A DNA stretch of 64,000 nucleotides from Kineococcus xinjiangensis (GTDB taxonomy: Bacteria > Actinomycetota > Actinomycetes > Actinomycetales > Kineococcaceae), in contig NZ_PTJD01000009.1 of NCBI RefSeq assembly GCF_002934625.1, positions 124,001-188,000 on the forward strand, in the 5' to 3' direction. A model generated the notes under the pieces. That model saw only the letters and a program-made list of their open reading frames with translations. It searched no databases and was not told where the DNA came from. This document shows positions 1 through 64,000 of the stretch, in pieces; position 1 is the first letter of the stretch; the number at the start of each line of letters is the position of its first letter. The position numbers and the translations under genes were made by a program.

Positions 1-1457
1 CGCAGCAGCACCAGCGCGAGCGCGCACCCCACGACGTAGGAGGCCGTCATCGACCAGCCCACGCCGACGACCTGCCACTGCGGCTCCAGCAGCACCCACA
101 CCGCGACGTTGCCCGCCGCCATCACCGCGGCCACCACCACCTGCACCACGAACGGGGTGCGGGCGTCCTCGTAGGCGTAGAAGACGCGCTGCACCAGGTA
201 CATCACCCCGAACGGCACCAGGCCCAGCGCCATCGCCGAGACGACCTGCCCGATGAACAGCCCGTCCGGCGCGCGGAACAGCGCCAGCCCGATCGCCGGG
301 CCCAGCACCAGCAGGGCGACGGAGGCCAGCGCACCCGCCGCGGCCACCGTGCGGGCGCCGGAGGAGAAGTCGCGGCGCACCGCCCGCACGTCCCCCGCCA
401 CCGCGGAGCCGCTGATGCGGGTGAAGAGGGCCGTCACCAGCGACACCGCGACGATCGAGTGCGGCAGCATGAACAGCAGGTAGGCGTTCAGGTACGACGG
501 CTGGGCCGCGCCCGCCTCCTCCATCTTCGTGAGCACCGCACCCGCGGCGCTGGTCACGTTCGTGGTGAGGACGTACACGAGCTGCCCGACGAGGATCCCG
601 GCGAACGTCCAGCCGGCCACCCGCCCCGCGCTGCCCAGCCCCATGCCGCGGAAGCCCCAGCGCGGGCGGTAGCGGAACCCGGCCCGGCGCAGCGGCACCA
701 GCAGCACGAGCGCCTGCGCGACGATCCCGAGGGTCGTGGTGCCCGCGAGCAGCGCCACCATCCACGGCGTCCACTCCCGCGCCGTGAGGAACTCCGCGCC
801 GGGGAAGAGCACCAGCAGGGCGACGACGCCGAGGATGGCGACCACGTTCGCCAGCGCCGGCGCCCACATGTACGCCCCGAACCGGCCCTGGGCGTTGAGC
901 ACCTGCCCCAGCACCGTGTAGAGGCCGTAGAAGAACACCTGCGGCAGGCACCACAGCGCCATCGCCGTCCCCAGGACCAGCCACTCCCGCGGCCACTCCT
1001 CGGGGGCGTAGAGGCGGATCACCAGGGACGCGGCGGCGGTCAGCAGCACCGTGACCACCAGCATCACCGCCAGCGCCAGGGTCAGCAGCCGGTCGACGAA
1101 GTCCTGCCCCCCGTCGGGGCGCTTCGACGCCTTCACGATCTGCGGCACCAGCACGGCGTTGAGGACCCCGCCGGCCAGCAGCATGTAGAACGCGTTGGGC
1201 AGGGTGTTCGCCACGCCGAAGACCTGCGCCCCCACGTGGGGGGCCGCGGCGCCGATGGCGAAGGTCAGCAGCCACGCCCGGCCGAAGCCGAGGACCCGCG
1301 AGACCAGCGTGCCGCTCGCCATCACCGCGCTGGAACGGGCCAGCGACGCCTTCGACTCGTGCTCGTCCTGCTCGCCGGGGGCGGCGGTGCCGTCCCGGGA
1401 GGGTCCCTGGGCCGGGCGGGGGCCGGTGCCGGGGCGGGGGGTTCGCGCGCTGCTCAC
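1..1457 (-). CDS. murJ: MurJ lipid II flippase, 3' end outside window
   Basis: Polytopic membrane protein of the MOP superfamily that flips lipid II across the membrane for peptidoglycan synthesis. The frame opens with GTG at 1457. After a polar N-terminus of about 35 residues it reads into the typical first MurJ helices (SRVLGFGR, then NTLPNAFYMLLAGG and LNAVLVPQI). Hydrophobic segments continue to the window edge, giving about 485 residues. The stop and last helices are missing, so total length is unknown. It is divergent from the pseudokinase gene, an arrangement common in actinobacteria, where a pseudokinase regulates or is fused to MurJ. The product is near certain; GTG is the first plausible start. 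Confidence 0.93.
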   Translation of the reverse strand, partial: MSSARTPRPGTGPRPAQGPSRDGTAAPGEQDEHESKASLARSSAVMASGTLVSRVLGFGRAWLLTFAIGAAAPHVGAQVFGVANTLPNAFYMLLAGGVLNAVLVPQIVKASKRPDGGQDFVDRLLTLALAVMLVVTVLLTAAASLVIRLYAPEEWPREWLVLGTAMALWCLPQVFFYGLYTVLGQVLNAQGRFGAYMWAPALANVVAILGVVALLVLFPGAEFLTAREWTPWMVALLAGTTTLGIVAQALVLLVPLRRAGFRYRPRWGFRGMGLGSAGRVAGWTFAGILVGQLVYVLTTNVTSAAGAVLTKMEEAGAAQPSYLNAYLLFMLPHSIVAVSLVTALFTRISGSAVAGDVRAVRRDFSSGARTVAAAGALASVALLVLGPAIGLALFRAPDGLFIGQVVSAMALGLVPFGVMYLVQRVFYAYEDARTPFVVQVVVAAVMAAGNVAVWVLLEPQWQVVGVGWSMTASYVVGCALALVLL

Positions 1458-1686
1458 GCCCCGATGGTCGCCGATCCCGCGCGGGCCGCGCGCCGCCCCT
1501 CCCCCGGACGGTGCCCGCGTCCCTCGTCGAGGCCTCCGGAACCGGACGGCGCGCGGGGGCGCGGGCTCCCGGCTGCGGTCCGGCGGCGCGCATAGCATGG
1601 GCCTGCCCGCGCGCCCGGTCGTGCGGAGGCCGCCCCCACCGGGGAGCGGCCGGGAGGAGCGAGCTCGGGGGGCAGTCCTGGACGGC

Positions 1687-3279
1687 GTGGCCCGCGGCAG
1701 CGTGGCGGACCGCTACCTGCTCCGGCAGCGGCTGCCGCTGGAGAGCTCCAGCCAGATGTGGGACGCCCACGACGCCACCCTCGACCGGCGGGTCACCGTG
1801 CGGACGCTGCCCGCCGCCGACCCGCGCGCGGAGGACTTCCTCGACGCCGCCCGCCGCGCCGCCCTCGTGAGCGAGCAGCGCCTGCCGCGGGTGCTCGACG
1901 CAGGCACCGACGAGGACCTCGCCTACGTCGTCGAGGAGCACGTCGACGGCGTCTCCCTGGGCGAGCTGCTGGCGGAGGGCCCGCTGGAGCCCGCGGCGGT
2001 GCGCGCGCTCGTCGGAGAGGCCGCGGCCGCCCTCGACGCCGCCGCCCGCCGGGGCCTGCACCACGCGCGCCTGACGCCCGAGTCGGTCCTGCTCTGCGTC
2101 GACGGGCAGGTCCGGGTCCTCGGAACGGCGATGGAGGGGGCGCTGGAGCTGGACCCGCCGCACGTCTCCCCGGTGCGGGCGGCCACCCTCGCCAACCGCC
2201 GCGACGCCCTGGGGCTGGTGGCGCTGGTCTACGCGGGCCTGACGGGGCGGTGGCCGGCGGCGGAGGACGTCGAGCCGTACCCCAGCCTGCCGCCGGCGCC
2301 GGTGGACGGGGCCCACGGTGCGCCGATCCCGCCGAAGGACCTGCGCCCGGAGGTCCCCAACGACCTGGACACCCTCTGCGCGGTGACGTTCGGCCCGCAC
2401 GAGGACGGCCCCCGCGACCCCGGTGAGCTGAGCCTGCAGCTGGCGCCGTGGTCGATGGCGCCGTGGGCGGGCACCCTGCGCCGGCTGCGCGGGGAGCACG
2501 CGGAGCGGGAGGTGCGGGAGCGCCTCCCGAGCCGGGAGGAGGTGCCGGAGGCCGAGCCGCCGGCACCGTTCACCGCGCCGGAGCCCACGTCCAGCCCGCC
2601 CCGGGAGCAGTCGCGGTTCGTCCTCGGGGTCGTGGGGGCGTGCCTGGCGGTGGGCGCCGTGCTGGCGGTGTGGTCGCTGAGCGGGGTCCTCCCCGACCGG
2701 GAGACCCTGACGCCGGCGCGGTCGGAGACGAGCGCCTCCGCTGCCCCCGCGACCGGCGAGGCCGCCCCGTCCGCCCCGGAGCCGGCGGAACCGGAGCCCG
2801 CGCCGGAGCCCGCACCCCCCGCCCCGGTGCTGCTGCCGGTGACCGCCTCGGCGATGGACCCGCTCGGCGACGACGACGAGAACGGTGCGCAGGCCGCGGC
2901 CGTCGTCGACGGCGACCCCGCCACGTCGTGGCAGTCGGAGGCGTACTCCTCGCCGGCCTTCGGCGGGCTGAAGGACGGCCTCGGCCTCCTGCTGGACCTC
3001 GGCGCCGAGCACGACGTGACGTCGGTGGACGTGACCGCGGCCGGCGACGGCGGGCGCCTGGAGCTTCGCACCGCCCCGGGGCCGGGGCTGGACGGCAGCG
3101 TGCCGGTGGCGGAGTCCGCCGCCGGCGGCGAGCTTCGCCTGGCGCCCGAGCAGCCGGTGCGCGCCCGCTACCTGGTGCTGTGGTTCACGGAGCTGCCGCA
3201 GGCCGGCGGTGACAACCGGGCCGACGTGGCGGAGGTGCGCGTCACCGGCACCCCGGCCGCGGCGGTGGCCGGGGGCTGA
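1687..3279 (+). CDS. Membrane pseudokinase with C-terminal discoidin-like domain
   Basis: About 530 residues. The N-terminal 230 residues have a protein-kinase fold (starts VADRYLL), but the catalytic residues are lost. The VAIK lysine is Arg (VTVRTLP), the HRD loop reads HHARLTPE, and no DFG motif is visible. One membrane helix (about residues 307-330, FVLGVVGACLAVGAVLAVW) follows. A Pro/Glu/Ala-rich linker then leads to an extracellular F5/8-type-C-like domain (about 385-525, with DPLGDDDENG and DGDPATSWQ). By position next to murJ it probably controls peptidoglycan export, as known for MurJ-linked pseudokinases. An ATG at 1597 is in frame, but the codons before 1687 have weaker third-position GC and include an RBS-like GGGAGG. 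Confidence 0.82.
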   Translation: MARGSVADRYLLRQRLPLESSSQMWDAHDATLDRRVTVRTLPAADPRAEDFLDAARRAALVSEQRLPRVLDAGTDEDLAYVVEEHVDGVSLGELLAEGPLEPAAVRALVGEAAAALDAAARRGLHHARLTPESVLLCVDGQVRVLGTAMEGALELDPPHVSPVRAATLANRRDALGLVALVYAGLTGRWPAAEDVEPYPSLPPAPVDGAHGAPIPPKDLRPEVPNDLDTLCAVTFGPHEDGPRDPGELSLQLAPWSMAPWAGTLRRLRGEHAEREVRERLPSREEVPEAEPPAPFTAPEPTSSPPREQSRFVLGVVGACLAVGAVLAVWSLSGVLPDRETLTPARSETSASAAPATGEAAPSAPEPAEPEPAPEPAPPAPVLLPVTASAMDPLGDDDENGAQAAAVVDGDPATSWQSEAYSSPAFGGLKDGLGLLLDLGAEHDVTSVDVTAAGDGGRLELRTAPGPGLDGSVPVAESAAGGELRLAPEQPVRARYLVLWFTELPQAGGDNRADVAEVRVTGTPAAAVAGG

Positions 3280-3283
3280 CGCG

Positions 3284-3904
3284 GTGGTGCCGCCCGCGCC
3301 GCGCTCCCCCGCTCCCGGGGACGGGGCGACCGCGGACCCGCGCACGGACGCCGAGCTGGTCGCCGCGCACGTCGCGGGGGACGCGCAGGCGTTCGGCGAG
3401 GTGGTGCGCCGCCACCGCGACCGGCTGTGGGCGGTGGCGCTGCGCACGTGCGGGGACCCCGAGGAGGCCGCGGACGCCGTGCAGGACGCGCTGGTCTCGG
3501 CGCTGCGGGCGGCGGACCGCTTCCGGGGGGACGCGGCGGTGACGACGTGGCTGCACCGCATCGTCGTCAACGCCTGCCTGGACCGGGCGCGGCGGCGGGC
3601 GGTGCGCCCGACCACACCGCTGGAGGAGGGGACCTCCGCCGGGGAGGAGGACGGGCCGCGGCGGGGCGCCGTCGTGGTGGCCGCGCCGGACCGGACGGGG
3701 TCGGTGGAGGCGAGGCTGGACGTCACCGCCGCGCTGGAGCGGCTGCCGGAGGCGCAGCGGGCGGCGCTGGTGCTGGTGGACATGTACGACGTGCCGGTCG
3801 GGGAGGCAGCGGAGATCCTCGGCGTGGCGGTCGGCACGGTGAAGTCGCGCTGCTCCCGGGGGCGGGCGCTGCTGGCGCAGCTCCTCGGGGAGGGGGCGCG
3901 GTGA
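3284..3904 (+). CDS. sigM: ECF RNA polymerase sigma factor, SigM type
   Basis: A 206-residue extracytoplasmic-function sigma factor. Region 2 is clear (AFGEVVRRHRDRLWAVAL, then DAVQDALVSALR and FRGDAAVTTWLHRIVVNACLD). Region 4 carries a helix-turn-helix (VPVGEAAEILGVAVGTVKSRCSRGR). The linker between them is long and acidic. The start is one of two adjacent GTG codons just after the pseudokinase stop, so the genes are probably co-transcribed. Its position between the murJ-linked pseudokinase and trxB matches sigM of mycobacteria. The membrane anti-sigma candidate lies directly downstream. Confidence 0.9.
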   Translation: MVPPAPRSPAPGDGATADPRTDAELVAAHVAGDAQAFGEVVRRHRDRLWAVALRTCGDPEEAADAVQDALVSALRAADRFRGDAAVTTWLHRIVVNACLDRARRRAVRPTTPLEEGTSAGEEDGPRRGAVVVAAPDRTGSVEARLDVTAALERLPEAQRAALVLVDMYDVPVGEAAEILGVAVGTVKSRCSRGRALLAQLLGEGAR

Positions 3905-4047
3905 GCCGGGTGGGCGATGTTCGCCGCGGAGGGAACCGGGACGGCCGCGGGACCGTCGGAGCAGGGGTGCGGCCGTGCCGGGTCTGCGGGACGGGTGCCC
4001 GCGCGACGGACGCGAGCGGCCGGACGGGCGGAGGGGGGCGAGGGTGA
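3901..4047 (+). CDS. Possible 48-residue linking ORF with a CxxC motif
   Basis: This small frame starts at a GTG overlapping the sigM stop (GTGA) and ends at a TGA overlapping the next gene's GTG (GTGA again). It encodes a Gly/Arg-rich peptide with one CxxC pair (RPCRVCGTG). Third positions are mostly G or C, but that is weak evidence at this GC content. No family is recognised. The double stop/start overlap is what makes it worth recording; it may equally be untranslated sequence between the sigma factor and its partner. Confidence 0.22.
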   Translation: MSRVGDVRRGGNRDGRGTVGAGVRPCRVCGTGARATDASGRTGGGGRG

Positions 4048-5003
4048 CGGACGGATCCGGGGCTGTCGGCCCGCGCGACGAGCCCGCCGAGGACGCGCCG
4101 GACGGGGACGTGGAGCCGCCCGAGCTCGACGCGGCGGGCACCGAGCGCATCCGGGCGCTGCTGCGCGCCGCGGCGCCCGTGGGCCCGATGCCGGCCGAGG
4201 TGGCCACGCGTGTCGACGCGGCCCTGGCGCGGGCCACGGCGGAGGTCCGGGCCCCGGACGTGGCGAGCCCGGGCGTGGCCGGCGAGGACGAGGCCGGCGA
4301 GGACGTCGGGGCGGAGCGGCGCGCCGCCGTGGTCTCCCTGACCGAGCGCCGGCTGGCGCGGTCCCGCCGGTGGCGGCGGGTGCTCTCGACCGCGGCGGCG
4401 GTGCTCGTCGTGGGCGGAGCGGGCGCGGCGGTGACCCAGCTCGGCCCCCTGACGGGCGGTGGCGCGATGGAGGCCGGGTCCGCGCCCGCCAGCGGCGGGA
4501 ACGTGCCCGAGAGCTACGCGGGAGGGGCCGGGGCAGCCGACACGGCGCTCGTCCCGGGGAGCGCCGTGGTCACGCGCAGCGGCACGGAGTACACGCGGGC
4601 CGAGGCGGCCGCGCAGGTCGCCGCCCTCCTCGCCCCGACGGCGACGACGGCTGAGCAGGAGTCGGCGGCCGAGGAGACGCAGGACCGCAACTCCCTCAGC
4701 CAGGACGCCACGGGGGCGGAGGGCGCCGGGCCGGACGCCGCCTCCAGCGCCCCGGGACCCGAGACGGGGCCGCAGAGCAGCGTGCAGGAGGACGCCGACC
4801 TCGCCGCCCGCGCCCTGGGGTGCGCGGAGTCGCTGGGGGCGCCGACGGAGGCCGCCCTGGCCGTCGACGTGGCCTCCTGGCAGGGGGCACCGGCCGTCGT
4901 CGTCGTCCTGCCCGGGCAGGGGGGGACGGCCGAGGCGGTCGTGGTGGCGCAGCAGTGCGAGCCCGGGCAGCCACCCCTGGCCCGCTTCGACGTGCCGCTG
5001 TGA
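4044..5003 (+). CDS. Putative membrane anti-sigma-M factor
   Basis: 319 residues with one membrane helix (about residues 111-133, RVLSTAAAVLVVGGAGAAVTQL). The cytoplasmic N-terminus is acidic and contains a helical stretch (ERIRALLRAAAPVGPMPAEVATRVDAAL cut short here at its core PMPAEVATRVD) typical of actinobacterial anti-sigma partners. The external part is Ala/Gly-rich and contains a segment with two cysteines (ALGCAES and VVAQQCEPG). GTG start at 4044 follows GAGGGGGGCG. Position directly after sigM supports an anti-sigma role; no classical zinc HXXXCXXC motif is present, so the function is inferred. Confidence 0.7.
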   Translation: MTDGSGAVGPRDEPAEDAPDGDVEPPELDAAGTERIRALLRAAAPVGPMPAEVATRVDAALARATAEVRAPDVASPGVAGEDEAGEDVGAERRAAVVSLTERRLARSRRWRRVLSTAAAVLVVGGAGAAVTQLGPLTGGGAMEAGSAPASGGNVPESYAGGAGAADTALVPGSAVVTRSGTEYTRAEAAAQVAALLAPTATTAEQESAAEETQDRNSLSQDATGAEGAGPDAASSAPGPETGPQSSVQEDADLAARALGCAESLGAPTEAALAVDVASWQGAPAVVVVLPGQGGTAEAVVVAQQCEPGQPPLARFDVPL

Positions 5004-5139
5004 ACTCACCCACCGGGACGCCGGAGCGGTCCTGCCGGGAACAGCAGCCGCCTAGGATCCGTTGTCGCGCGTGAGCGGCACCCCGGACAGGGGCGCCGCA
5101 GCGGCCGGCCCGACCGCCCCAGGCAGAGGAGTTCTCTTC

Positions 5140-6168
5140 GTGAACGACGTCCGCAACGTGATCGTCATCGGCTCCGGCCCTGCGGGCTACACGGCGGCCC
5201 TCTACGCGGCCCGGGCCGACCTGAAGCCCCTGGTCTTCGAGGGCTCGGTGACGGCGGGCGGCGCGCTCATGAACACCACCGAGGTCGAGAACTTCCCCGG
5301 CTTCCGCGACGGGATCATGGGCCCGGACCTGATGGACGCCATGCGCGCCCAGGCGGAGCGCTTCGGCGCGGACCTGGTGACCGACGACGTCGTGGAGGTC
5401 CGCCTCGACGGTGACGTCAAGGAGGTCGTGACCGGCGGCGGGGAGACCCATCGGGCGCGGGCCGTGATCCTCGCGATGGGCTCGGCGTACCGCGAGCTCG
5501 GCCTGCCGGACGAGAAGCGCCTCTCGGGGCGCGGCGTGAGCTGGTGCGCGACCTGCGACGGCTTCTTCTTCCGCGACCAGGACATCGTGGTGGTCGGCGG
5601 GGGTGACTCCGCGATGGAGGAGGCCACGTTCCTGACGAAGTTCGCGCGCTCGGTGACGATCGTGCACCGCCGCTCGGAGCTGCGCGCCTCGCGGATCATG
5701 CAGCACCGGGCGCAGAGCAACGACAAGATCCGGTTCGAGCTGAACACGGAGGTCTCGGCGATCCTCGGGCAGGACAAGGTCACGGGGCTGCGCCTGCGCG
5801 ACACCGTCACCGGGGAGGAGCGGGAGGTCCCCGCGACCGGCCTGTTCGTCGCCATCGGCCACGACCCGCGCAGCGAGCTGGTGCGCGGGCAGGTCGAGGT
5901 CGACGCGGAGGGCTTCATCGAGGTCGCGGGCCGCAGCTCCCGCACCAACCTCGACGGCGTCTTCGCCTGCGGTGACGTCATCGACCACGACTACATGCAG
6001 GCGATCACCGCCGCGGGCTCCGGCTGCGCGGCGGCCCTGGACGCCGAGCGCTACCTGGCCCACCTGGACCAGGTCTCCTGGGCCCAGCAGCCCCCGCGCG
6101 AGGAGGTCGTCGACCCGGTGGCGGCGTCCGGCGGCACCGTGCCCCGCCCGCAGCCGCTCAGCCTCTGA
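5140..6168 (+). CDS. trxB: Thioredoxin-disulfide reductase
   Basis: A 342-residue FAD/NADPH enzyme that reduces thioredoxin in the cytoplasm. Visible motifs are the N-terminal FAD-binding [15 protein letters not shown], the redox-active CATC ([11 protein letters not shown]), the NADPH-binding [12 protein letters not shown], and the C-terminal FAD-contact [17 protein letters not shown] at 5140 is preceded by AGAGGAG at a good distance. The gene sits directly upstream of trxA, forming a reductase-thioredoxin pair downstream of sigM. A low-complexity tail follows the conserved core. Confidence 0.96.
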
Positions 6169-6239
6169 TCCTCCCGGCCGGCGCCCGCACCGGGCCGCCG
6201 CCCACCCGACCCGAACACCCGACCACACAGGAGGCCCCC

Positions 6240-6566
6240 GTGGGCGCGACCCAGCCCGTCACCGACGACACGTTCGACAGCGTCGTCCTGCAGTCCGACA
6301 AGCCGGTCCTGGTGGACTTCTGGGCTCCCTGGTGCGGCCCGTGCCGCCAGGTGGCGCCGATCCTGGACGAGATCGCCGGCGAGCACGGCGAGAAGATCCA
6401 GGTCGTGAAGATCAACACGGACGAGAACCCGCAGGTCGCGGCCCGCTACGGGGTCACGTCCATCCCGACGCTGAACGTGTACTCCGGCGGCGAGGTCGTG
6501 AAGTCGATCATCGGCGCCCGGCCGAAGCCGGCGCTGCTGCGTGAGCTGGCCGACTACATCGGCTGA
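6240..6566 (+). CDS. trxA: Thioredoxin
   Basis: A 108-residue protein disulfide reductant. It has the canonical active site WCGPC ([14 protein letters not shown]) and the conserved cis-proline region ([12 protein letters not shown]). GTG at 6240 follows an AGGAGG sequence. It is 71 bases after trxB and probably shares its transcript. Length matches the family. Confidence 0.97.
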
Positions 6567-6590
6567 TCTTCGTCAGGAGCGCCTGACGCT

Positions 6591-6629
6591 GGCGAACGGC
6601 GCCGTCCTCCCCGGGCGGCGCCGTTCGCC
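6591..6629. terminator. Stem-loop after trxA
   Basis: Perfect 14-bp inverted repeat with an 11-base loop, 24 bases after the trxA stop and between convergent trxA and the GNAT gene. There is no obvious U-tract. A terminator role, possibly bidirectional, is inferred from position. Confidence 0.7.
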
Positions 6630-6700
6630 GTACCCGGGGTCCACGGCCCGCCTGCGCCTCCCCCGCGCCCCCGGTGCCCCTGAGCGCCTCCCGGTGCCCC

Positions 6701-7372
6701 TCAGTGCGCCGGTGGAGCCCCCAGCCCGCTCAGGGCCGGCATCCGCACCGCCCCCAGGAGGCGCTCCAGGGCCTGCTCGACGTCCTCCCGCCAGGCGAGC
6801 GCGGAACGCAGCTCCAGCCGCAGCCGGGGGTAGCGGTGGTGCGGGCGCACCGTCGTGAACCCGACCGCCAGCAGCAGGTCCGCGGGCAGCAGGCAGTCGC
6901 CCTCGTGCCCGCCGGGCGTGCGCGCCACCTCCCGGTCGGACTCCGGCGGCGCCGCCACCCCGAACGCCTCGATCGCCTTGAACCCCCGCTTCGTGAGGTC
7001 CTTCGCCACCCCCTGCACGAGCATCCGCGCCAGCCCGCCGCCGCGGTGCCGCGGATCCACCCACCCCGTCATGAGCAGGACCGCGTCCCCGCTGACCGGG
7101 GAGGTGGGGAAGCCCGCGGCCCGCGGGGAGAACACGGGCGGGGCGTAGGTCACGAACCCGGCCAGCTCGTCGTCGACGTAGAGCAGCCGGCCGCAGGAGC
7201 CCCACTGCAGGAGGACGGTGGAGAACCAGACCTCCTTCTCGAAGTCCGGGTAGCCGGCGTCCGCAGCCTGCTTCGCCGCCACGGCGTCCAGCTCCCAGAA
7301 CACGCAGCGGCGGCTCGACAGCGGCAGGTCGGACAGCGACTCCAGCGTGAGCGGGACCATCCGCCGGCCCAT
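6701..7372 (-). CDS. GNAT-family N-acetyltransferase
   Basis: About 223 residues with an acetyl-CoA-binding GNAT core: a beta-strand turn (GWVDPRHRGGGLARMLVQG) matches the RxxGxG/A motif A. The substrate is unknown. ATG at 7372 is preceded by GGGAGGAG seven bases upstream, deciding the start over longer in-frame options. A GNAT gene at this position, next to the aminotransferase and parB, is common in actinobacteria. It is convergent with trxA and divergent from the aminotransferase. Confidence 0.85.
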   Translation of the reverse strand: MGRRMVPLTLESLSDLPLSSRRCVFWELDAVAAKQAADAGYPDFEKEVWFSTVLLQWGSCGRLLYVDDELAGFVTYAPPVFSPRAAGFPTSPVSGDAVLLMTGWVDPRHRGGGLARMLVQGVAKDLTKRGFKAIEAFGVAAPPESDREVARTPGGHEGDCLLPADLLLAVGFTTVRPHHRYPRLRLELRSALAWREDVEQALERLLGAVRMPALSGLGAPPAH

Positions 7373-7591
7373 CGACGAGCTCCTCCCGCGTTGCGCCAGG
7401 GCAGTTCCACCGGAGCCCGCCGACCCCGGCCCGAGGGGCCGCAGGGGCGACACGGGGCACGGCCGTGCGCGGACCGCGGCGGCACAGGCATCCTAGACAG
7501 GGGGCGGCGAGCACGCAGGAACGCCACCGGAGGTGTCCCGCTCCGCCCCCAGCCGTTCCGGCGGTCAGCGCCGGCGAGTACAGGAGGACCG

Positions 7592-8998
7592 ATGAGCCAG
7601 TCGCAGCGTCCCGCGAACCCGAGCGCAGCCGAGGCCGCTGCCGCCGCCGGGGCCGTGGCCGCTGCCGCCGCCGGCGCCCCCCTCGGCGCGGGCCGGGCGG
7701 CCGTGGGCACGCGGCTCGACCCGTGGCTGTCCTCCTACGCCGAGCGGACCCGGTCCATGACGGCCTCGGAGATCCGCGCCCTGTTCGCGGTCGCCAACCG
7801 CCCCGAGGTCGTCTCGCTGGCCGGTGGCATGCCGTACCTGCCGGCACTGCCCCTCGACGTCATCGCCGGAATCGCGCAGCGCCTGATCGCCGAGCGCGGC
7901 GCGGTCGCGCTGCAGTACGGCTCCGGCCAGGGCGAGGAGGTGCTGCGGGAGCAGATCGTGCAGGTCATGCGGGAGCAGCAGATCCACGCCTCCCCGGAGG
8001 ACGTGGTGGTCACCACGGGCTCCCAGCAGGCCCTCGACCTCGTGGCACGGGTGTTCCTCGACCCCGGCGACGTGGTGGTGGCCGAGGCTCCCAGCTACGT
8101 CGGGGCGCTGAACGTGTTCCGCTCCTACCAGGCGGACGTGGTGCACGTGCCGCTGGACGCCGACGGGCTGCAGCCGCAGGCGCTGGAGGAGGCGCTGGTC
8201 GCGCTGGAGGCGGCGGGCAGGCGGGCGAAGTTCCTCTACACGGTCCCCAACCACCACAACCCGGCCGGGGTGACGCTCTCCGCCGCGCGCCGGCCGCAGG
8301 TGCTGGAGGTGGCGCGCCGCCACGGGCTGCTCGTGCTGGAGGACGACCCGTACGCGCTGCTGGGCTTCGACGGCGACCCGCTGCCGGCGATGCGCTCGCT
8401 GGACGCCGACGGGGTCATCCACCTGGGCTCGTTCTCCAAGACGTTGGCTCCGGGCTTCCGCCTCGGCTGGGCGGTCGCGCCGCACGCGGTGCGGGAGAAG
8501 CTGGTGATGGCGGCGGAGGCGTCGGTGCTGTGCCCGACGTCGTTCGGGCAGTTGGCCGTCGCCGAGTACCTCAGCACCTACGACTGGAAGGGCCAGGTGA
8601 AGACCTTCCGCGAGCTGTACCGGGAGCGCCGCGACGCCACCCTGCAGGCGCTGGCGACGCACCTGCCGATGACGACGTGGACGCAGCCCAAGGGCGGCTT
8701 CTACGTGTGGGTGACGCTGCCGGAGGGCCTGGACGCGACGGCGATGCTGCCGAGGGCGGTGACGGCCCGGGTGGCGTACGTGCCGGGGACGGCCTTCTAC
8801 GCCGACGACCAGGGCCGCCAGCACCTGCGGCTGTCGTACTGCTTCCCGACGGCGGAGCGGATCCAGGAGGGCGTGCGGCGCCTCGCGGGCGTCGTCCAGG
8901 CGGAGTTGGAGACTCAGGCCATGTTCGGAACACCACTGCACGGTCATCCACACCTGCACCACGGCAGCGGCGACGCGCCCGGGCCGGAGCTCGCATGA
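7592..8998 (+). CDS. PLP-dependent class I/II aminotransferase
   Basis: A 468-residue fold-type I aminotransferase of the MocR/2-aminoadipate aminotransferase-like group, without the GntR domain. The PLP lysine is in SFSKTLAPGFRLGW. Other landmarks are TTGSQQALDLVARVF, the cofactor-ring contact in PNHHNPAG, and DDPYALLGF. The N-terminus has an Ala-rich low-complexity stretch of about 40 residues. The C-terminus has a His-rich tail (GHPHLHHG). ATG at 7592 follows CAGGAGG. The stop overlaps the start of the ATP-grasp gene (ATGA), so the two are translationally coupled. The substrate cannot be told from sequence. Confidence 0.9.
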   Translation: MSQSQRPANPSAAEAAAAAGAVAAAAAGAPLGAGRAAVGTRLDPWLSSYAERTRSMTASEIRALFAVANRPEVVSLAGGMPYLPALPLDVIAGIAQRLIAERGAVALQYGSGQGEEVLREQIVQVMREQQIHASPEDVVVTTGSQQALDLVARVFLDPGDVVVAEAPSYVGALNVFRSYQADVVHVPLDADGLQPQALEEALVALEAAGRRAKFLYTVPNHHNPAGVTLSAARRPQVLEVARRHGLLVLEDDPYALLGFDGDPLPAMRSLDADGVIHLGSFSKTLAPGFRLGWAVAPHAVREKLVMAAEASVLCPTSFGQLAVAEYLSTYDWKGQVKTFRELYRERRDATLQALATHLPMTTWTQPKGGFYVWVTLPEGLDATAMLPRAVTARVAYVPGTAFYADDQGRQHLRLSYCFPTAERIQEGVRRLAGVVQAELETQAMFGTPLHGHPHLHHGSGDAPGPELA

Positions 8999-9987
8999 GC
9001 CCCCGGGTGGCCGTCCTCGCCGGCGGCATCAGCCACGAGCGGGACGTGTCGCGGCGCTCGGGACGCCGGGTGGCGGACGCACTGCGCGAGGCCGGGTGCG
9101 AGGTGGTCGTCCTCGACGTCGACGCGGGCCTCATCCCGTCCCTGCGGGCGGAGGCCCCGGACGTGGTGTGGCCGGTGCTGCACGGCGCGGTGGGCGAGGA
9201 CGGCTCGATCCGCGACGTCCTGGAGCTGCTGGGCCTGCCCTACGTCGGCACCCGCCCCACGGCGTGCCGCAGGGCGTGGGACAAGCCGGTGGCCGCGGCG
9301 ACGGTGGAGCAGGCGGGGCTGGCGGTGCCGCCGGGCATCGCGCTGCCGCACGCGCTGTTCCGCGACCTCGGGGCACCGGTGGTGCTGGAGGCGGCGCTGG
9401 AGCGCTTCGGCCTGCCGCTGGTGGTGAAGCCGTCCCGCGGTGGCTCCGCCCTGGGCATGAGCATCGTGCGGGAGGCGGGCGACCTGGCCCGGGCGGTCGT
9501 GGAGTGCTTCGCGTACGGCGAGACGGCGGTGCTGCAGCACTTCGTCGCGGGGACGGAGGTGGCGGTGTCGGTGCTGGACCTGGACGGCTCGCCCCGTGCG
9601 CTGCCCGCGGTGGAGATCGTGGCGGACGGCGGTTCGTACGACTACACGGCCCGCTACACCGCCGGGGCGGTGGAGTTCTTCTCACCGGCCCGGCTGGACG
9701 AGGCCACGGCGGACCGCCTGGCGCGGGCGGCTGAGCGGGCGCACGAGGCGCTGGGGTTGCGGCACCTGTCGCGCATCGACTTCATCGTCGGCGAGGACGG
9801 CACGCCGTGGTTCCTGGAGGCGAACGTGGCGCCGGGGATGACGGAGACGTCGCTGCTGCCGCAGGGTGCGGTGGCAGCCGGCCTGGACCTGGAGGACCTG
9901 TACCGGCGCGTGGTGGACGCTGCCCTCAGCCCCGTCGTGGCTGGTGTGGCTGATGTGACTGAAGTGGCGGCTGTGGCAGCTTCCTGA
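8995..9987 (+). CDS. D-alanine-D-alanine ligase-like ATP-grasp enzyme
   Basis: A 330-residue ATP-grasp protein. The N-terminal GGISHERDVSRRSG matches the Ddl signature GGxSxExxVS. The ATP-grasp core shows VVKPSRGGSALGMS and the metal-binding FLEANVAPGMTETSL near the end. The central ATP-grasp helices are conventional. Coupling to the aminotransferase by a 4-base overlap suggests joint action on an amino-acid substrate. The second peptide substrate is uncertain. A main housekeeping ddl may lie elsewhere, so no symbol is given. Confidence 0.85.
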   Translation: MSPRVAVLAGGISHERDVSRRSGRRVADALREAGCEVVVLDVDAGLIPSLRAEAPDVVWPVLHGAVGEDGSIRDVLELLGLPYVGTRPTACRRAWDKPVAAATVEQAGLAVPPGIALPHALFRDLGAPVVLEAALERFGLPLVVKPSRGGSALGMSIVREAGDLARAVVECFAYGETAVLQHFVAGTEVAVSVLDLDGSPRALPAVEIVADGGSYDYTARYTAGAVEFFSPARLDEATADRLARAAERAHEALGLRHLSRIDFIVGEDGTPWFLEANVAPGMTETSLLPQGAVAAGLDLEDLYRRVVDAALSPVVAGVADVTEVAAVAAS

Positions 9988-10002
9988 GTCTTGCACGACG
10001 GC

Positions 10003-10034
10003 AGAGGGCGCTCACCCTTCGGTGAGCGCCCTCT
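10003..10034. terminator. Strong stem-loop between convergent ddl-like gene and parB
   Basis: 14-bp perfect stem closed by a CTTC tetraloop, 16 bases after the ligase stop. It precedes the 3' end of parB, which approaches from the other strand. It could act on both transcripts. Confidence 0.85.
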
Positions 10035-10182
10035 CGTGTCCCCACCGGTCTGCGGCCGCACGGGGTGACCGCCGGGGACGGGGCCGGACGAGAGTCTCCT
10101 GAGGCACCGGCCCGAGCCGTCGACCATCGGGCACCCGCCGGCCCGCCGACCGCGTGCCGGCGGCGCGGGTTTCCGCGCGGAA

Positions 10183-10236
10183 GGGGCGTGGGCGGGAGCC
10201 CGTCAGGAGGGGGCGTGGGCGGGAGTCCGTCAGGAG
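10183..10236. repeat. 27-bp tandem duplication at the parB 3' end
   Basis: Two adjacent 27-bp copies beginning GGGGCGTGGGCGGGAG and differing at one position (C or T). The second copy includes the parB stop codon at 10230-10232. The repeat is outside the rest of the gene, so it probably reflects local slippage. Confidence 0.7.
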
Positions 10237-11624
10237 GTGGCGGGACGGGAGTCCGGCGTTCCGGCGAGCACCGCGAGGATGCGGTCGAGGTCCTCGGCCC
10301 CGGCGAAGTCGATGGTCAGTCGGCCCTTCGAGCGCCCCATCGTGATCTTCACCCGGGTGTCGAGCCGGTCGGCCAACTGGGAGGCGCGGCTCTCCAGCTC
10401 CGGCGGTGGCGCCGAGGCCGAGCGCTGGGTCCGCGAGGGCGGCAGGCCCCCACCCAGGGTCACGATCTCCTCCACTGCGCGCACGGAGAGGCCCTCGGCC
10501 ACGACGCGCTGCGCCAGCCGCTCCATGGCTGCGCCGTCGTCGAGCGCCAGCAGGGCGCGAGCGTGCCCTGCAGACAGGACGCCCGCCGCGACGCGCCGCT
10601 GCACCAGCGGTGGCAGCCGCAGCAAGCGCAGCGTGTTGCTGATCTGCGGCCGGGAACGGCCGATGCGCCCGGCCAGCTCCTCGTGGGTGCAGCCGAAGTC
10701 CTCCAGGAGCTGCGCGTACGCGGCGGCCTCCTCCAGCGGGTTCAGCTGGCTGCGGTGGAGGTTCTCCAGAAGCGCGTCGCGGAGGAGGTCGTCATCGGTG
10801 GTGTCACGCACGATGGCCGGCACGACGCCCAGCCCGGCCTCGGTGGCGGCGCGCCACCGGCGCTCACCCATGACGAGTTCGTAGGTCGCCTCGCCGGTGC
10901 GCCGCTCGTCCTCGGGAAGGGGACGCACGACGACGGGCTGCAGGACCCCGACGGTCGCGACGGACTGGACGAGTTCACGCAGCTCGTCCTCGTCGAACAC
11001 GGTGCGCGGCTGGCGCGCGTTCGGGACGATCGCGGTGACGGGAAGCTCGAGGAAGCGGGCACCGGGAACGGGAACCAGACCCTCGGGATCGGTCTGCGCC
11101 GCGAGGGGCGCCTCCGGCTCCGGACCAGCACCGACGGTCGCCTCCTCGGCCTCCTGCGCCGGCTCGCCGTCCGCGCGTTCGGTGGCACCGTGGGAGGTGG
11201 CGTCGGCCTGGGGGGTGGCGTCGGCCTGGGGGGTGGCGTCGGCCCCGGAGGGGGCGGACGGCTCCTCCGCGGGGGCCGGGACAGGGCTCGGCACGAGGTC
11301 GACGGGGGCGGCCTCGCCGGGCGTGGGGGCGCTCATCTCGTCCAGCGTCTGCTGCTCGTCCCGTGGTTCCACGTGAAACGACGCCCGTTCCGGTGCCCGA
11401 CGGACCGCTCCGGCGCCGGTCCGGGCCATGAACACGGAGCGCCCGGCGCCCTCGGGGCCGCGAGCCTCCTCCTGCTCCACGTCCGGCACGTCGAGGCGCT
11501 GGTCGAAGAAGACGTCCACGGGTCGGGGCTGGGAGGCCCGCTCGGGCGCGGACCGCGGCGCCACCGGGGCGTTGGGGATGAGCGCCCCCAATCCCCGGCC
11601 CAGACCTCGACGCTTCTCGCTCAC
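10230..11624 (-). CDS. parB: Chromosome partitioning protein ParB
   Basis: A 464-residue CTP-dependent parS-binding clamp. The start is the conserved [18 protein letters not shown] long, poorly conserved Ala/Pro/Glu-rich linker (about 130 residues, with a tandem ADATPQ repeat) precedes the CTPase core: [20 protein letters not shown], then [10 protein letters not shown], then [14 protein letters not shown]. The HTH follows ([18 protein letters not shown]). GTG at 11624 overlaps the parA stop (GTGA), so parA and parB are translationally coupled. A parS-like site lies inside this gene at 11366-11379. ParB bound there and to the parA sites would organise the origin. Confidence 0.95.
11196..11245. 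repeat. 18-bp tandem repeat inside the parB linker
   Basis: Two full 18-bp copies and a partial third, with unit GGTGGCGTCGGCCTGGGG. They encode a repeated ADATPQ in the disordered linker of ParB. The unit is a multiple of three, so copy changes keep the frame. Confidence 0.75.
11366..11379. promoter_or_regulatory. parS-like site within parB
   Basis: GTTCCACGTGAAAC differs from the core GTTTCACGTGAAAC at one position. It is read by ParB in a different phase from the sites in parA and rsmG: here it encodes part of SFHVEP. Confidence 0.75.
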
Positions 11625-13636
11625 GCTGTTCCTTCCCTGTGGCCACCCGTCCCGCGACGGCCCGCCGTGCCTTCGGTCCACCGCGACCAGGGGTCGGGGG
11701 CCGTCCTCGCTGCCGGGCCCACCTCAGCATGGAGGGAGCTCGCATCGCCAGCCGCCACACCGTCGAGGTCGTCCGGTCGGGTGGCGCCCCGCTCCGCGAG
11801 CTCCCGTGCTGCCTCGAGGTAGGCGAGTGCGCCGCTGGAGTTCGGGTCGTAGGCCATGACCGACTTGCCGTGGCTGGGGGCCTCGGAGATGCGCACCGAC
11901 CGCGGGACGAGCGCGCCGAGCACCTGCTCCCCGAAGTGGCTGCGCACCTCCTCGACCACCTGGGCCGCCAGCCGCGTCCGCCCGTCGTACATCGTCAGGA
12001 GGATCGTCGAGACGTGCAGGTCCGGATTGAGGTGCTGCCGGATGAGGTCGATGTTGCTCAGCAGCTGGGTGAGACCCTCGAGCGCGTAGTACTCGCACTG
12101 GATCGGGATGAGCACCTCGGGCGCCGCCACGAAGGCGTTGATGGTGAGGAGACCCAGGCTCGGCGGACAGTCGATGAGGACGTAGTCGATGCGACCGGCA
12201 CCGGAGCGCTCGACCTGCCGCAGGTAGGCGGTGAGCGCGCGGGACAGTCGCGACTCCCGCGCCACCATGGAGACGAGCTCGATCTCGGCGCCGGCGAGGT
12301 CGATGGTGGCGGGGGCGCACCAGAGGTCCCCTGGCTCCTCGCAGCGCTGCACGACCTCGGCGAGCGGCTTGCCCTCCACCAGCACCTCGTAGACGCCGGG
12401 CACCTCCTCGTGGTGCTCGATGCCGAGCGCCGTGGAGGCGTTGCCCTGCGGGTCCACATCGAGGACGAGGACCTTGAGGCCGGCAGCCGCGAGTGCCGCG
12501 GCGAGGTTCACGGCGGTGGTGGTCTTGCCCACGCCGCCCTTCTGGTTGGCGATCGTGATGATGCGCGTCTCGTCCGGGCGGGGGAAGTGCTCGGCGGCTG
12601 AGGGTCCGGCGTCGTCCACGGGGCGCACGTCGGCGGCGGGCTCCTCCATCGGCGGGTGCGGCTCCTCGGTGTCGGTCTCGCGCGCCCGGAGCTTCGCCGT
12701 GCGCAGCACGGAGGCCAGCGCCTCAGCCTGCTCCGCGACCTCAGCCGCCTCCGACGGCCCGGCCGATTCATCCACGAGGACGGGCAGCTCTGCCTCGACG
12801 CGACCGTGGTCGTCGCGCGGGGGCGGGAGCATCTCGGCCTCCGCGATGAGGCTTTCTTCGGTGACGGGTGCGCCGGCGCTTGCCCCAGAGACACCTTCCG
12901 GGGTCGCCTCACGGGCAGCGCCAGGCGGCACGGCGGTGGCAGTCGTGCTCTCGTCGTCGAACAGGAAGGCGCTCTGGGTCGCGGGCCCCGCGATCAGACC
13001 CGACCCCGTTTCACGTGGAACGGCGAGTTCCACGGGTGCCGCTGCACCGCTCGCGAGTGAAGCCGACACCTCGGGGCGCGACAAGGTCGTCGGCCGCGCG
13101 ACAGCCGACTCTGACGTCGTAGTGGCGCCCGGTAGCGTTTCACGTGAAACGGCCACGCCTGCCACACCCCCTGGCGTCGTCGCCGCCGAGGTGCCCTCGA
13201 GGACCAGCCCCGGGGTCGACGTCGCTTCCGGGACGGATCCCTCACTCGGTCCCGTTTCACGTGATACGGCCGACTCCGCGTCGCGGCCTGGCGTCGCCGA
13301 GGGAGCAAGGGGCGCGGCACCCACAGGCGCCCCCGTCTCCCCCGCAGGGCCCTCCTCCAGCTTTGTTTCACGTGAAACGGCGTCCGGGCGGGCCGCCCCC
13401 GCCGCGTCGGCGTCCCGCCCCTCCCGAGTCAGTCGAGCACGTGCGTCACTCACGTCCGCCTGAGCGGTCGGTCGGTCGGTTTCACGTGAAACGAGCCCCC
13501 GCCAACCGACGGGCTCCGGGCTCGTGCCCGAACCGTGCGCGAGCCCCTGCCAGCCGACGGGGCTGAGGCGCACCTCGTTGCTGGTTCCGCCGATGTCAGC
13601 GACCACGACCTGCTCCACTTCCCCTTCCACGACCAC
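11621..13636 (-). CDS. parA: ParA/Soj ATPase with long parS-bearing N-terminal extension
   Basis: The ATPase core, from about residue 355, has the deviant Walker A ([18 protein letters not shown]), the DVDPQGNAS Walker A' region and [10 protein letters not shown] as Walker B. It drives origin segregation with ParB. Core length is normal, but about 355 residues precede it. This extension is Ala/Thr/Glu-rich and looks disordered. It contains VSRET four times and VPRET once, each encoded by a parS site. The five sites are 114, 111, 117 and 129 bp apart, all multiples of three, in the same open frame, which supports translation. The GTG at 13636 overlaps the rsmG 3' end. Internal ATGs at 12649 or near 12833 could also serve, leaving the array upstream. 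The stop is coupled to parB. Confidence 0.88.
13008..13021. promoter_or_regulatory. parS-like site 1 in parA
   Basis: GTTTCACGTGGAAC, one mismatch from the palindromic core. In the ParA frame it encodes V-P-R-E-T. Confidence 0.75.
13137..13150. promoter_or_regulatory. parS site 2 in parA
   Basis: Perfect 14-bp core GTTTCACGTGAAAC, read as V-S-R-E-T in the ParA frame. Confidence 0.92.
13254..13267. promoter_or_regulatory. parS-like site 3 in parA
   Basis: GTTTCACGTGATAC, one mismatch from the core. The change is synonymous in the ParA frame (Val GTA for GTT), so V-S-R-E-T is kept. Confidence 0.75.
13365..13378. promoter_or_regulatory. parS site 4 in parA
   Basis: Perfect core GTTTCACGTGAAAC. 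The flanking T at 13364 gives 15 of 16 matches to the classical parS TGTTTCACGTGAAACA. Confidence 0.93.
13479..13492. promoter_or_regulatory. parS site 5 in parA
   Basis: Perfect core GTTTCACGTGAAAC, nearest the proposed ParA start, also read as V-S-R-E-T. Confidence 0.92.
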
Positions 13637-14429
13637 TGCCGGGCTCCGCTGCGCGGCGCCCGGACTTCTTGCCGCCCGACGATGCGGGTCGCTGCTTGCC
13701 GCCCGCCGTGGGCAGGCGCAGCGCGCCCGTCCCCCGTTCCACGCGCACGACGGTCAGGTCTTCATCGGGAACCCCCGTCTCGCACGTCACGACGGTGGGC
13801 ACCGCGGGGACGCCCCAGCGCTGGAGTGCGGGCCACGCCTGCTCGACCTCCTCGTCGGCCGACCGCCCCTTGATGGCGAGCACCACCCCGCTGGTGGTGG
13901 TCAGCGGCAAGGCCCAGCCCGCCAGCTTCTCGAGGGGTGCGACGGCCCGGGCGGTCAGGACCTGCGCCGCCAGTTCGCCCCGCACGTCCTCCGCTCGTCC
14001 TCGCACCACCCGGCAGCGGTCCCCCAGCTGCAGCTCCGAGACGACCTCGCGCAAGAAGTGGTAGCGGCGCTCCAGTGGCTCGAGGAGCGTCACCATCAGG
14101 TCCGGCCGTGCGAGGGTCAGGGGGATGCCGGGCAGGCCTGCGCCGGATCCGATGTCGAGCACGGACGCGCCCTCGGGAACGACCTCGCGCAGTCCGGCGC
14201 AGTTGAGGATGTGGCGCTCCCACAGCCGGGGCACCTCGCGGGGGCCGATGAGCCCTCGGGTGACACCGTCGGTGGCGAGGAGGTCCGCGTAGCGCTGCGC
14301 GAGCTCGGCGGCCTCCCCGAACACGCGCGGAACGACGGACGGAACGACAACGGGGGGTGCTTCCGTTTCACGTGAAACGGAAGCACCCCCCGTGTCTGCC
14401 GGGTGGTCAGGGGAGTCGGGGCCGAGCAC
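13596..14429 (-). CDS. rsmG: 16S rRNA (guanine-N7) methyltransferase RsmG
   Basis: A 277-residue SAM-dependent methyltransferase acting on 16S rRNA (G527 position in E. coli). It shows [23 protein letters not shown], cut here to its key [15 protein letters not shown], then the SAM-binding [15 protein letters not shown] and a later [16 protein letters not shown]. The C-terminus adds a basic Gly/Arg/Ser tail ([12 protein letters not shown]). The N-terminal 35 residues before VFGEAAEL include VSRET encoded by a parS site, so the real start could also lie downstream of it, for example at the GTG of VFGE. Weak RBS at 14429. Confidence 0.92.
14350..14393. promoter_or_regulatory. parS site within a 44-bp perfect palindrome
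   Basis: The perfect core GTTTCACGTGAAAC (14365-14378) is the centre of a palindrome with 22-bp arms, flanked by a G6 and a C6 run. It lies at the 5' end of rsmG and is read there as [13 protein letters not shown]. It could serve as a parS nucleation site, and the arms could form a hairpin in the rsmG mRNA. Confidence 0.88.
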
Positions 14430-14482
14430 CCCCGGAGCCTACCGAGAGCGGGCGGTGCTGCCCGCCACGGCTCACCGCTCCG

Positions 14483-15067
14483 TCAGTCCCCGCTGGTCGG
14501 CGCCAGGATGACGACGTAGCGCTTGGGCTCTTCGCCCTCTGATTCGCTCTCGAGCCCGGCCGCGGCCACGGCGTCGTGGACCACCTTGCGCTCGAAGGCG
14601 GGCATGGGCTCCAGGCGGGTGTCGGTGCCGGAGGCCTTGACCCGCTCGCAGGCCTCAGTGGCGAGGGCGGTGAGCGATGCTCGCCGCTCTGCCCGGTACC
14701 CGGCGACGTCCAGCAGGAGGCGGGTGCGGTCCCCCGTCTGGGCCTGCACGGCCAGGCGGGTCAGCTCCTGCAGCGCCTCGAGCACGTCTCCGCCCTCGCC
14801 GACGAGGCGCTGGAGCCTGCGGTGCGAGTTCCCCTCGGCGACGACGGCGACCGAGGCGCGCCCGTTCTCGATGTCGATGTCGATGTCGCCGTCCAGGTCG
14901 GCGATGTCCAGCAGTTCCTCGAGGTAGTCGGCTGCGATGTCGCCCTCCTCCTCGAGCTTCGAGATGCTGCCCGAGCGCCGCCCCTTCGAGCCGTTCGTGG
15001 TGGCGTCCGCCGCGGGCGCTCCACCCTCGACCGTGGGCTCCGCCGCCTCAGCAGTGGTCTCCTCCAT
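14483..15067 (-). CDS. jag: Jag-like R3H/KH RNA-binding protein
   Basis: 194 residues. An acidic N-terminus is followed by a KH-like domain (YLEELLDIADLDGDIDIDIE, then LVGEGGDVLEALQELTRLA) and a C-terminal R3H domain (LEPMPAFERKVVHDAVA). The R3H signature is R-x-x-x-H within the second domain (FERKVVH). This is the usual partner gene of yidC, thought to act in RNA binding and cell-envelope or membrane-protein biogenesis. ATG at 15067 follows GAGGAGGAG, which decides against the upstream in-frame start. Confidence 0.93.
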   Translation of the reverse strand: MEETTAEAAEPTVEGGAPAADATTNGSKGRRSGSISKLEEEGDIAADYLEELLDIADLDGDIDIDIENGRASVAVVAEGNSHRRLQRLVGEGGDVLEALQELTRLAVQAQTGDRTRLLLDVAGYRAERRASLTALATEACERVKASGTDTRLEPMPAFERKVVHDAVAAAGLESESEGEEPKRYVVILAPTSGD

Positions 15068-15183
15068 GTGCTCCTCCTCACGAGCTCCCTCGCGGAAGCC
15101 CTCACAGGCACCGGCCGTCACCGGTGCCACGTCGTGCGGGGCGCCCCGGAAGTGGGACGCCCCGCGTGGTTCGTGGGTCGCGG

Positions 15184-16197
15184 TCAGCGCGTGGATCCGC
15201 CGCTGGCCGGCGGGGTGCCGGGGCGCGGGCGGCGGTTGCGCTCGGCGCGCTTGGGCTGGTGGCGCTGACCGCTCTTGCGCGGGGGCGGCACGGCCTCCGC
15301 TCCGCTGACGGCCTCAGGGGCGACGTCGGACTTGGTCATCTCCAGCGGCTTGCCGCGGCGGGCGGCCTTGCGGGCCTTCCGCTGCTCCAGCTCCTTCTCC
15401 GCGAGGGAGCCGGGGCTCGGCATGCGCCGGATGACGTAGAACTGCTGGCCCATGGACCAGAAGTTGGTGGTGAGCCAGTAGAGCAGCACACCGATCGGGA
15501 AGTGCACGCCGGAGACGGCGAAGATGACCGGCAGCAGGTACAGCATCATCTTCTGCTGCTGCGCGAAGGGGTTGTTCTCGTCCATGGCGCTGGAGGTGTT
15601 CTTCGCCATGAGCTGCTTCTGGGTGATGAACTGCGACAGCGACATCAGCACGATCATGGTGACCGTGAGGAGCACCGTCGGCAGGTCGCTCATGTTCGCC
15701 CAGAAGGTGGCGGACAGCGGAGCTCCGAACAGGGTCGCGTCGCGCGCCTGCTCCGCCAGGGTGTCGGTGAGCGCCCCGATGCCCTCGCCGTTCTTGATGC
15801 CGTTGAGCGTCCAGAAGAGCGCCAGGAAGATCGGCATCTGCAGCAGGATCGGCAGGCACGAGGCCATCGGGTTGGTCCCCGACTCCCGGTACAGCGCCAT
15901 CATCTCCTGCTGCATGGCCTGCCGGCTGGCGGTGTCCGTCTTCCCCTTGTACTTCTGCTGGATCTTCCGCATCTCCGGCTGGATGAGCTGCATGCCGCGC
16001 ATCGCCTTGATCTGCTTGACGAAGAGCGGGATGAGCACGATCCGGACGACGATGACGAGACCGACGATGGACAGCGCCCACGCCGGACCGCCCGCCGGGT
16101 CCATGCCCAGGGCGGTGAAGAGGTCGTGGAACCTCACCATGATCCAGGCGACGACCGACTGAATCGGTCTGATGAGGCTGAAGAAGAAGTCGATCAT
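15184..16197 (-). CDS. yidC: YidC/Oxa1 membrane protein insertase
   Basis: A 337-residue Gram-positive-type YidC with no large periplasmic domain. It inserts membrane proteins with or without Sec. It has five probable membrane segments, including IVGLVIVVRIVLIPLFVKQI, FLALFWTLNGI, LPTVLLTVTMIVLMSLSQFI and LYLLPVIFAVSGVHFPIG. The hydrophilic-groove arginine is in VVRIVLIPLF. The cytoplasmic MQLIQPEMRKIQQKYKGK loop and the basic C-terminal tail (ERNRRPRP) are typical. It lies in the standard yidD-yidC-jag order. Confidence 0.97.
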   Translation of the reverse strand: MIDFFFSLIRPIQSVVAWIMVRFHDLFTALGMDPAGGPAWALSIVGLVIVVRIVLIPLFVKQIKAMRGMQLIQPEMRKIQQKYKGKTDTASRQAMQQEMMALYRESGTNPMASCLPILLQMPIFLALFWTLNGIKNGEGIGALTDTLAEQARDATLFGAPLSATFWANMSDLPTVLLTVTMIVLMSLSQFITQKQLMAKNTSSAMDENNPFAQQQKMMLYLLPVIFAVSGVHFPIGVLLYWLTTNFWSMGQQFYVIRRMPSPGSLAEKELEQRKARKAARRGKPLEMTKSDVAPEAVSGAEAVPPPRKSGQRHQPKRAERNRRPRPGTPPASGGSTR

Positions 16198-16314
16198 CCG
16201 GGGCGAGTCCTCCAGTTTCCTCGGTGCCGGGGGCTCCGGCCGATCGCGCCGATCCCGGGACCGGGAGGTGGGCGACGTGCAGGGGAGGGGACCGGCTGGT
16301 GCGCCGGTGCCCGC

Positions 16315-16590
16315 TCAGTGGTGCGAGGGGCGACCCCTCGGCGGAACGGGGTCCACCCCTCCAGGGTTCCACGGATGGCAGCGCGACAGGCGGCGCACGG
16401 TCAGCCAGGTGCCCATCAGGGCGCCGCGGGTGCGCAGCGCCTCGACCGCGTACGCGGAGCAGGAGGGGTAGAAGCGGCACGTCGGGCCGAGCATCGGTGA
16501 CAGGAGGAGCTGGTAGGCGCGCACGAGGACGACGAGCCCGAGGCTGGGCCAGCGGAGGGGGTGCCACAGTGGGCGGGGGGCGTCAGCCAC
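16315..16590 (-). CDS. yidD: Membrane protein insertion efficiency factor YidD
   Basis: A 91-residue protein with the family signature [24 protein letters not shown] and [18 protein letters not shown]. The three conserved cysteines are present. It assists YidC-dependent insertion. It lies four bases after rnpA and 117 bases before yidC, the usual order. Confidence 0.96.
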
Positions 16591-16593
16591 GGT

Positions 16594-16947
16594 TCACTGC
16601 CCCACCACGGCTGCCAGCCCCAGGCGCCGGAGGCCCTTGTCGAGGTCCGCCCCCAGTTCGGCGGAGGTGCTGCCGGCCGCGGCGGGCAGGGCCCGCACCA
16701 CCAGCAGAGCCCCGTCGGGCAGGAGTGGCAGGCGGTCGGCGCAGAGGTGGCGCAGCTGCCGCTGGGTGCGGTGGCGCTGCACCGAACCACCCACGGCCTT
16801 GGAGACCACGAACCCCACCCGCGCGGGCCCCTGCTCTCCGGTGTCGGCGTAGTGCAGCACGACGCGCCGTGCCCCCACGCGGCGCCCGCTCCGCAGGACG
16901 AGGGTGAAGTCGTCCCGACGGTGCAGGCGGCGCGCTAGCGGGAGCAC
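16594..16947 (-). CDS. rnpA: Ribonuclease P protein component
   Basis: A 117-residue basic protein that binds RNase P RNA for tRNA 5' maturation. It starts [20 protein letters not shown] and has [20 protein letters not shown]. The RNR signature is altered: the usual RNxVKRRLR is RHRTQRQLR here, with Asn to His and Lys to Gln changes at normally constant positions. Length and position are as expected. GTG start at 16947. Confidence 0.93.
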
Positions 16948-16972
16948 GGCGCGTACGGAGGGAGGAGGAAGG

Positions 16973-17110
16973 TCAGGCCGAGAGCTCGGCGCGGCCCTTG
17001 GCGCGCCGAGCCGAGAGGATGGCGCGGCCGGCGCGCGTGCGCATCCGCAGCCGGAAGCCGTGGGTCTTGGCCCGACGGCGGTTGTTCGGCTGGAAGGTCC
17101 GCTTGCTCAC
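16973..17110 (-). CDS. rpmH: 50S ribosomal protein L34
   Basis: A 45-residue ribosomal protein. It starts [20 protein letters not shown] and continues with [21 protein letters not shown] start at 17110. It is divergent from dnaA across the origin-proximal spacer and opens the rpmH-rnpA-yidD-yidC-jag-rsmG-parAB series. Confidence 0.97.
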
Positions 17111-17535
17111 GTCAGGTCTCCAGGATCGATCGGAACGGGGCTGGGGTGCTGGCCGCCGCGATCAGACCGGCCCCAGGGGACCGGTGCAGAACTCCGAGAC
17201 AGCGCAGAACACAATCTCGGTCAGGGTACGACCCGAGGGCAGGTGGGGTCAAAGCGCGTCCGTGACCGCGACCCGGGACGGCGTGTCGGATGCACAGCGC
17301 GACGGGCTCCGTCTAGCGTTCACCCGTCCGGGCCAGCGCAACCGGGTGCCGGTGAGGGCCACTTGAACGGCTCGGGTCCCGGTTGTTACCGTCCGGCTCG
17401 ACTGCTGGCGTCCACGCCCGATCCAGTGGCGGATCGAGGGGGCGCACATCACCGCACCCACCGTCATGCACAGTATGTGGACAGGGGTGTGGACAACCGC
17501 CCTCCCCACAGCGCGGCGGGACAGGAGTGGCTTCA
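17111..17535. other. rpmH-dnaA spacer with two DnaA boxes
   Basis: A 425-base divergent spacer without a convincing gene. Near the dnaA start are TGTGGACAA (17488-17496, perfect) and TGTGGACAG (17476-17484, one mismatch), likely DnaA boxes for dnaA autoregulation. The upstream part should hold the divergent rpmH and dnaA promoters, but no convincing -35/-10 pair was identified. Confidence 0.7.
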
Positions 17536-19092
17536 GTGGATGCCGAGGGCGAGACGTTCTCCCAGGCCTGGACGCGCGCGATCGCGCAGCTCGAGAGCTC
17601 GGGGGCCACGCACCAGCAGCGCGCCTTCGTCCGCCTGACCAAGCCCCTGGGCCTGCTCGACGGCACCGCCCTGCTCGCCGTGCCGAACGACCTGACCAAG
17701 GAGTTCATCGAGCAGAAGATGCGCGAGCCCCTGGCTCGTGCGCTCAGCGACGCCCTCGGGCGCGGGGTGCGCATCGCCGTCACCGTCGACAGCTCCATCT
17801 CCGACGAGCGCTCCGGTGACGGGCACGCGGAGATGTCGGCCGACGGCGGCGCTGCGCAGGAGGCGCCCCCCGAGGAGCGCACCCGGTGGGACGACCAGCC
17901 GTCGTCCCGCTCGGCCCACGACGGCATCCCGCTGGACGACTCCGACCCGGACCTGCTCTTCACGGGCTTCCAGGTGGACCGCGGGCCCGGTACGGGCCGG
18001 CAGGCGGGGCGCCCGGCGAACCGGGGCAGCGCGTCGCGGGCCGGGGCCAAGGGCGAGACGGCGCGGCTGAACCCGAAGTACATCTTCGAGACCTTCGTCA
18101 TCGGCGCCAGCAACCGCTTCGCCCACGCCGCGGCGGTGGCGGTGGCCGAGGCGCCGGCCAAGGCGTACAACCCGCTCTTCATCTACGGCGAGTCCGGCCT
18201 GGGCAAGACGCACCTGCTGCACGCGATCGGGCACTACGCGCAGAACCTGTACCCCGGGGTGCAGGTGCGCTACGTGAACTCGGAGGAGTTCACCAACGAC
18301 TTCATCAACTCCATCCGCGACGACAAGGCGCAGGCGTTCCAGCGCCGCTACCGCGACGTCGACGTGCTCCTGATCGACGACATCCAGTTCCTGTCGAACA
18401 AGGTGCAGACGCAGGAGGAGTTCTTCCACACGTTCAACACGCTGCACAACAGCAGCAAGCAGGTCGTGATCACCTCCGACCTGCCGCCGAAGCAGCTCTC
18501 CGGCTTCGAGGAGCGGATGCGCAGCCGCTTCGAGTGGGGCCTGATCACGGACGTGCAGCCGCCGGACCTGGAGACGCGCATCGCGATCCTCCGCAAGAAG
18601 GCGATCGGGGAGCGGCTCGAGGCTCCCGACGAGGTGCTGGAGTACATCGCCTCGAAGATCAGCAGCAACATCCGCGAGCTCGAGGGCGCGCTGATCCGCG
18701 TCACGGCGTTCGCCAGCCTCAACCGGCAGCTCGTCGACACCCAGCTCGCCGAGATCGTCCTGCGCGACCTGATCCCCAACGACACGACGCCGGAGATCAC
18801 CGCATCGACGATCATGGGGCAGACGGCGTCCTACTTCAGCGTGACGCTGGAGGACCTGTGCGGCACCTCGCGCTCGCGCACGCTGGTGACCGCCCGGCAG
18901 ATCGCGATGTACCTGTGCCGGGAGCTCACGGAGCTGTCGCTGCCGAAGATCGGCCAGCAGTTCGGCGGCCGCGACCACACGACCGTCATGCACGCCGAGC
19001 GCAAGATCAAGCAGCAGATGGCGGAGCGGCGCAGCACCTACAACCAGGTCACCGAGCTCACGAACCGCATCAAGAAGCAGGCCGGCGCCTGA
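17536..19092 (+). CDS. dnaA: Chromosomal replication initiator DnaA
   Basis: About 518 residues in the usual four domains. Domain I binds partners. An acidic, variable domain II follows (about residues 90-185). Domain III is the AAA+ ATPase ([20 protein letters not shown] as Walker [15 protein letters not shown] as Walker B). Domain IV has the DNA-binding signature [16 protein letters not shown]. The GTG at 17536 has AGGAG eight bases upstream. Another in-frame GTG at 17527 overlaps that RBS and is less likely. It binds the boxes in the downstream spacer to open oriC. Confidence 0.98.
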
Positions 19093-19761
19093 TCGAGGTG
19101 TGACGCACGGCGCCCCGTCGCCGTCCCCAGGCCCCCTCCACGGCCCCCGTTCCCGGCAGACGCCCGGGCGGGGGCCGTGGCCGTGTCCACGGATCCGTCC
19201 CGGCGCCGTCCCCAGCAGGGGCGACCAGCCTGTGCACTTCCCTCCACAGACTGGGGACAACCCTGTGGACGAAGGCCGCGAAAGCCGTGGACAACCCGGT
19301 GGACCGCCGGTGCACGCTCGCAGCACGAGCGGTGGACGCCTGTGCACAGCGGTCCGGGCCGCCTCGCGCCTGTGGACGACGACGCGTCGCGCTCCGCAGC
19401 GGCTCCACAGGCCCGGATGGCCCCTACAGGCCTCTGACCTGCGAAGACACTGGTTCATCCCCAGGTTCCACAAGGGCTATGACGATGATGATTCCCCCAG
19501 GAGAGAGGGTCGTCAGCCCACATCTACCGGTGGACGTGGATGCGGAGGGCTGGGGAGGAGAGCTGGGGAGAACGGCCCGCTGCGCGGGCCCGCTCCCCGG
19601 TTCACCGGTGTCGGTCGACTCGCGTAATGTCGGGAGCCGCTCCCCGCACCGGTGGAGGACTGTGGACACCCGCGGTGGATCCGAGGGCCCTCCCGGGCAC
19701 GGGTGCACCAGACGAACGGGTACGCCGGGCAGGGGCCCGGCACGGAGGAAGGCGGTGGCCC
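19093..19761. other. oriC: Putative oriC (dnaA-dnaN spacer)
   Basis: A 669-base gene-free spacer in the standard actinobacterial origin position. DnaA-box matches to TGTGGACAA are 19264-19272 (TGTGGACGA), 19286-19294 (CGTGGACAA), 19371-19379 (TGTGGACGA) and 19671-19679 (TGTGGACAC), each 8 of 9. Weaker copies are near 19193, 19331, 19402 and 19464. The least GC-rich patch is about 19477-19493 (ATGACGATGATGATT), a candidate unwinding element. Boundaries are inferred. Confidence 0.82.
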
Positions 19762-20889
19762 GTGAAGCTCCAGGTCGAGCGGGACGTGCTCGCGGAGGCC
19801 GTGGCCTGGGCTGCGCGCGCTCTGCCGAGCCGGCCGCCGGTGCCCGTCCTCGCCGGCGTCCTCCTGGAGGCGGACGCCCAGGGCACCGTGACGCTGTCGA
19901 GCTTCGACTACGAGGTCTCCGCCCGGGTCGAGGTGCCGGCACGGGTCGACGAGCCCGGACGGGCCCTGGTCTCCGGCCGGCTGCTCGCCGACATCAGCCG
20001 CAGCCTCCCGGCACGCCCCGTGGAGCTGGTCACCGAGGGGACGAAGGTCACGCTCAGCTGCGGGGCGAGCCGCTTCAACCTGCTCACGATGCCCGTGGAG
20101 GAGTACCCGAGCCTGCCCGCGATGCCGAGCGGGTCGGGCACGCTGCCGGGGGACACCTTCACCGAGGCGGTGGCCCAGGTGACGATCGCCGCCAGCCGCG
20201 ACGAGACCCTGCCGATCCTCACGGGCGTGCGCATGGAGATCGAGGGCAACCGGCTCACCCTCATGGCCACGGACCGCTACCGGCTCGCGATGCGGGAGCT
20301 GGAGTGGCAGCCGGACGCGCCCGAGACCTCCGCCATCGCCCTCGTGCGGGCGCGGACCCTGTCGGAGGTCGCCCGCTCCATGGGGGCCACCGGCAGCATC
20401 ACGATGGCCTTGGGCCAGGGCGGCGCCGACCTGATCGGCTTCGAGGCCGGGGGCCGGCACGCGACGTCCCTCCTCGTCGACGGGGAGTACCCGAAGGTGC
20501 GAGCCCTCTTCCCGGCGGAGTCCCCGATCCACGCGGTCGTCGAGCGTGCGCCGCTCATGGAGGCCGTCAAGCGCGTGGCGCTGGTCGCCGAGCGCAACAC
20601 CCCCGTGCGGCTGCGCTTCGAGGACGGCGTCCTCGCGCTCGAGGCCGGCCAGGGGGAGGACGCGCAGGCCTCGGAGTCCCTGGACGCGACGCTGACCGGG
20701 GAGTCCATCTCCATCGCCTTCAACCCGCAGTTCCTGCTCGACGGGCTCGGTGCCCTCTCGACCACCTACGCGCGCCTGTCCTTCACCCAGGCCACCCGTC
20801 CCGCGGTGCTCACGGGCCAGCGGGAGGCCGAGGGGGACGACGACGAGAGCTACCGCTACCTGCTGATGCCGGTCCGCCTGGCCACCTGA
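19762..20889 (+). CDS. dnaN: DNA polymerase III beta subunit (sliding clamp)
   Basis: A 375-residue ring-forming processivity clamp with three repeated clamp domains. Landmarks are KLQVERDVLAEAVAWAARAL, DRYRLAMRELEW at the first/second domain junction, and the C-terminal YLLMPVRL that forms the partner-binding pocket. GTG at 19762 is preceded by GGAGGAAGG. It lies after oriC and before gnd, as in other actinobacteria. Confidence 0.98.
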   Translation: MKLQVERDVLAEAVAWAARALPSRPPVPVLAGVLLEADAQGTVTLSSFDYEVSARVEVPARVDEPGRALVSGRLLADISRSLPARPVELVTEGTKVTLSCGASRFNLLTMPVEEYPSLPAMPSGSGTLPGDTFTEAVAQVTIAASRDETLPILTGVRMEIEGNRLTLMATDRYRLAMRELEWQPDAPETSAIALVRARTLSEVARSMGATGSITMALGQGGADLIGFEAGGRHATSLLVDGEYPKVRALFPAESPIHAVVERAPLMEAVKRVALVAERNTPVRLRFEDGVLALEAGQGEDAQASESLDATLTGESISIAFNPQFLLDGLGALSTTYARLSFTQATRPAVLTGQREAEGDDDESYRYLLMPVRLAT

Positions 20890-20961
20890 GCCGGCTGCGG
20901 TCGCCCGACCACCCACACGACGCACGGACCCGGGGGACCGGGTCAGGGAGGAAGCATCCAG

Positions 20962-21873
20962 ATGCACATCGGACTGGTCGGTCTCGGGAAGATGGGCGGC
21001 AACATGCGCGCCCGGCTGCGGGAGAAGGGCGTGGAGGTCACCGGGTACGACCCGAACCCCGACGTCACGGACGTCGCCAGCCTCGAGGACCTCGTCGCTG
21101 CGCTGCCCAGCCCCAAGGTCGTGTGGGTGATGGTGCCGTCCGGGCAGATCACCCGCGACACCGTGGCCTCCCTCGCGCCGCTCCTCGGCGAGGGCGACCT
21201 CGTCATCGAGGGCGGCAACTCCAAGTGGACCGACGACGAGAAGAACGCCGCCCTGCTGGCCGAGCGCGGCACCGGCTACGTCGACTGCGGCGTCTCCGGC
21301 GGCGTCTGGGGCCGCGAGAACGGCTACGGCCTCATGGCCGGTGGCGACTCCGCGAACATCGACCTGGCCATGCCGGTCTTCGACGCGCTGCGCCCGGAGG
21401 GGCCGCGCGAGGAGGGCTTCGCGCACGCCGGCGAGGTCGGCGCCGGCCACTACGCGAAGATGGTCCACAACGGCATCGAGTACGGCCTGATGCACGCCTA
21501 CGCCGAGGGCTACGAGCTCCTCGAGGCGAAGGGGATCATCACCGACGTGCCGGCGGTCTTCAAGGCGTGGACCCGCGGCACCGTCGTGCGCTCGTGGCTG
21601 CTGGACCTGCTGGTGCACGCCCTGGAGGAGGACCCGAAGCTGGCCAAGCTGCGCGGCTACGCCTCCGACTCGGGTGAGGGCCGCTGGACGCTGGAGCAGG
21701 CGATCGAGAACGCCGTCCCGATGCCGGTCCTCGCCGCGGCGCTGTTCGCCCGCTTCGCCTCCCGCCAGGAGGACTCCCCGTCGATCAAGGCGGTCGCGGC
21801 GCTGCGCAACCAGTTCGGCGGGCACGCCGTGACCGAGGCCGGACCGACCTCCGGCACCGGCTCCGTCAGCTGA
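20962..21873 (+). CDS. gnd: Decarboxylating 6-phosphogluconate dehydrogenase (short, NAD-type)
   Basis: A 303-residue enzyme of the short GndA-like class. It has the Rossmann fold [12 protein letters not shown] and the substrate motif [15 protein letters not shown]. The catalytic [16 protein letters not shown] contains the Lys and Glu of the 6PGDH family. The aspartate ending the second strand (GYDPNPDV) favours NAD over NADP. It sits between dnaN and recF, the conserved actinobacterial position. ATG start with GGAGGAAGC upstream. Confidence 0.95.
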
Positions 21874-21889
21874 CCGAGCTGCGGTCTGC

Positions 21890-23080
21890 GTGTACGTCGC
21901 CCACCTGTCGCTGGCGGACTTCCGCTCGTACCCGCAGCTGGAGCTGTCCCTCTCGCCGGGGGTGACGACCCTGCTCGGGCGCAACGGGCAGGGGAAGACC
22001 AACCTCGTCGAGGCCATCGGGTACGTGGCGTCGCTGTCCAGCCACCGGGTGAGCACGGACGCCCCCCTGGTCCGCCAGGGGGCTCCTCGGGCGGTGGTGC
22101 GTGCCGACGTCGTGCGGCACGACCCCGCCCGGGGGGAGCGGCACACCCTCGTGGAGCTGGAGATCACTCCCGGCCGGGCGAACCGGGCGCGGGTGAACCG
22201 CTCACCGGTGCGCCGGCCGCGGGAGGTCCTGGGGGCGCTGCGCACGGTCCTGTTCGCCCCGGAGGACCTGGCGCTCGTCAAGGGTGACCCGGACGGGCGG
22301 CGCCGCTACCTCGACGAGCTGCTGGTCTCCCGCTGGCCGCGGCTGGCGGGCGTGCGCAGCGACTACGACCGGGTGGTGCGCCAGCGCACCGCGCTGCTGA
22401 AGTCGGCGGGGGCGGCGATGCGCTCCGGCCGCGCGGACGTGCGGACCCTGGACGTGTGGGACGAGCAGCTCGCCACGACGGGGGCGGAGCTCCTCGTGGC
22501 GCGCCTCGCCCTGCTGCGGCAGCTGCGCCGCCCCGCGGCCGAGGCGTACCAGGTGCTGAGCGGAGGCCAGGGGGACCTCGGCTTGTGGTACCGGTCGAAC
22601 CTCAAGGCCCTGCAGGGCTCCGTCGCCACGGAGGCCTACGGCGAGGTGCCCACCGTCGCGGACGTTCGGGAGGCGCTCCTCGCCGACGCGCAGGAGCAGC
22701 GCCGGTCGGAGCTGGACCGCGGTGTCACCCTCGTCGGGCCGCACCGCGACGACCTGCAGCTGGACCTGTCGGGGATGCCGGCGAAGGGCTACGCGAGCCA
22801 CGGGGAGTCCTGGTCGGTGGCGCTGGGGCTGCGCCTGGCCAGCTACCGGCTGCTGCTGGGCGACGCCGAGGGCGACCCGGGCGGCGCGCCGGTGCTGGTG
22901 CTGGACGACGTGTTCGCCGAGCTGGACACGGGACGGCGGGAGCGGCTGGCGGAGGTGGTGGCCGGGGCCGAGCAGGTCCTGGTGACCGCGGCGGTGCCGG
23001 AGGACGTGCCCCCTGCCCTGCAGGGCGCCGGGACCCACCGGGTGGACGTCGTCTCGGGGAGCGCCGTCCGTGCCGGGTGA
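21890..23080 (+). CDS. recF: DNA replication/repair protein RecF
   Basis: A 396-residue SMC-like ATPase for gap repair and RecA loading. Walker A is [13 protein letters not shown], the signature follows [20 protein letters not shown] (read here as [14 protein letters not shown]), and Walker B is [16 protein letters not shown] at 21890 begins [14 protein letters not shown]. Its stop lies 11 bases inside the DUF721 gene. Confidence 0.97.
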
Positions 23081-23720
23081 GAACGAGCCCGGTCAGGACG
23101 AGCCGGAGCCGCTGCTGCCGCCACCGGGCGTGGACCTGCGGACGGAGCCCGAGGATCCCGCCGCCGGCACCGCCGATGCGGTGCGGGCGGCCCTGGGACG
23201 GGCGCGGGCGGCCGCCACGGCCCGCGGGCTGACCCCGACGGCGCGCACCCGGGGCGGGGGCTTCGAGGCGCCCCGCACGGCTGCGGACCGGGCCGCGGAC
23301 CGCGCTGCCGAGCGCGACCGCCGCCGCAGCGCCGCGGCCCGCTCGGGTGCCTGGCCGGACGCGCGCGACCCGCAGCCCCTGAAGTCGCTGGTGGACCGGC
23401 TGGTGGGGGAGCGCGGCTGGCGCGAGCCGGTGTCGGTGGGTGGGGTCTTCGGCCGCTGGGACGCCGTCGTGGGGTCGGAGGTGGCGCAGCACTGCCGCCC
23501 GGAGACGTTCGACGAAGGCAAGCTCACCGTGCGGGCGGAGTCGACGGCGTGGGCGACGCAGGTGCGCCTCCTGGTGCCGGACGTGCTGCGCCGCCTCGAC
23601 GAGGAGCTGGGCAGCGGGGTGGTCACGGCGGTCGTCGTGCGGGGACCGCAGGGACCGTCGTGGCGCAAGGGGGGCCGCAGCGCCCCCGGAGCGCGGGGTC
23701 CGCGCGACACGTACGGCTGA
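23070..23720 (+). CDS. DUF721 (DciA-like) protein
   Basis: 216 residues: an acidic/proline-rich, poorly conserved N-terminus of about 100 residues, then the DUF721 domain ([19 protein letters not shown], with [18 protein letters not shown] and [17 protein letters not shown]). DUF721 includes DciA, the loader of replicative helicase in bacteria without DnaC. Its gene overlaps recF and precedes gyrB in actinobacteria. GTG start. The function as helicase operator is known for the family and inferred here. Confidence 0.9.
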
Positions 23721-23792
23721 GCCGGCCGGGAGTCCGCACCGCCCCGGCCGGGGCATCGGAGGCCCGGGCAGCAGGCCCTGCCGAGTCGCGGC

Positions 23793-24320
23793 TCAGGCGC
23801 CCGTGCGGGCCGCCCGCCAGCGCTCGGCCTGGTCGGCGGTGAGCCGGTAGCACGCCTCAGCCGGGTTGCGCGGGTCCAGCGTGGGACCCCAGGCGCGGGA
23901 GAGCATCCAGCCCCGACCCTCGTAGTGGACCCGCAGGTGCCGGGTGAGCGCGGAGAACGCGCCGCGCAGGCTGCCGCGGGAGATGCCGGTCGCCTCCTCC
24001 AGGTCGCTGGTGGCGAAGTACTGGCCGGGGTCGTCGGCGAGGACGTCGAGGACGGCGCAGAGGGTCGTGTTCATCGCGTGCGGGGTCCGGGCGAAGCGCT
24101 GCAGGTCCTCCCGCTCCCACGGGACCGCGGCGACGTGCGCCGCGTCGTCCGCCGGAGCGGGCACTGCCGGAGCGGGCACTGCCGGAGCGGCGGGGGTCGC
24201 CACCTCCGCCTGCTCGTCGGGCGGCAGGGCTCCGTCCCGCTGCGCGATGAGGGCGTACACGGCCGTGAGGTGCTTGCGCGGCACGAGCACCTGCACGAGC
24301 TCGTCCTCCTGGGTGTTCAT
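23793..24320 (-). CDS. Hypothetical winged-helix-like protein
   Basis: A 175-residue protein of unknown function. The N-terminus (VQVLVPRKHLTAVYALIAQ) is followed by an Ala/Pro linker that contains PAVPAPAVPAP, from a tandem repeat. The C-terminal half reads like a winged helix: MNTTLCAVLDVLADDP, then SDLEEATGISRGSLRGAFSA, then HYEGRGWMLSRAWGP. A regulatory, DNA-binding role is plausible but not shown. ATG at 24320 has GGGAGG upstream. It is the only minus-strand gene in the dnaA-gyrA run. Confidence 0.75.
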   Translation of the reverse strand: MNTQEDELVQVLVPRKHLTAVYALIAQRDGALPPDEQAEVATPAAPAVPAPAVPAPADDAAHVAAVPWEREDLQRFARTPHAMNTTLCAVLDVLADDPGQYFATSDLEEATGISRGSLRGAFSALTRHLRVHYEGRGWMLSRAWGPTLDPRNPAEACYRLTADQAERWRAARTGA

Positions 24321-24941
24321 GGACCGCTGATCTCCCTCCCCGGATGGCTCATCGAGACTCCAGGCGCTCGGCATCGTTCCGGGAGCACCCCGCGAACGGT
24401 CCGGAGCGTACTGGAGTGTTGTGGAGCACTTCTGCCTCCGGCATGGTGTCCCCCGGTGTGTCCGGCACCTGCTCAGGACCGGACCCTCGGCGGCCGGCTC
24501 GCCCGGACCGACCGGTCCCTGCGGCGCCGAGGCCCGCTGAACGACCACCCCGGTCCGCGCCTCCACCGCCGTCCCCGGCTCGCCGCGGGACCACCCGGAG
24601 GACCACCCGGACGCCGCTGCGGGGACCAGCGGAAGGGCATTGGGCGGGCGGTGGCGCACCGGCGCCCGGACCCAGCAGGGAAGCGGCCGCAGGTGCGCGG
24701 CAGGGCCGTTCTGCTCCCGGGGAACGTGGGGGCCCTCGCCCGGGGGGCGGAAAGGCCGTCTGAGGGCGACACAGGGCCGTTTCTGGCGGCCTGGCGTCCC
24801 GGCCGGCGCCCTCCCTCGGGGTAGACTGGGGCGTCCAGGCGGCCGCCTGGCCACGGAGCCGCTCGGAGCCGTGTCCGTCCCCGCCCACGCGGGAGCGGGT
24901 TCCGCGCGGCCGCCGTCCTCCGGAGGGGAGAGCACAGACCC
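24321..24941. other. Spacer upstream of gyrB
   Basis: 621 bases between divergent genes. No coding frame is convincing. TAGACT at 24823-24828 resembles a -10 element for gyrB, but no clear -35 sits at the right distance. The rest holds nothing I can identify. Confidence 0.55.
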
Positions 24942-27077
24942 GTGCCCAGCGACGACGCGCGCCCGGCCGAGAACCCCCAGCAGGGGCCCGACGGGGCGGC
25001 AGCCGCTCCGCACGGGCAGCACCCCGGTCCGGAGGGGGCCGACGGCACGGTCCCGTCGCTGGCCGACGTGCTACCCGCCGACGCCGCCGTCACCCCGCTC
25101 ACGCGCGAGGAGATCGACGGCGAGTACGGCGCCAGCGCCATCACGGTGCTGGAGGGCCTGGAGGCGGTCCGCAAGCGCCCCGGCATGTACATCGGTTCCA
25201 CCGGTGAGCGCGGCCTGCACCACCTCGTCTACGAGGTGGTCGACAACTCCGTCGACGAGGCGCTGGCCGGTCACTGCGACACGATCCGGGTCGTCCTGCT
25301 GCCCGACGGCGGCGTGCGCGTCTCCGACAACGGCCGCGGCATCCCCGTCGACCTGCACCCGGTGGAGAACCGCCCCGCGGTGGAGGTCGTGCTGACCGTC
25401 CTGCACGCCGGCGGCAAGTTCGGTGGCGGCGGCTACTCCGTCTCCGGCGGCCTGCACGGCGTCGGCGTCTCCGTCGTCAACGCCCTCTCCGTCCGCCTCG
25501 ACGTCGAGGTGCGCCGGCAGGGGTTCGTGTGGCGGCAGTCCTACGCCCACGGCGTGCCCCAGGCCCCGCTGGCCAAGGGCGAGGAGACGGTCGAGACGGG
25601 CACCACCGTCACGTTCTGGCCCAGCGAGGAGACCTTCGAGACCACCCACTTCGACTTCGAGACCCTGCGGACCCGCTTCCAGCAGATGGCGTTCCTCAAC
25701 AAGGGGCTGACGCTGACGCTGGTCGACGAGCGCCTGCCGGAGACCGAGGACGACGCGGAGGACACCGAGATCGCCCCCCGCGAGGTGACGTACCGCTACG
25801 ACGGCGGCCTCGTGGACTACGTGCGCCACATCAACGCGCAGAAGAAGAACGACCCGCTGCACGAGACGGTGGTGTCGTTCGAGAGCGAGGACACCGACCG
25901 GCAGATCTCCGTCGAGGTCGCCCTGCAGTGGACGACGTCCTACTCGGAGTCGGTGTTCACCTTCGCCAACACCATCAACACCAGCGAGGGCGGCACCCAC
26001 GAGGCGGGCTTCCGCACCGCGCTGACGAACCTCGTCGTCGGCTACGCCCGCGAGCAGAAGCTGCTGAAGGAGAAGGAGAACCTCGAGGGCTCCGACATCC
26101 GCGAGGGCCTCACCGCGATCATCTCGGTGAAGCTGTCGGAGCCGCAGTTCGAGGGGCAGACGAAGACGAAGCTCGGCAACACCGTCGCGCGCACGTTCGT
26201 GCAGCAGCAGGTGGCCGAGCACCTCGGGCACTGGTTCGCCAGCAACCCGGCGGAGGCCAAGACCATCGCGCGCAAGGCGGTGGCGGCGTCGGTGGCGCGC
26301 AACGCGGCCCGCAAGGCGCGCGAGGCCAGCCGCAAGGGCCTGATGGAGCGCAACTCCCTGCCCGGCAAGCTGAAGGACTGCCAGTCCAACGACCCCGCCG
26401 AGTGCGAGGTCTTCATCGTCGAGGGCGACTCCGCGGGCGGTTCGGCGGTGCGCGGTCGCGACCCGCGCACCCAGGCGATCCTCCCGATCCGCGGCAAGAT
26501 CCTGAACGTGGAGAAGGCGCGGCTGGACCGGGCGCTGGGCAACCAGGAGGTCCAGGCCCTCATCACGGCGTTCGGCACGGGCATCGGCGAGGAGCTCAAC
26601 CTCGACAAGCTCCGGTACCACAAGGTCATCATCATGGCCGACGCCGACGTCGACGGTAAGCACATCTGCACGCTGCTGCTGACGCTGCTGTTCCGCTACA
26701 TGCGCCCCCTCGTGGAGGCCGGGCACGTCTACCTCGCGCAGCCGCCGCTGTACCGGCTGAAGTGGCAGAACAACGTGCCGCACGAGTTCGCCTACTCCGA
26801 CCGCGAGCGCGACGCCCTCATCAAGGCGGGGCAGGAGGCTGGCAAGCGGCTGCCCAAGGAGAACGCGGTGCAGCGCTACAAGGGTCTCGGGGAGATGAAC
26901 TGGGACGAGCTCGCCGAGACGACGATGGACCGGGAGCACCGCACGCTGCTGCAGGTGACCCTCGAGGACGCCGCGGCCGCCGACGAGATCTTCTCGGTGC
27001 TGATGGGGGAGGACGTGGACTCGCGCCGGTCCTTCATCCAGCGCAACGCCCGCGACGTCCGCTTCCTCGACGTCTGA
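24942..27077 (+). CDS. gyrB: DNA gyrase subunit B
   Basis: A 711-residue ATPase subunit of the negative-supercoiling type II topoisomerase. The GHKL ATPase shows [22 protein letters not shown] and [15 protein letters not shown]. The TOPRIM domain has EGDSAGGSA and DADVDGKHI. The C-terminal [14 protein letters not shown] contacts GyrA. The first 50 residues are a variable Gly/Ala/Pro-rich leader. GTG start at 24942, with GGAGGGGAG a little far upstream. It is followed 55 bases later by gyrA. Confidence 0.98.
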
Positions 27078-27132
27078 CGCGCCCCGCGCCCGACCGACTC
27101 CCCGACCGCACCGGCCGCAGAGGACCCCACCC

Positions 27133-29847
27133 GTGACCGACACCACCGAGCAGCACCCCGGCGACCGCGTCGAGCAGGTCGACCTGCAGCTGGAGATGCA
27201 GCGTTCGTACCTCGACTACGCGATGAGCGTCATCGTGTCGCGGGCGCTGCCCGACGTGCGCGACGGCCTGAAGCCGGTGCACCGCAGGGTGCTGTACGCG
27301 ATGTACGACGGCGGGTACCGCCCCGACCGCTCCTACTCCAAGTGCGCCCGCGTCGTCGGTGACGTCATGGGTCACTACCACCCCCACGGCGACGCCTCGA
27401 TCTACGACGCCCTGGTGCGACTGGCGCAGGACTGGTCGCTGCGCTACCCGCTCGTCGCCGGGCAGGGCAACTTCGGCTCCCCCGGCAACGACCCGGCCGC
27501 GGCGCCGCGCTACACCGAGTGCCGCATGGCGCCGCTGGCCATGGAGATGGTCCGCGACATCGACGAGGAGACCGTCGACTTCGTCGACAACTACGACGGC
27601 CGCAACCAGGAGCCGTCCGTCCTGCCGAGCCGGTTCCCCAACCTGCTCGTCAACGGCTCGGCCGGTATCGCGGTCGGCATGGCGACCAACATCCCCCCGC
27701 ACAACCTGCGCGAGGTCGCCGCGGGCGTGGAGTGGCTGCTGGAGAACCCCGAGGCGAGCGACGAGGAGCAGCTCGCCGCCCTGATGCAGCGCGTCAAGGG
27801 CCCGGACTTCCCCACGGGAGCGCAGATCCTCGGCCACCGCGGCATCGCCGACGCCTACCGCACCGGCCGCGGCTCCGTGACGATGCGCGCCGTCGTGGAG
27901 ATCGAGGAGATCCAGAACCGGACCTGCCTCGTCATCACCGAGCTGCCCTACCAGGTCAACCCGGACAACCTCGCGGAGAACATCGCCTCGCTGGCCAACC
28001 AGGGCCGCATCGCGGGCATCGCCGACGTGCGCGACGAGACCTCCGGCAAGACGGGCCAGCGCCTCGTCGTGGTGCTGCGCCGCGACGCCGTCGCCAAGGT
28101 CGTGCTGAACAACCTGTACAAGCACACCCAGCTGCAGCAGACGTTCGGCGCGAACATGCTGGCCCTCGTCGACGGGGTGCCCCGTACCCTGCCGCTCAAC
28201 GCCTTCCTCAAGCACTGGATCACCCACCAGGTCGAGGTCATCCAGCGGCGCACCCGGTTCAGGCTGCGCAAGGCCGAGGAGCGCGCCCACATCCTGCGGG
28301 CCCTGCTCAAGGCGCTCGACGCGATGGACGAGGTCATCGCCCTCATCCGCGCCTCCGCGACCGTCGACGACGCCCGCGCCGGGCTGATGGACCTGCTCGA
28401 GATCGACGACGTGCAAGCGCGCGCGATCCTCACGATGCAGCTGCGCCAGCTCGCGGCCCTGGAGCGGCAGCGCCTCACCGACGAGTTCGACGAGCTGGCC
28501 CGCCGCATCGCCGACTACAACGACATCCTCGCCCGCCCGGAGCGGCAGCGGCAGATCGTCGGCACCGAGCTGAGCGAGCTCGTCGACAAGTACGGCGACG
28601 AGCGCAAGACGCAGATCCTCCCGTTCGAGGGGGACATGAGCGTCGAGGACCTCATCCCCGTCGAGGACGTCGTCGTCACCGTCACCCGCACCGGTTACGC
28701 CAAGCGCACCCGCACCGACCTGTACCGGGCGCAGCGCCGCGGCGGGAAGGGCGTGCGGGGGGCGCAGCTGCGCGAGGACGACGTGGTGGAGCACTTCTTC
28801 ACCACGACGACCCACCACTGGCTGCTGTTCTTCACCAACCTGGGCCGCGTCTACCGCGCCAAGGCGTACGAGCTGCCGGAGGGCGGCCGCGACGGGCGCG
28901 GTCAGCACGTCGCGAACCTGCTGGCGTTCCAGCCGGGCGAGAAGATCGTCGCCGTCCTCGACATCGAGGACTACGAGCAGGCTCCGTTCCTCGTCCTCGG
29001 CACCCGCGGCGGGCTGGTGAAGAAGACCCGCCTGTCCGAGTACGACTCCAACCGCTCCGGCGGCCTGATCGCCATCAACCTGCGCGAGCGGGAGGACGGC
29101 ACGCCCGACGAGCTGTTCGCCGCGTCCCTGGTGGACTCCAGCGACGACCTCTTCCTCGTCTCCCGCAAGGGCATGTCGGTGCGCTTCACCGCCGACGACT
29201 CCGCGCTGCGCCCGATGGGGCGGGCGACCTCGGGCGTGACGGGCATGAAGTTCCGCAGCGACGACGAGCTGCTCGCCCTGGCCGTGGCCCGCGAGGGGCA
29301 GGACGTCTTCGTCGTCACCGAGGCCGGCTTCGCCAAGCGCACCCCCATCGACCAGTACCGCAGGCAGGGCCGCGGCGGCCTCGGGATCAAGGTCGCGAAG
29401 CTCGCCGAGGCGCGCGGTGACCTGGTCGGTGCGCTGACCGTGGAGGAGAGCGACGAGGTCCTCGTCGTCATGGCCGGCGGCAAGGTGGTGCGCTCCCGCG
29501 TCGACGAGGTGCCCGCGAAGGGCCGCGACACGATGGGCGTCACGTTCGCCAAGCCGGATGCGGGCGACCACATCATCGCCGTCGCCCGCAACGCCGAGCG
29601 GGCCCTGGCGGAGGAGGTCGCGGCGGTGGAGGACGCCGGTGGCAGCGCCGAGGTGCGCGCCGCCGAGCAGTCGCCGGTGGACGTGCCGGACGAGGCCGGG
29701 CCGGGTGACGACCTGGCCGCCGGCGACGGCGGTGTGGGTGGAGCGGGTGAGGGTGCCGTGGATGCCGGTGCCGAGGGGCCTGTGGATGGCGTACCGTCTG
29801 ACGACCCGTCAACTCTTCCGACGGACGACGCAGGAGGCACGGAGTGA
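27133..29847 (+). CDS. gyrA: DNA gyrase subunit A
   Basis: A 904-residue breakage-reunion subunit. The catalytic tyrosine is in [12 protein letters not shown], and the quinolone-region [20 protein letters not shown] is conserved (read here in part: [12 protein letters not shown]). The GyrA box for wrapping is QRRGGKG. Six C-terminal pinwheel repeats follow. The tail after the last blade is long, acidic and Gly/Ala/Asp-rich, as in some actinobacteria. GTG start. The stop overlaps the DUF3566 gene's GTG (GTGA). Confidence 0.98.
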
Positions 29848-30329
29848 CCCCGGTGGAACGCACCTACGGCCAGGGCGCTCCCGCGTCCGGCAAGGCCCAG
29901 TCGGGCACGGCGACCCCCAGCCGGCCGGCCGCCCGGCCCGGTGGCCCGGCCGTCTCGCACGACGGGGTGCCCCGCCGGGTGCGCCTGACGCTGGCGCGGG
30001 TGGACCCCTGGACGGTGACGAAGCTGTCCTTCCTGCTGTCGGTGGCGATCGGCATGGCGCTGGTCGTGGCGACCGGTGTGGTGTGGGTCGTCCTGAACGG
30101 CATGGGCGTCTTCAGCGACGTCAACGGGGTGCTGCGCGACATCGTGGGCCCGAACGCCGGCGTGGACGTCTTCGAGTACGTCGGCTTCGGCAAGGTCATC
30201 TCGCTGGCGACGGTGGTGGCGGTCGTGGACGTCGTGCTCCTGACCGCCCTGGCGACGCTCGTGGCGTTCCTCTACAACGTCTCCGCCGCCCTCGTCGGCG
30301 GCCTGCGGGTCACCCTGTCCGACGACTGA
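29844..30329 (+). CDS. DUF3566 transmembrane protein
   Basis: 161 residues. A variable proline/glycine-rich N-terminus precedes the domain [20 protein letters not shown]. There are two membrane helices ([24 protein letters not shown] read here as [17 protein letters not shown], and [21 protein letters not shown]). The last segment is the conserved [17 protein letters not shown]. Genes of this family follow gyrA throughout actinobacteria (Rv0007 type). It is coupled to gyrA by a 4-base overlap. The biochemical role is unknown. Confidence 0.93.
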
Positions 30330-30335
30330 GCCGCC

Positions 30336-30370
30336 GGTGCGCTCCCGGGCCGGTACCCGGTGAGCGCACC
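30336..30370. terminator. Stem-loop after the gyrBA-DUF3566 operon
   Basis: Imperfect inverted repeat (GGTGCGCTC with GAGCGCACC, extended by CCGGG/CCCGG across one bulge), starting seven bases after the DUF3566 stop and ending before the tRNA gene. Confidence 0.65.
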
Positions 30371-30413
30371 TCCACGGGTGCGGTAGAGTCGTGTACCGCT
30401 GCCACGGCGGCAC

Positions 30414-30487
30414 GGGCCTATAGCTCAGACGGTTAGAGCGCTTCCCTGATAAGGAAGAGGTCACAGGTTCAAGTCCTGTTAGGCCCA
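30414..30487 (+). tRNA. tRNA-Ile (anticodon GAT)
   Basis: A 74-base cloverleaf: acceptor GGGCCTA pairing with TAGGCCC, D arm with AGCTCAGACGGTTAGAGC, anticodon stem CTTCC/GGAAG around CTGATAA (anticodon GAT), and T arm with GGTTCAAGTCC. CCA is not encoded. Located after gyrA as is usual; the frequent tRNA-Ala companion is not present here. Confidence 0.97.
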
Positions 30488-30501
30488 CAGCATCACCGCA
30501 G

Positions 30502-30541
30502 GCCAGAGGCCCGCACCCCCTCGGGGGTGCGGGCCTCTGGC
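30502..30541. terminator. Strong terminator after tRNA-Ile
   Basis: Perfect 19-bp inverted repeat with a two-base centre (arm starts GCCAGAGGCCCGCACCCCC), 14 bases after the tRNA. No long U-tract, but the stem is very stable. Confidence 0.88.
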
Positions 30542-30617
30542 GTTGGGCGGGGGCACCCGGGGCGGTCGCATCCGCCGCCTGCGAGGGGTCCGCCGGGAGC
30601 CGGGGTGACGCAGAGTC

Positions 30618-30646
30618 CTCAAGGCCGCGAGCGGATCCTCCGATGG
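30618..30646 (+). promoter_or_regulatory. FliA/WhiG-like promoter for chemoreceptor
   Basis: CTCA, 17 bases, then TCCGATGG. It resembles the motility sigma consensus (TAAA and GCCGATAA) and matches three other sites in this window at identical spacing. It lies 86 bases before the GTG at 30732. Confidence 0.55.
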
Positions 30647-30731
30647 GGGTTCAACGCCCCTGGTGGTCGCCCCGCGTGACGGGTCGACCCCAGACATCGC
30701 GCCGAACCCCCTTGAATCGAGATGGAGCACC

Positions 30732-32327
30732 GTGGCGGCTGTCCAGTTCTTCCGTGACCTGCCCACTGCCGGGAAGCTGCAGGCGGTGAGCCTGCTGGTG
30801 CTGGCCTCGACGGTGACGGTGGGCGTGGTGGGCATCGACCGCCTCAGCCAGGCCGAGCACCACATGCACACGATGGCCACCCGCGACGTCGCGGCGGTCT
30901 CCGACGTGTCCACGGTGCGGGCCTCCTTCGAGCGCAGCCGCTTCCTCGTCGCCGAGCTCGCGCTGGCGCAGGACCCGGCCGACCACCCCAAGACCGAGGA
31001 GAAGATCGCCAAGGTCGACGCGGCCCTCGACGAGGCGTGGAAGCACTACACCGCGCTGGAGTTCTCCGAGACCGCGAAGCAGGCCGATGCCTTCGCCGCC
31101 GCGCTGGGCTCCTGGCGCAGCATCCGCGACGAGAAGATGCTGCCCCTGGCCGAGGCGAAGGACTACGCCGGGTTCGAGCGGGTCCGCGTGGAGGAGGGCT
31201 TCGCCCACGTCGAGGCCGCCCGCGCCGCACTGGAGGAGATCGTCGCGGCCGCCAACGCCGAGGCCGCCGCCGAGGCCGCCGCCACGTCGGCGGACTCCCG
31301 CAGCGCCCGCACCCTGATCATCGCCCTGCTGGTGGCGGCCGCGCTGGCCGGGCTGGCCCTGACCGTCCTGGTCGGCCGCATGATCAGCGTGCCGCTGCGG
31401 CGCACCGTCGAGGTCCTGCAGGGCGTGGCCGAGGGGCGCCTGGACCAGCGGCTGCCCGTGGACTCCCGCGACGAGGTGGGGCAGATGGCCGCCGCTCTCA
31501 ACGGCGCGCTGGACTCCGTCGCCGGCACGCTGCGCGCGGTCGACGGCAACGCCCGGGAGCTGGCCGCGGCCTCGGGTGAGCTGACGCAGACCTCGGGTCG
31601 CATGAGCAGCTCCGCGCAGGCGTCGGCGCAGCAGGCCAGCAGCGTCTCCGCGGCGGCCGACGAGGTCTCGGCCAACGTGCAGACGGTGGCCGCGGGGGTG
31701 GAGGAGATGGGTGCCTCCATCCGCGAGATCGCCGCCGGCACCTCCACCGCCGCCGAGGTCGCCATCCAGGCCGTCGCCATCGCGGAGCGGACCAGCGCCA
31801 CCGTCGGCAAGCTGGGGGAGTCCTCCGCCGAGATCGGCAACGTCGTCAAGAGCATCACCACGATCGCGGAGCAGACCAACCTGCTCGCGCTCAACGCCAC
31901 CATCGAGGCGGCCCGGGCCGGGGAGATGGGCAAGGGCTTCGCGGTCGTGGCCGGTGAGGTGAAGGAACTGGCGCAGCAGACCGCCCGCGCCACCGAGGAC
32001 ATCACCCGCCGGGTGGAGGTCATCCAGCAGGACACCGCCGGTGCGGTCGCGGCGATCGCGCAGATCACCGAGGTCATCCACTCCATGAGCGACGCCCAGG
32101 CCTCCACCGCCTCGGCGGTGGAGGAGCAGACCGCCACGACCGCGGAGATGGCGCGCAGCGTCGCCGAGACGGCAGCCGGGGCCGGGGACATCGCCGGCAG
32201 CATCACCACCGTGGCCCGCGCCGCCAGCCAGACCACCGGTGACGCCGAGAGCACGGCGCACTCCGCCGCCGACCTGGCCCGGATGGCCGCCGACCTGCAG
32301 CAGCTCGTCAGCCGCTTCCGCTACTGA
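30732..32327 (+). CDS. Methyl-accepting chemotaxis protein (4HB-HAMP-MCP)
   Basis: A 531-residue chemoreceptor. There is a short cytoplasmic start, then TM1 (about 18-36), an external four-helix-bundle ligand domain ([20 protein letters not shown] and later helices) and TM2 (about 194-216, [20 protein letters not shown]). A HAMP domain follows ([21 protein letters not shown]). The signalling hairpin tip is [23 protein letters not shown]. No C-terminal NWETF-like CheR tether is present. GTG at 30732 has GGAG upstream. A FliA-like promoter precedes it. Confidence 0.94.
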
Positions 32328-32442
32328 CGGGCGCAGCCCCTGGTCGCCCGGCGTCAGCGGGGCCATGCTGGGAGCAGTCCTTCCTTCGTGGTGCAGCGGT
32401 TGGCGCCTGGGTGGATCGACGTCGTCAAGTCCAGGAGGTCCC

Positions 32443-34475
32443 GTGGCCGCGCAGGAGGTCCGTGCGAGCACACCGCGGCTGCGACGGCGTTCCTCCCGGG
32501 ACGCGGTGCCCGACCAGCTGCTGGCGGCGGCGCTGCTGGGCACGGCGGCGATCCAGGTCGCAGTGGTGCTCAACCCCTACGTCCACTGGAACGCGCCGAT
32601 GGTGGTTCCGGAGGCGGCGGGCTTCGCGCTGCGGGTGCTGGCCGGGGTCTGGCTGCTGTCCACCGCCGGCCGCCCCCGTCGTCCCTGGACGTGGCTGGCG
32701 ATCGTGCTGGCGGACGTCGCGCTGCTGACGTGGAGCTTCGCGGTGATCGGCGTCACCCAGGTCGGGATCCTCATCTCGCTGCTGGGGCGGTTGCCGTTCG
32801 TCTGCTCGGTCCTGCGCGGGCGGCAGCTGTGGGCGGCGGTCGCGGCGCTGCTCCTGCCGCCTGCCGTGGTGCTCGCCCACCGGGTGCAGTTCGTGGGGGG
32901 GGGTGGGAGCTGGGGGTGTTGTGGCTGTACTGGGTCGCGGCACTCGTCATCGGGGGCAGCACGCTGCGGGTCACCCGGGCGCTGGCCGCCGCGCAGACCC
33001 ACGCGCAGGCCCTGGCCGCCCAGGCGCAGGCGTCGGAGGCGCAGGCCAGGGTCTCCGCGGCGCAGGCCCGGGATCTGGCCGGGCAGGCGCAGGAGCTGGC
33101 CGCGCGGGCGCAGGAACTGGCCGCGCGGCGGGAGTACGACGCGATGCACGACGCCCTGACGGGCCTGCCCAACCGCGTCCTCTACGCCGACCGCCTCGCC
33201 ACCGCCGCCGCCCACGCCCAGCGCTGCGGGGCGGACGTGGCGGTGCTGCTCATCGACGTGGACCGCTTCAAGCTGGTCAACGACTCCCGCGGCCACCAGT
33301 GCGGCGACGAACTGCTCATCGCCCTGACCCGGCGCCTGACCCGGGCGGTGCGCGCCAGCGACACCCTGGCCCGCCTGGGCGGGGACGAGTTCGCCGTCAT
33401 CGTCCAGGACGTCCACACCCCCGCCGACGCCCTCGCCGCGGCGGCCCACCTGCGTGCGGCGCTGCGCGAGCCCTTCCCTCTCGACGGCACCGGCACGGCA
33501 GGCCCGCAGTCGGTCTACGTCACCGCCTCCACCGGCATCGCCTTCGCCCGCGGGCGCGGGGAGGGGGAGCTCGAGGTGGTGCTGCGGGAGGCGGATGCCG
33601 CGATGTACCTGGCCAAGGCCCGCGGGCGCGGGGAGGTGGAGGTCTTCGACGAGTCCATGGGCGAGGTCGCCCAGCGCCGCCTGCACCTGGAGAACCAGTT
33701 GCGCCACGACGTCGAGACCGGCTCCGACGCCCTCTCCGTCGCCTTCCAGCCGTTGGTCGACCCCCGGGACGGGCGCGTCCTGGGGGTGGAGGCCCTGGCC
33801 CGCTGGAACAGCACGCCCTACGGGGTGATCGGGCCGGACGAGTTCATCGCCATCGCCGAGGACTGCGAGCTGATCCACGACCTGGGCCGCTCCGTGCTGC
33901 ACACCACCCTCGAGCACGCCGCCTGGTGGCACAGCCTGCATCCCGAGCTGGAGATCGCGGTCAACGTCTCCCCCGTCCAGCTGCGCCGGCCCGACTTCGC
34001 CCAGCAGGTCAGCGCCGCCCTGGCCCGGGCCCGGGTGGTGCCGCAGCGGCTGTGCCTGGAGATCACCGAGAGCGTGCTGCTGGACACCGAGGGAGCCACC
34101 GTCGCCAACCTGCAGGCCCTGGACGAGGACGGCATCGCGCTGGCCGTGGACGACTTCGGCTCCGGCTGCTCCTCCCTGGGCCAGTTGCGCCGCTTCGCCA
34201 TCTCCAAGCTGAAGGCGGACCGCTCCTTCGTCGACGATCCCGCCCTGCTGCGTGCCGTCGCCGACCTCGCCGCCGCCCTGGGCGCCTCCGCCCTGGCCGA
34301 GGGGGTGGAGACCCCGGAGCAGCAGCAGAGCCTCGTCCGGCTCGGCTACCGCCAGGCCCAGGGCTACCTCTGGGCGCGGCCTCAGCCCGCCACCGCCATC
34401 ACCGACCTGCTCGGCCCCCGACGGGAGACGCACGCGACGGTGACGCCACCGCCACCGCGTCGAACCGGCGGCTGA
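32443..34475 (+). pseudogene. GGDEF-EAL c-di-GMP protein interrupted at a 9-G tract
   Basis: The GTG at 32443, with CCAGGAGG just upstream, opens a membrane sensor region with several helices (LLAAALLGTAAIQVAVVL, LAIVLADVALLTWSFAVIG, LLGRLPFVCSVL). The frame then hits nine Gs (32895-32903) and leaves the coding frame, ending at 33159. One base of shift restores the last helix (ELGVLWLYWVAALVIGG), an Ala/Gln coiled coil, a GGDEF domain (RLGGDEFAVIV, with a RASD inhibitory site five residues before it) and an EAL domain (VEALARWN, DDFGSGCSSL). The gene would make about 678 residues if the tract had 10 or 7 Gs. Either a genuine phase-variable or broken gene, or a homopolymer sequencing error. 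Confidence 0.85.
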
Positions 34476-34492
34476 CGCCCTCCAGCCGCCGC

Positions 34493-35803
34493 TCAGGTGA
34501 GCAGCGTGATGCCCTCGAGGCTGCGCGACATGCGCTGCGCGTCGGTCGCGGCCTCGGCGATGGTGGAGCGCACTCCGGCCGTCGCGCTGCTCTGCTCCGC
34601 CACGGCGGAGGCGATGGTGCCCTGCGCCTCCACGACCCCGCGCATGACGTCCTGGATGGCGCCGAGGGAGGTCGCCGCCTCCTGCACGTCCCCGCGCACG
34701 GCGTCGACGACGCGGCGGATGCGCTCGGTGGCCTGCGCCGTCTCGGAGGCCAGGTCCTTGACCTCCCCGGCGACCACCGCGAACCCCTTGCCCAGCTCTC
34801 CCGCCCGCGCGGCCTCGATGGTGGCGTTCAGCGCGAGCAGGTTCGTCTGGTCCGCGATGCCGGAGATGCTCGTGGCGATCGCGTCGATCTCCGTCATCGT
34901 GCCGGCGAGCCGCTCGATCGTCACCGCGCTGGCCCGGGAGCGCGTGTCGGCGTCCTGGGCGGTACCGCTGGCCCGGTCCGCCACCGCGGCGATCCTCGAG
35001 AACGCCTCACTGAGCCCGGAGATGACCTCGTCGGCGGAGGCCACGTTGTCGGTGAGACGCGCACCGGAGCTCTGCAGCTGCGCCAGCGCGCCCGCCAGTT
35101 CGGCGGCGCGGGCCTCGCGCTCCTGCAGGCGCCGGGTGGCCTCCTCCGCGGCGGCCGCCCGCTCGGCGGCCAGCGCCTCCTGCGCCGCGACCTGGGCCCG
35201 CTGCTGCGCGGCTGCGCGCTGCTGCTCCTGGCGGCGGGCCCGGTCGGCCTGCTCGGTGAACTTCCAGCCGTAGGCGAGGGCGGTGGCCTCCGCGAGCAGG
35301 AACGCGGCGTGCAGTGCGGCGAACGGGATCGGGTCGGCCTGGGCGCGGGGGTCGGAGAAGACGGCGTGCGGGTCGAGGAGGGTCAGCGCGACGTGGTGCA
35401 CCGCGACGAAGGCCACGGCGAGCAGGAACGGCGCCCATGCCTGGTAGAGGGAGATCATCGCGAGGAGCACGTAGAACCAGATGTGCAGGTCCGTCAGCCC
35501 ACCGCCGACGTGGACGAGGACGTCGGCGCACACCATCAGGCCGAGGCCCACGGCGCTCGCCCGCCCGGCCTGGGAGGTCAGGACGTTCCCCAGGACCGCC
35601 GCGACGGCCACGGCGGCGAGCTGGCCCCACAGCGCCGGGCCGGTCTGACCCTGCCAGACGCCGAGCACGGCCAGGACCGGGACGTGCAGCACGAGCAGGG
35701 CCAGGAGGAGGCGGTGCCGGGCGCGGAAGGCCTGCTCGTCGAGCAGCACCCCGCGCGGGAGCCACCTGGCCGGTTCGGCCCGAACGTCGTGGTCGATCTC
35801 CAT
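34493..35803 (-). CDS. Membrane chemotaxis-signalling protein with 6-TM sensor
   Basis: About 436 residues. The N-terminal half is a membrane sensor of about six helices with clustered histidines ([18 protein letters not shown], then [18 protein letters not shown]). The same pattern occurs in the phosphatase at 49684. A coiled coil ([20 protein letters not shown]) leads into an MCP signalling domain with tip [23 protein letters not shown]. No HAMP domain and no large external ligand domain. ATG at 35803 has GAGGA eight bases upstream; longer in-frame starts at 35866 and 35923 lack good ribosome-binding sites. It ends 18 bases from the GGDEF-EAL gene. Confidence 0.88.
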
Positions 35804-35974
35804 GGAATCGATCCTCGGCAGCTGCGCCTTCCAGGTGGAGGGGTCCGGCGCGGTGACCTGGGCCATACCCGGAGCTTCCCCTGCCGCCGGCAGCCTGCCT
35901 CGGCCGTGCCCAGCGCCGTTCACCCTCGAACACCACCGCTGACCCCCACGGCTGCGCCACCCGGGGGGCGTGCT

Positions 35975-36003
35975 CTCCAGGAAGCCGGTTCCGGCGTCGA
36001 TGG
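35975..36003 (+). promoter_or_regulatory. Weaker FliA-like promoter upstream of the GGDEF gene
   Basis: CTCC, 17 bases, then GTCGATGG: the same spacing as the other three motility-type sites, with one mismatch in each element. It lies 88 bases before the GTG at 36091. Confidence 0.3.
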
Positions 36004-36090
36004 AGTCGAGCGACGAGTTCGCTCGATCGATGGGTTCGTCCGTCGAGGGGTTCGTCTGTCAACGGGGTCGGCCGGGGATCGGGAGCGCGC

Positions 36091-37311
36091 GTGCTGAGGT
36101 GGCGGGAGCGGTGGTCCACTGCGCGCGCCCTGTGGTCGTGGCTGGTGCGGATCGGGCACGAGGATCCCCGGGTGCGGCGTCGGGGGCGCGTCCTCGTCAT
36201 CGTCGCCGCGAGCAGCATCGTGGCGCTCATCCCCACGATGTTCGCGCTGATGGCCGTGCTCCCGGACTGGTGGCTCTCCACGACGCTCATCACCGGGCTG
36301 TGCCTGGCCAACGCGGCGATGATCGCACTGGCCCGGGCCGGGCACGTCACGGTGTCCGCGGTCGCGCTGCTGGTCCTCAACTTCTCCGCGACGCTGGCCG
36401 GCGTCCTGGCCGAGGGGCACGCGTCGAACGCGCCGATCTTCCTGGTCTCACTGGTCCTGATCGCCGGCATCTCCCTGCCGACGCGCGCGCTGCCCTTCGC
36501 TCTGGTCGCGTCCTTCGCCGCGACGTTCTGCCTCCCGCTGGTCGTCGGCGGCCGCACCGAACCGGTCGCCTACGTGGAACTCCTCGCGCTCACCACGGTG
36601 GTGGCGACCTTCGCGACGCTGATGGCGGGGGTGAACAACTGGGTCATCGACCGCTCCTTCGCCGAGGCCGAGCGCCTGACCGCGGCCCTGCAGGAGGCCA
36701 ACGCCGACCTGGAGGACCGGGTCGAGCAGCGCACCGCGGCGCTCACGGCCGCCCTGAGCCGGTCCGAGTCGCTGGCCGGCCAGCTCGCGGAGCTCTCCGC
36801 CCGCGACCCGCTGACCGGCCTGTACAACCGCCGTCGCCTCGACGAGGAGTTCGACCGCGTCGCCTCGGCCGCGCAGGAGGGGGAGTGCGTCTCCGTGGTC
36901 GTGGCGGACCTGGACGACTTCAAGCGGGTCAACGACACCCTCGGCCACCACGTCGGGGACGTCGTGCTCCAGCGCGTGGCCGGCGCGCTGCTCACCGGCA
37001 GCCGGGCGTCGGACGTGGTGGCTCGCACCGGCGGGGAGGAGTTCGTCCTGCTGATGCCCGACACCCGCTCGGAGGAGGCGGTGGCGTGCTGCGAGCGGCT
37101 GCGCGGTGTCGTCGCGGGCCTCTCCTTCGACGACGTGGCCCCCGGCCTGCGCATGACGGTCAGCATCGGGGTCGCCACCGGCGGCGCCGGCAGCGCGGCC
37201 GCGGAGATGCGCGAGATGCTGGTGCAGCAGGCCGACGAGATGCTCTACGCCGCCAAGCGGTCGGGGAAGGACAGGGTGCTGTCCTGCCTGTGGCAGGCGG
37301 CGCCGAGCTGA
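36091..37311 (+). CDS. Membrane diguanylate cyclase (GGDEF)
   Basis: A 406-residue protein. An N-terminal membrane region of about six helices (from VLVIVAASSIVALIPTMFAL) is followed by a coiled coil (LEDRVEQRTAALTAALSRSE) and a GGDEF domain. Catalytic GGEEF is in VVARTGGEEFVLLMP, and an RASD inhibitory site sits five residues before it. The metal aspartate is in VVVADLDDFKRVND. It should make c-di-GMP from GTP at the membrane. GTG start; RBS is weak. The stop is 94 bases from the convergent 37406 gene. Confidence 0.93.
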   Translation: MLRWRERWSTARALWSWLVRIGHEDPRVRRRGRVLVIVAASSIVALIPTMFALMAVLPDWWLSTTLITGLCLANAAMIALARAGHVTVSAVALLVLNFSATLAGVLAEGHASNAPIFLVSLVLIAGISLPTRALPFALVASFAATFCLPLVVGGRTEPVAYVELLALTTVVATFATLMAGVNNWVIDRSFAEAERLTAALQEANADLEDRVEQRTAALTAALSRSESLAGQLAELSARDPLTGLYNRRRLDEEFDRVASAAQEGECVSVVVADLDDFKRVNDTLGHHVGDVVLQRVAGALLTGSRASDVVARTGGEEFVLLMPDTRSEEAVACCERLRGVVAGLSFDDVAPGLRMTVSIGVATGGAGSAAAEMREMLVQQADEMLYAAKRSGKDRVLSCLWQAAPS

Positions 37312-37405
37312 GGACCCCGGCGCGGGGCGCGGTCAGCGCATGGCGACGAGGACCCGACTGGTTCCGTTCTGCCACACCACTCCGGTGTCGCGGAGTCTCG
37401 GACCC

Positions 37406-37738
37406 TCACCGTTCCCGCGACCCGTCGGCGGCGGGGAGGAGCACGCGGTGCCGCAGCGCGAGGCAGGGGTGTTCCCGCCCTTCGCGGATCGCGGTGAGCA
37501 ACTGCTCGACGTCGGCGGCGCTGAGCCCACCCAGCCAGGTGACGACGTCGAGGCAGAGCGCGCGGAAGGGCACCGGCGCGAGACCGACCTGCGCGCCGGG
37601 GCAGCCGGGCGGCGGGGTCTCCAGCCGGATGAGCACGGCGTCGGAGCGGTTGCGCACGACGGGGCGCAGCCGGTGCAGCAGTCCGACCTCGGCGGGGACG
37701 AGCAGGATGTGGAGCAGGGGTCGGTCGAGCCGCTTCAC
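37406..37738 (-). CDS. Unknown protein coupled to the zinc-free L36 gene
   Basis: A 110-residue protein not recognised by family. It starts [19 protein letters not shown] and has two cysteines flanking a conserved-looking stretch ([20 protein letters not shown]) and a third near the end ([13 protein letters not shown]). Its GTG start overlaps the rpmJ stop (GTGA), so it is probably translated from the same transcript as the zinc-starvation ribosomal proteins. Function is unknown; context links it to zinc limitation. Confidence 0.65.
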
Positions 37739-37857
37739 CCCTGGCGGGCCTTCCACCGGGGGTTGCGCTTGTTGAGGACGTAGACCTTGCCGTGGCGGCG
37801 GACGACGATCGAGCCCTCCTTGTTCTTGAGGGACTTCAGGGATGCGCGGACCTTCAC
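37735..37857 (-). CDS. rpmJ: Ribosomal protein L36, cysteine-free paralog
   Basis: A 40-residue L36 ([20 protein letters not shown], then [18 protein letters not shown]). The zinc-binding Cys/His of the usual form are absent, so it is the C-minus type that replaces zinc-bound L36 in zinc starvation. GTG at 37857 follows AGGAGG. It belongs to the minus-strand rpmB-rpmG-rpsN-HU-rpmJ series. Confidence 0.95.
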
Positions 37858-37924
37858 GGGCGTTCCTCCTGCTGGGCGGCGGGACCGGATGCGGGTGGCC
37901 GGGGCGGTATCGGGCGGGGCGGTG

Positions 37925-38212
37925 TCAGGCGGGTGCGGAACTGCCGGCGGCAGCCTTGAGCCGGGTGCCGGGGCTGATGCGCACGCCGTATGCGGCGGCG
38001 ATCTGCAGGGTCTCCCCGGTGCGGGGGTTTCGCCCGGTGCGGGCGGCCCGCTCGACCCGTTCGACGCTGAGCACACCGGGGAGCCGCACGTCGTCCCCCC
38101 CAGCGACGGCCTCGACGAGGACGTCGCCGAGCGCCGTCAGGAGCGCGTCGGCCTGCTCCTCGGGAACGCCACTGCGCTGGGCGAGGGCGACGGTGAGCTC
38201 ACGACGGTTCAC
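37925..38212 (-). CDS. HU-family DNA-binding protein
   Basis: A 95-residue HU/IHF-like protein. It starts [20 protein letters not shown] and has the beta-arm signature [19 protein letters not shown]. Length fits canonical HU. Unusually it lies between rpsN and rpmJ in the zinc-starvation cluster, so it may be an HU paralog made under zinc limitation; that regulation is inferred. GTG start at 38212. Confidence 0.9.
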
Positions 38213-38266
38213 GGGTCCTCCGGGTGCTGCGAGGGTTCGAGGACGGCGCCGGGCGGGAGGCCGCGG

Positions 38267-38572
38267 TCACCAGCTGGACTTGGTGACGCCGGGCAGTTCC
38301 CCGGCGTGGGCCATCTCGCGCAACCGGATGCGGGAGAGGCCGAAGGCGCGCCAGACGCCGCGGGGGCGGCCGTCGACGACGTCGCGGTTGCGCAGCCGGG
38401 TGGGGCTGGCGTCGCGGGGGAGGCGCTGCAGCCCGAGGCGTGCGGCGGCGCGCTCCTCCTCGCTCGCGGTGGGGGAGACGGCCAGGCGCTTGAGTTCGGT
38501 GCGGCGGCCGGCGTAGCGGGCGACGACCTCGCGGCGCTGCTCGTTGCGGGCGATCTTGCTCTTCTTGGCCAT
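38267..38572 (-). CDS. rpsN: 30S ribosomal protein S14, zinc-independent paralog
   Basis: A 101-residue S14 with the family ends ([19 protein letters not shown] and [19 protein letters not shown]). The four zinc cysteines of the short zinc-type S14 are absent. ATG at 38572 lies two bases from the rpmG stop, suggesting coupling. Confidence 0.95.
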
Positions 38573-38574
38573 GG

Positions 38575-38742
38575 TCAGCGCTCCTCGCGGAAGTCGACGT
38601 GGCGGCGCACGCGGGGGTCGAACTTGCGCAGCACGAGGCGGTCGGGGTCGTTGCGGCGGTTCTTGCGGGTCACGTACGTGTAGCCGGTGCCGGCGGTGGA
38701 CTTGAGCTTCACGACCGGGCGGACGTCGGTGGTCTTCGCCAT
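38575..38742 (-). CDS. rpmG: 50S ribosomal protein L33, zinc-independent paralog
   Basis: A 55-residue L33 ([20 protein letters not shown], then [17 protein letters not shown]). No CxxC pairs, hence the zinc-free form. Its ATG overlaps the rpmB stop (ATGA) and its stop is two bases from rpsN. Confidence 0.95.
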
Positions 38743-38978
38743 CAGAGCCGTTCTCCCTTGCCGAGGAGTTCGGTGACGACGGCGTCGATGCCGCGGCGGT
38801 CGATGGTGCGGATGCCGCGGGCGCTGACGGTGAGGACGACGTTGCGGCGCAGGCTCGGCACGAAGTAGGTGCGGCGCTGGACGTTCGGGTCCCAGCGGCG
38901 CTTGGTGCGCCGGTGGGAGTGGGAGACGGCGTGGCCGAAACCCGGGACGGCTCCGGTGACCTGGCAGCGGGCGGACAC
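38742..38978 (-). CDS. rpmB: 50S ribosomal protein L28, zinc-independent paralog
   Basis: A 78-residue L28 ([20 protein letters not shown], then [15 protein letters not shown]). Only one cysteine remains of the usual zinc-binding CxxC. First gene of the minus-strand zinc-starvation operon; its promoter shares the spacer with L31B and the Zur-like box. Confidence 0.95.
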
Positions 38979-39016
38979 GGGGGTTCCTCTCGGTCGGGGC
39001 GGGTGCGCTACGGTAG

Positions 39017-39035
39017 TTAATCATAATCGTTCTCA
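39017..39035. promoter_or_regulatory. Zur-like operator in the rpmB/rpmE2 spacer
   Basis: The 73-base divergent spacer contains TTAATCATAATCGTTCTCA. Its complement, TGAGAACGATTATGATTAA, resembles the actinobacterial Zur box and is one of the few AT-rich stretches in the region. CATAAT at 39022-39027 could be a -10 for rpmE2, so the box would block the promoters. Match is by eye. Confidence 0.7.
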
Positions 39036-39051
39036 GATAGAGAGGTCCGCT

Positions 39052-39318
39052 GTGCGCCCAGGAATCCACCCCGGCTACGGCCCCGTCGTCTTCCGCGACA
39101 AGTCCGCCGGCACCAGCTTCCTCACCCGTTCCACGCTGGCGACCGCCCCGGCGCGGGAGACGGTCCAGTGGGAGGACGGAGGCACCTACCCCGTCGTGGA
39201 CGTCGACATCTCCTCCGCCAGCCACCCCTTCTGGACCGGCACCGCGCGGGTCGTCGACACCGAGGGCCGCATCGAGAAGTTCCGCCGCCGCTACGGCACC
39301 CCGGGGCAGCAGGCGTGA
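39052..39318 (+). CDS. rpmE2: 50S ribosomal protein L31, type B (zinc-independent)
   Basis: An 88-residue L31B. It starts [20 protein letters not shown] and continues to [20 protein letters not shown], then EKFRRRYG. The four-cysteine zinc ribbon of type A is absent. GTG at 39052 follows AGAGG. Divergent from rpmB across the Zur-like box. The stop overlaps the CobW-like gene's GTG (GTGA). Confidence 0.96.
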
Positions 39319-40448
39319 ACGGACAGCGCGACCCCGACCCCCGCCTGCCCGTCACCGTGGTCGCGGCCATGGACGCGGTCCTGCGGGAGTCGCTCACCGC
39401 GGGTGCGCTCTGCGACGTCGGCGGCGTCGTCGTCCTCCGCTACGACCTCGGCCCGCGGCGCGCAGACGGCCTGCGCCGCACCGTCAGCGACGCGAGCGGC
39501 GTCGTCGAGGACGTCCACGTGCCGCTGGAGCACGCCTGCCTCGGGTGCGCGCTGCGCGAGGACGTCCTGCCCACCCTCGCCGCGATCGCCGCCAGCGGCC
39601 GCTGGGAGCACGCACTGCTGGCCCTGCCCGTCACCGCCGAACCCGTCGCCGCCGTCCAGGCCCTCGTCGCCGGCGAGGTGGGCGGCACGGTGATGGAGGA
39701 GGTCGTGCGGGTGGCGGGGGTCGTCGCCGTCGCCGACGCGGACACCCTGCTGGCGGACGCCTTCGGCGACGACCTCCTCGAGGAGCGCGGCCTCGCCCTC
39801 GCGCAGGACGACCGGCGCGCGGTGGGGGAGGCCCTCGTCCACCAGCTCGAGGAGGCGGACGTCGTCGTCCTCGACGGCGAGCCCTCTCCGGCCACGACCG
39901 CCGCGCTGCGCCACCTCTGCGTCCCCGCGCTCCACCTGCTGCGGCTGCACGAGGACACCGGGTCGCTGCTGCGGTCCTGGCGCGGCGCGGCCGGCCTCGA
40001 CGGGCGCAGCGACCTGCGCCGGGCGGCCCCCAGCGGCGCCCCCGACGGCGACGGTGCCTGGACGCTCGAACTCTCCTCGCCGCGCCCCTTCCACCCGCAG
40101 CGCCTGCTGGACCGCCTCGAGGAGCTGGGCGCCGGCAGGCTGCGCGCCCGCGGCGTCTTCTGGCTGCCGGGCCGCCCCGACACCGTCTGCGCCTGGGACG
40201 GCGCCGGCGGTCAGCTCAGCATCGGCGACCTCGGCACCTGGGAACCTGGTGAGGAGCGCCGCACCCACCTCGTCGTCACCGGGCTGGACGCGCGGGACCG
40301 GGACCGGATCCGCGCCGCGTTCCCCTGCGTGCTGGCGACCCCGACCGAGCAGGCCGCGGTGGAGGGGATCCGCGGCGGCGACGGTTTCGAGGACTGGCTC
40401 GGGCCTGCGACGGCCGACGTCCTCACCGGGGCGCACGACGACGGGTGA
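39315..40448 (+). CDS. CobW/COG0523-like protein with degenerate P-loop (Mrf-like?)
   Basis: 377 residues. The overall layout is that of COG0523 metallochaperones: a CxxCxLR-like motif ([16 protein letters not shown]), a central region ([19 protein letters not shown]) and a C-terminal CobW-C domain ([20 protein letters not shown], then [12 protein letters not shown]). The Walker A is missing: [20 protein letters not shown] replaces G-x4-GKT, so GTP hydrolysis is doubtful. Its L31B neighbour and zinc context match mycobacterial Mrf, which acts in ribosome hibernation at low zinc; that assignment is an inference. Confidence 0.85.
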
Positions 40449-40474
40449 GGCGCGCCGCCCGGGCGGCGCGCCTC
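40447..40474. terminator. Bidirectional palindromic terminator
   Basis: Perfect 14-bp arms centred between 40460 and 40461, starting at the CobW-like stop codon and 14 bases from the convergent subtilisin stop. Confidence 0.78.
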
Positions 40475-40487
40475 GGCCCCGCGCCGC

Positions 40488-41660
40488 TCAGGCGGGAGTG
40501 CGCAGCAGCCGGTTGGGGCTCTTGGAGCCGGCGCCGGAGACGACGCTCGTGGTCGCCGACCTCACGAGGGCGTCGGCGACGGCCGCGGGGGTGAGCGCGG
40601 GCTGCGCGGAGAGCAGCAGTGCCGCGGCCCCGGCGACGTGCGGGGCGGCCATGGAGGTGCCCGACGAGGTCGCCGTGGCGGTGGTGGAGGTGTGCCAGGC
40701 GGAGAGGATCGAGGACCCGGGGGCGAACAGGTCCAGGCAGCTGCCGTAGTTGGAGTACGAGGCCCGGGCGTCGGTGGAGGTGGTGGCGCCGACCGTCAGC
40801 GCCGCGGCCACCCGTGCCGGGGAGGTTCGGCAGGCGTCTGCGCCGGAGTTGCCCGCGGCGACCGCCACCGAGACGCCGTCGCTGATGAGCGCCTTCACCG
40901 CGGCGTCCAGCGCGGAGCTGGCGGGTCCGCCCAGACTGATGTTCGCCACGGCGGGCACCCCGGCTAGGTGGTCCTTGGCGGCCCAGTCGAGCCCGGCGAT
41001 GATCTGGGAGTAGCTGCCGGAGCCGTCGCAGGCCAGGACGCGCACGGGCACCAGCGTGGCCGCCTTCGCCACTCCGTGGGCGGACCCGGCGAGGGTGCCG
41101 GCGACGTGGGTGCCGTGACCGTTGCAGTCGGTGGTGCCCCGGCCGTCGGCGACGGTGGTGAAGCCGGCCCGCACCCTGCCGCCGAAGTCGGCGTGGTCGG
41201 CGCGGATGCCGGTGTCGAGGACGTAGGCGGTCACGCCGCTGCCGTCGCCGCTCCAGGTGAACGAGCCGCTGAGGGGCAGCTTGGCCTGGTCGACCCGGTC
41301 CAGGCCCCAGCTCGGCGTCGGCGTCTGGGTGCCCTGGACCCGCACCGTGGCGTCGGGCTCGACGGAGAGCACGCGCGGGTTGCGGCGCAGCGCCTCCACG
41401 GCCGGTGCCGGCAGCGTCGCGGCGAAGCCGACGAGGGCGGAGCCGTAGACGTGGCTGACCCGGCCGGAGGCGCCGGCCGACTGCCGGGCCAGGGCCGCGG
41501 CGTCCGTCCCGGGCTTGAGCTGGACGATCACCGCGGTGCGCTGGGCGGGGGCCGCGACGGCGGCGACGGGGGCGAGCGCGCCGGCGAGGACGGCCAGGGA
41601 GGTGGCCGCGGCCCAGGGCAGGGCGCGCGAGCGCCGGCGGGGTGCGGTTGCGGAGCTCAT
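40488..41660 (-). CDS. Secreted subtilisin-like S8 serine protease
   Basis: A 390-residue exported protease. Basic start and signal helix ([20 protein letters not shown]) are followed by an I9 propeptide ([20 protein letters not shown]). The catalytic triad is Asp in [10 protein letters not shown], His in [10 protein letters not shown] and Ser in [11 protein letters not shown], with the oxyanion Asn in AAGNSGAD. Signal cleavage after VAAVAAPA is probable. Two cysteines near the domain may pair. ATG at 41660 has GAGGTGG six bases away. Likely autoprocessed and extracellular; substrates unknown. Confidence 0.95.
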
Positions 41661-41856
41661 GCTGTCCACCTCGGTGATCGGTCGCGCGCGGCGACGTGCC
41701 GGAGCCGGCTGCGCAGGATGCGTGTTGGGAGCCGGTTCGGCTGCCGCACGGCCGAGGTGAAGGGCCGGGCGGGCGGCGTCACCCGTTCGCCACTCGGCGG
41801 GGGCCTCCCGCCGGCCCGGATGCGCGCGCTGCGACCATCCCGCAGGCGCAGGCGGC

Positions 41857-42222
41857 TCAGCGCCGGGCGATCAGCGGGGCCAGCGAGCGCGCCATGTCGC
41901 GGGCGCGGGTCAGGTCGTGCGCCGCGACGGGGCGGCGCACGGCGAGGACGCCCTCACGCGGGGCCGGATCGGTGACGTGGAGCAGCACGGCGCGCCCGTC
42001 GAGGAGCATGGCGTCCAGGAGGCGCTCGGCGTCGCGCACGGCGACGGCGACCCGCGAGCGCAGCAGGTGCCCGACGGCGGTGGTGCGTGCCAGGCGCAGC
42101 AGGAGCGCGTCGTCGTCGAGGTGGTTCAGCTCCGGGCGGCGCAGCAGCAACCGGGCCAGGTCGGCCACCTCGGTGGCGGGGGCGGTGGCGGGGTGGACGG
42201 TGCTGCGCGGGTGGTGGTGCAC
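41857..42222 (-). CDS. Small hypothetical protein
   Basis: 121 residues of unknown function, starting with a His-rich stretch (MHHHPRS), then two alpha-helical segments ([20 protein letters not shown] and [16 protein letters not shown]). No recognised domain, signal peptide or membrane segment. GTG at 42222 has GAGGAAG at good distance, which supports real translation. Divergent from the CWB2 surface-protein gene. Confidence 0.6.
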
Positions 42223-42363
42223 GGTGACTTCCTCGGGGTAGTGCTGGCCGCCAGTCCTTCAGGGCTGTTCCCCTTGGTTCTCGGCGCCGGGGGCGGGTGT
42301 CGCGATGGGCTGTCCGGGGGTGGGCCCGGGGGGGCTGCACGACCAGATCACGAGGGAGTCTTG

Positions 42364-43485
<1,122 letters not shown>

Positions 43486-43519
43486 CGCCCGGCGCCGCCG
43501 GGGCGGCACCGAGGAGCGC

Positions 43520-44389
43520 TCAGGAGACGGCCGCGAGGACGGCCGGCGCCGCCTCGGACCAGCGTTCCTGCCACGGCCCCGGCGGGGCGACGCCCGCCGC
43601 GGCCGTCGCCGCGGTGGACAGCACGGAGAACGCGGGGCGTGGCGCCGGGCGCGGGAAGCCCGCCGTGTCCGTCGCGCGGATCCGCGCCTGATCCGCGCCC
43701 AGCGACACCGCCACGGTGCGGGCGAACTCCCACCACGACGCGCGCCCCGCACTGGTGGCCGCGTAGCAGCCGGCGGGGGCCTGCGCGTCCACCAGTGCCA
43801 CCAGTTGCGCCGCCACGTCGGCCGTCCACGTCGGGGAGCCGACCTGGTCGTCCACCACTGCGATGGTCTCCCGCTCGGCGAGCAGCCGCGCGATCGTCTT
43901 CGGGAAGCATCCGCCGTGCTCGCCGTACAACCACGCCGTTCGCACCACGAGCGCGTCGGGGGCCAGCGCCTGCACGGCCCACTCTCCCGCGGCCTTGGTG
44001 CGCCCGTACGCCGAGCGCGGCGCCTGGGGCGCGTCCTCCGGGTACGGCTCCCGTGCCGTCCCGTCGAAGACGTAGTCGGTGGAGACGTGCACCAGCCGCG
44101 CACCCGCCGACGCGCACTCCCGCGCCACCACCGCGGCGCCTGTCGCGTTGACCGCGAACGCCTCCGCCTCCCGGGTCTCGGCGTCGTCGACCGCCGTCCA
44201 GGCCGCGCAGTTGACGACGACGCCCGCACCGGTCACCGCGCTGCGCACCTGCTCCGCGACCGTGACGTCCGCATCGCCGCGGAGCACGGCGCGCACCTCC
44301 GCACCTCGCCCGCGCAGGTGCGCCACCACGTCCTGCCCCAGCATCCCGCCCGCGCCCAGGACCACCCAGCTACTACGCACGGCGACCAT
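43520..44389 (-). CDS. rmlD: dTDP-4-dehydrorhamnose reductase
   Basis: A 289-residue short-chain dehydrogenase making dTDP-L-rhamnose from the 4-keto intermediate. The Rossmann motif is VVLGAGGMLGQDVVAHL. The STDYVFDG region, catalytic YGRTK (YxxxK) and VVRTAWLYGE match RmlD. ATG at 44389. It is divergent from rmlC 41 bases away. rmlA and rmlB are not in this window. Feeds rhamnose into wall polymers or exopolysaccharide. Confidence 0.95.
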   Translation of the reverse strand: MVAVRSSWVVLGAGGMLGQDVVAHLRGRGAEVRAVLRGDADVTVAEQVRSAVTGAGVVVNCAAWTAVDDAETREAEAFAVNATGAAVVARECASAGARLVHVSTDYVFDGTAREPYPEDAPQAPRSAYGRTKAAGEWAVQALAPDALVVRTAWLYGEHGGCFPKTIARLLAERETIAVVDDQVGSPTWTADVAAQLVALVDAQAPAGCYAATSAGRASWWEFARTVAVSLGADQARIRATDTAGFPRPAPRPAFSVLSTAATAAAGVAPPGPWQERWSEAAPAVLAAVS

Positions 44390-44429
44390 CCTGCCGCTCT
44401 CCGTGTCGGCCGTCTCCTAGAGTGCGAGT

Positions 44430-45053
44430 GTGGACGTGGAGGAGCTCGGGATCGAGGGTGCGTGGGTCTTCCGCCCCCGGCTGCACGCCGACGAACGGGG
44501 GACGTTCGTCGAGCAGTACACGGCGCTGTCCCTCGCAGGCGTCGCCGGGCACCCCCTGCACGTCGCCCAGGTCAACGCCTCCGTGTCGGCCGCGGGCGTC
44601 GTGCGCGGTGTGCACTTCGCCGACGTCCCCCCGGGCCAGGCCAAGTACGTCACCTGCACGTCCGGTGCGATCCTCGACGTGGTCGTCGACCTGCGGGAGG
44701 GGTCCGCGACCTTCGGGGCGTGGCGGGCGGTGCTGCTCGACGACGTGGACCGGGCCGCGGTCTACCTGTCCGAGGGGCTCGGTCACGCCTTCTGCTCCCT
44801 CGACGACGACTCGACCGTCGTCTACCTGTGTTCCTCGGGCTACGCGCCGAGCCGGGAGCACGGCATCCACCCCCTCGACACGGACCTCGGCATCGACTGG
44901 CCCGCAGCCGACAGGCACGGGCATCCGCTGACGCTGCGGATGTCGCCCAAGGACGCCACAGCCCCGTCGCTCGCCCAGGCGCGGGCGCAGGAACTGCTGC
45001 CCGACGCCGCCGAGTGCGCCCGCTGGCGGCGCGAACTCGTCGGCCACGGCTGA
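44430..45053 (+). CDS. rmlC: dTDP-4-dehydrorhamnose 3,5-epimerase
   Basis: A 207-residue cupin epimerase acting just before RmlD. Landmarks are RPRLHADERGTFVEQY, the catalytic His in GVVRGVHFADVPPGQAKYV, and LDVVVDLREGSATFGAW; the second active site Tyr is near VVYLCSSGYAPSREHGI. GTG start at 44430; the RBS is weak. Together with divergent rmlD it completes the last two steps of dTDP-L-rhamnose synthesis. Confidence 0.95.
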   Translation: MDVEELGIEGAWVFRPRLHADERGTFVEQYTALSLAGVAGHPLHVAQVNASVSAAGVVRGVHFADVPPGQAKYVTCTSGAILDVVVDLREGSATFGAWRAVLLDDVDRAAVYLSEGLGHAFCSLDDDSTVVYLCSSGYAPSREHGIHPLDTDLGIDWPAADRHGHPLTLRMSPKDATAPSLAQARAQELLPDAAECARWRRELVGHG

Positions 45054-45181
45054 GGAGCCTCGGCGACATCTGGTCCGGTCGGGCGGCAGACCCCCGTCGA
45101 TCCGGGGCAGACTCGTGGTGGCCGGACCTTCGGGAGCCCGGGCGCCGAGGTGGCGCGCATCCGTCGTGGGAAGGGGAGACC

Positions 45182-45451
45182 GTGGCCGAGGACGGACGCC
45201 GGGCGCGCGACGACCGCGACGTCCCCTACTACTACCGGCGGCCGCGCTCCAGGCACCGCTGGGTCGACGCCGTCCTGGAGGCCTGGTTCGCCTTCGTGGG
45301 CCCCGCGCAGGGGGTCACCGACCGCACGCCCCAGCGCGGCCCGCGCACCCCCGAGGAGGCCGCCGCCGGGTACGGCGACTGGGAGCGCGTGACCGCCCCG
45401 GACGGCCGCACCTTCCTCGTGCCCCGCAGCGGGGACGCCCCGCGGGAGTGA
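45182..45451 (+). CDS. Small hypothetical protein
   Basis: An 89-residue protein of unknown function with charged ends. It has YYYRRPRSRHRWVDAVLEAW and a C-terminal GYGDWERVTAPDGRTFLVP. No membrane or signal segment. GTG at 45182 has GGAAGGGGAG upstream, supporting translation. Ends eight bases before the first arm of the putative MarR operator. Confidence 0.6.
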   Translation: MAEDGRRARDDRDVPYYYRRPRSRHRWVDAVLEAWFAFVGPAQGVTDRTPQRGPRTPEEAAAGYGDWERVTAPDGRTFLVPRSGDAPRE

Positions 45452-45458
45452 CCTCCGC

Positions 45459-45506
45459 GCTCCATCGGCCGAATCCTTCAGTTCCGCAAGCATCGGCCGA
45501 TGGAGC
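45459..45506. promoter_or_regulatory. 14-bp inverted repeat, putative MarR operator
   Basis: GCTCCATCGGCCGA (45459-45472) and TCGGCCGATGGAGC (45493-45506) are exact complements with 20 bases between. Each arm itself contains TCGGCCGA. The repeat abuts the MarR start, fitting an autoregulatory operator. It could alternatively terminate the preceding gene. Confidence 0.6.
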
Positions 45507-45510
45507 ACCT

Positions 45511-46038
45511 GTGACCCTCCTGCCGCCCACCGTCCTCCGCGCAGCCCTGCCCGGCGCCGCCTCCGAGGAGGAGGCCGTCGCGCTGGCCCCCTCCTCGGGC
45601 CTGGAGCTCGGCTACCTCACGATCCAGGCCGGTCTCGCCGTCGGGTCCGCCATCGACGCCGCCGCCGCCGAGCTCGGCGTGGTCGGCTCCGACCTGCGCG
45701 CCCTCTACGGCCTCGCCGTCCACGGCACCCTCCCCGCCGGTGCGCTGGCCCAGGTCCTCGCGCTGCAGCAGTCCACCGTCACGCTCATCTCCGATCGGCT
45801 GGAGAGCGGCGGGCTGCTGCTGCGGGAGCGCGACCCCGCCGACCGGCGGCGCGTCCTGCTGCGCCCCACCCCCGCCGGGGAGGCCCTCCTCGCGCAGGCG
45901 GCGGCGCGCGTCCGCGTCGAGCTGCAGGAGCTGTTCGCCCCGCTCTCGCCGGCCGCCGCCGCCAGCCTGGCCGCCCTGCTCGGCGAGGTCGTCGAGCCCT
46001 GGCTGCTCCAGCGCCTGCCCGGCCGCACCGCCGCCTGA
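45511..46038 (+). CDS. MarR-family transcriptional regulator
   Basis: A 175-residue dimeric winged-helix regulator. The wHTH region reads LPAGALAQVLALQQSTVTLISDRLESG, here in part LAQVLALQQSTVTLISDRLE, followed by the wing RDPADRRRVLLRPTPAGEALL. The DxRxxR wing signature is present. The N-terminal helix is variable. GTG at 45511 is preceded by GGAG. The ligand and regulon are unknown; an exact inverted repeat overlaps its promoter region. Confidence 0.9.
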   Translation: MTLLPPTVLRAALPGAASEEEAVALAPSSGLELGYLTIQAGLAVGSAIDAAAAELGVVGSDLRALYGLAVHGTLPAGALAQVLALQQSTVTLISDRLESGGLLLRERDPADRRRVLLRPTPAGEALLAQAAARVRVELQELFAPLSPAAAASLAALLGEVVEPWLLQRLPGRTAA

Positions 46039-46039
46039 A

Positions 46040-46108
46040 CCACCGCCGAGCAGTCCGGCGCGAGCATCCGGGAGATCGCGTCCAGCTCCAGCGAGGCCGC
46101 CCGCGTTC
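46040..46108 (+). pseudogene. Fragment of an MCP signalling domain
   Basis: Immediately after the MarR stop, one frame reads [20 protein letters not shown]. This resembles a chemoreceptor cytoplasmic helix ([19 protein letters not shown] in the 30.7 kb receptor). No start, tip or remaining domain is present. Probably a remnant of a deleted receptor gene or partial duplication. Confidence 0.5.
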
Positions 46109-46193
46109 CGTCGTGGACTCCCTCCACCACTGAGCGACCTCCGGCAGGGGGCCCGGCAGCCGGTGCCCCGGAGGTGCTCGCTCCGATCAGCGA

Positions 46194-46239
46194 CAGACAG
46201 GCCCGCAGACGCACGGACGTGCGTCTGCGGGCCTGTCTG
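46194..46239. terminator. Very strong stem-loop after chemoreceptor gene
   Basis: 21-bp perfect inverted repeat around a four-base loop (46215-46218), 13 bases past the stop of the minus-strand receptor gene. It could also stop transcription from MarR. Confidence 0.88.
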
Positions 46240-46251
46240 CGGGGTGGCCGG

Positions 46252-47889
46252 TCAGGGGCAGGTGGTCTGCTCGGGCAGGCGGAAGCGGGCCACGACGGAC
46301 TGCAGCTCGGCGGCCATGTGGGCCAGTTCGGCGGTGGCCTGCTGGGCCTGGCCGACGCCCTCGGTGGTGACGCGGGCGGCGTCGGCGACACCGCCGATGC
46401 GGGAGGCGATCTGGTCCGCGCCGGTGGCGACGTCGCCCACGTTGCGGTTCATCTCCGAGGTGGTGGCGGTCTGCTCCTCCACCGCCGCGGCGATGGTGAC
46501 CTGGTAGGCGTTGATGCGCTCGATGGTGTCGGTGATGCCGGCGATGGCGGCGACCGCACCTGTGGTGTCGGTCTGGATGGCCGCGACGCGGCGGGAGATG
46601 TCCTCCGTGGCGCGGGCGGTCTGCTGGGCCAGTTCCTTGACCTCGCCGGCCACCACGGCGAAGCCCTTGCCGGCCTCCCCGGCGCGGGCGGCCTCGATGG
46701 TGGCGTTGAGGGCGAGCAGGTTGGTCTGCTCCGCGATGGCGGTGATGGCCTTGACGACCTCGCTGATCTCGGCGGAGGACTTGCCGAGGCGGACGATGGT
46801 GGCGTTGGTGACCTGCGCCTCGGACACCGCGGAGGCGGCGACCTCGGCGGCCTGCCCGGCGTTGGAGGCGATCTCCACGATGGAGGTGCCCATCTCCTCG
46901 CTGCCGGCGGCCACGGTCTGCACGTTGGCCGAGATCTGCCCGGCCGCTGCGGCCACCGCGTCGGCCTGGGTGGAGGCGACGTCGGCGGAGGCGGCGATCT
47001 GGGTGGAGGTGCTGCTCAGCTCCTCCGACGCCGCGGCCAGCGCGGTGGAGGAGGTGGCGATGGCCTGCACCGCGGCACCGACGCCGCGCTGGGCGGTGCG
47101 CAGGGCCTGCGCCATCACGCCGAGCTCGCAGGTGGTGTGGACGTCGACGCTGCGGGTCAGGTCGCCCTCGGCCATGCCCTCCACCGCGTAGGCGACCCGC
47201 CGCAGCCCGATGATGATCATCTTGGCGATGAGGACACCGAGGCCGACGGCCAGGCCGAGTCCGGCGACGAGAACGGTGATCATGGTGGTGCGGGCGGAGG
47301 CGTAGGCCTCCTTCCCGGCGGCCACGGTGGCGGCGGCCTCGGCCTTCTCGACCTGCTCGACGCGGTCGAGGGCGTCGGCCATCTCGGAGATGACGGGCTG
47401 GGCGACCTCGTCGCGCACCCGCTGGAAGCCGGCCAGGTCGTTGGCGCGGCTGAGCGGGATCAGCTGCTCGTCCCGGATGGCCCGGAACTGCGCCAGGGCC
47501 TCCTCGAAGGTCTCCCAGTCCGCGCGCTGGCCCTTCAGGCCGAGGGCCTCGTAGGCGGCGGCCGCGGCGTCGAGGTCGGTGTCGGTCTCCTCCATCTTCT
47601 GCTCGTACTCGGCCATCGTGGCCTCGTCCAGGGAGGAGGCGTGGTAGCCGATGAGCATCCGCGACTTGATCTGCTCCTGGTGCACCCGACCGCGCTCGAT
47701 GAGACCGGTGACGTTGTCGTCGTAGAGGGTTCCCATGCCGGCGTTCGTCGTGCTCAGCGACTTCAGTCCCACCATCGCCACCAGGCCCGCCACGACAGCC
47801 AGGAGTGCGATGACGCCGAGGATGCGGGTCGCGACGCCGCGGTTGGTCAGCCAGCGGATCACCGCTCGTTGCTCGAGCCACCGGGTCAT
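46252..47889 (-). CDS. Methyl-accepting chemotaxis protein
   Basis: A 545-residue receptor: TM1 (about 24-44, [20 protein letters not shown]), an external four-helix-bundle ligand domain (starting [15 protein letters not shown]), TM2 (about 201-222, [19 protein letters not shown]), HAMP, and a signalling domain with tip [23 protein letters not shown]. The last residues are RLPEQTTCP, so no CheR tether. ATG at 47889 follows GGAG; a GTG at 47904 with GGAGGAC upstream is an equally good start. Its FliA-like promoter is one arm of the palindrome at 47996-48086. It resembles the receptor at 30732 in the signalling half. Confidence 0.94.
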
Positions 47890-47995
47890 CGCGTCCGTCT
47901 CCACGACGTCCTCCACCTGCTTGAAGGGTGTCCGGGCGCTGCGGTCGCAGCGGCGGGGCTGGGCGCGCACCGACTCGATCCGCGCTCAGCACTCC

Positions 47996-48024
47996 CCATC
48001 GGCAACGGCGGGTTGCCGCCTGAG
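47996..48024 (-). promoter_or_regulatory. FliA-like promoter for the chemoreceptor
   Basis: Read on the minus strand: CTCA, 17 bases, GCCGATGG. The expected start of transcription is about 85-100 bases before the receptor's start codon. Confidence 0.6.
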
Positions 48025-48084
48025 CGGACGGGTTCCTGCATTCGTGCAGGAATTCCGCTCAGGAGGGCAACCCCTGTTGCCGAT
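47998..48084. repeat. Nested 87-bp inverted repeat between divergent genes
   Basis: Four nested arm pairs around a TTCG centre: ATCGGCAAC/GTTGCCGAT, GGTTGCC/GGCAACC, CCTGAGCGGA/TCCGCTCAGG and TTCCTGCA/TGCAGGAA. The arms carry the -35 and -10 elements of two divergent FliA-like promoters, explaining the symmetry. It could also form a cruciform or bind a regulator. Confidence 0.85.
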
Positions 48085-48086
48085 AG
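48058..48086 (+). promoter_or_regulatory. FliA-like promoter for the HTH gene
   Basis: CTCA, 17 bases, GCCGATAG. The -10 ends seven bases before the GTG at 48093, so the transcript may be leaderless. Confidence 0.6.
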
Positions 48087-48092
48087 AGGTGT

Positions 48093-48521
48093 GTGCTCGC
48101 TTCCTCGACGGTGCTGCGGCCCTCCACGCTCGAGCTGGTGCCGGGAGCCGCGGACGCCGCGACCGGCGCCGGCGCTCCTGCCGCCGCGAGCACCGCCACA
48201 GCGCTGACGCACCTGCGGCGGCACCTGCAGGAGGGCATCGACGCCCTCGCGGAGGCCCTCGCCCGGACCGAGGCGCTGTGCGGGCAGCTCGACGGCGACG
48301 CCGGCCCCGACGACGCCCCGGCCCTGGAACAGGTCCCGGTCCTCTCCTGCCGCGTCGGGGAGGCCGTGACCCGGTTGAGCGAGGCCGACAGCCGCTGGCG
48401 CCGCGCGGAGGTCCGCGCCCTGCACGAGCGGGGCCTGAGCACCCGCGCCATCGCCAAGCTGCTCGGCGTCAGCCACCAGCGCATCAGCGTCCTGCTCAAG
48501 GACACCGCCGCGTCTGCGTGA
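48093..48521 (+). CDS. Small HTH protein divergent from the chemoreceptor
   Basis: A 142-residue protein. A variable N-terminus and a helical segment (RRHLQEGIDALAEALARTEA) precede a C-terminal helix-turn-helix (RALHERGLSTRAIAKLLGVS, then HQRISVLLKD) similar to sigma-region-4/HTH_7-type DNA-binding motifs. It shares a FliA-like promoter palindrome with the receptor and may regulate motility genes; that is inferred. The GTG at 48093 is seven bases after the predicted -10 element. Confidence 0.72.
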   Translation: MLASSTVLRPSTLELVPGAADAATGAGAPAAASTATALTHLRRHLQEGIDALAEALARTEALCGQLDGDAGPDDAPALEQVPVLSCRVGEAVTRLSEADSRWRRAEVRALHERGLSTRAIAKLLGVSHQRISVLLKDTAASA

Positions 48522-48567
48522 GGGCCCCGGCAGGCCCGACCCGCGCGCCGGATCCCCGGAACGGCGA

Positions 48568-48602
48568 ACGCCCTCCCCCGCCTCGACGGCGGGGGAGGGC
48601 GT
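48568..48602. terminator. Bidirectional stem-loop
   Basis: 15-bp perfect stem with loop TCGAC between the convergent HTH and GAF genes. Confidence 0.82.
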
Positions 48603-48620
48603 CGCGCGATCCGCGGCCGC

Positions 48621-49130
48621 TCAGCCGCGGCGGTACTCCTCCAGCAGCGCGGACGCCTCGGCTGCACCCGCCCGCAGGACCGCCAGGTCGGCCTCGGTGA
48701 ACTCGGTCGGGGCCAGGCCGATGACGCAGTGCGCACCGACGACGTGACCCTGCGGGGTGGTCACCGGCACGCCGGCGTAGCAGGCGTCACCACCGGCCAG
48801 CAGCAGCAACGGGTTGTCGTGCTGGACCGGGTCGTTCGCCGCGTCCGGCACGACGTAGGGGGCGCGCTCGACGACCGCGGTGGCGCAGAAGGACCACTCC
48901 ACCGGGATGCCGCCACCCGACTCCAACAGCCCGGGTGCGCCGCTGGCCCCGAGCACCATCATCGCGGAGTCCAGCACCACCGAGACCATCCCGATGGGCT
49001 GGCCCAGGGCGCGCGCGCTGCGGACGGACAGCTCGTCCATGCGCCGGCGCAGCTCGGGGTGGTCCAGGTCGTAGACGGCGATCGCGGCGAGGCGGTCGTA
49101 GTCGGCGAGGGCGACGCTGTGGTCGATCAC
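48621..49130 (-). CDS. GAF-domain sensor protein
   Basis: About 169 residues, almost entirely one GAF domain: RLAAIAVYDLDHPELRRRMD, GQPIGMVSVVLDSAMMVLGA, and WSFCATAVVERAPYVVPDA, then DNPLLLLAGGDACYAGVPV. The last strand has VVGAHCVIGLAP. Three cysteines are in ligand-pocket positions. No output domain, so it probably works by protein contact or as a small-molecule sensor. GTG at 49130 overlaps the upstream gene's stop (GTGA). Confidence 0.85.
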   Translation of the reverse strand: MIDHSVALADYDRLAAIAVYDLDHPELRRRMDELSVRSARALGQPIGMVSVVLDSAMMVLGASGAPGLLESGGGIPVEWSFCATAVVERAPYVVPDAANDPVQHDNPLLLLAGGDACYAGVPVTTPQGHVVGAHCVIGLAPTEFTEADLAVLRAGAAEASALLEEYRRG

Positions 49131-49447
49131 GAGGAGGCTCCGGAGCGGCTGGCGGGGTGGGTCATGGCGAAGGCGGCGGTGAGCCGCGCGTGGCTCTCGA
49201 GCCGGATGCGCAGGGCGCGGGCGCACAGGCCCATGACGCCGTCGGGGTAGGCGTCCATCGCGGCGAGGAGGCGCTCCAGCGACGGCCGGTCCCCCTCCTG
49301 GCCCGTCAGGCGCGCCGACGCCAGCAGTTCCCGCCAGATCTCCACGGCCGCGCGGGAGTAGGCCCGCTCGACCGCGGTGCGGGCATCGGCCAGGGTCGGG
49401 GGCCGCAGGCCGTAGGCGGCACTCGCGGCCGTCTCCATCGTGGGCAT
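49127..49447 (-). CDS. Small helical protein coupled to the GAF gene
   Basis: About 106 residues, all predicted helical (ARTAVERAYSRAAVEIWREL, then RPSLERLLAAMDAYPDGVMG). No known domain. Stop/start overlap with the GAF gene (GTGA) indicates translational coupling, so the two products probably act together. Starts ATG at 49447 or 49438; RBS is weak. Confidence 0.6.
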   Translation of the reverse strand: MPTMETAASAAYGLRPPTLADARTAVERAYSRAAVEIWRELLASARLTGQEGDRPSLERLLAAMDAYPDGVMGLCARALRIRLESHARLTAAFAMTHPASRSGASS

Positions 49448-49683
49448 CAAGCTCGACTCACCGTCTCACCGCTCGGCATCGGAGGCCCGGTGTCGCGACG
49501 GCCTCCCTGACTCCCTGTACCTCGGCAGGAAGCCGCCCCGGCTGGAGGTCCGGCCTCCTCACGGTGCCCGGTGCCGCGCGGGACGCCTCCCCGTGCCTCT
49601 CCCCGCGACGGGCTCAAGGAGCGGCCCGGACGTGCCGATACGTCGTCCGGGGGCGTCGTGCCCCCGTCGAGGGAGGGCGGAAC

Positions 49684-51435
49684 GTGCAGGTCCAGAGCCC
49701 GCGGCCACCGGCCGGGGAGCGCACCCGCAGGCGGCTCCTCCCCCAGGGGACGCCGCTGCCCGACGACGTCTGGCTGGCGCGGCACCGCGCGTTCCTCGTC
49801 TCCGCCTGGGTCGCCTGCGCGACGGTCCTCGCCTGGGCCGCGGCCACGCGGGGGATGTGGCACGGCCTCGCCGACGCCGTCCCGGTCGCCCTCGCCGCGC
49901 TGCTGGCCACCCTCGCCGGGCGCCGCAGCCGCCAGCTCCGCCGGGAGATCGCCTCCTCCGCCGTGATGCTGGCGCTCATGACGGCCGCCGCGGTCGCCGT
50001 CCACCTCTCCGGTGGCCTCATCGAGGCGCACTTCCTGTTCTTCATCGCCGTCGGGGCGGCCGCCGCCTACCAGACGTGGGCGCCGTTCCTCACGGCCATC
50101 GGCTTCGTCGTCCTCCACCACGGCGTGATGGGCACGCTCGCCGGGCAGGCGATCTTCAACCACCCCGGCGCGCAGGAGCGGCCCTGGGTGTGGGCGCTCG
50201 TCCACGCCGGGCTGCTGGCCGTCGCCGCGGCCGTCGGCATCGCCTCCTGGCGCGCCGACGAGGTGGTGCGCGCCCGGCTGGCGGACCTCGCCGCCCGCTC
50301 CCGGCTGATCGTGAGCACCGTCGAGGACGGCATCGTGGCCGTCGACCGCACCGGGCGGGTGGTCGACGCCAACCCGGCGGCCGTGCGCCTGCTCGCGCGG
50401 GGCGGCAGCCCTGTCGGGGTACCGCTGGAGGACCTGCTGCCCGGGGTGTGCGACGGGCAGCAGATGTGCGCGCTGGTGCGCGGCGAGCGCCCGGTGGCGC
50501 CGCACCGGACGTACGTGCCGGCGGGCGCCGACGCCGACGCCGTGCCGGTGTCGGTGACCGTCGTGCCCGTGCAGACCGACGACGCCGTCTGCGCCGTGGT
50601 GACGCTGCGGGACCTGTCCACCGCGGCGCGGGCCGCCACCGCCGAACGCGCCCTCATCGACCTCGCCGAGCGGGAGCGGGTCCAGCGCGAGGACGTCGCC
50701 GCGCTGCTGGCCGCGGTGCGCCCCCCGGCGCTGCACGTCGAGGGGCTGGACATCGCCGTCGCCTACGAGCCGGCCGCCAGCGCACCGGCCGGCGGGGACC
50801 TCTACGACTGGGTGGCGCTGCCGTCGGGGGAGGTGCTGCTCGTCGTGGTCGACGCGATGGGACGCGGCACCGCCGCCACCCGCGAGGCGCTCGCCGTCAC
50901 CTCCACCGTCCGCACCCTGGCCGTCGCCGGCTGCCCGCTGGAGGAGCTGGTCTCCCAGGCCGGCGCCGCGCTGGAGGTCACCCACCCCGACCTGCTCGCC
51001 ACGCTGCTCGTCGCGCTGCTCGACCCCGCCACGGGCCGAGTCCGCCTCGCCGGCGGTGGGCACCCGCCGGCGCTCGTGGTGACCGGCCGCGGGGCGCGCG
51101 AGGTCAGCGCGGAGGGCCTCGGCGTGGGCTACCCCGACCCCGGCAGCTTCGCCGTGCGGGAGGTCGTGCTGGCGGAGGGCGACAGCCTCGTGCTCTACAC
51201 CGACGGCCTCATCGAGGGCACGCGCGACCTGGCCGAGGGCCTGCGCGAGCTGGCCGCCACCGCCGCGGGCCTGGCGGGACGGCCCCCGGCCGAGTTCGCG
51301 CGGCGGCTGCTCACCGACGTCACCACCTGCGCCCTCGACGACGACGACTGCCTGGCCATCGTCGTCCGGCGCTCGGCCACCGCTCCCCGCGCGGCCGGTG
51401 CGCCCGCCGCGACGGCGTCCTCCCCCGTCCGGTAG
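49684..51435 (+). CDS. Membrane PAS-PP2C (SpoIIE-type) phosphatase
   Basis: A 583-residue signalling protein. The N-terminal membrane module has about six helices and the histidine pattern HLSGGLIEAHFLFFIAVGAA, then YQTWAPFLTAIGFVVLHHG, shared with the MCP at 34493. A PAS domain follows (RLIVSTVEDGIVAVDRTGRV, DANPAAVRLLA). A SpoIIE/PP2C phosphatase ends the protein (PAGGDLYDWVALP, VVDAMGRGTAATREA, LVLYTDGLIEGTRDL, DDDCLAIVV), with metal-binding aspartates present. Likely dephosphorylates an anti-sigma antagonist in response to a membrane signal. GTG at 49684 has GGAGGGCGG upstream. Confidence 0.92.
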   Translation: MQVQSPRPPAGERTRRRLLPQGTPLPDDVWLARHRAFLVSAWVACATVLAWAAATRGMWHGLADAVPVALAALLATLAGRRSRQLRREIASSAVMLALMTAAAVAVHLSGGLIEAHFLFFIAVGAAAAYQTWAPFLTAIGFVVLHHGVMGTLAGQAIFNHPGAQERPWVWALVHAGLLAVAAAVGIASWRADEVVRARLADLAARSRLIVSTVEDGIVAVDRTGRVVDANPAAVRLLARGGSPVGVPLEDLLPGVCDGQQMCALVRGERPVAPHRTYVPAGADADAVPVSVTVVPVQTDDAVCAVVTLRDLSTAARAATAERALIDLAERERVQREDVAALLAAVRPPALHVEGLDIAVAYEPAASAPAGGDLYDWVALPSGEVLLVVVDAMGRGTAATREALAVTSTVRTLAVAGCPLEELVSQAGAALEVTHPDLLATLLVALLDPATGRVRLAGGGHPPALVVTGRGAREVSAEGLGVGYPDPGSFAVREVVLAEGDSLVLYTDGLIEGTRDLAEGLRELAATAAGLAGRPPAEFARRLLTDVTTCALDDDDCLAIVVRRSATAPRAAGAPAATASSPVR

Positions 51436-51577
51436 CGCGCTGTCCCGGCCCTAGCATCTCGACGGCCGGGACCGCCCGGGATGTGCGGGGCGCCTGCAAG
51501 GCCGAGGCTGGCCCCTGTACCGGCCGGTGGGCCGGGCCCCGCCCGGGGCCGCACCGGAGGGCAGACGGGGGGAGCTC

Positions 51578-52441
51578 GTGGTGGAGGCTGTGCGCTCCCT
51601 GCTGCGGGGCGTGCAGGAGCGGTTGCGCCGCCACGACCTCTACCTGATCTCCGCCGGCATCACCTTCTACGCGGCGGTGGCGCTGCTGCCGTGGGCCGTG
51701 ATCTCCTTCCGGCTGCTGGCGGCCGTGGTCGGCGCGGAGCAGGTGGTGCGGCTGGCCACCGCCGCCGCGGGGGCGCTGCCCGACGCCCACGACCCCGAGG
51801 GGGTGGTCACCGCCGTGGTGACCACCGCGGTGCAGCTGCCCTGGCCGCTCGTCGCCGTCGCGGTGCTGCCCGCCACCCTGTGGGCGGAGGGCCTGCGCCG
51901 CGGGTTCGCGCGGGTCAGCACCCCCGGCCAGGAGCTGCCGCCGTCGGGTCCGGGGCGCACGGCGACGTGGCGGGTGCGGCTGGCCTCCCTGCCGCTGCTG
52001 CTGCTCGCTGCCCCCGCCGTCGTGCTGGGCCTGCTGCACCTGGCCCGGCTCCTGCTGCGGGTGCTGGAGCCGGGCGGGGCCGGGGCCGTGGCGCTGGCGG
52101 TGTACGTGGCCCTGAACGCGGTGTGGCTGCTGCTGTCCCCGGTCCTGCTCTACGCCTACCGCCTGCTGGGGCCGGTGCGGCCGTCGTGGCGGGCGGCGCT
52201 GTGGGCGTCCTTCGGGACCGGCGCGTTCATCTCCGGGTTCTCGCAGGGGGCCGTGCTGTTCCTCGCGATCCCGGTGGACCTGGGCGCGCCGTTCGGCGGG
52301 TTCGGCGCCGTCGGAGCCGCGGTCGCCGCGGGGCTGTGGCTGTGGGCCTTCACCGCGATGGCGGTGTACGGCTACGCGCTCGGCCTGGAGGTCGACGAGA
52401 GGTCCCGGGCCGGGGGACGACACCGGACCCGGGGTGCGTGA
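51578..52441 (+). CDS. YihY/BrkB-family membrane protein
   Basis: A 287-residue inner-membrane protein of the YihY/UPF0761 family. Its signature HDLYLISAGITFYAAVALLP opens the first helix, followed by five or more membrane segments (LPLLLLAAPAVVLGLLHLAR, VALNAVWLLLSPVLLYAY, GAVLFLAIPVDLG). Often annotated as ribonuclease BN in error; true function unclear. GTG at 51578 follows GGGGGGAG; the GTG three bases on is an equally good start. Confidence 0.88.
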   Translation: MVEAVRSLLRGVQERLRRHDLYLISAGITFYAAVALLPWAVISFRLLAAVVGAEQVVRLATAAAGALPDAHDPEGVVTAVVTTAVQLPWPLVAVAVLPATLWAEGLRRGFARVSTPGQELPPSGPGRTATWRVRLASLPLLLLAAPAVVLGLLHLARLLLRVLEPGGAGAVALAVYVALNAVWLLLSPVLLYAYRLLGPVRPSWRAALWASFGTGAFISGFSQGAVLFLAIPVDLGAPFGGFGAVGAAVAAGLWLWAFTAMAVYGYALGLEVDERSRAGGRHRTRGA

Positions 52442-52454
52442 CCCGGGGTGCGTG
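52427..52454. repeat. 14-bp tandem repeat between yihY-like and proline dehydrogenase genes
   Basis: Two copies of ACCCGGGGTGCGTG, the first overlapping the YihY-like 3' end. Little else can be said. Confidence 0.6.
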
Positions 52455-52510
52455 ACACGAGAGCCGCGGAGATCCAGGCTGGGGCCGGGCACGGGCATCG
52501 AGGGGGCGGC

Positions 52511-53464
52511 GTGGACGGTGTGACGACGGCGGCGGAGTCGGAGGCGGCGGAGGTCCTGCGCCGGATGGCGCTCGACGAGGGGCTCGCCGCGCGGGTGCTG
52601 GCCGATCCCGCTCTGGCCGCGGTCGCCCGCCGCATCGCGCGCCGCTACGTCGCGGGGGAGTCCCTCCCCGAGGCGCTGGACCGGGCGCAGGCCATCGCCG
52701 CGCGGGGCCACGGGGTGAGCCTGGAGTTCGTGGGGGAGAGCATCCGCGACGAGCAGGTGGCGGAGGAGGCCACCCGCACGTTCCTCGACGTGGCCGCGGG
52801 GATCGGCGCCCGCGGGCTGCCCGGCAGCGTCTCCTTCGACCTGTCCCACGTGGGGCTCGTCATCGACCCCGAGCTGGGCCACCGCAACGCCGTGCGCATC
52901 GCCGAGGCGGCCGCCGCCGCCGGCGCGGAGCTGATGATCTCGGCGGAGGGTTCCGGCCGCACGGACCTGGTGCTCGACACCTACGAGCGCCTCGCGTCGA
53001 GCCATCCCCACGTCGGGGTGACGCTGCAGGCGCGGTTGCACCGGACGCCGGGGGACCTGCGGCGCGTCCTCGCGCTGCCCGGCCGCGTCCGGCTGGTGAA
53101 GGGGGCGTTCTCCGAGCCGGAGGAGGTCGCGCTCACCCGCGGCAGCACCGCCCTGCGCGGGGCGTACCTGGAGATGGCGGCGGAACTCGTGCGCAGCGGG
53201 CACCCCGTGTCCGTCGCCACCCACGACGGGGAGCTCCTCGCCGCGCTGGAGGAGCGCTGCGGGGACGCGCTGGGCGGGGGGCACGTGCTGTTCGAGATGC
53301 TGCTCGGGCTCGGTGGGGATTCCCTGGACCGGCTGCGCGGGAAGGGCTACCGGACCTCCGAGTACGTGGTGTTCGGCACGCAGTGGTGGCTCTACGTCCT
53401 GAACCGGATGGCCGAGGAGCCGGGGCGGGTGTTCACCGCGCTCGCCGACGCGGCGGGTCGCTGA
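52511..53464 (+). CDS. putB: Proline dehydrogenase
   Basis: A 317-residue monofunctional PRODH: an FAD-dependent TIM barrel that oxidises proline to pyrroline-5-carboxylate. Landmarks are ISAEGSGRTDLVLDTYERL, GVTLQARLHRTP, VRLVKGAFSEPEEVAL, SVATHDGELLAAL, and the C-terminal VVFGTQWWLYVLNRMAE. Substrate arginines are in the last motifs. The P5C dehydrogenase partner (PutA/RocA) is not adjacent. GTG at 52511; a second in-frame GTG lies nine bases later. Confidence 0.92.
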   Translation: MDGVTTAAESEAAEVLRRMALDEGLAARVLADPALAAVARRIARRYVAGESLPEALDRAQAIAARGHGVSLEFVGESIRDEQVAEEATRTFLDVAAGIGARGLPGSVSFDLSHVGLVIDPELGHRNAVRIAEAAAAAGAELMISAEGSGRTDLVLDTYERLASSHPHVGVTLQARLHRTPGDLRRVLALPGRVRLVKGAFSEPEEVALTRGSTALRGAYLEMAAELVRSGHPVSVATHDGELLAALEERCGDALGGGHVLFEMLLGLGGDSLDRLRGKGYRTSEYVVFGTQWWLYVLNRMAEEPGRVFTALADAAGR

Positions 53465-53719
53465 CGCCGGGCCCCCGGGGCGTGCCCGCGGCGCACTGAG
53501 CGCCCGCCCCGGCCGGGTCGCACGCGCTGCCCGGCCGGGACGAACCCCACCCGGACGACGTCGGGGAACCGCTGCGCCGGATGCCCTACGACGCGCGGGG
53601 CGCGTGCATGGATCGGCTCGATCCGGGTACCCCACGACTGAGCGCCACCGCAGGCGCGCCCGCCGCCGATCCCGGCGCGAGGGCAGCCGTCGTGACCTTC
53701 CACACCTCCGGGAGAGCCC

Positions 53720-54403
53720 ATGAGCACACCCAGCGGATCCCACGTCCCCGGCGAGGGGCCGACCACCGGCACCGACCCCAGCGGTGGGCTCTCCACCTCC
53801 GGTCCCGGCGGCGCCAGGTCCGTCGCGGGCCTCGGCCTCGATCGCCTCTCCGTGGTCAACCGGGAGAAGGAGCAGTACGGCGGGGTCAAGGTCGGCTCGG
53901 CGTTCTTCGGCTGGCTCACCGCCACCGGCACCGCCGTCCTCCTGACCGCCCTGCTCGCCGCCCTCGGTGCCGCCGTCGGCGCAGCCACCGACACCGGCGC
54001 CGGGGAGGCCGTCGGCCAGGCACAGGCGAACGCGGGGACGGCCGGCATCATCAGCGGCATCGCGCTGCTCGTCGTGCTGTTCGTCTCGTACTTCTGCGGC
54101 GGCTACGTCGCCGGCCGGATGGCCCGCTTCAACGGCGCCAAGCAGGGCCTCGCGGTGTGGCTGTGGGCCGTCGTCATCGCCGTCGTCGTCGCGATCCTCA
54201 CCGCGCTCGTCGGCTCCCAGTTCGACATCCTCGGCCGCCTCGGCAGCTTCCCGACGCTCCCGCTGGACGGTGCGTCCCTCAGCACCGCCAGCATCATCAC
54301 CGCGATCCTCGCCGCGGTCGTCGCCCTCGGCGGCGCCGTCCTGGGCGGCCTCAGCGGCATGCGCTTCCACCGCAAGGTCGACAAGGCCGGCCTCGGCCGC
54401 TGA
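53720..54403 (+). CDS. Membrane protein of unknown function
   Basis: A 227-residue protein. Disordered, Gly/Ser/Thr-rich N-terminus, then four membrane helices (FFGWLTATGTAVLLTALLAA, GIISGIALLVVLFVSYFCGG, AVWLWAVVIAVVVAILTALV, ASIITAILAAVVALGGAVLG). The order GGYVAGRMARFNGAKQG between helices is conserved in many actinobacterial 'YrzE-like' proteins. ATG with GGAGAG upstream. No role assigned. Confidence 0.75.
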   Translation: MSTPSGSHVPGEGPTTGTDPSGGLSTSGPGGARSVAGLGLDRLSVVNREKEQYGGVKVGSAFFGWLTATGTAVLLTALLAALGAAVGAATDTGAGEAVGQAQANAGTAGIISGIALLVVLFVSYFCGGYVAGRMARFNGAKQGLAVWLWAVVIAVVVAILTALVGSQFDILGRLGSFPTLPLDGASLSTASIITAILAAVVALGGAVLGGLSGMRFHRKVDKAGLGR

Positions 54404-54426
54404 GCCGACCCGCACCTTCGGAGCCC

Positions 54427-54473
54427 CGCCGCGGAGCCCCGCTCCCCTGGGAGGGGAGCGGGGCTCCGCGGCG
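54427..54473. terminator. Long bidirectional stem-loop
   Basis: 21-bp perfect stem with a five-base loop, ending one base from the stop of the convergent minus-strand gene. Confidence 0.88.
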
Positions 54474-55427
54474 TCAGCGCTCCCTGCGGTGGCGGGGCCG
54501 GTGCGGCGGGCCCCGCCGCACCGGCTTCGGCTGCGGCGGGGAGGGCTCCACCGGGTCCAGGTACGACGCGAACGCCGGCACTCCGTGCTCCGCGCACGCC
54601 GTCCGCAGCACCGCCACCGCAGCCGCCCGCTCCTCGTCGTCGAGGAGGAGGAAGCCCTCCAACTCCGGCTGGTCGTCGCCCCGGACCGTCGTGCGGACCG
54701 ACAGCGTGACGGAGGTGTGGACGTCGTCCATCGTCCACTCCGGGCGCACGGCCCCGCGCTGCACCCGCACCTGGTGGACGTCCGCCCACCGGTAGCGGCC
54801 CACCTCCCAGCCGTCACGGCGGTGCACCAGGTGGACGCCGTCGTCGTGGAGGGTGCTGCGGGCGGGGAACCGCGCCCACCACCGGGCCCGCAGCCACGTC
54901 AGGGTCAGGGCCCCCGCGCCGGGCAGGAGCCACCACGGATCCTCCGTGGCGGCGGCCACCACCGTCGCCACGGCCGCCGCGAGGTACCCCGGCCGCAGGG
55001 CGCGCGAGGCGTGGCGGTCGGAGGACGCCACGAGCAGCCGCTCTCCCGCCGGGGGCGCCGACGGGACCCCGCCCACCCTCTCCGCCCGGGCGAGGAGCGC
55101 CCACCCGGCCAGCGCCGCCCCGAACAGCGCACCCTGCACGGTGAACGCCAGGTCGACCGCGTCCAGCGGGTGCGCGTCCTCCCCGGAGAGCAGTCCGCCG
55201 GCGAGCGCCGTCGCCGCCGGCAGCAGGCCCAGGCAGGACAGGAAGGCCAGACCCAGCGCCATCTCGGGGTGCGCCCGCAGCGGGGGGATCCGGCGCAGCG
55301 CCGACCCCGCTGCGAACCGCCCGGATGCGGACGGTCCGCGCCGTCCGCCGCGCAGGCGCAGCAGGAGGTGGATGGTGCACGCGGCGGCCACCGCGACGAG
55401 CAGCAGGTCCACGTCCAGGTCGAGCAC
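54474..55427 (-). CDS. Membrane protein with PH-like C-terminal region
   Basis: About 317 residues. The first helix (LLLVAVAAACTIHLLLRL) and two further pairs (LGLAFLSCLGLLPAATALAG, then TVQGALFGAALAGWALLA) precede a C-terminal beta-rich region (STLHDDGVHLVHRRDGWEVG, then RYRWADVHQVRVQRGAVRPE) similar to bPH-type domains. The tail is basic and proline-rich. Function unknown. GTG at 55427 is chosen for its fit to the first helix; a GTG at 55481 is also possible, with no clear RBS for either. Confidence 0.6.
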   Translation of the reverse strand: MLDLDVDLLLVAVAAACTIHLLLRLRGGRRGPSASGRFAAGSALRRIPPLRAHPEMALGLAFLSCLGLLPAATALAGGLLSGEDAHPLDAVDLAFTVQGALFGAALAGWALLARAERVGGVPSAPPAGERLLVASSDRHASRALRPGYLAAAVATVVAAATEDPWWLLPGAGALTLTWLRARWWARFPARSTLHDDGVHLVHRRDGWEVGRYRWADVHQVRVQRGAVRPEWTMDDVHTSVTLSVRTTVRGDDQPELEGFLLLDDEERAAAVAVLRTACAEHGVPAFASYLDPVEPSPPQPKPVRRGPPHRPRHRRER

Positions 55428-55569
55428 GGGCCGAGCGTCGCACGCCTCCCGCCGGCAGCGGGGGCGAGCGCGCAGGATCACCCGCCGGGCGCAGCCGGGC
55501 GGAAACCGCCATGAGCGAGCCGTGATCGAGAGATCACTGTAAGTTGGCGACAGGCGGCGGGAGGTCAGG

Positions 55570-56577
55570 ATGGCGACGGCAGCACAGGTGAAGGCTCTCG
55601 TGGAGAGCCACGGTCAGGGCGACGAGGCCCGCTTCTACTCCGTGGCGCTCCAGATCGCCGACAGCGCCGCCAAGAGCGGTCGCGTCCGCTTCTCCGAGGA
55701 CCTGCGCAACCTCGTCGAGACCGGACGCGTCGCCGGCGCCGGAGGGCGCTACCTCTCCCCCACCAGCCGCGCCGTGCAGGTGGCGCAGCCCCGCGGTGAG
55801 CTCGCCCAGGTCCTCACCGTCGGATACCCCACCGCCCACCTGACCGACATGGCGCTCAGCCTGGAAGTGCTGCGACGCATCCAGCGCATCCTCGCCGAGC
55901 AGCGCCGCCAGGAGACCCTGCGCACCCACGGGTTCCAGCCGATGCGCAAGGTGCTGCTGTCGGGGCCGCCCGGCACCGGCAAGACCATGACCGCCGACGT
56001 CGTCGCCGGTGAGCTGAACCTGCCGTCCTTCTCCATCCGCCTCGACAACCTCGTGGACCTCACCGTGGACGAGGCGGTCACGAAGCTGCGGCTCGTCTTC
56101 GACCTGGTCAGCCAGACCCGCGGGGTGTTCCTCTTCGACAACCTCGACGCCCTCGTCGGGCAACCCGGGCAGGACGATGCGTCAGCCGCGGCGGGCAGCG
56201 GCGGTCACCTCATCCGCTCGTTCCTGGGCTTCCTCGAGGAGGACGAGTCGCCCAGCGTGCTCGTGGTCACCACCAACCGCACCCAGTTGCTGGACCGGGG
56301 ACTGCTGCGCCGCTTCGACGTCCTCATCCACTACGTCCTCCCCACGACCGGGGTGATCCACGACCTCATCCAGCGCCGGCTGCGGAAGTTCGACCTCACG
56401 GCCGTGGAGTGGCCGCGCGTCGCGTCCACCGCCGGTGGTCTCAGCCACGAGGAGGTCGCCGCGGCAGCGGAGCTGGCGGCCAAGCAGTCGGTGCTGGACG
56501 GCAAGGACCAGGTGGAGACCTCCGCCCTGCTCAACGCGCTGAGGGAACGACGGGAACTGCTCAAGATCTCCTCGTGA
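55570..56577 (+). CDS. AAA+ ATPase with atypical Walker B
   Basis: A 335-residue single-domain AAA+ protein of the Ycf46/SpoVK-like group. Walker A is LLSGPPGTGKTMTADVVA. Walker B is GVFLFDNLDALVG, with Asn where the catalytic Glu is usual. Sensor 1 is VVTTNRTQ, and the arginine finger region is LDRGLLRRFD. The N-terminal 110 residues are helical (VKALVESHGQGDEARFYSVA). No protease or nuclease partner adjoins it. ATG with GGGAGG upstream. Substrate and role unknown. Confidence 0.87.
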   Translation: MATAAQVKALVESHGQGDEARFYSVALQIADSAAKSGRVRFSEDLRNLVETGRVAGAGGRYLSPTSRAVQVAQPRGELAQVLTVGYPTAHLTDMALSLEVLRRIQRILAEQRRQETLRTHGFQPMRKVLLSGPPGTGKTMTADVVAGELNLPSFSIRLDNLVDLTVDEAVTKLRLVFDLVSQTRGVFLFDNLDALVGQPGQDDASAAAGSGGHLIRSFLGFLEEDESPSVLVVTTNRTQLLDRGLLRRFDVLIHYVLPTTGVIHDLIQRRLRKFDLTAVEWPRVASTAGGLSHEEVAAAAELAAKQSVLDGKDQVETSALLNALRERRELLKISS

Positions 56578-56655
56578 CCCGGATCCCCCGCGTGCGAGGT
56601 GCGGCTGCGGGAGGGCGAGCCCCCCGTGCGCCACCGGCTTCCGTGCGCGTGGGAC

Positions 56656-58194
56656 CTAGCGGTTCCGCACGAGGTCGTTGTGGGACTTCGTCGGCGAGTA
56701 GACCTTCGGGTCGTACCCGTAGCCGTACCCGTACCCGCGGACGTGCTTCTTGCGCACCCCGACGAGGACGGTGCCGTAGACCTTGGCGCCGACGCTGCGC
56801 ATCTGGGCCGACGCGCGCTTGACGTCCTCCCGCCTCGTGCGCTCGGAGCGGCCGAGGAGGATCACCCCGGACGTGAGCGCACCCAGCACGACGGAGTCCG
56901 CCAGGGACAGCACCGGTGCCGAGTCGAAGAGCACCAGGTCGTAGCGCGCCTCGAGCTGGCTCAGCACGTGCCGCATCGCCGACGACCCGAGCAGCTCCGC
57001 AGGGTTGGGCGGGATCGGTCCGGCTGTGAGGACGTCCATCAGCCCGTCCTGCCAGGACCGGGTGACGTCATCGAGCGTCGCCTGACCGACGAGCACGCTC
57101 GTCAGCCCCTGTCCTCCCTCGAGCCCCAGGTAGTGGCTGGCCCTCGGGCGGCGCAGGTCGGCTTCGACGAGGCAGACCCTGACGCCGGACTGCGCCAACG
57201 AGATGGCCAGGTTGCAGGCGGTCGTCGACTTCCCCTCGTCCTCCCGTGGACTCGTCATGAGGAGGGAGCGGGCGGGGGAGTCGATGTCGACGAACTGGAG
57301 GTGGGTCCGCAGCTGGCGGAAGGCCTCCGCGCGCGGGGAGTACGGATCGTCCTCGTTGATCAGGATCAGGTCTTGGGTCTGCCGGTCCTCGGGGAGCACG
57401 CCGAGAGTGGGTGCGCTCGCGGAGTTCGACAGCTGCTCGGCGTCGCTGATCGAGGTCTCGAGCGCCTCGCGCAGGAGAGCGATGCCGAGACCGAGCAGCA
57501 GGCCGAGAGCGGCGGCGACGGCGATGCTGCGCGCCGGCTTCGGCCAGACCGGAGCGGGGGAGACGTGTGCCGGGTCGGGCGTGCGGACCCGGATGAGGCT
57601 CTTCCCGCCGGCTGTGGGGGCCTCGAGCGCGTGCACGTGCTCGGAGAAGACGGCGGCGACCTCGTCGGCCACGCGCCGCGCGGTGTCGGCTGACTGGTCG
57701 GTGACCGTGATGTTGATCAGCATCGTGTAGGGCAGCGCGCTGGCGACGATGTGCTCCTGGAGCTCCACCGGCGTGTGCGTGAGGTCGAGCCTGTCGATGA
57801 CCCTCTTGGTCACGGTCGAGCTGCTGACGAGCTCTGCGTACGAGGCGACCCGCTGCTGCGACAGGAGGCCACCCTGGTAGGCGTTCCCGACGTTGACCGA
57901 GCCCTCCGGAACCACGACGAACAGCCGGATCCGCGCCTCGTAGTAGGGCGTCAGCGCTGCGGTCACCCCGATGGCGGCGCCGATCGTGACCAGCATGGAC
58001 AGCACGATCGACAGCCAGCGCCTCCGCAGGACGCTGATGTAGTGGCGCACCTGCGCCTCGGAGGCCCCGCCGGGTGTGAGGGTGTCCGCCGACTCGCCGG
58101 AGGCGGTCCCTGCGGACTGGAGGCACGAGTGCCCGGAACCCTGACCGGAGACGGCCGACTCCTGCAGCCCTCCCGACGAGGATTCGAACGTCAC
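56656..58194 (-). CDS. Fused Wzz/BY-type tyrosine autokinase for exopolysaccharide
   Basis: A 512-residue protein. The N-terminal Wzz domain has TM1 (LSIVLSMLVTIGAAIGVTAA) and TM2 (SIAVAAALGLLLGLGIALL). The cytoplasmic kinase domain has Walker A LLMTSPREDEGKSTTACNLA (PG of the usual PGEGK replaced by ED), Walker A' VCLVEADLRRP (first Asp replaced by Glu) and Walker B DLVLFDSAPVL. The tyrosine-rich tail is RGYGYGYGYDPKVY. It should control chain length and export with the Wzx/Wzy protein across the operon. ATG start at 58194. Confidence 0.93.
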   Translation of the reverse strand: MTFESSSGGLQESAVSGQGSGHSCLQSAGTASGESADTLTPGGASEAQVRHYISVLRRRWLSIVLSMLVTIGAAIGVTAALTPYYEARIRLFVVVPEGSVNVGNAYQGGLLSQQRVASYAELVSSSTVTKRVIDRLDLTHTPVELQEHIVASALPYTMLINITVTDQSADTARRVADEVAAVFSEHVHALEAPTAGGKSLIRVRTPDPAHVSPAPVWPKPARSIAVAAALGLLLGLGIALLREALETSISDAEQLSNSASAPTLGVLPEDRQTQDLILINEDDPYSPRAEAFRQLRTHLQFVDIDSPARSLLMTSPREDEGKSTTACNLAISLAQSGVRVCLVEADLRRPRASHYLGLEGGQGLTSVLVGQATLDDVTRSWQDGLMDVLTAGPIPPNPAELLGSSAMRHVLSQLEARYDLVLFDSAPVLSLADSVVLGALTSGVILLGRSERTRREDVKRASAQMRSVGAKVYGTVLVGVRKKHVRGYGYGYGYDPKVYSPTKSHNDLVRNR

Positions 58195-58523
58195 GTCTCT
58201 CCCCCAAGTCGCCCCGCAGCAGAACAGATGTTCTCCGCTCCCTGTCTCGGCTCCTCACGAGCGAACTTGAGCGGGAGTCACCCGACGGACGATCCTCCTG
58301 AGGCTGGTGGCGCCCCTGGTGTCGATGAGGTGCTCATCCCCTCGGTGACGTCCCTGGGGCGGGCCCACCCGCAGCTCGGGAGCCCCTGCCCGCAGGACCG
58401 GCAGGAGACGCGGCCCACGGGCCACCCGCCGGAGCGGGCGGTGCGGCGGCCGGCGGCCACCCCGACCGCTCAAGGCCCCGCCCCCCGATGCCGACGATGG
58501 ACGGGAACACCGGAAGGAGGCCG
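58195..58523. other. Divergent spacer in the polysaccharide cluster
   Basis: 329 bases between the autokinase and the first glycosyltransferase. It should hold both promoters, but no convincing -35/-10 or operator is evident, and no frame looks coding. The plus-strand end holds AAGGAGG for the glycosyltransferase. Confidence 0.5.
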
Positions 58524-59444
58524 ATGGTGGAGACCGATCGCAGTGCCGCGCCGCTTCGCGCCGCCGGCCCCCTGCGGCCCACCGGGCAGAGCACGCTCGT
58601 CGTCGTGGCCTTCGGCCACCGCACGATCGACCTGTCCTGGGTGCCGGCCCACGCACCGGTGGTCGTGGTGCACAACGACGACTCCCTCGCGGAGCTCGTC
58701 TGCGCCTCGCCCTTCCTGACCCACGTCCGTCCAGGGCGCAACCTGGGCTTCGGTGCAGGCGTCAACGCCGCCCTCCCGCACGTCCGGACCGAGCGGGTCG
58801 TCCTGGCGAACCCCGACATGGCCGTGACGGCGGCGCACTGGTCCCTGCTGGACGACGGCGGTGCCGACGACGTGATCACCGTGCCCCAGCAGGACCTGAC
58901 CGGTACGCCGAACTCCGTCGTCAACCGCTACTTCTCCGCTGCCGGACTCCTCGCCTCGGCCTGGCGGGTCGGCCGGTGGATGCCCCGCGGCAGCCGCCGT
59001 CGAGCTCTCGCAGCCCGCTGCCTCGGAAGCCGGGGCGCGGCCCACGTCGACCTGCTGACCTCGTCGCAGACCTCCCGGCAGGAGGTCGTCCTCTCCCTGG
59101 CCGACCACTGGGTCTCGGGGAGCCTGTTCAGCGTCGACTCCGAGAGGCTCCGCGCGGTCGGTGGCTTCTCGGAGCAGTACTTCCTGTACTACGAGGACGT
59201 CGACCTCTGCGCCAAGCTCGGGACGCGGTACCCCCGGATGCGGATCCGGTTGCGGTGCGAAGCCGGCCCCGCCATGCACGCGGTCGGTGGCTCCGCCCGA
59301 TCGGCCGGGACGCGCCTGGTCCGCAGCATCCGTCGCCGGTCGGCGCACACCTACGCACGCGGGCAGGCGGGAACCGGCTGGACGGCGTGCTCGCTGGTCC
59401 TGTCGATGACGTCCCTGCCGACCCGCCCCGGAAGGACCTCGTGA
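58524..59444 (+). CDS. Family-2-type glycosyltransferase
   Basis: About 306 residues, rhamnosyltransferase (WbbL)-like GT2. The nucleotide-sugar fold has VVVHNDDSLAEL, the RNLGFGAGVNAAL turn, the DxD-like region in VVLANPDMAVT, and the catalytic/acceptor ED in YFLYYEDVDLCAKLG. A basic C-terminus follows. ATG at 58524 or GTG three bases later, with AAGGAGG upstream. Stop overlaps the next gene's GTG, so the cluster is an operon. Confidence 0.9.
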   Translation: MVETDRSAAPLRAAGPLRPTGQSTLVVVAFGHRTIDLSWVPAHAPVVVVHNDDSLAELVCASPFLTHVRPGRNLGFGAGVNAALPHVRTERVVLANPDMAVTAAHWSLLDDGGADDVITVPQQDLTGTPNSVVNRYFSAAGLLASAWRVGRWMPRGSRRRALAARCLGSRGAAHVDLLTSSQTSRQEVVLSLADHWVSGSLFSVDSERLRAVGGFSEQYFLYYEDVDLCAKLGTRYPRMRIRLRCEAGPAMHAVGGSARSAGTRLVRSIRRRSAHTYARGQAGTGWTACSLVLSMTSLPTRPGRTS

Positions 59445-60577
59445 GGCGTCCGAAGGTGGCCGTGGTCGATCTCGGACGGCCGAGCGCCCTCGGTGCCACG
59501 CGGCGCGTCGAGTCCTGGACCACGGTGTTCTCCTCGGCCGGAGCCCAGGTCGAGGTGGTCCGCCTGCTCGACGAGTGCGCAGCCGCCCCCCACCACGTCC
59601 TCCCCGCCGCGGTCCGCGCCTGCCTGCTCCCGGGCCGGGTACCGGAGAGCGCGATGTGGCGACCCTCTCGTCTGCGTGACCGGCTGGCGGCCCTCGATCC
59701 CCAGGTCGTCGTGGTCACCACCGCGCGGAGCTTCGCCCCGGGCACCGTCCCCGCCTCCGCCCGGCTGGTCCTGGACTACGTCGACCTGCTGAGCGCCAAC
59801 TACGACCGCCGTGCTCGTCTCGCTTCCGATCCCGCGCGAGCCGCCGCCTTCCGCGTCCTCGCCCGTCGGATGGCCCGGTTCGAGCGCTGGCCGTCGGGAG
59901 CCGCGAGGCGCGTCGCGGCCGGCGCCGCCGATGCGGCGGCGCTCGGAGCCGAATGGGTGCCGAACGTCGTGACCGCCGGCGCTCGCCCCTCCGGGCCTCC
60001 TGCGCACGACGTGCTCTTCGTCGGCACGCTCGACTACTCCCCGAACGTCGCTGCCGTGCGACGGCTCGCCGGCCTCTGGCCGAGGCTGCAGGAGGTGCGG
60101 CCGGGCACCTCGCTGCTGGTCGCGGGCAGCCGGCCGACCCCCGAGGTCCGCCGGCTCGTCGACGAGCACGGATGGACGATGTGGCCGGACTTCGCCTCCC
60201 TCGACGAGGTCTACGGTGCGGCCCGCCTCGCCGTCGCCCCGTTGACCGAGGGCACCGGGATCCAGAACAAGGTGCTGGAGGCGGCGGTGCGCGGCCTGCC
60301 GCAGGTCGTGTCGCCCGAGGTGCTCGCCGGTGTCGGATCGGACTTCCCCGCCGTCGTCGCCCGCACCGACGAGGACATCGTCGCGGAGGTCGTGACGCTG
60401 CTCGACGACCCGGTCCGGCGCTGCGAGCTCGCCGATCGCGGGCGGCGAGCCATCGACGACCGCTTCAGCGTGCAGCGGTGGGCGGCGTGGGCGGCCGAGG
60501 TCCTCGAGGAAGCCCGAACGCCGGGCACCTCCGGCGCAGGTGCCACACACGGCAGGATCCCCCGGCTGATCCCGTGA
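59441..60577 (+). CDS. Family-4-type glycosyltransferase
   Basis: A 378-residue GT-B glycosyltransferase. The C-terminal half carries FVGTLDYSPNVAAVRRLAGL, SLLVAGSRPTPEV and the GT4 signature VAPLTEGTGIQNKVLEAAVRG with the donor Glu. The N-terminal half is the acceptor domain (VVDLGRPSALGATRRVESW). GTG at 59441 overlaps the previous stop. The next gene begins at the TGATG overlap. The sugar transferred is unknown. Confidence 0.93.
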   Translation: MRRPKVAVVDLGRPSALGATRRVESWTTVFSSAGAQVEVVRLLDECAAAPHHVLPAAVRACLLPGRVPESAMWRPSRLRDRLAALDPQVVVVTTARSFAPGTVPASARLVLDYVDLLSANYDRRARLASDPARAAAFRVLARRMARFERWPSGAARRVAAGAADAAALGAEWVPNVVTAGARPSGPPAHDVLFVGTLDYSPNVAAVRRLAGLWPRLQEVRPGTSLLVAGSRPTPEVRRLVDEHGWTMWPDFASLDEVYGAARLAVAPLTEGTGIQNKVLEAAVRGLPQVVSPEVLAGVGSDFPAVVARTDEDIVAEVVTLLDDPVRRCELADRGRRAIDDRFSVQRWAAWAAEVLEEARTPGTSGAGATHGRIPRLIP

Positions 60578-63204
60578 TGCGCAGTCGGCTCCCCGCGGTC
60601 CGGCAGCACGGGACGCTCGTCGTCCTGCGCCTGCTCGGGCAGTCCCTGGAGTTCGCCGCCTGGGTCGTGGCCGCCCGGCGGCTGCCGGGGGAGGCGCTCG
60701 GTCACCTCGTGGTCGCGTTCCTCCTGTGCAGGTACGGCGGCGTCCTCGTCGACTGGGGCGCCAAGTACGTCGGCGTGCGTGAGCTCGCCGCAGGCGCTCC
60801 ACCGCAATCCCTGCAGCCCCTCATCCGGCGCCGCCAACGCCTCATGGTCGCCGTCGGGGCGGTCTACGCCGTCTCCGTGGTGGCGGTGGAGTACGCGGTG
60901 CTGCTGCCGCTGCTGCTCGTCATCGCCCAGCAGGGGCTGAACCGGGACTGGATGGCGCTCGGCCAGCGACGCATGGTCACGGCGAGCGTGCCCGCTGTGG
61001 CACAGGGAGCGGTTCTGCTCGCCCTCGCCCTCGCCGTGCCCCCGACGACCGCCTCGTTCGCGGTCGCCCTCGCGTGCAGCTACGGCGCGGCCCTGGCCGT
61101 CTCCCTCGCCCTCAACCGCATGCCCCGGGGAGAGGCACCCGCCGGCGCCGAGGTCGGCGGCTGGATGGCCACCGCGACCCTGGCCGACCAAGCGGTCGCC
61201 ATCCTCGACGCCTGCCTGCTGGCCCTGCTGGTCACCCCCGACGACGCCGGCATGTACGCGACGGTGCAGCGCCTCCCCAACGCCTGGCTCGCGGTCGTCG
61301 GACTGATCAGCACGAGTTGCATGCCGTCCGTCGTGGCCATGCTCGCCGACCGGGAGAAGGGGCTGGCGCACCTGCGGCCCCGGCTGTGGAAGCTGGCGGC
61401 GGTCGTCGGCTCGGCGACGCTCGTCGGCGCACCCCTGGTGGCCCTGGTGGTCCCCGTCCTCTTCGGCCCGCGCTACCGGGAAGCGGCGGCCGCCGCGGCG
61501 GTCCTCGTCGTCTCGAGCGCCGTCATGACGCTCGTGTCCGCCGTGATCCCCGCATGCACGGCCGTCCTGCCGGACCGTCGGTACGCGTTCGCGCAGCTCA
61601 GCACCCTCATCGTCAACCTGGCGCTGAACGTCGCCCTGATCCCCGCGTTCGGGATGCTCGGGGCCGCGATCGCCAAGCTGGGCGCGCAGACGTTGCTGCT
61701 GGCGATCCTGGTGGCCGGACTGGGTCTTCGGGGCCCGCGCCCGTCCGCCGGCGGGGGAGCGAAGCGCGTGCCTGCGGCCTCCCTGGGAAGCGCCCTGTCG
61801 CACGGAACCCGCCTGCTCTGGCTCGCGGTGCCCGCCGCCCTCGGATGTCTGATCGCGCTCGTGCCGACGGGCTACCTCCTGGCGACCGTGCTGACCGTCG
61901 TGCTCGTGGTGCTCACCGCGCCCCCCATCCGGAGGGCCGTGCTGCGGGTCGAGTCGCTACCGCTCCTCCTGAGCGCCCCGGCAGCGGCGTCGGTGTACCC
62001 CGCGATGGCGGTGCCGGTCACGACGCTGATCCTCCTGACGATGTGGATGCTCCTCGGCCGCGCTCACCGCCGGCCGCCGCTGAGGGAGGGTGCCGGGATC
62101 CTCCTGGCGGGCGTGGGGCTGGTGCTTCCCCTCGCGACGGCTGTCGTCGTGGGCAACCCGCCGGTCTACATCGTCGGCGATGCGCTGCAGTACCTCGTCT
62201 TCTACCTCGCGCTGCTGCTCGCACGAGGGCACGACGTCGGGCTCCTGTCGAGGCGCTCGCTGTGGGGGCTGTTCGCCGCCGTCCTGGCGATCAGCGTCGC
62301 CAACGCCCTCGGGCGCGTCGACTTCCTGGCAGCGGAGGGCAGCGACGTCCGCCGGAACATCAACTTCGTCGCTCCCGTCCTGCTCCTCTGGTCCCTCACC
62401 GATCTGTTGTGGAACGGCGTGTCGCGGCGGGCCGTGCTCTGGTTCAGCTCGGCCGGTGTCCTGGTGCTCGCAGGGTTCACCCGGGGGATGTGGGCCGGGG
62501 CGGTGGTGGGCGTCCTGGTGATCGCGACGCTGTACCTCGCACGGCAGGACCTGCGGCTGGCGAAGGCGAGGAGGATCACGGCCATCCTGGGCCTCTGCGC
62601 GGTGGCCGTCGTGGCGGTGCGTGCGATGGCACCCGAGTTCGCGGAGCTCGCGACGCAGAAGGCCACCTCGCTGACCCAGCGGAACACCGACTTCACCTAC
62701 CAGCAGCGCAGCTTCGAGTCCATCGCGGTGCTCGCGCAGCTGGACGATCCGGTGCGGGGCGAGGGGTGGGGTGCGACGTACATGATGCCGGAGGGCGGCA
62801 ACGTCACCGCGGGGCTGTCGCACTACATCCACAACCAGTACGTCGCACACGTCTTCCGCACGGGCTGGGCCGGCTGCGTCGCGGCGCTGCTCAGCGTCAT
62901 CCTGCTGACCCGCGTGCGCCGGGGGCTGCCCGGGAGCGCGGCGGCGGCGGGGACGCTCGCCTACGTGGTCGTCACCGGCTGGACGAGCCCCGCCCTGTAC
63001 ACCTATCCCACGAACCTCCTCGCCGGGCTGGCCGTCGGCGCGGCCCCCGTGATCGACGCCGTCTGGCGACGTGGGGGCGCCTGCGAGCGGAGCCGGCAGG
63101 CACGGCGGAGCGCGGACGGCCCTGCACCCGGCAGCCGGCGCGCTGCCCGGGACGGTGTCGCGGCGCAGCAGTCGCCACCGCCTCCCAGGGTCCCCGTCTC
63201 CTGA
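60577..63204 (+). CDS. Wzx flippase-Wzy/O-antigen ligase-like fusion
   Basis: An 875-residue membrane protein. Residues 1-390 look like a Wzx/MATE-type flippase, with 10-12 helices and LSLDQAVAI-type turn LADQAVAILDACLLALLVT, DDAGMYATVQRLPN and LFGPRYREAAAAAAVL. Residues about 440-840 look like a Wzy/WaaL polymerase: repeated helices, a long loop (RNTDFTYQQRSFESIAVLAQ, then GRGEGWGATYMMPEGG) and a terminal SHYIHNQYVAHVFRTGWAG. The ligase-like His of HNQYV is present. It would flip and polymerise repeat units in one chain. ATG at 60577 overlaps the upstream stop by one base. Confidence 0.87.
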   Translation: MRSRLPAVRQHGTLVVLRLLGQSLEFAAWVVAARRLPGEALGHLVVAFLLCRYGGVLVDWGAKYVGVRELAAGAPPQSLQPLIRRRQRLMVAVGAVYAVSVVAVEYAVLLPLLLVIAQQGLNRDWMALGQRRMVTASVPAVAQGAVLLALALAVPPTTASFAVALACSYGAALAVSLALNRMPRGEAPAGAEVGGWMATATLADQAVAILDACLLALLVTPDDAGMYATVQRLPNAWLAVVGLISTSCMPSVVAMLADREKGLAHLRPRLWKLAAVVGSATLVGAPLVALVVPVLFGPRYREAAAAAAVLVVSSAVMTLVSAVIPACTAVLPDRRYAFAQLSTLIVNLALNVALIPAFGMLGAAIAKLGAQTLLLAILVAGLGLRGPRPSAGGGAKRVPAASLGSALSHGTRLLWLAVPAALGCLIALVPTGYLLATVLTVVLVVLTAPPIRRAVLRVESLPLLLSAPAAASVYPAMAVPVTTLILLTMWMLLGRAHRRPPLREGAGILLAGVGLVLPLATAVVVGNPPVYIVGDALQYLVFYLALLLARGHDVGLLSRRSLWGLFAAVLAISVANALGRVDFLAAEGSDVRRNINFVAPVLLLWSLTDLLWNGVSRRAVLWFSSAGVLVLAGFTRGMWAGAVVGVLVIATLYLARQDLRLAKARRITAILGLCAVAVVAVRAMAPEFAELATQKATSLTQRNTDFTYQQRSFESIAVLAQLDDPVRGEGWGATYMMPEGGNVTAGLSHYIHNQYVAHVFRTGWAGCVAALLSVILLTRVRRGLPGSAAAAGTLAYVVVTGWTSPALYTYPTNLLAGLAVGAAPVIDAVWRRGGACERSRQARRSADGPAPGSRRAARDGVAAQQSPPPPRVPVS

Positions 63205-63297
63205 CGCCCGGGCGGGCCGCGTCCGGCTGGAGTGGCCCGGCGTGCCCGCCGGCGCGTTTGGGGAGCCTCACGAGGCCGGGGCGTGGAGGATGGTGAC

Positions 63298-63939
63298 ATG
63301 ACTGACGGTTATCTCCTCAACACCCGAGGTGTCGGAACGCATCAGGTCATCGCCCGGTGGGTGCGCCCGGGGTCGCGAGTGCTGGACGTCGGGTGCGCCT
63401 CGGGCTACCTCATGAAGGTCATGAGCACGACAGGCGGGTGCACCTGCGTGGGGATCGAGTCGGGCCCCGCCGCGACTGCCGCCCGGGAAGAGGGTTTCGA
63501 GGTCATCCACGGCTTCGCGCCGGAAGCGTTCGACGCCGCCCGGAGCAGCGGTCCGTTCGACCACGTGGTCTTCGCGGACGTGCTCGAGCACACCACGGAC
63601 CCGGGGCCGGTGCTGCAGGCCGCGGCGGACCTGCTGACCCCCGACGGCACGGTGATCGTGTCGCTGCCGAACATCGCCTACCTGCTCGCACGCCTGCGCC
63701 TGCTCAGCGGGCGGTGGACCTACGAGGAGCACGGCATCTTCGACCGGACCCATCTGCGCTTCTTCACCGTCGCCACGGCTCGGGAACTGCTGGAGGGTGC
63801 CGGGGTTCGCCTGCGGAGGACCGCCTACATCGGCCCGCTGACGTACCGCATGGGGGACCGCGGTCTCGCGCTGACCCGGATCAGACCGCAGATCCTCGCC
63901 AGCCAGGTGGTCCTGGAGGGCTCCTTCAGCGGCACCTGA
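63298..63939 (+). CDS. Class I SAM-dependent methyltransferase
   Basis: A 213-residue methyltransferase. Motif I is SRVLDVGCASGYLMKVMST, the acidic motif II is CVGIESGPAAT, and later landmarks are DHVVFADVLEHTTDPG and DGTVIVSLPNIAYLLA, with a C-terminal FDRTHLRFFT, similar to MetW/UbiG-like and polysaccharide-cluster methyltransferases. It may methylate a sugar or terminate the polymer. ATG at 63298 follows GAGGATG. It is 93 bases after the flippase/polymerase gene. Confidence 0.92.
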   Translation: MTDGYLLNTRGVGTHQVIARWVRPGSRVLDVGCASGYLMKVMSTTGGCTCVGIESGPAATAAREEGFEVIHGFAPEAFDAARSSGPFDHVVFADVLEHTTDPGPVLQAAADLLTPDGTVIVSLPNIAYLLARLRLLSGRWTYEEHGIFDRTHLRFFTVATARELLEGAGVRLRRTAYIGPLTYRMGDRGLALTRIRPQILASQVVLEGSFSGT

Positions 63940-64000
63940 CGCCTGAGGAGCGCGCCACCCGCTCCGCCGTTCGTGTGGCGGTCTCTCAAGCCAGTCCCCG

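Follow-up and report, generated by a model that had tools for sequence, protein, structure and literature searches.

Divergent FliA-type promoters with putative operator dyads in the spacer that separates a chemoreceptor gene from a small HTH gene in Kineococcus xinjiangensis

Divergent regions in which a regulator is transcribed away from its target, with the operator of the autorepressor laid over the promoters, represent the LysR- or TetR-style layout, and a regulator site that overlaps the -10 or the -35 element usually signals repression. For flagellar promoters of the sigma-28 type the consensus is quoted as TAAA / GCCGATAA in PMC8325347. The E. coli gene aer has a sigma-28 promoter with CRP centred at -49.5 (PMC2859248), and PMC2587704 reports FlgM to be absent from Kineococcus radiotolerans and from the other flagellated Actinobacteria sequenced by then. 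Autoregulated regions of the divergent kind are already known, and so are FliA promoters; in the literature surveyed on FliA/sigma-28 promoters and operators we did not recognise their combination, the share of leaderless starts in the regulon or an operator of the HTH family described below.

The locus studied here lies in a window of 64,000 nucleotides, which is the whole stretch of DNA analysed, and occupies the spacer between a chemoreceptor (MCP) gene and the gene of a small HTH protein (Table 1). The reading that we favour, and hold to be probable, is that this spacer carries divergent FliA/WhiG-type promoters, each overlapping an operator dyad of the HTH family, and that the arrangement would provide FliA-dependent negative feedback. 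The promoter motifs with their regulon, the start-codon offset, the recurrence of the dyad at HTH homologues and the MCP/HTH neighbourhood are the sequence-based parts of this reading.

Table 1. Features of the chemoreceptor/HTH spacer and the flanking genes, in positions of the window
Feature	Coordinates	Strand	Basis
Chemoreceptor, MCP: 4HB/TarH sensor and MCPsignal	46252..47889	-	Pfam and ORF list
MCP promoter, FliA-type, CTCA-N17-GCCGAT	47998..48024	-	motif; shared with other MCP loci
Dyad GGCAAC-N5-GTTGCC, spacer and -10 of MCP promoter, putative operator	48001..48017		pattern search
Central perfect inverted repeat TTCCTGCA-TTCG-TGCAGGAA	48033..48052		fold and sequence
HTH-gene promoter, FliA-type, CTCA-N17-GCCGAT	48058..48084	+	motif
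Dyad GGCAAC-N4-GTTGCC, spacer and -10 of HTH promoter, putative autoregulatory operator	48066..48081		pattern search; homologues
Small HTH protein gene, 142 aa	48093..48521	+	GTG 8 nt past GCCGAT (predicted leaderless); HTH_23

The palindrome between the two genes

The initial annotation had described the spacer as a nested palindrome of four arms, and the folding analysis agrees with it in both respects. The inverted repeat extends from 47998 to 48084, with arms of 31 nt each (47998-48028 and 48054-48084) that are 81% complementary. When gaps are allowed the stem is nearly unbroken down to its central repeat, and it is built by four blocks (ATCGGCAAC/GTTGCCGAT, GGGTTGCC/GGCAACCC, CCTGAGCGGA/TCCGCTCAGG and TTCCTGCA/TGCAGGAA). 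None of 200 shuffles folded as well, either as DNA or as each of the two RNA strands, and the z-scores of the fold were -9.31 for DNA and -9.29 and -8.46 for the RNA strands. The fold energy is, however, not exceptional, at least three other places of the window (near 54.4, 46.1 and 30.5 kb) being equal or stronger, and it is its location between divergent promoters that distinguishes the palindrome.

Of the 111-nt stretches of the window that were folded, the one with 54427-54473 proved the strongest (-102.5 kcal/mol); there, perfect inverted arms of 22 bp enclose a 3-nt loop, and a second strong hairpin follows. Another perfect inverted repeat, likewise of 22 bp but around a 2-nt loop, lies directly beyond the MCP stop codon (46194-46239) and is probably a terminator.

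A long hairpin of a strength like that of the other strong hairpins in the window might also be a mobile or repeated palindrome of the REP/MITE kind, or a bidirectional terminator with promoter look-alikes in it. Such an origin is very improbable. REP and MITE elements are multi-copy, and the palindrome occurs once in the 4.6 Mb genome, which speaks against a mobile palindrome, the outcome that the initial annotation had proposed to look for by searching the genome for the same nested element; the runner-up DNA match spans 35 nt (E 0.07) and is itself another FliA-type site. Moreover, both motifs stand at promoter distance and are members of a genome-wide set, and, as the flanking genes are divergent, no transcript needs terminating at the palindrome. 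The highly stable RNA folds of both strands would in turn suit a riboswitch or an attenuator working within a longer transcript, an explanation to which we give hardly any credence: a scan of the palindrome against Rfam gave zero families at gathering score, and, with both predicted starts falling beyond the hairpin, neither transcript would include it. The Rfam model mir-618, which came up with a low E value, was dropped as an identity of the palindrome because it scored 27.1 bits where the cut-off is 96.

FliA-type promoters and predicted leaderless starts

CTCA-N17-GCCGAT is present in both halves of the palindrome, as the initial annotation had stated, and its proposal of a divergent FliA-type pair gains support from the genome-wide distribution of the motif, from the genes downstream of it and from other MCP loci. 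The symmetry had been taken to make one element drive both genes; instead, there are two separate promoters placed back to back. CTCA-N15..19-GCCGAT occurs at 69 sites of the genome, its reversed control at 31. The sites distribute over spacers of 15, 16, 17, 18 and 19 nt as 2, 18, 35, 4 and 10, figures given after the subtraction of four entries from two other genomes, and N16 and N17 together make 53. The canonical TAAA -35 was found in neither half, both of which have CTCAGG; at the 53 sites CTCAGG is present 11 times, as compared with 22 for CTCAAG.

An exact CTCA-N15..18-GCCGAT precedes the gene on the sense strand at 13 of 30 MCP loci, the window's included, the 30 being taken from 38 matches that 12 genomes of the family gave. 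The nearest MCP paralogue (L141, G000:C4 161113-162099, minus strand; 76%) lacks a palindrome, and its one FliA-type site, GTCA-N17-GTCGAT, is degenerate. The MCP of the window scores 2e-29 for MCPsignal and 5.1e-16 for 4HB_MCP_1; its start is placed at ATG 47889, which would give a leader of about 100 nt, with GTG 47970 as the alternative.

A FliA/WhiG sigma gene is encoded at C1:225372-226052, with 282.5 bits against the NCBIfam cut-off of 189.6, and passes the WhiG equivalog cut-off too; a second FliA-like sigma gene (L052, G000:C16 561-2010) stays slightly under that cut-off of 189.6 with 184.6 bits. A FlgN gene with its own FliA-type site lies near this second sigma gene.

The genome has 52 candidate ORFs downstream of the sites, 39 of which were picked by hand for a Pfam scan. 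Flagellar, chemotaxis, c-di-GMP or sensory domains were found in 18 of the 39, which include seven GGDEF, one EAL and three MCP proteins (the window's among them), FlbD, FlgN, a flagellar-type ATPase, three PAS/GAF/HisKA proteins and a response regulator. Other families appeared in 13, e.g. aconitase, helicase, phosphomutase and methyltransferase, which probably reflect chance sites or other functions, and the remaining ORFs (8/39) had none. The c-di-GMP enzymes look like a major output of the regulon. Two neighbouring FliA-type sites (L018 and L002, G000:C1 88433-90154) each stand before a HisKA_7TM-GGDEF gene of the same design, and a third gene of that design is located at C2 (L028). In the window itself there is a third FliA-type site, CTCAAG..TGCCGAT at 49613-49639 on the plus strand, preceding a gene for a PAS protein with a SpoIIE-type phosphatase (ORF 49564-51435; the nearest coding-like GTG downstream is at 49684).

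Among 396 genomes of the order, three contain a divergent pair of this pattern, the reversed control giving none, and the pairs of G005 and G106 fold far more weakly than the one described here (-27.4 and -30.9 vs -69.5 kcal/mol). A broader survey of contigs returned 34 stretches from many phyla, many of them possibly due to chance, and was given no weight.

The prediction of a leaderless HTH transcript is strengthened by the start codons of the genome. At 9 of the 53 N16/N17 sites, the HTH gene included, an ATG or GTG lies 8-9 nt past GCCGAT, where about 1.2 would be expected (Poisson tail 5.6e-6, for an offset selected post hoc after inspection of the list; coding-like ORFs were those of at least 100 codons with a GC3 of at least 0.88), and none of the other offsets between 0 and 150 exceeds three starts. 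The layout is shared by the HTH homologue of G005, whose GTG is located 8 nt past the GCCGAG of a CTCA-N17 site. The distance of seven bases originally given between promoter and start codon needs correction, because a promoter ending at 48086 leaves six bases before the GTG at 48093. A gene for a HATPase-domain protein (L168, G000:C9 93156, plus strand) has its ATG 9 nt past GCCGAT and is possibly a further case of a leaderless start from a FliA promoter, though the -35 is poor.

The GGCAAC/GTTGCC dyads and the HTH family

The HTH protein matches HTH_23 (PF13384) with 25.4 bits, the Pfam gathering cut-off being 24.6, and scans of the Pfam/NCBIfam type gave no specific named family. Its predicted model is all-helical, with a mean pLDDT of 74.3 and the C-terminal part modelled best; a fold search with this model yielded no match at E<=0.001, and one search for related loci returned no relatives of the protein. 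The family is sparse, being present in at least 4 of 198 genomes of the order and at least 13 of 394 of the class, lower bounds obtained by scoring the best candidates of each genome. In G005 a whole homologue is transcribed divergently from the gene of an MCPsignal protein, which resembles the window's MCP in the signalling domain only. In G006 (L161, G006:C5) a C-terminal piece of the HTH protein has as its divergent neighbour an MCP with 46% identity to that of the window over 340 aa, and the dyad is absent between the two; dyad and HTH protein may have been lost together. The divergent partner varies, since the HTH paralogue of the window's genome has the HATPase-domain gene L168 in that place.

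The initial annotation overlooked what lies behind the nesting: GGCAAC-N4/5-GTTGCC dyads, one in each promoter spacer, account for much of it. Two palindromic operators in opposite promoters are by themselves enough to produce part of the stem, the CGGA and TTCCTGCA parts not being accounted for in this way. The central TTCCTGCA dyad was considered as a third regulator site and rejected, its core not being enriched genome-wide (15 vs 16 in the control).

GGCAAC-N2..7-GTTGCC is found at two places in the genome, both in the palindrome, with one for the reversed control. The core GCAAC/GTTGC with N4/5 is found at eight places against four for its control, and these are both arms of the palindrome, the HTH paralogue, C9:101454, C13:24711 and three places with no recognised link. 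At C9:101454 a PAS gene has the dyad within its FliA-type site, in the same register as in the palindrome, and at C13:24711 it is placed over the -35 of the FliA-type site of a GGDEF gene. Among the 53 FliA sites three contain 11-12 of the 12 dyad letters and one contains 10, two of these four being the palindrome's own arms; shuffling of flanks and spacers gave 0.01 and 0.245, respectively. In G005 a CTCA-N17-GCCGAC site that faces the MCP encloses the dyad. Each of the 11 other family genomes has fewer dyads than sites of the reversed control, and only here is the dyad the commoner of the two. As the dyad is not enriched across the family, the case for an operator rests on its place and not on its number.

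Each homologue region comprised the 400 nt that precede the conserved part of the encoded protein (n=16, the window's own excluded). The core GCAAC-N4-GTTGC is present in 5 of the 16 and ranks first of 1024 half-sites, with N4/5 allowed in the ranking, the next half-site reaching three regions. In all five the spacing is 4, and spacings of 0-3 and 5-15 gave none. Two of the five, the G005 homologue and the window genome's own paralogue with its slightly altered dyad, had prompted the hypothesis; among the 14 regions fetched afterwards three have the exact core, where about 0.12 would be expected at one site per 47 kb, the flanking DNA of the homologue loci (~47 kb) containing one core site. 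Only 4 of 1414 stretches of 300 nt from other loci reach at least 11 of the 12 dyad letters, and none reaches 12. The full 12-letter dyad is present at L179 and L181, the 16-mer of the latter being identical to that of the window, L176 has two exact cores, and at L160 there are two sites that each deviate by one mismatch. The exact core is absent from 11 of the 16 regions, including four of one genus and two of another, and from L049, a weak homologue outside the 16. At L169, L160, L179 and L181 an open frame crosses the dyad, with possible starts on either side, and owing to these uncertain starts "upstream" takes the conserved protein part as its reference. The dyad recurs, then, upstream of HTH homologues above background, and GCAAC-N4-GTTGC is most likely, as judged from its sequence context, the operator by which the HTH family regulates itself. 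That the receptor is controlled as well is less secure, because the spacing on the MCP side is 5 as against 4 at all exact homologue sites.

The two halves of the palindrome are also alike beyond the consensus positions, their spacers giving an alignment score of 8.0, the third-highest among 595 promoter pairs. Past the -10 further similarity of the inverted repeat is non-significant (fraction 0.0755), so that the repeat is limited to the promoters. The shared non-consensus positions and the arrest of the symmetry near -10 fit an inverted duplication of one promoter-operator unit, and the palindrome plausibly originated in this manner as two promoter-plus-operator units in opposite orientation. 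The same features would be left by a plain divergent FliA pair whose palindrome is the relic of such a duplication and holds no regulator site. We think this unlikely, since GCAAC-N4-GTTGC is also found upstream of HTH homologues in genomes of other families (L176, L179, L181) with no adjoining CTCA-type FliA site seen, and duplication alone is therefore insufficient for the dyads.

A second objection concerns what acts on the dyads. We infer both the binding partner and the sign of regulation, and in G005 the dyad is situated well upstream of the HTH promoter, inside the opposite one; the dyads could accordingly belong to a different regulator of HTH-family genes, or the HTH protein could be an activator. 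The recurrence of the site with HTH genes across four families points away from the former and the overlap of all four FliA-linked sites of the genome with -10 or -35 away from the latter, and we regard either version as decidedly unlikely. Autoregulation by the HTH protein remains the preferred reading.

Proposed working and relation to known systems

In the mechanism that we propose, binding, dimerisation, repression rather than activation, the positions of the transcription starts and the duplication are what we infer. Polymerase with the motility sigma factor would transcribe both the MCP and the HTH gene, and the HTH mRNA would begin at or beside its GTG, leaderless. A dimer of the HTH protein would then sit on the N4 dyad over the -10 and close its own promoter. 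On the receptor side binding to the N5 dyad may be weaker or lacking altogether, and the receptor promoter would possibly be shut off. The HTH regulator, as its sites suggest, probably restrains its own expression and perhaps that of the chemoreceptor.

A wider reading, which we offer as doubtful, is that the HTH protein represents an undescribed family of promoter-specific brakes on actinobacterial motility-sigma promoters, made leaderless from a FliA promoter and occluding the -10 or -35 of its targets, which would be the HTH gene itself, the chemoreceptor, the PAS sensor and the GGDEF gene. If true, it would supply a local, DNA-based restraint in a group from other species of which the absence of FlgM has been reported, and hence one route to restrain FliA promoters without FlgM. 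For control by the motility sigma factor in an actinobacterium with flagellar genes, the analysis offers a concrete regulon of motif, leaderless starts and genes; for an unnamed HTH family it offers a concrete putative operator, and it suggests how such a site can be folded into promoters of the sigma-28 type.

The locus shares with described FliA/WhiG promoters the GCCGAT -10, the fixed spacing to a short -35, the motility and sensing genes and a sigma gene in the genome. It differs in its -35, CTCA(A/G)G instead of the TAAA quoted in PMC8325347, in the frequent c-di-GMP enzymes among the scanned downstream genes and in the leaderless appearance of some sites. As in the LysR/TetR-style layout, the regulator is divergent from its target and dyads lie over core promoter elements, but here the two promoters are of FliA type and the regulator, a small HTH protein, matched no specific named family. 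With E. coli aer (PMC2859248) it has in common a chemotaxis-type gene under sigma-28 plus a second regulator; there the regulator is an upstream activator, whereas here the sites over the -10 suggest repression. Control by the anti-sigma factor FlgM would likewise curb FliA-dependent transcription; FlgM, however, binds the sigma factor, whereas the locus described here would employ a DNA-binding brake on a few promoters.
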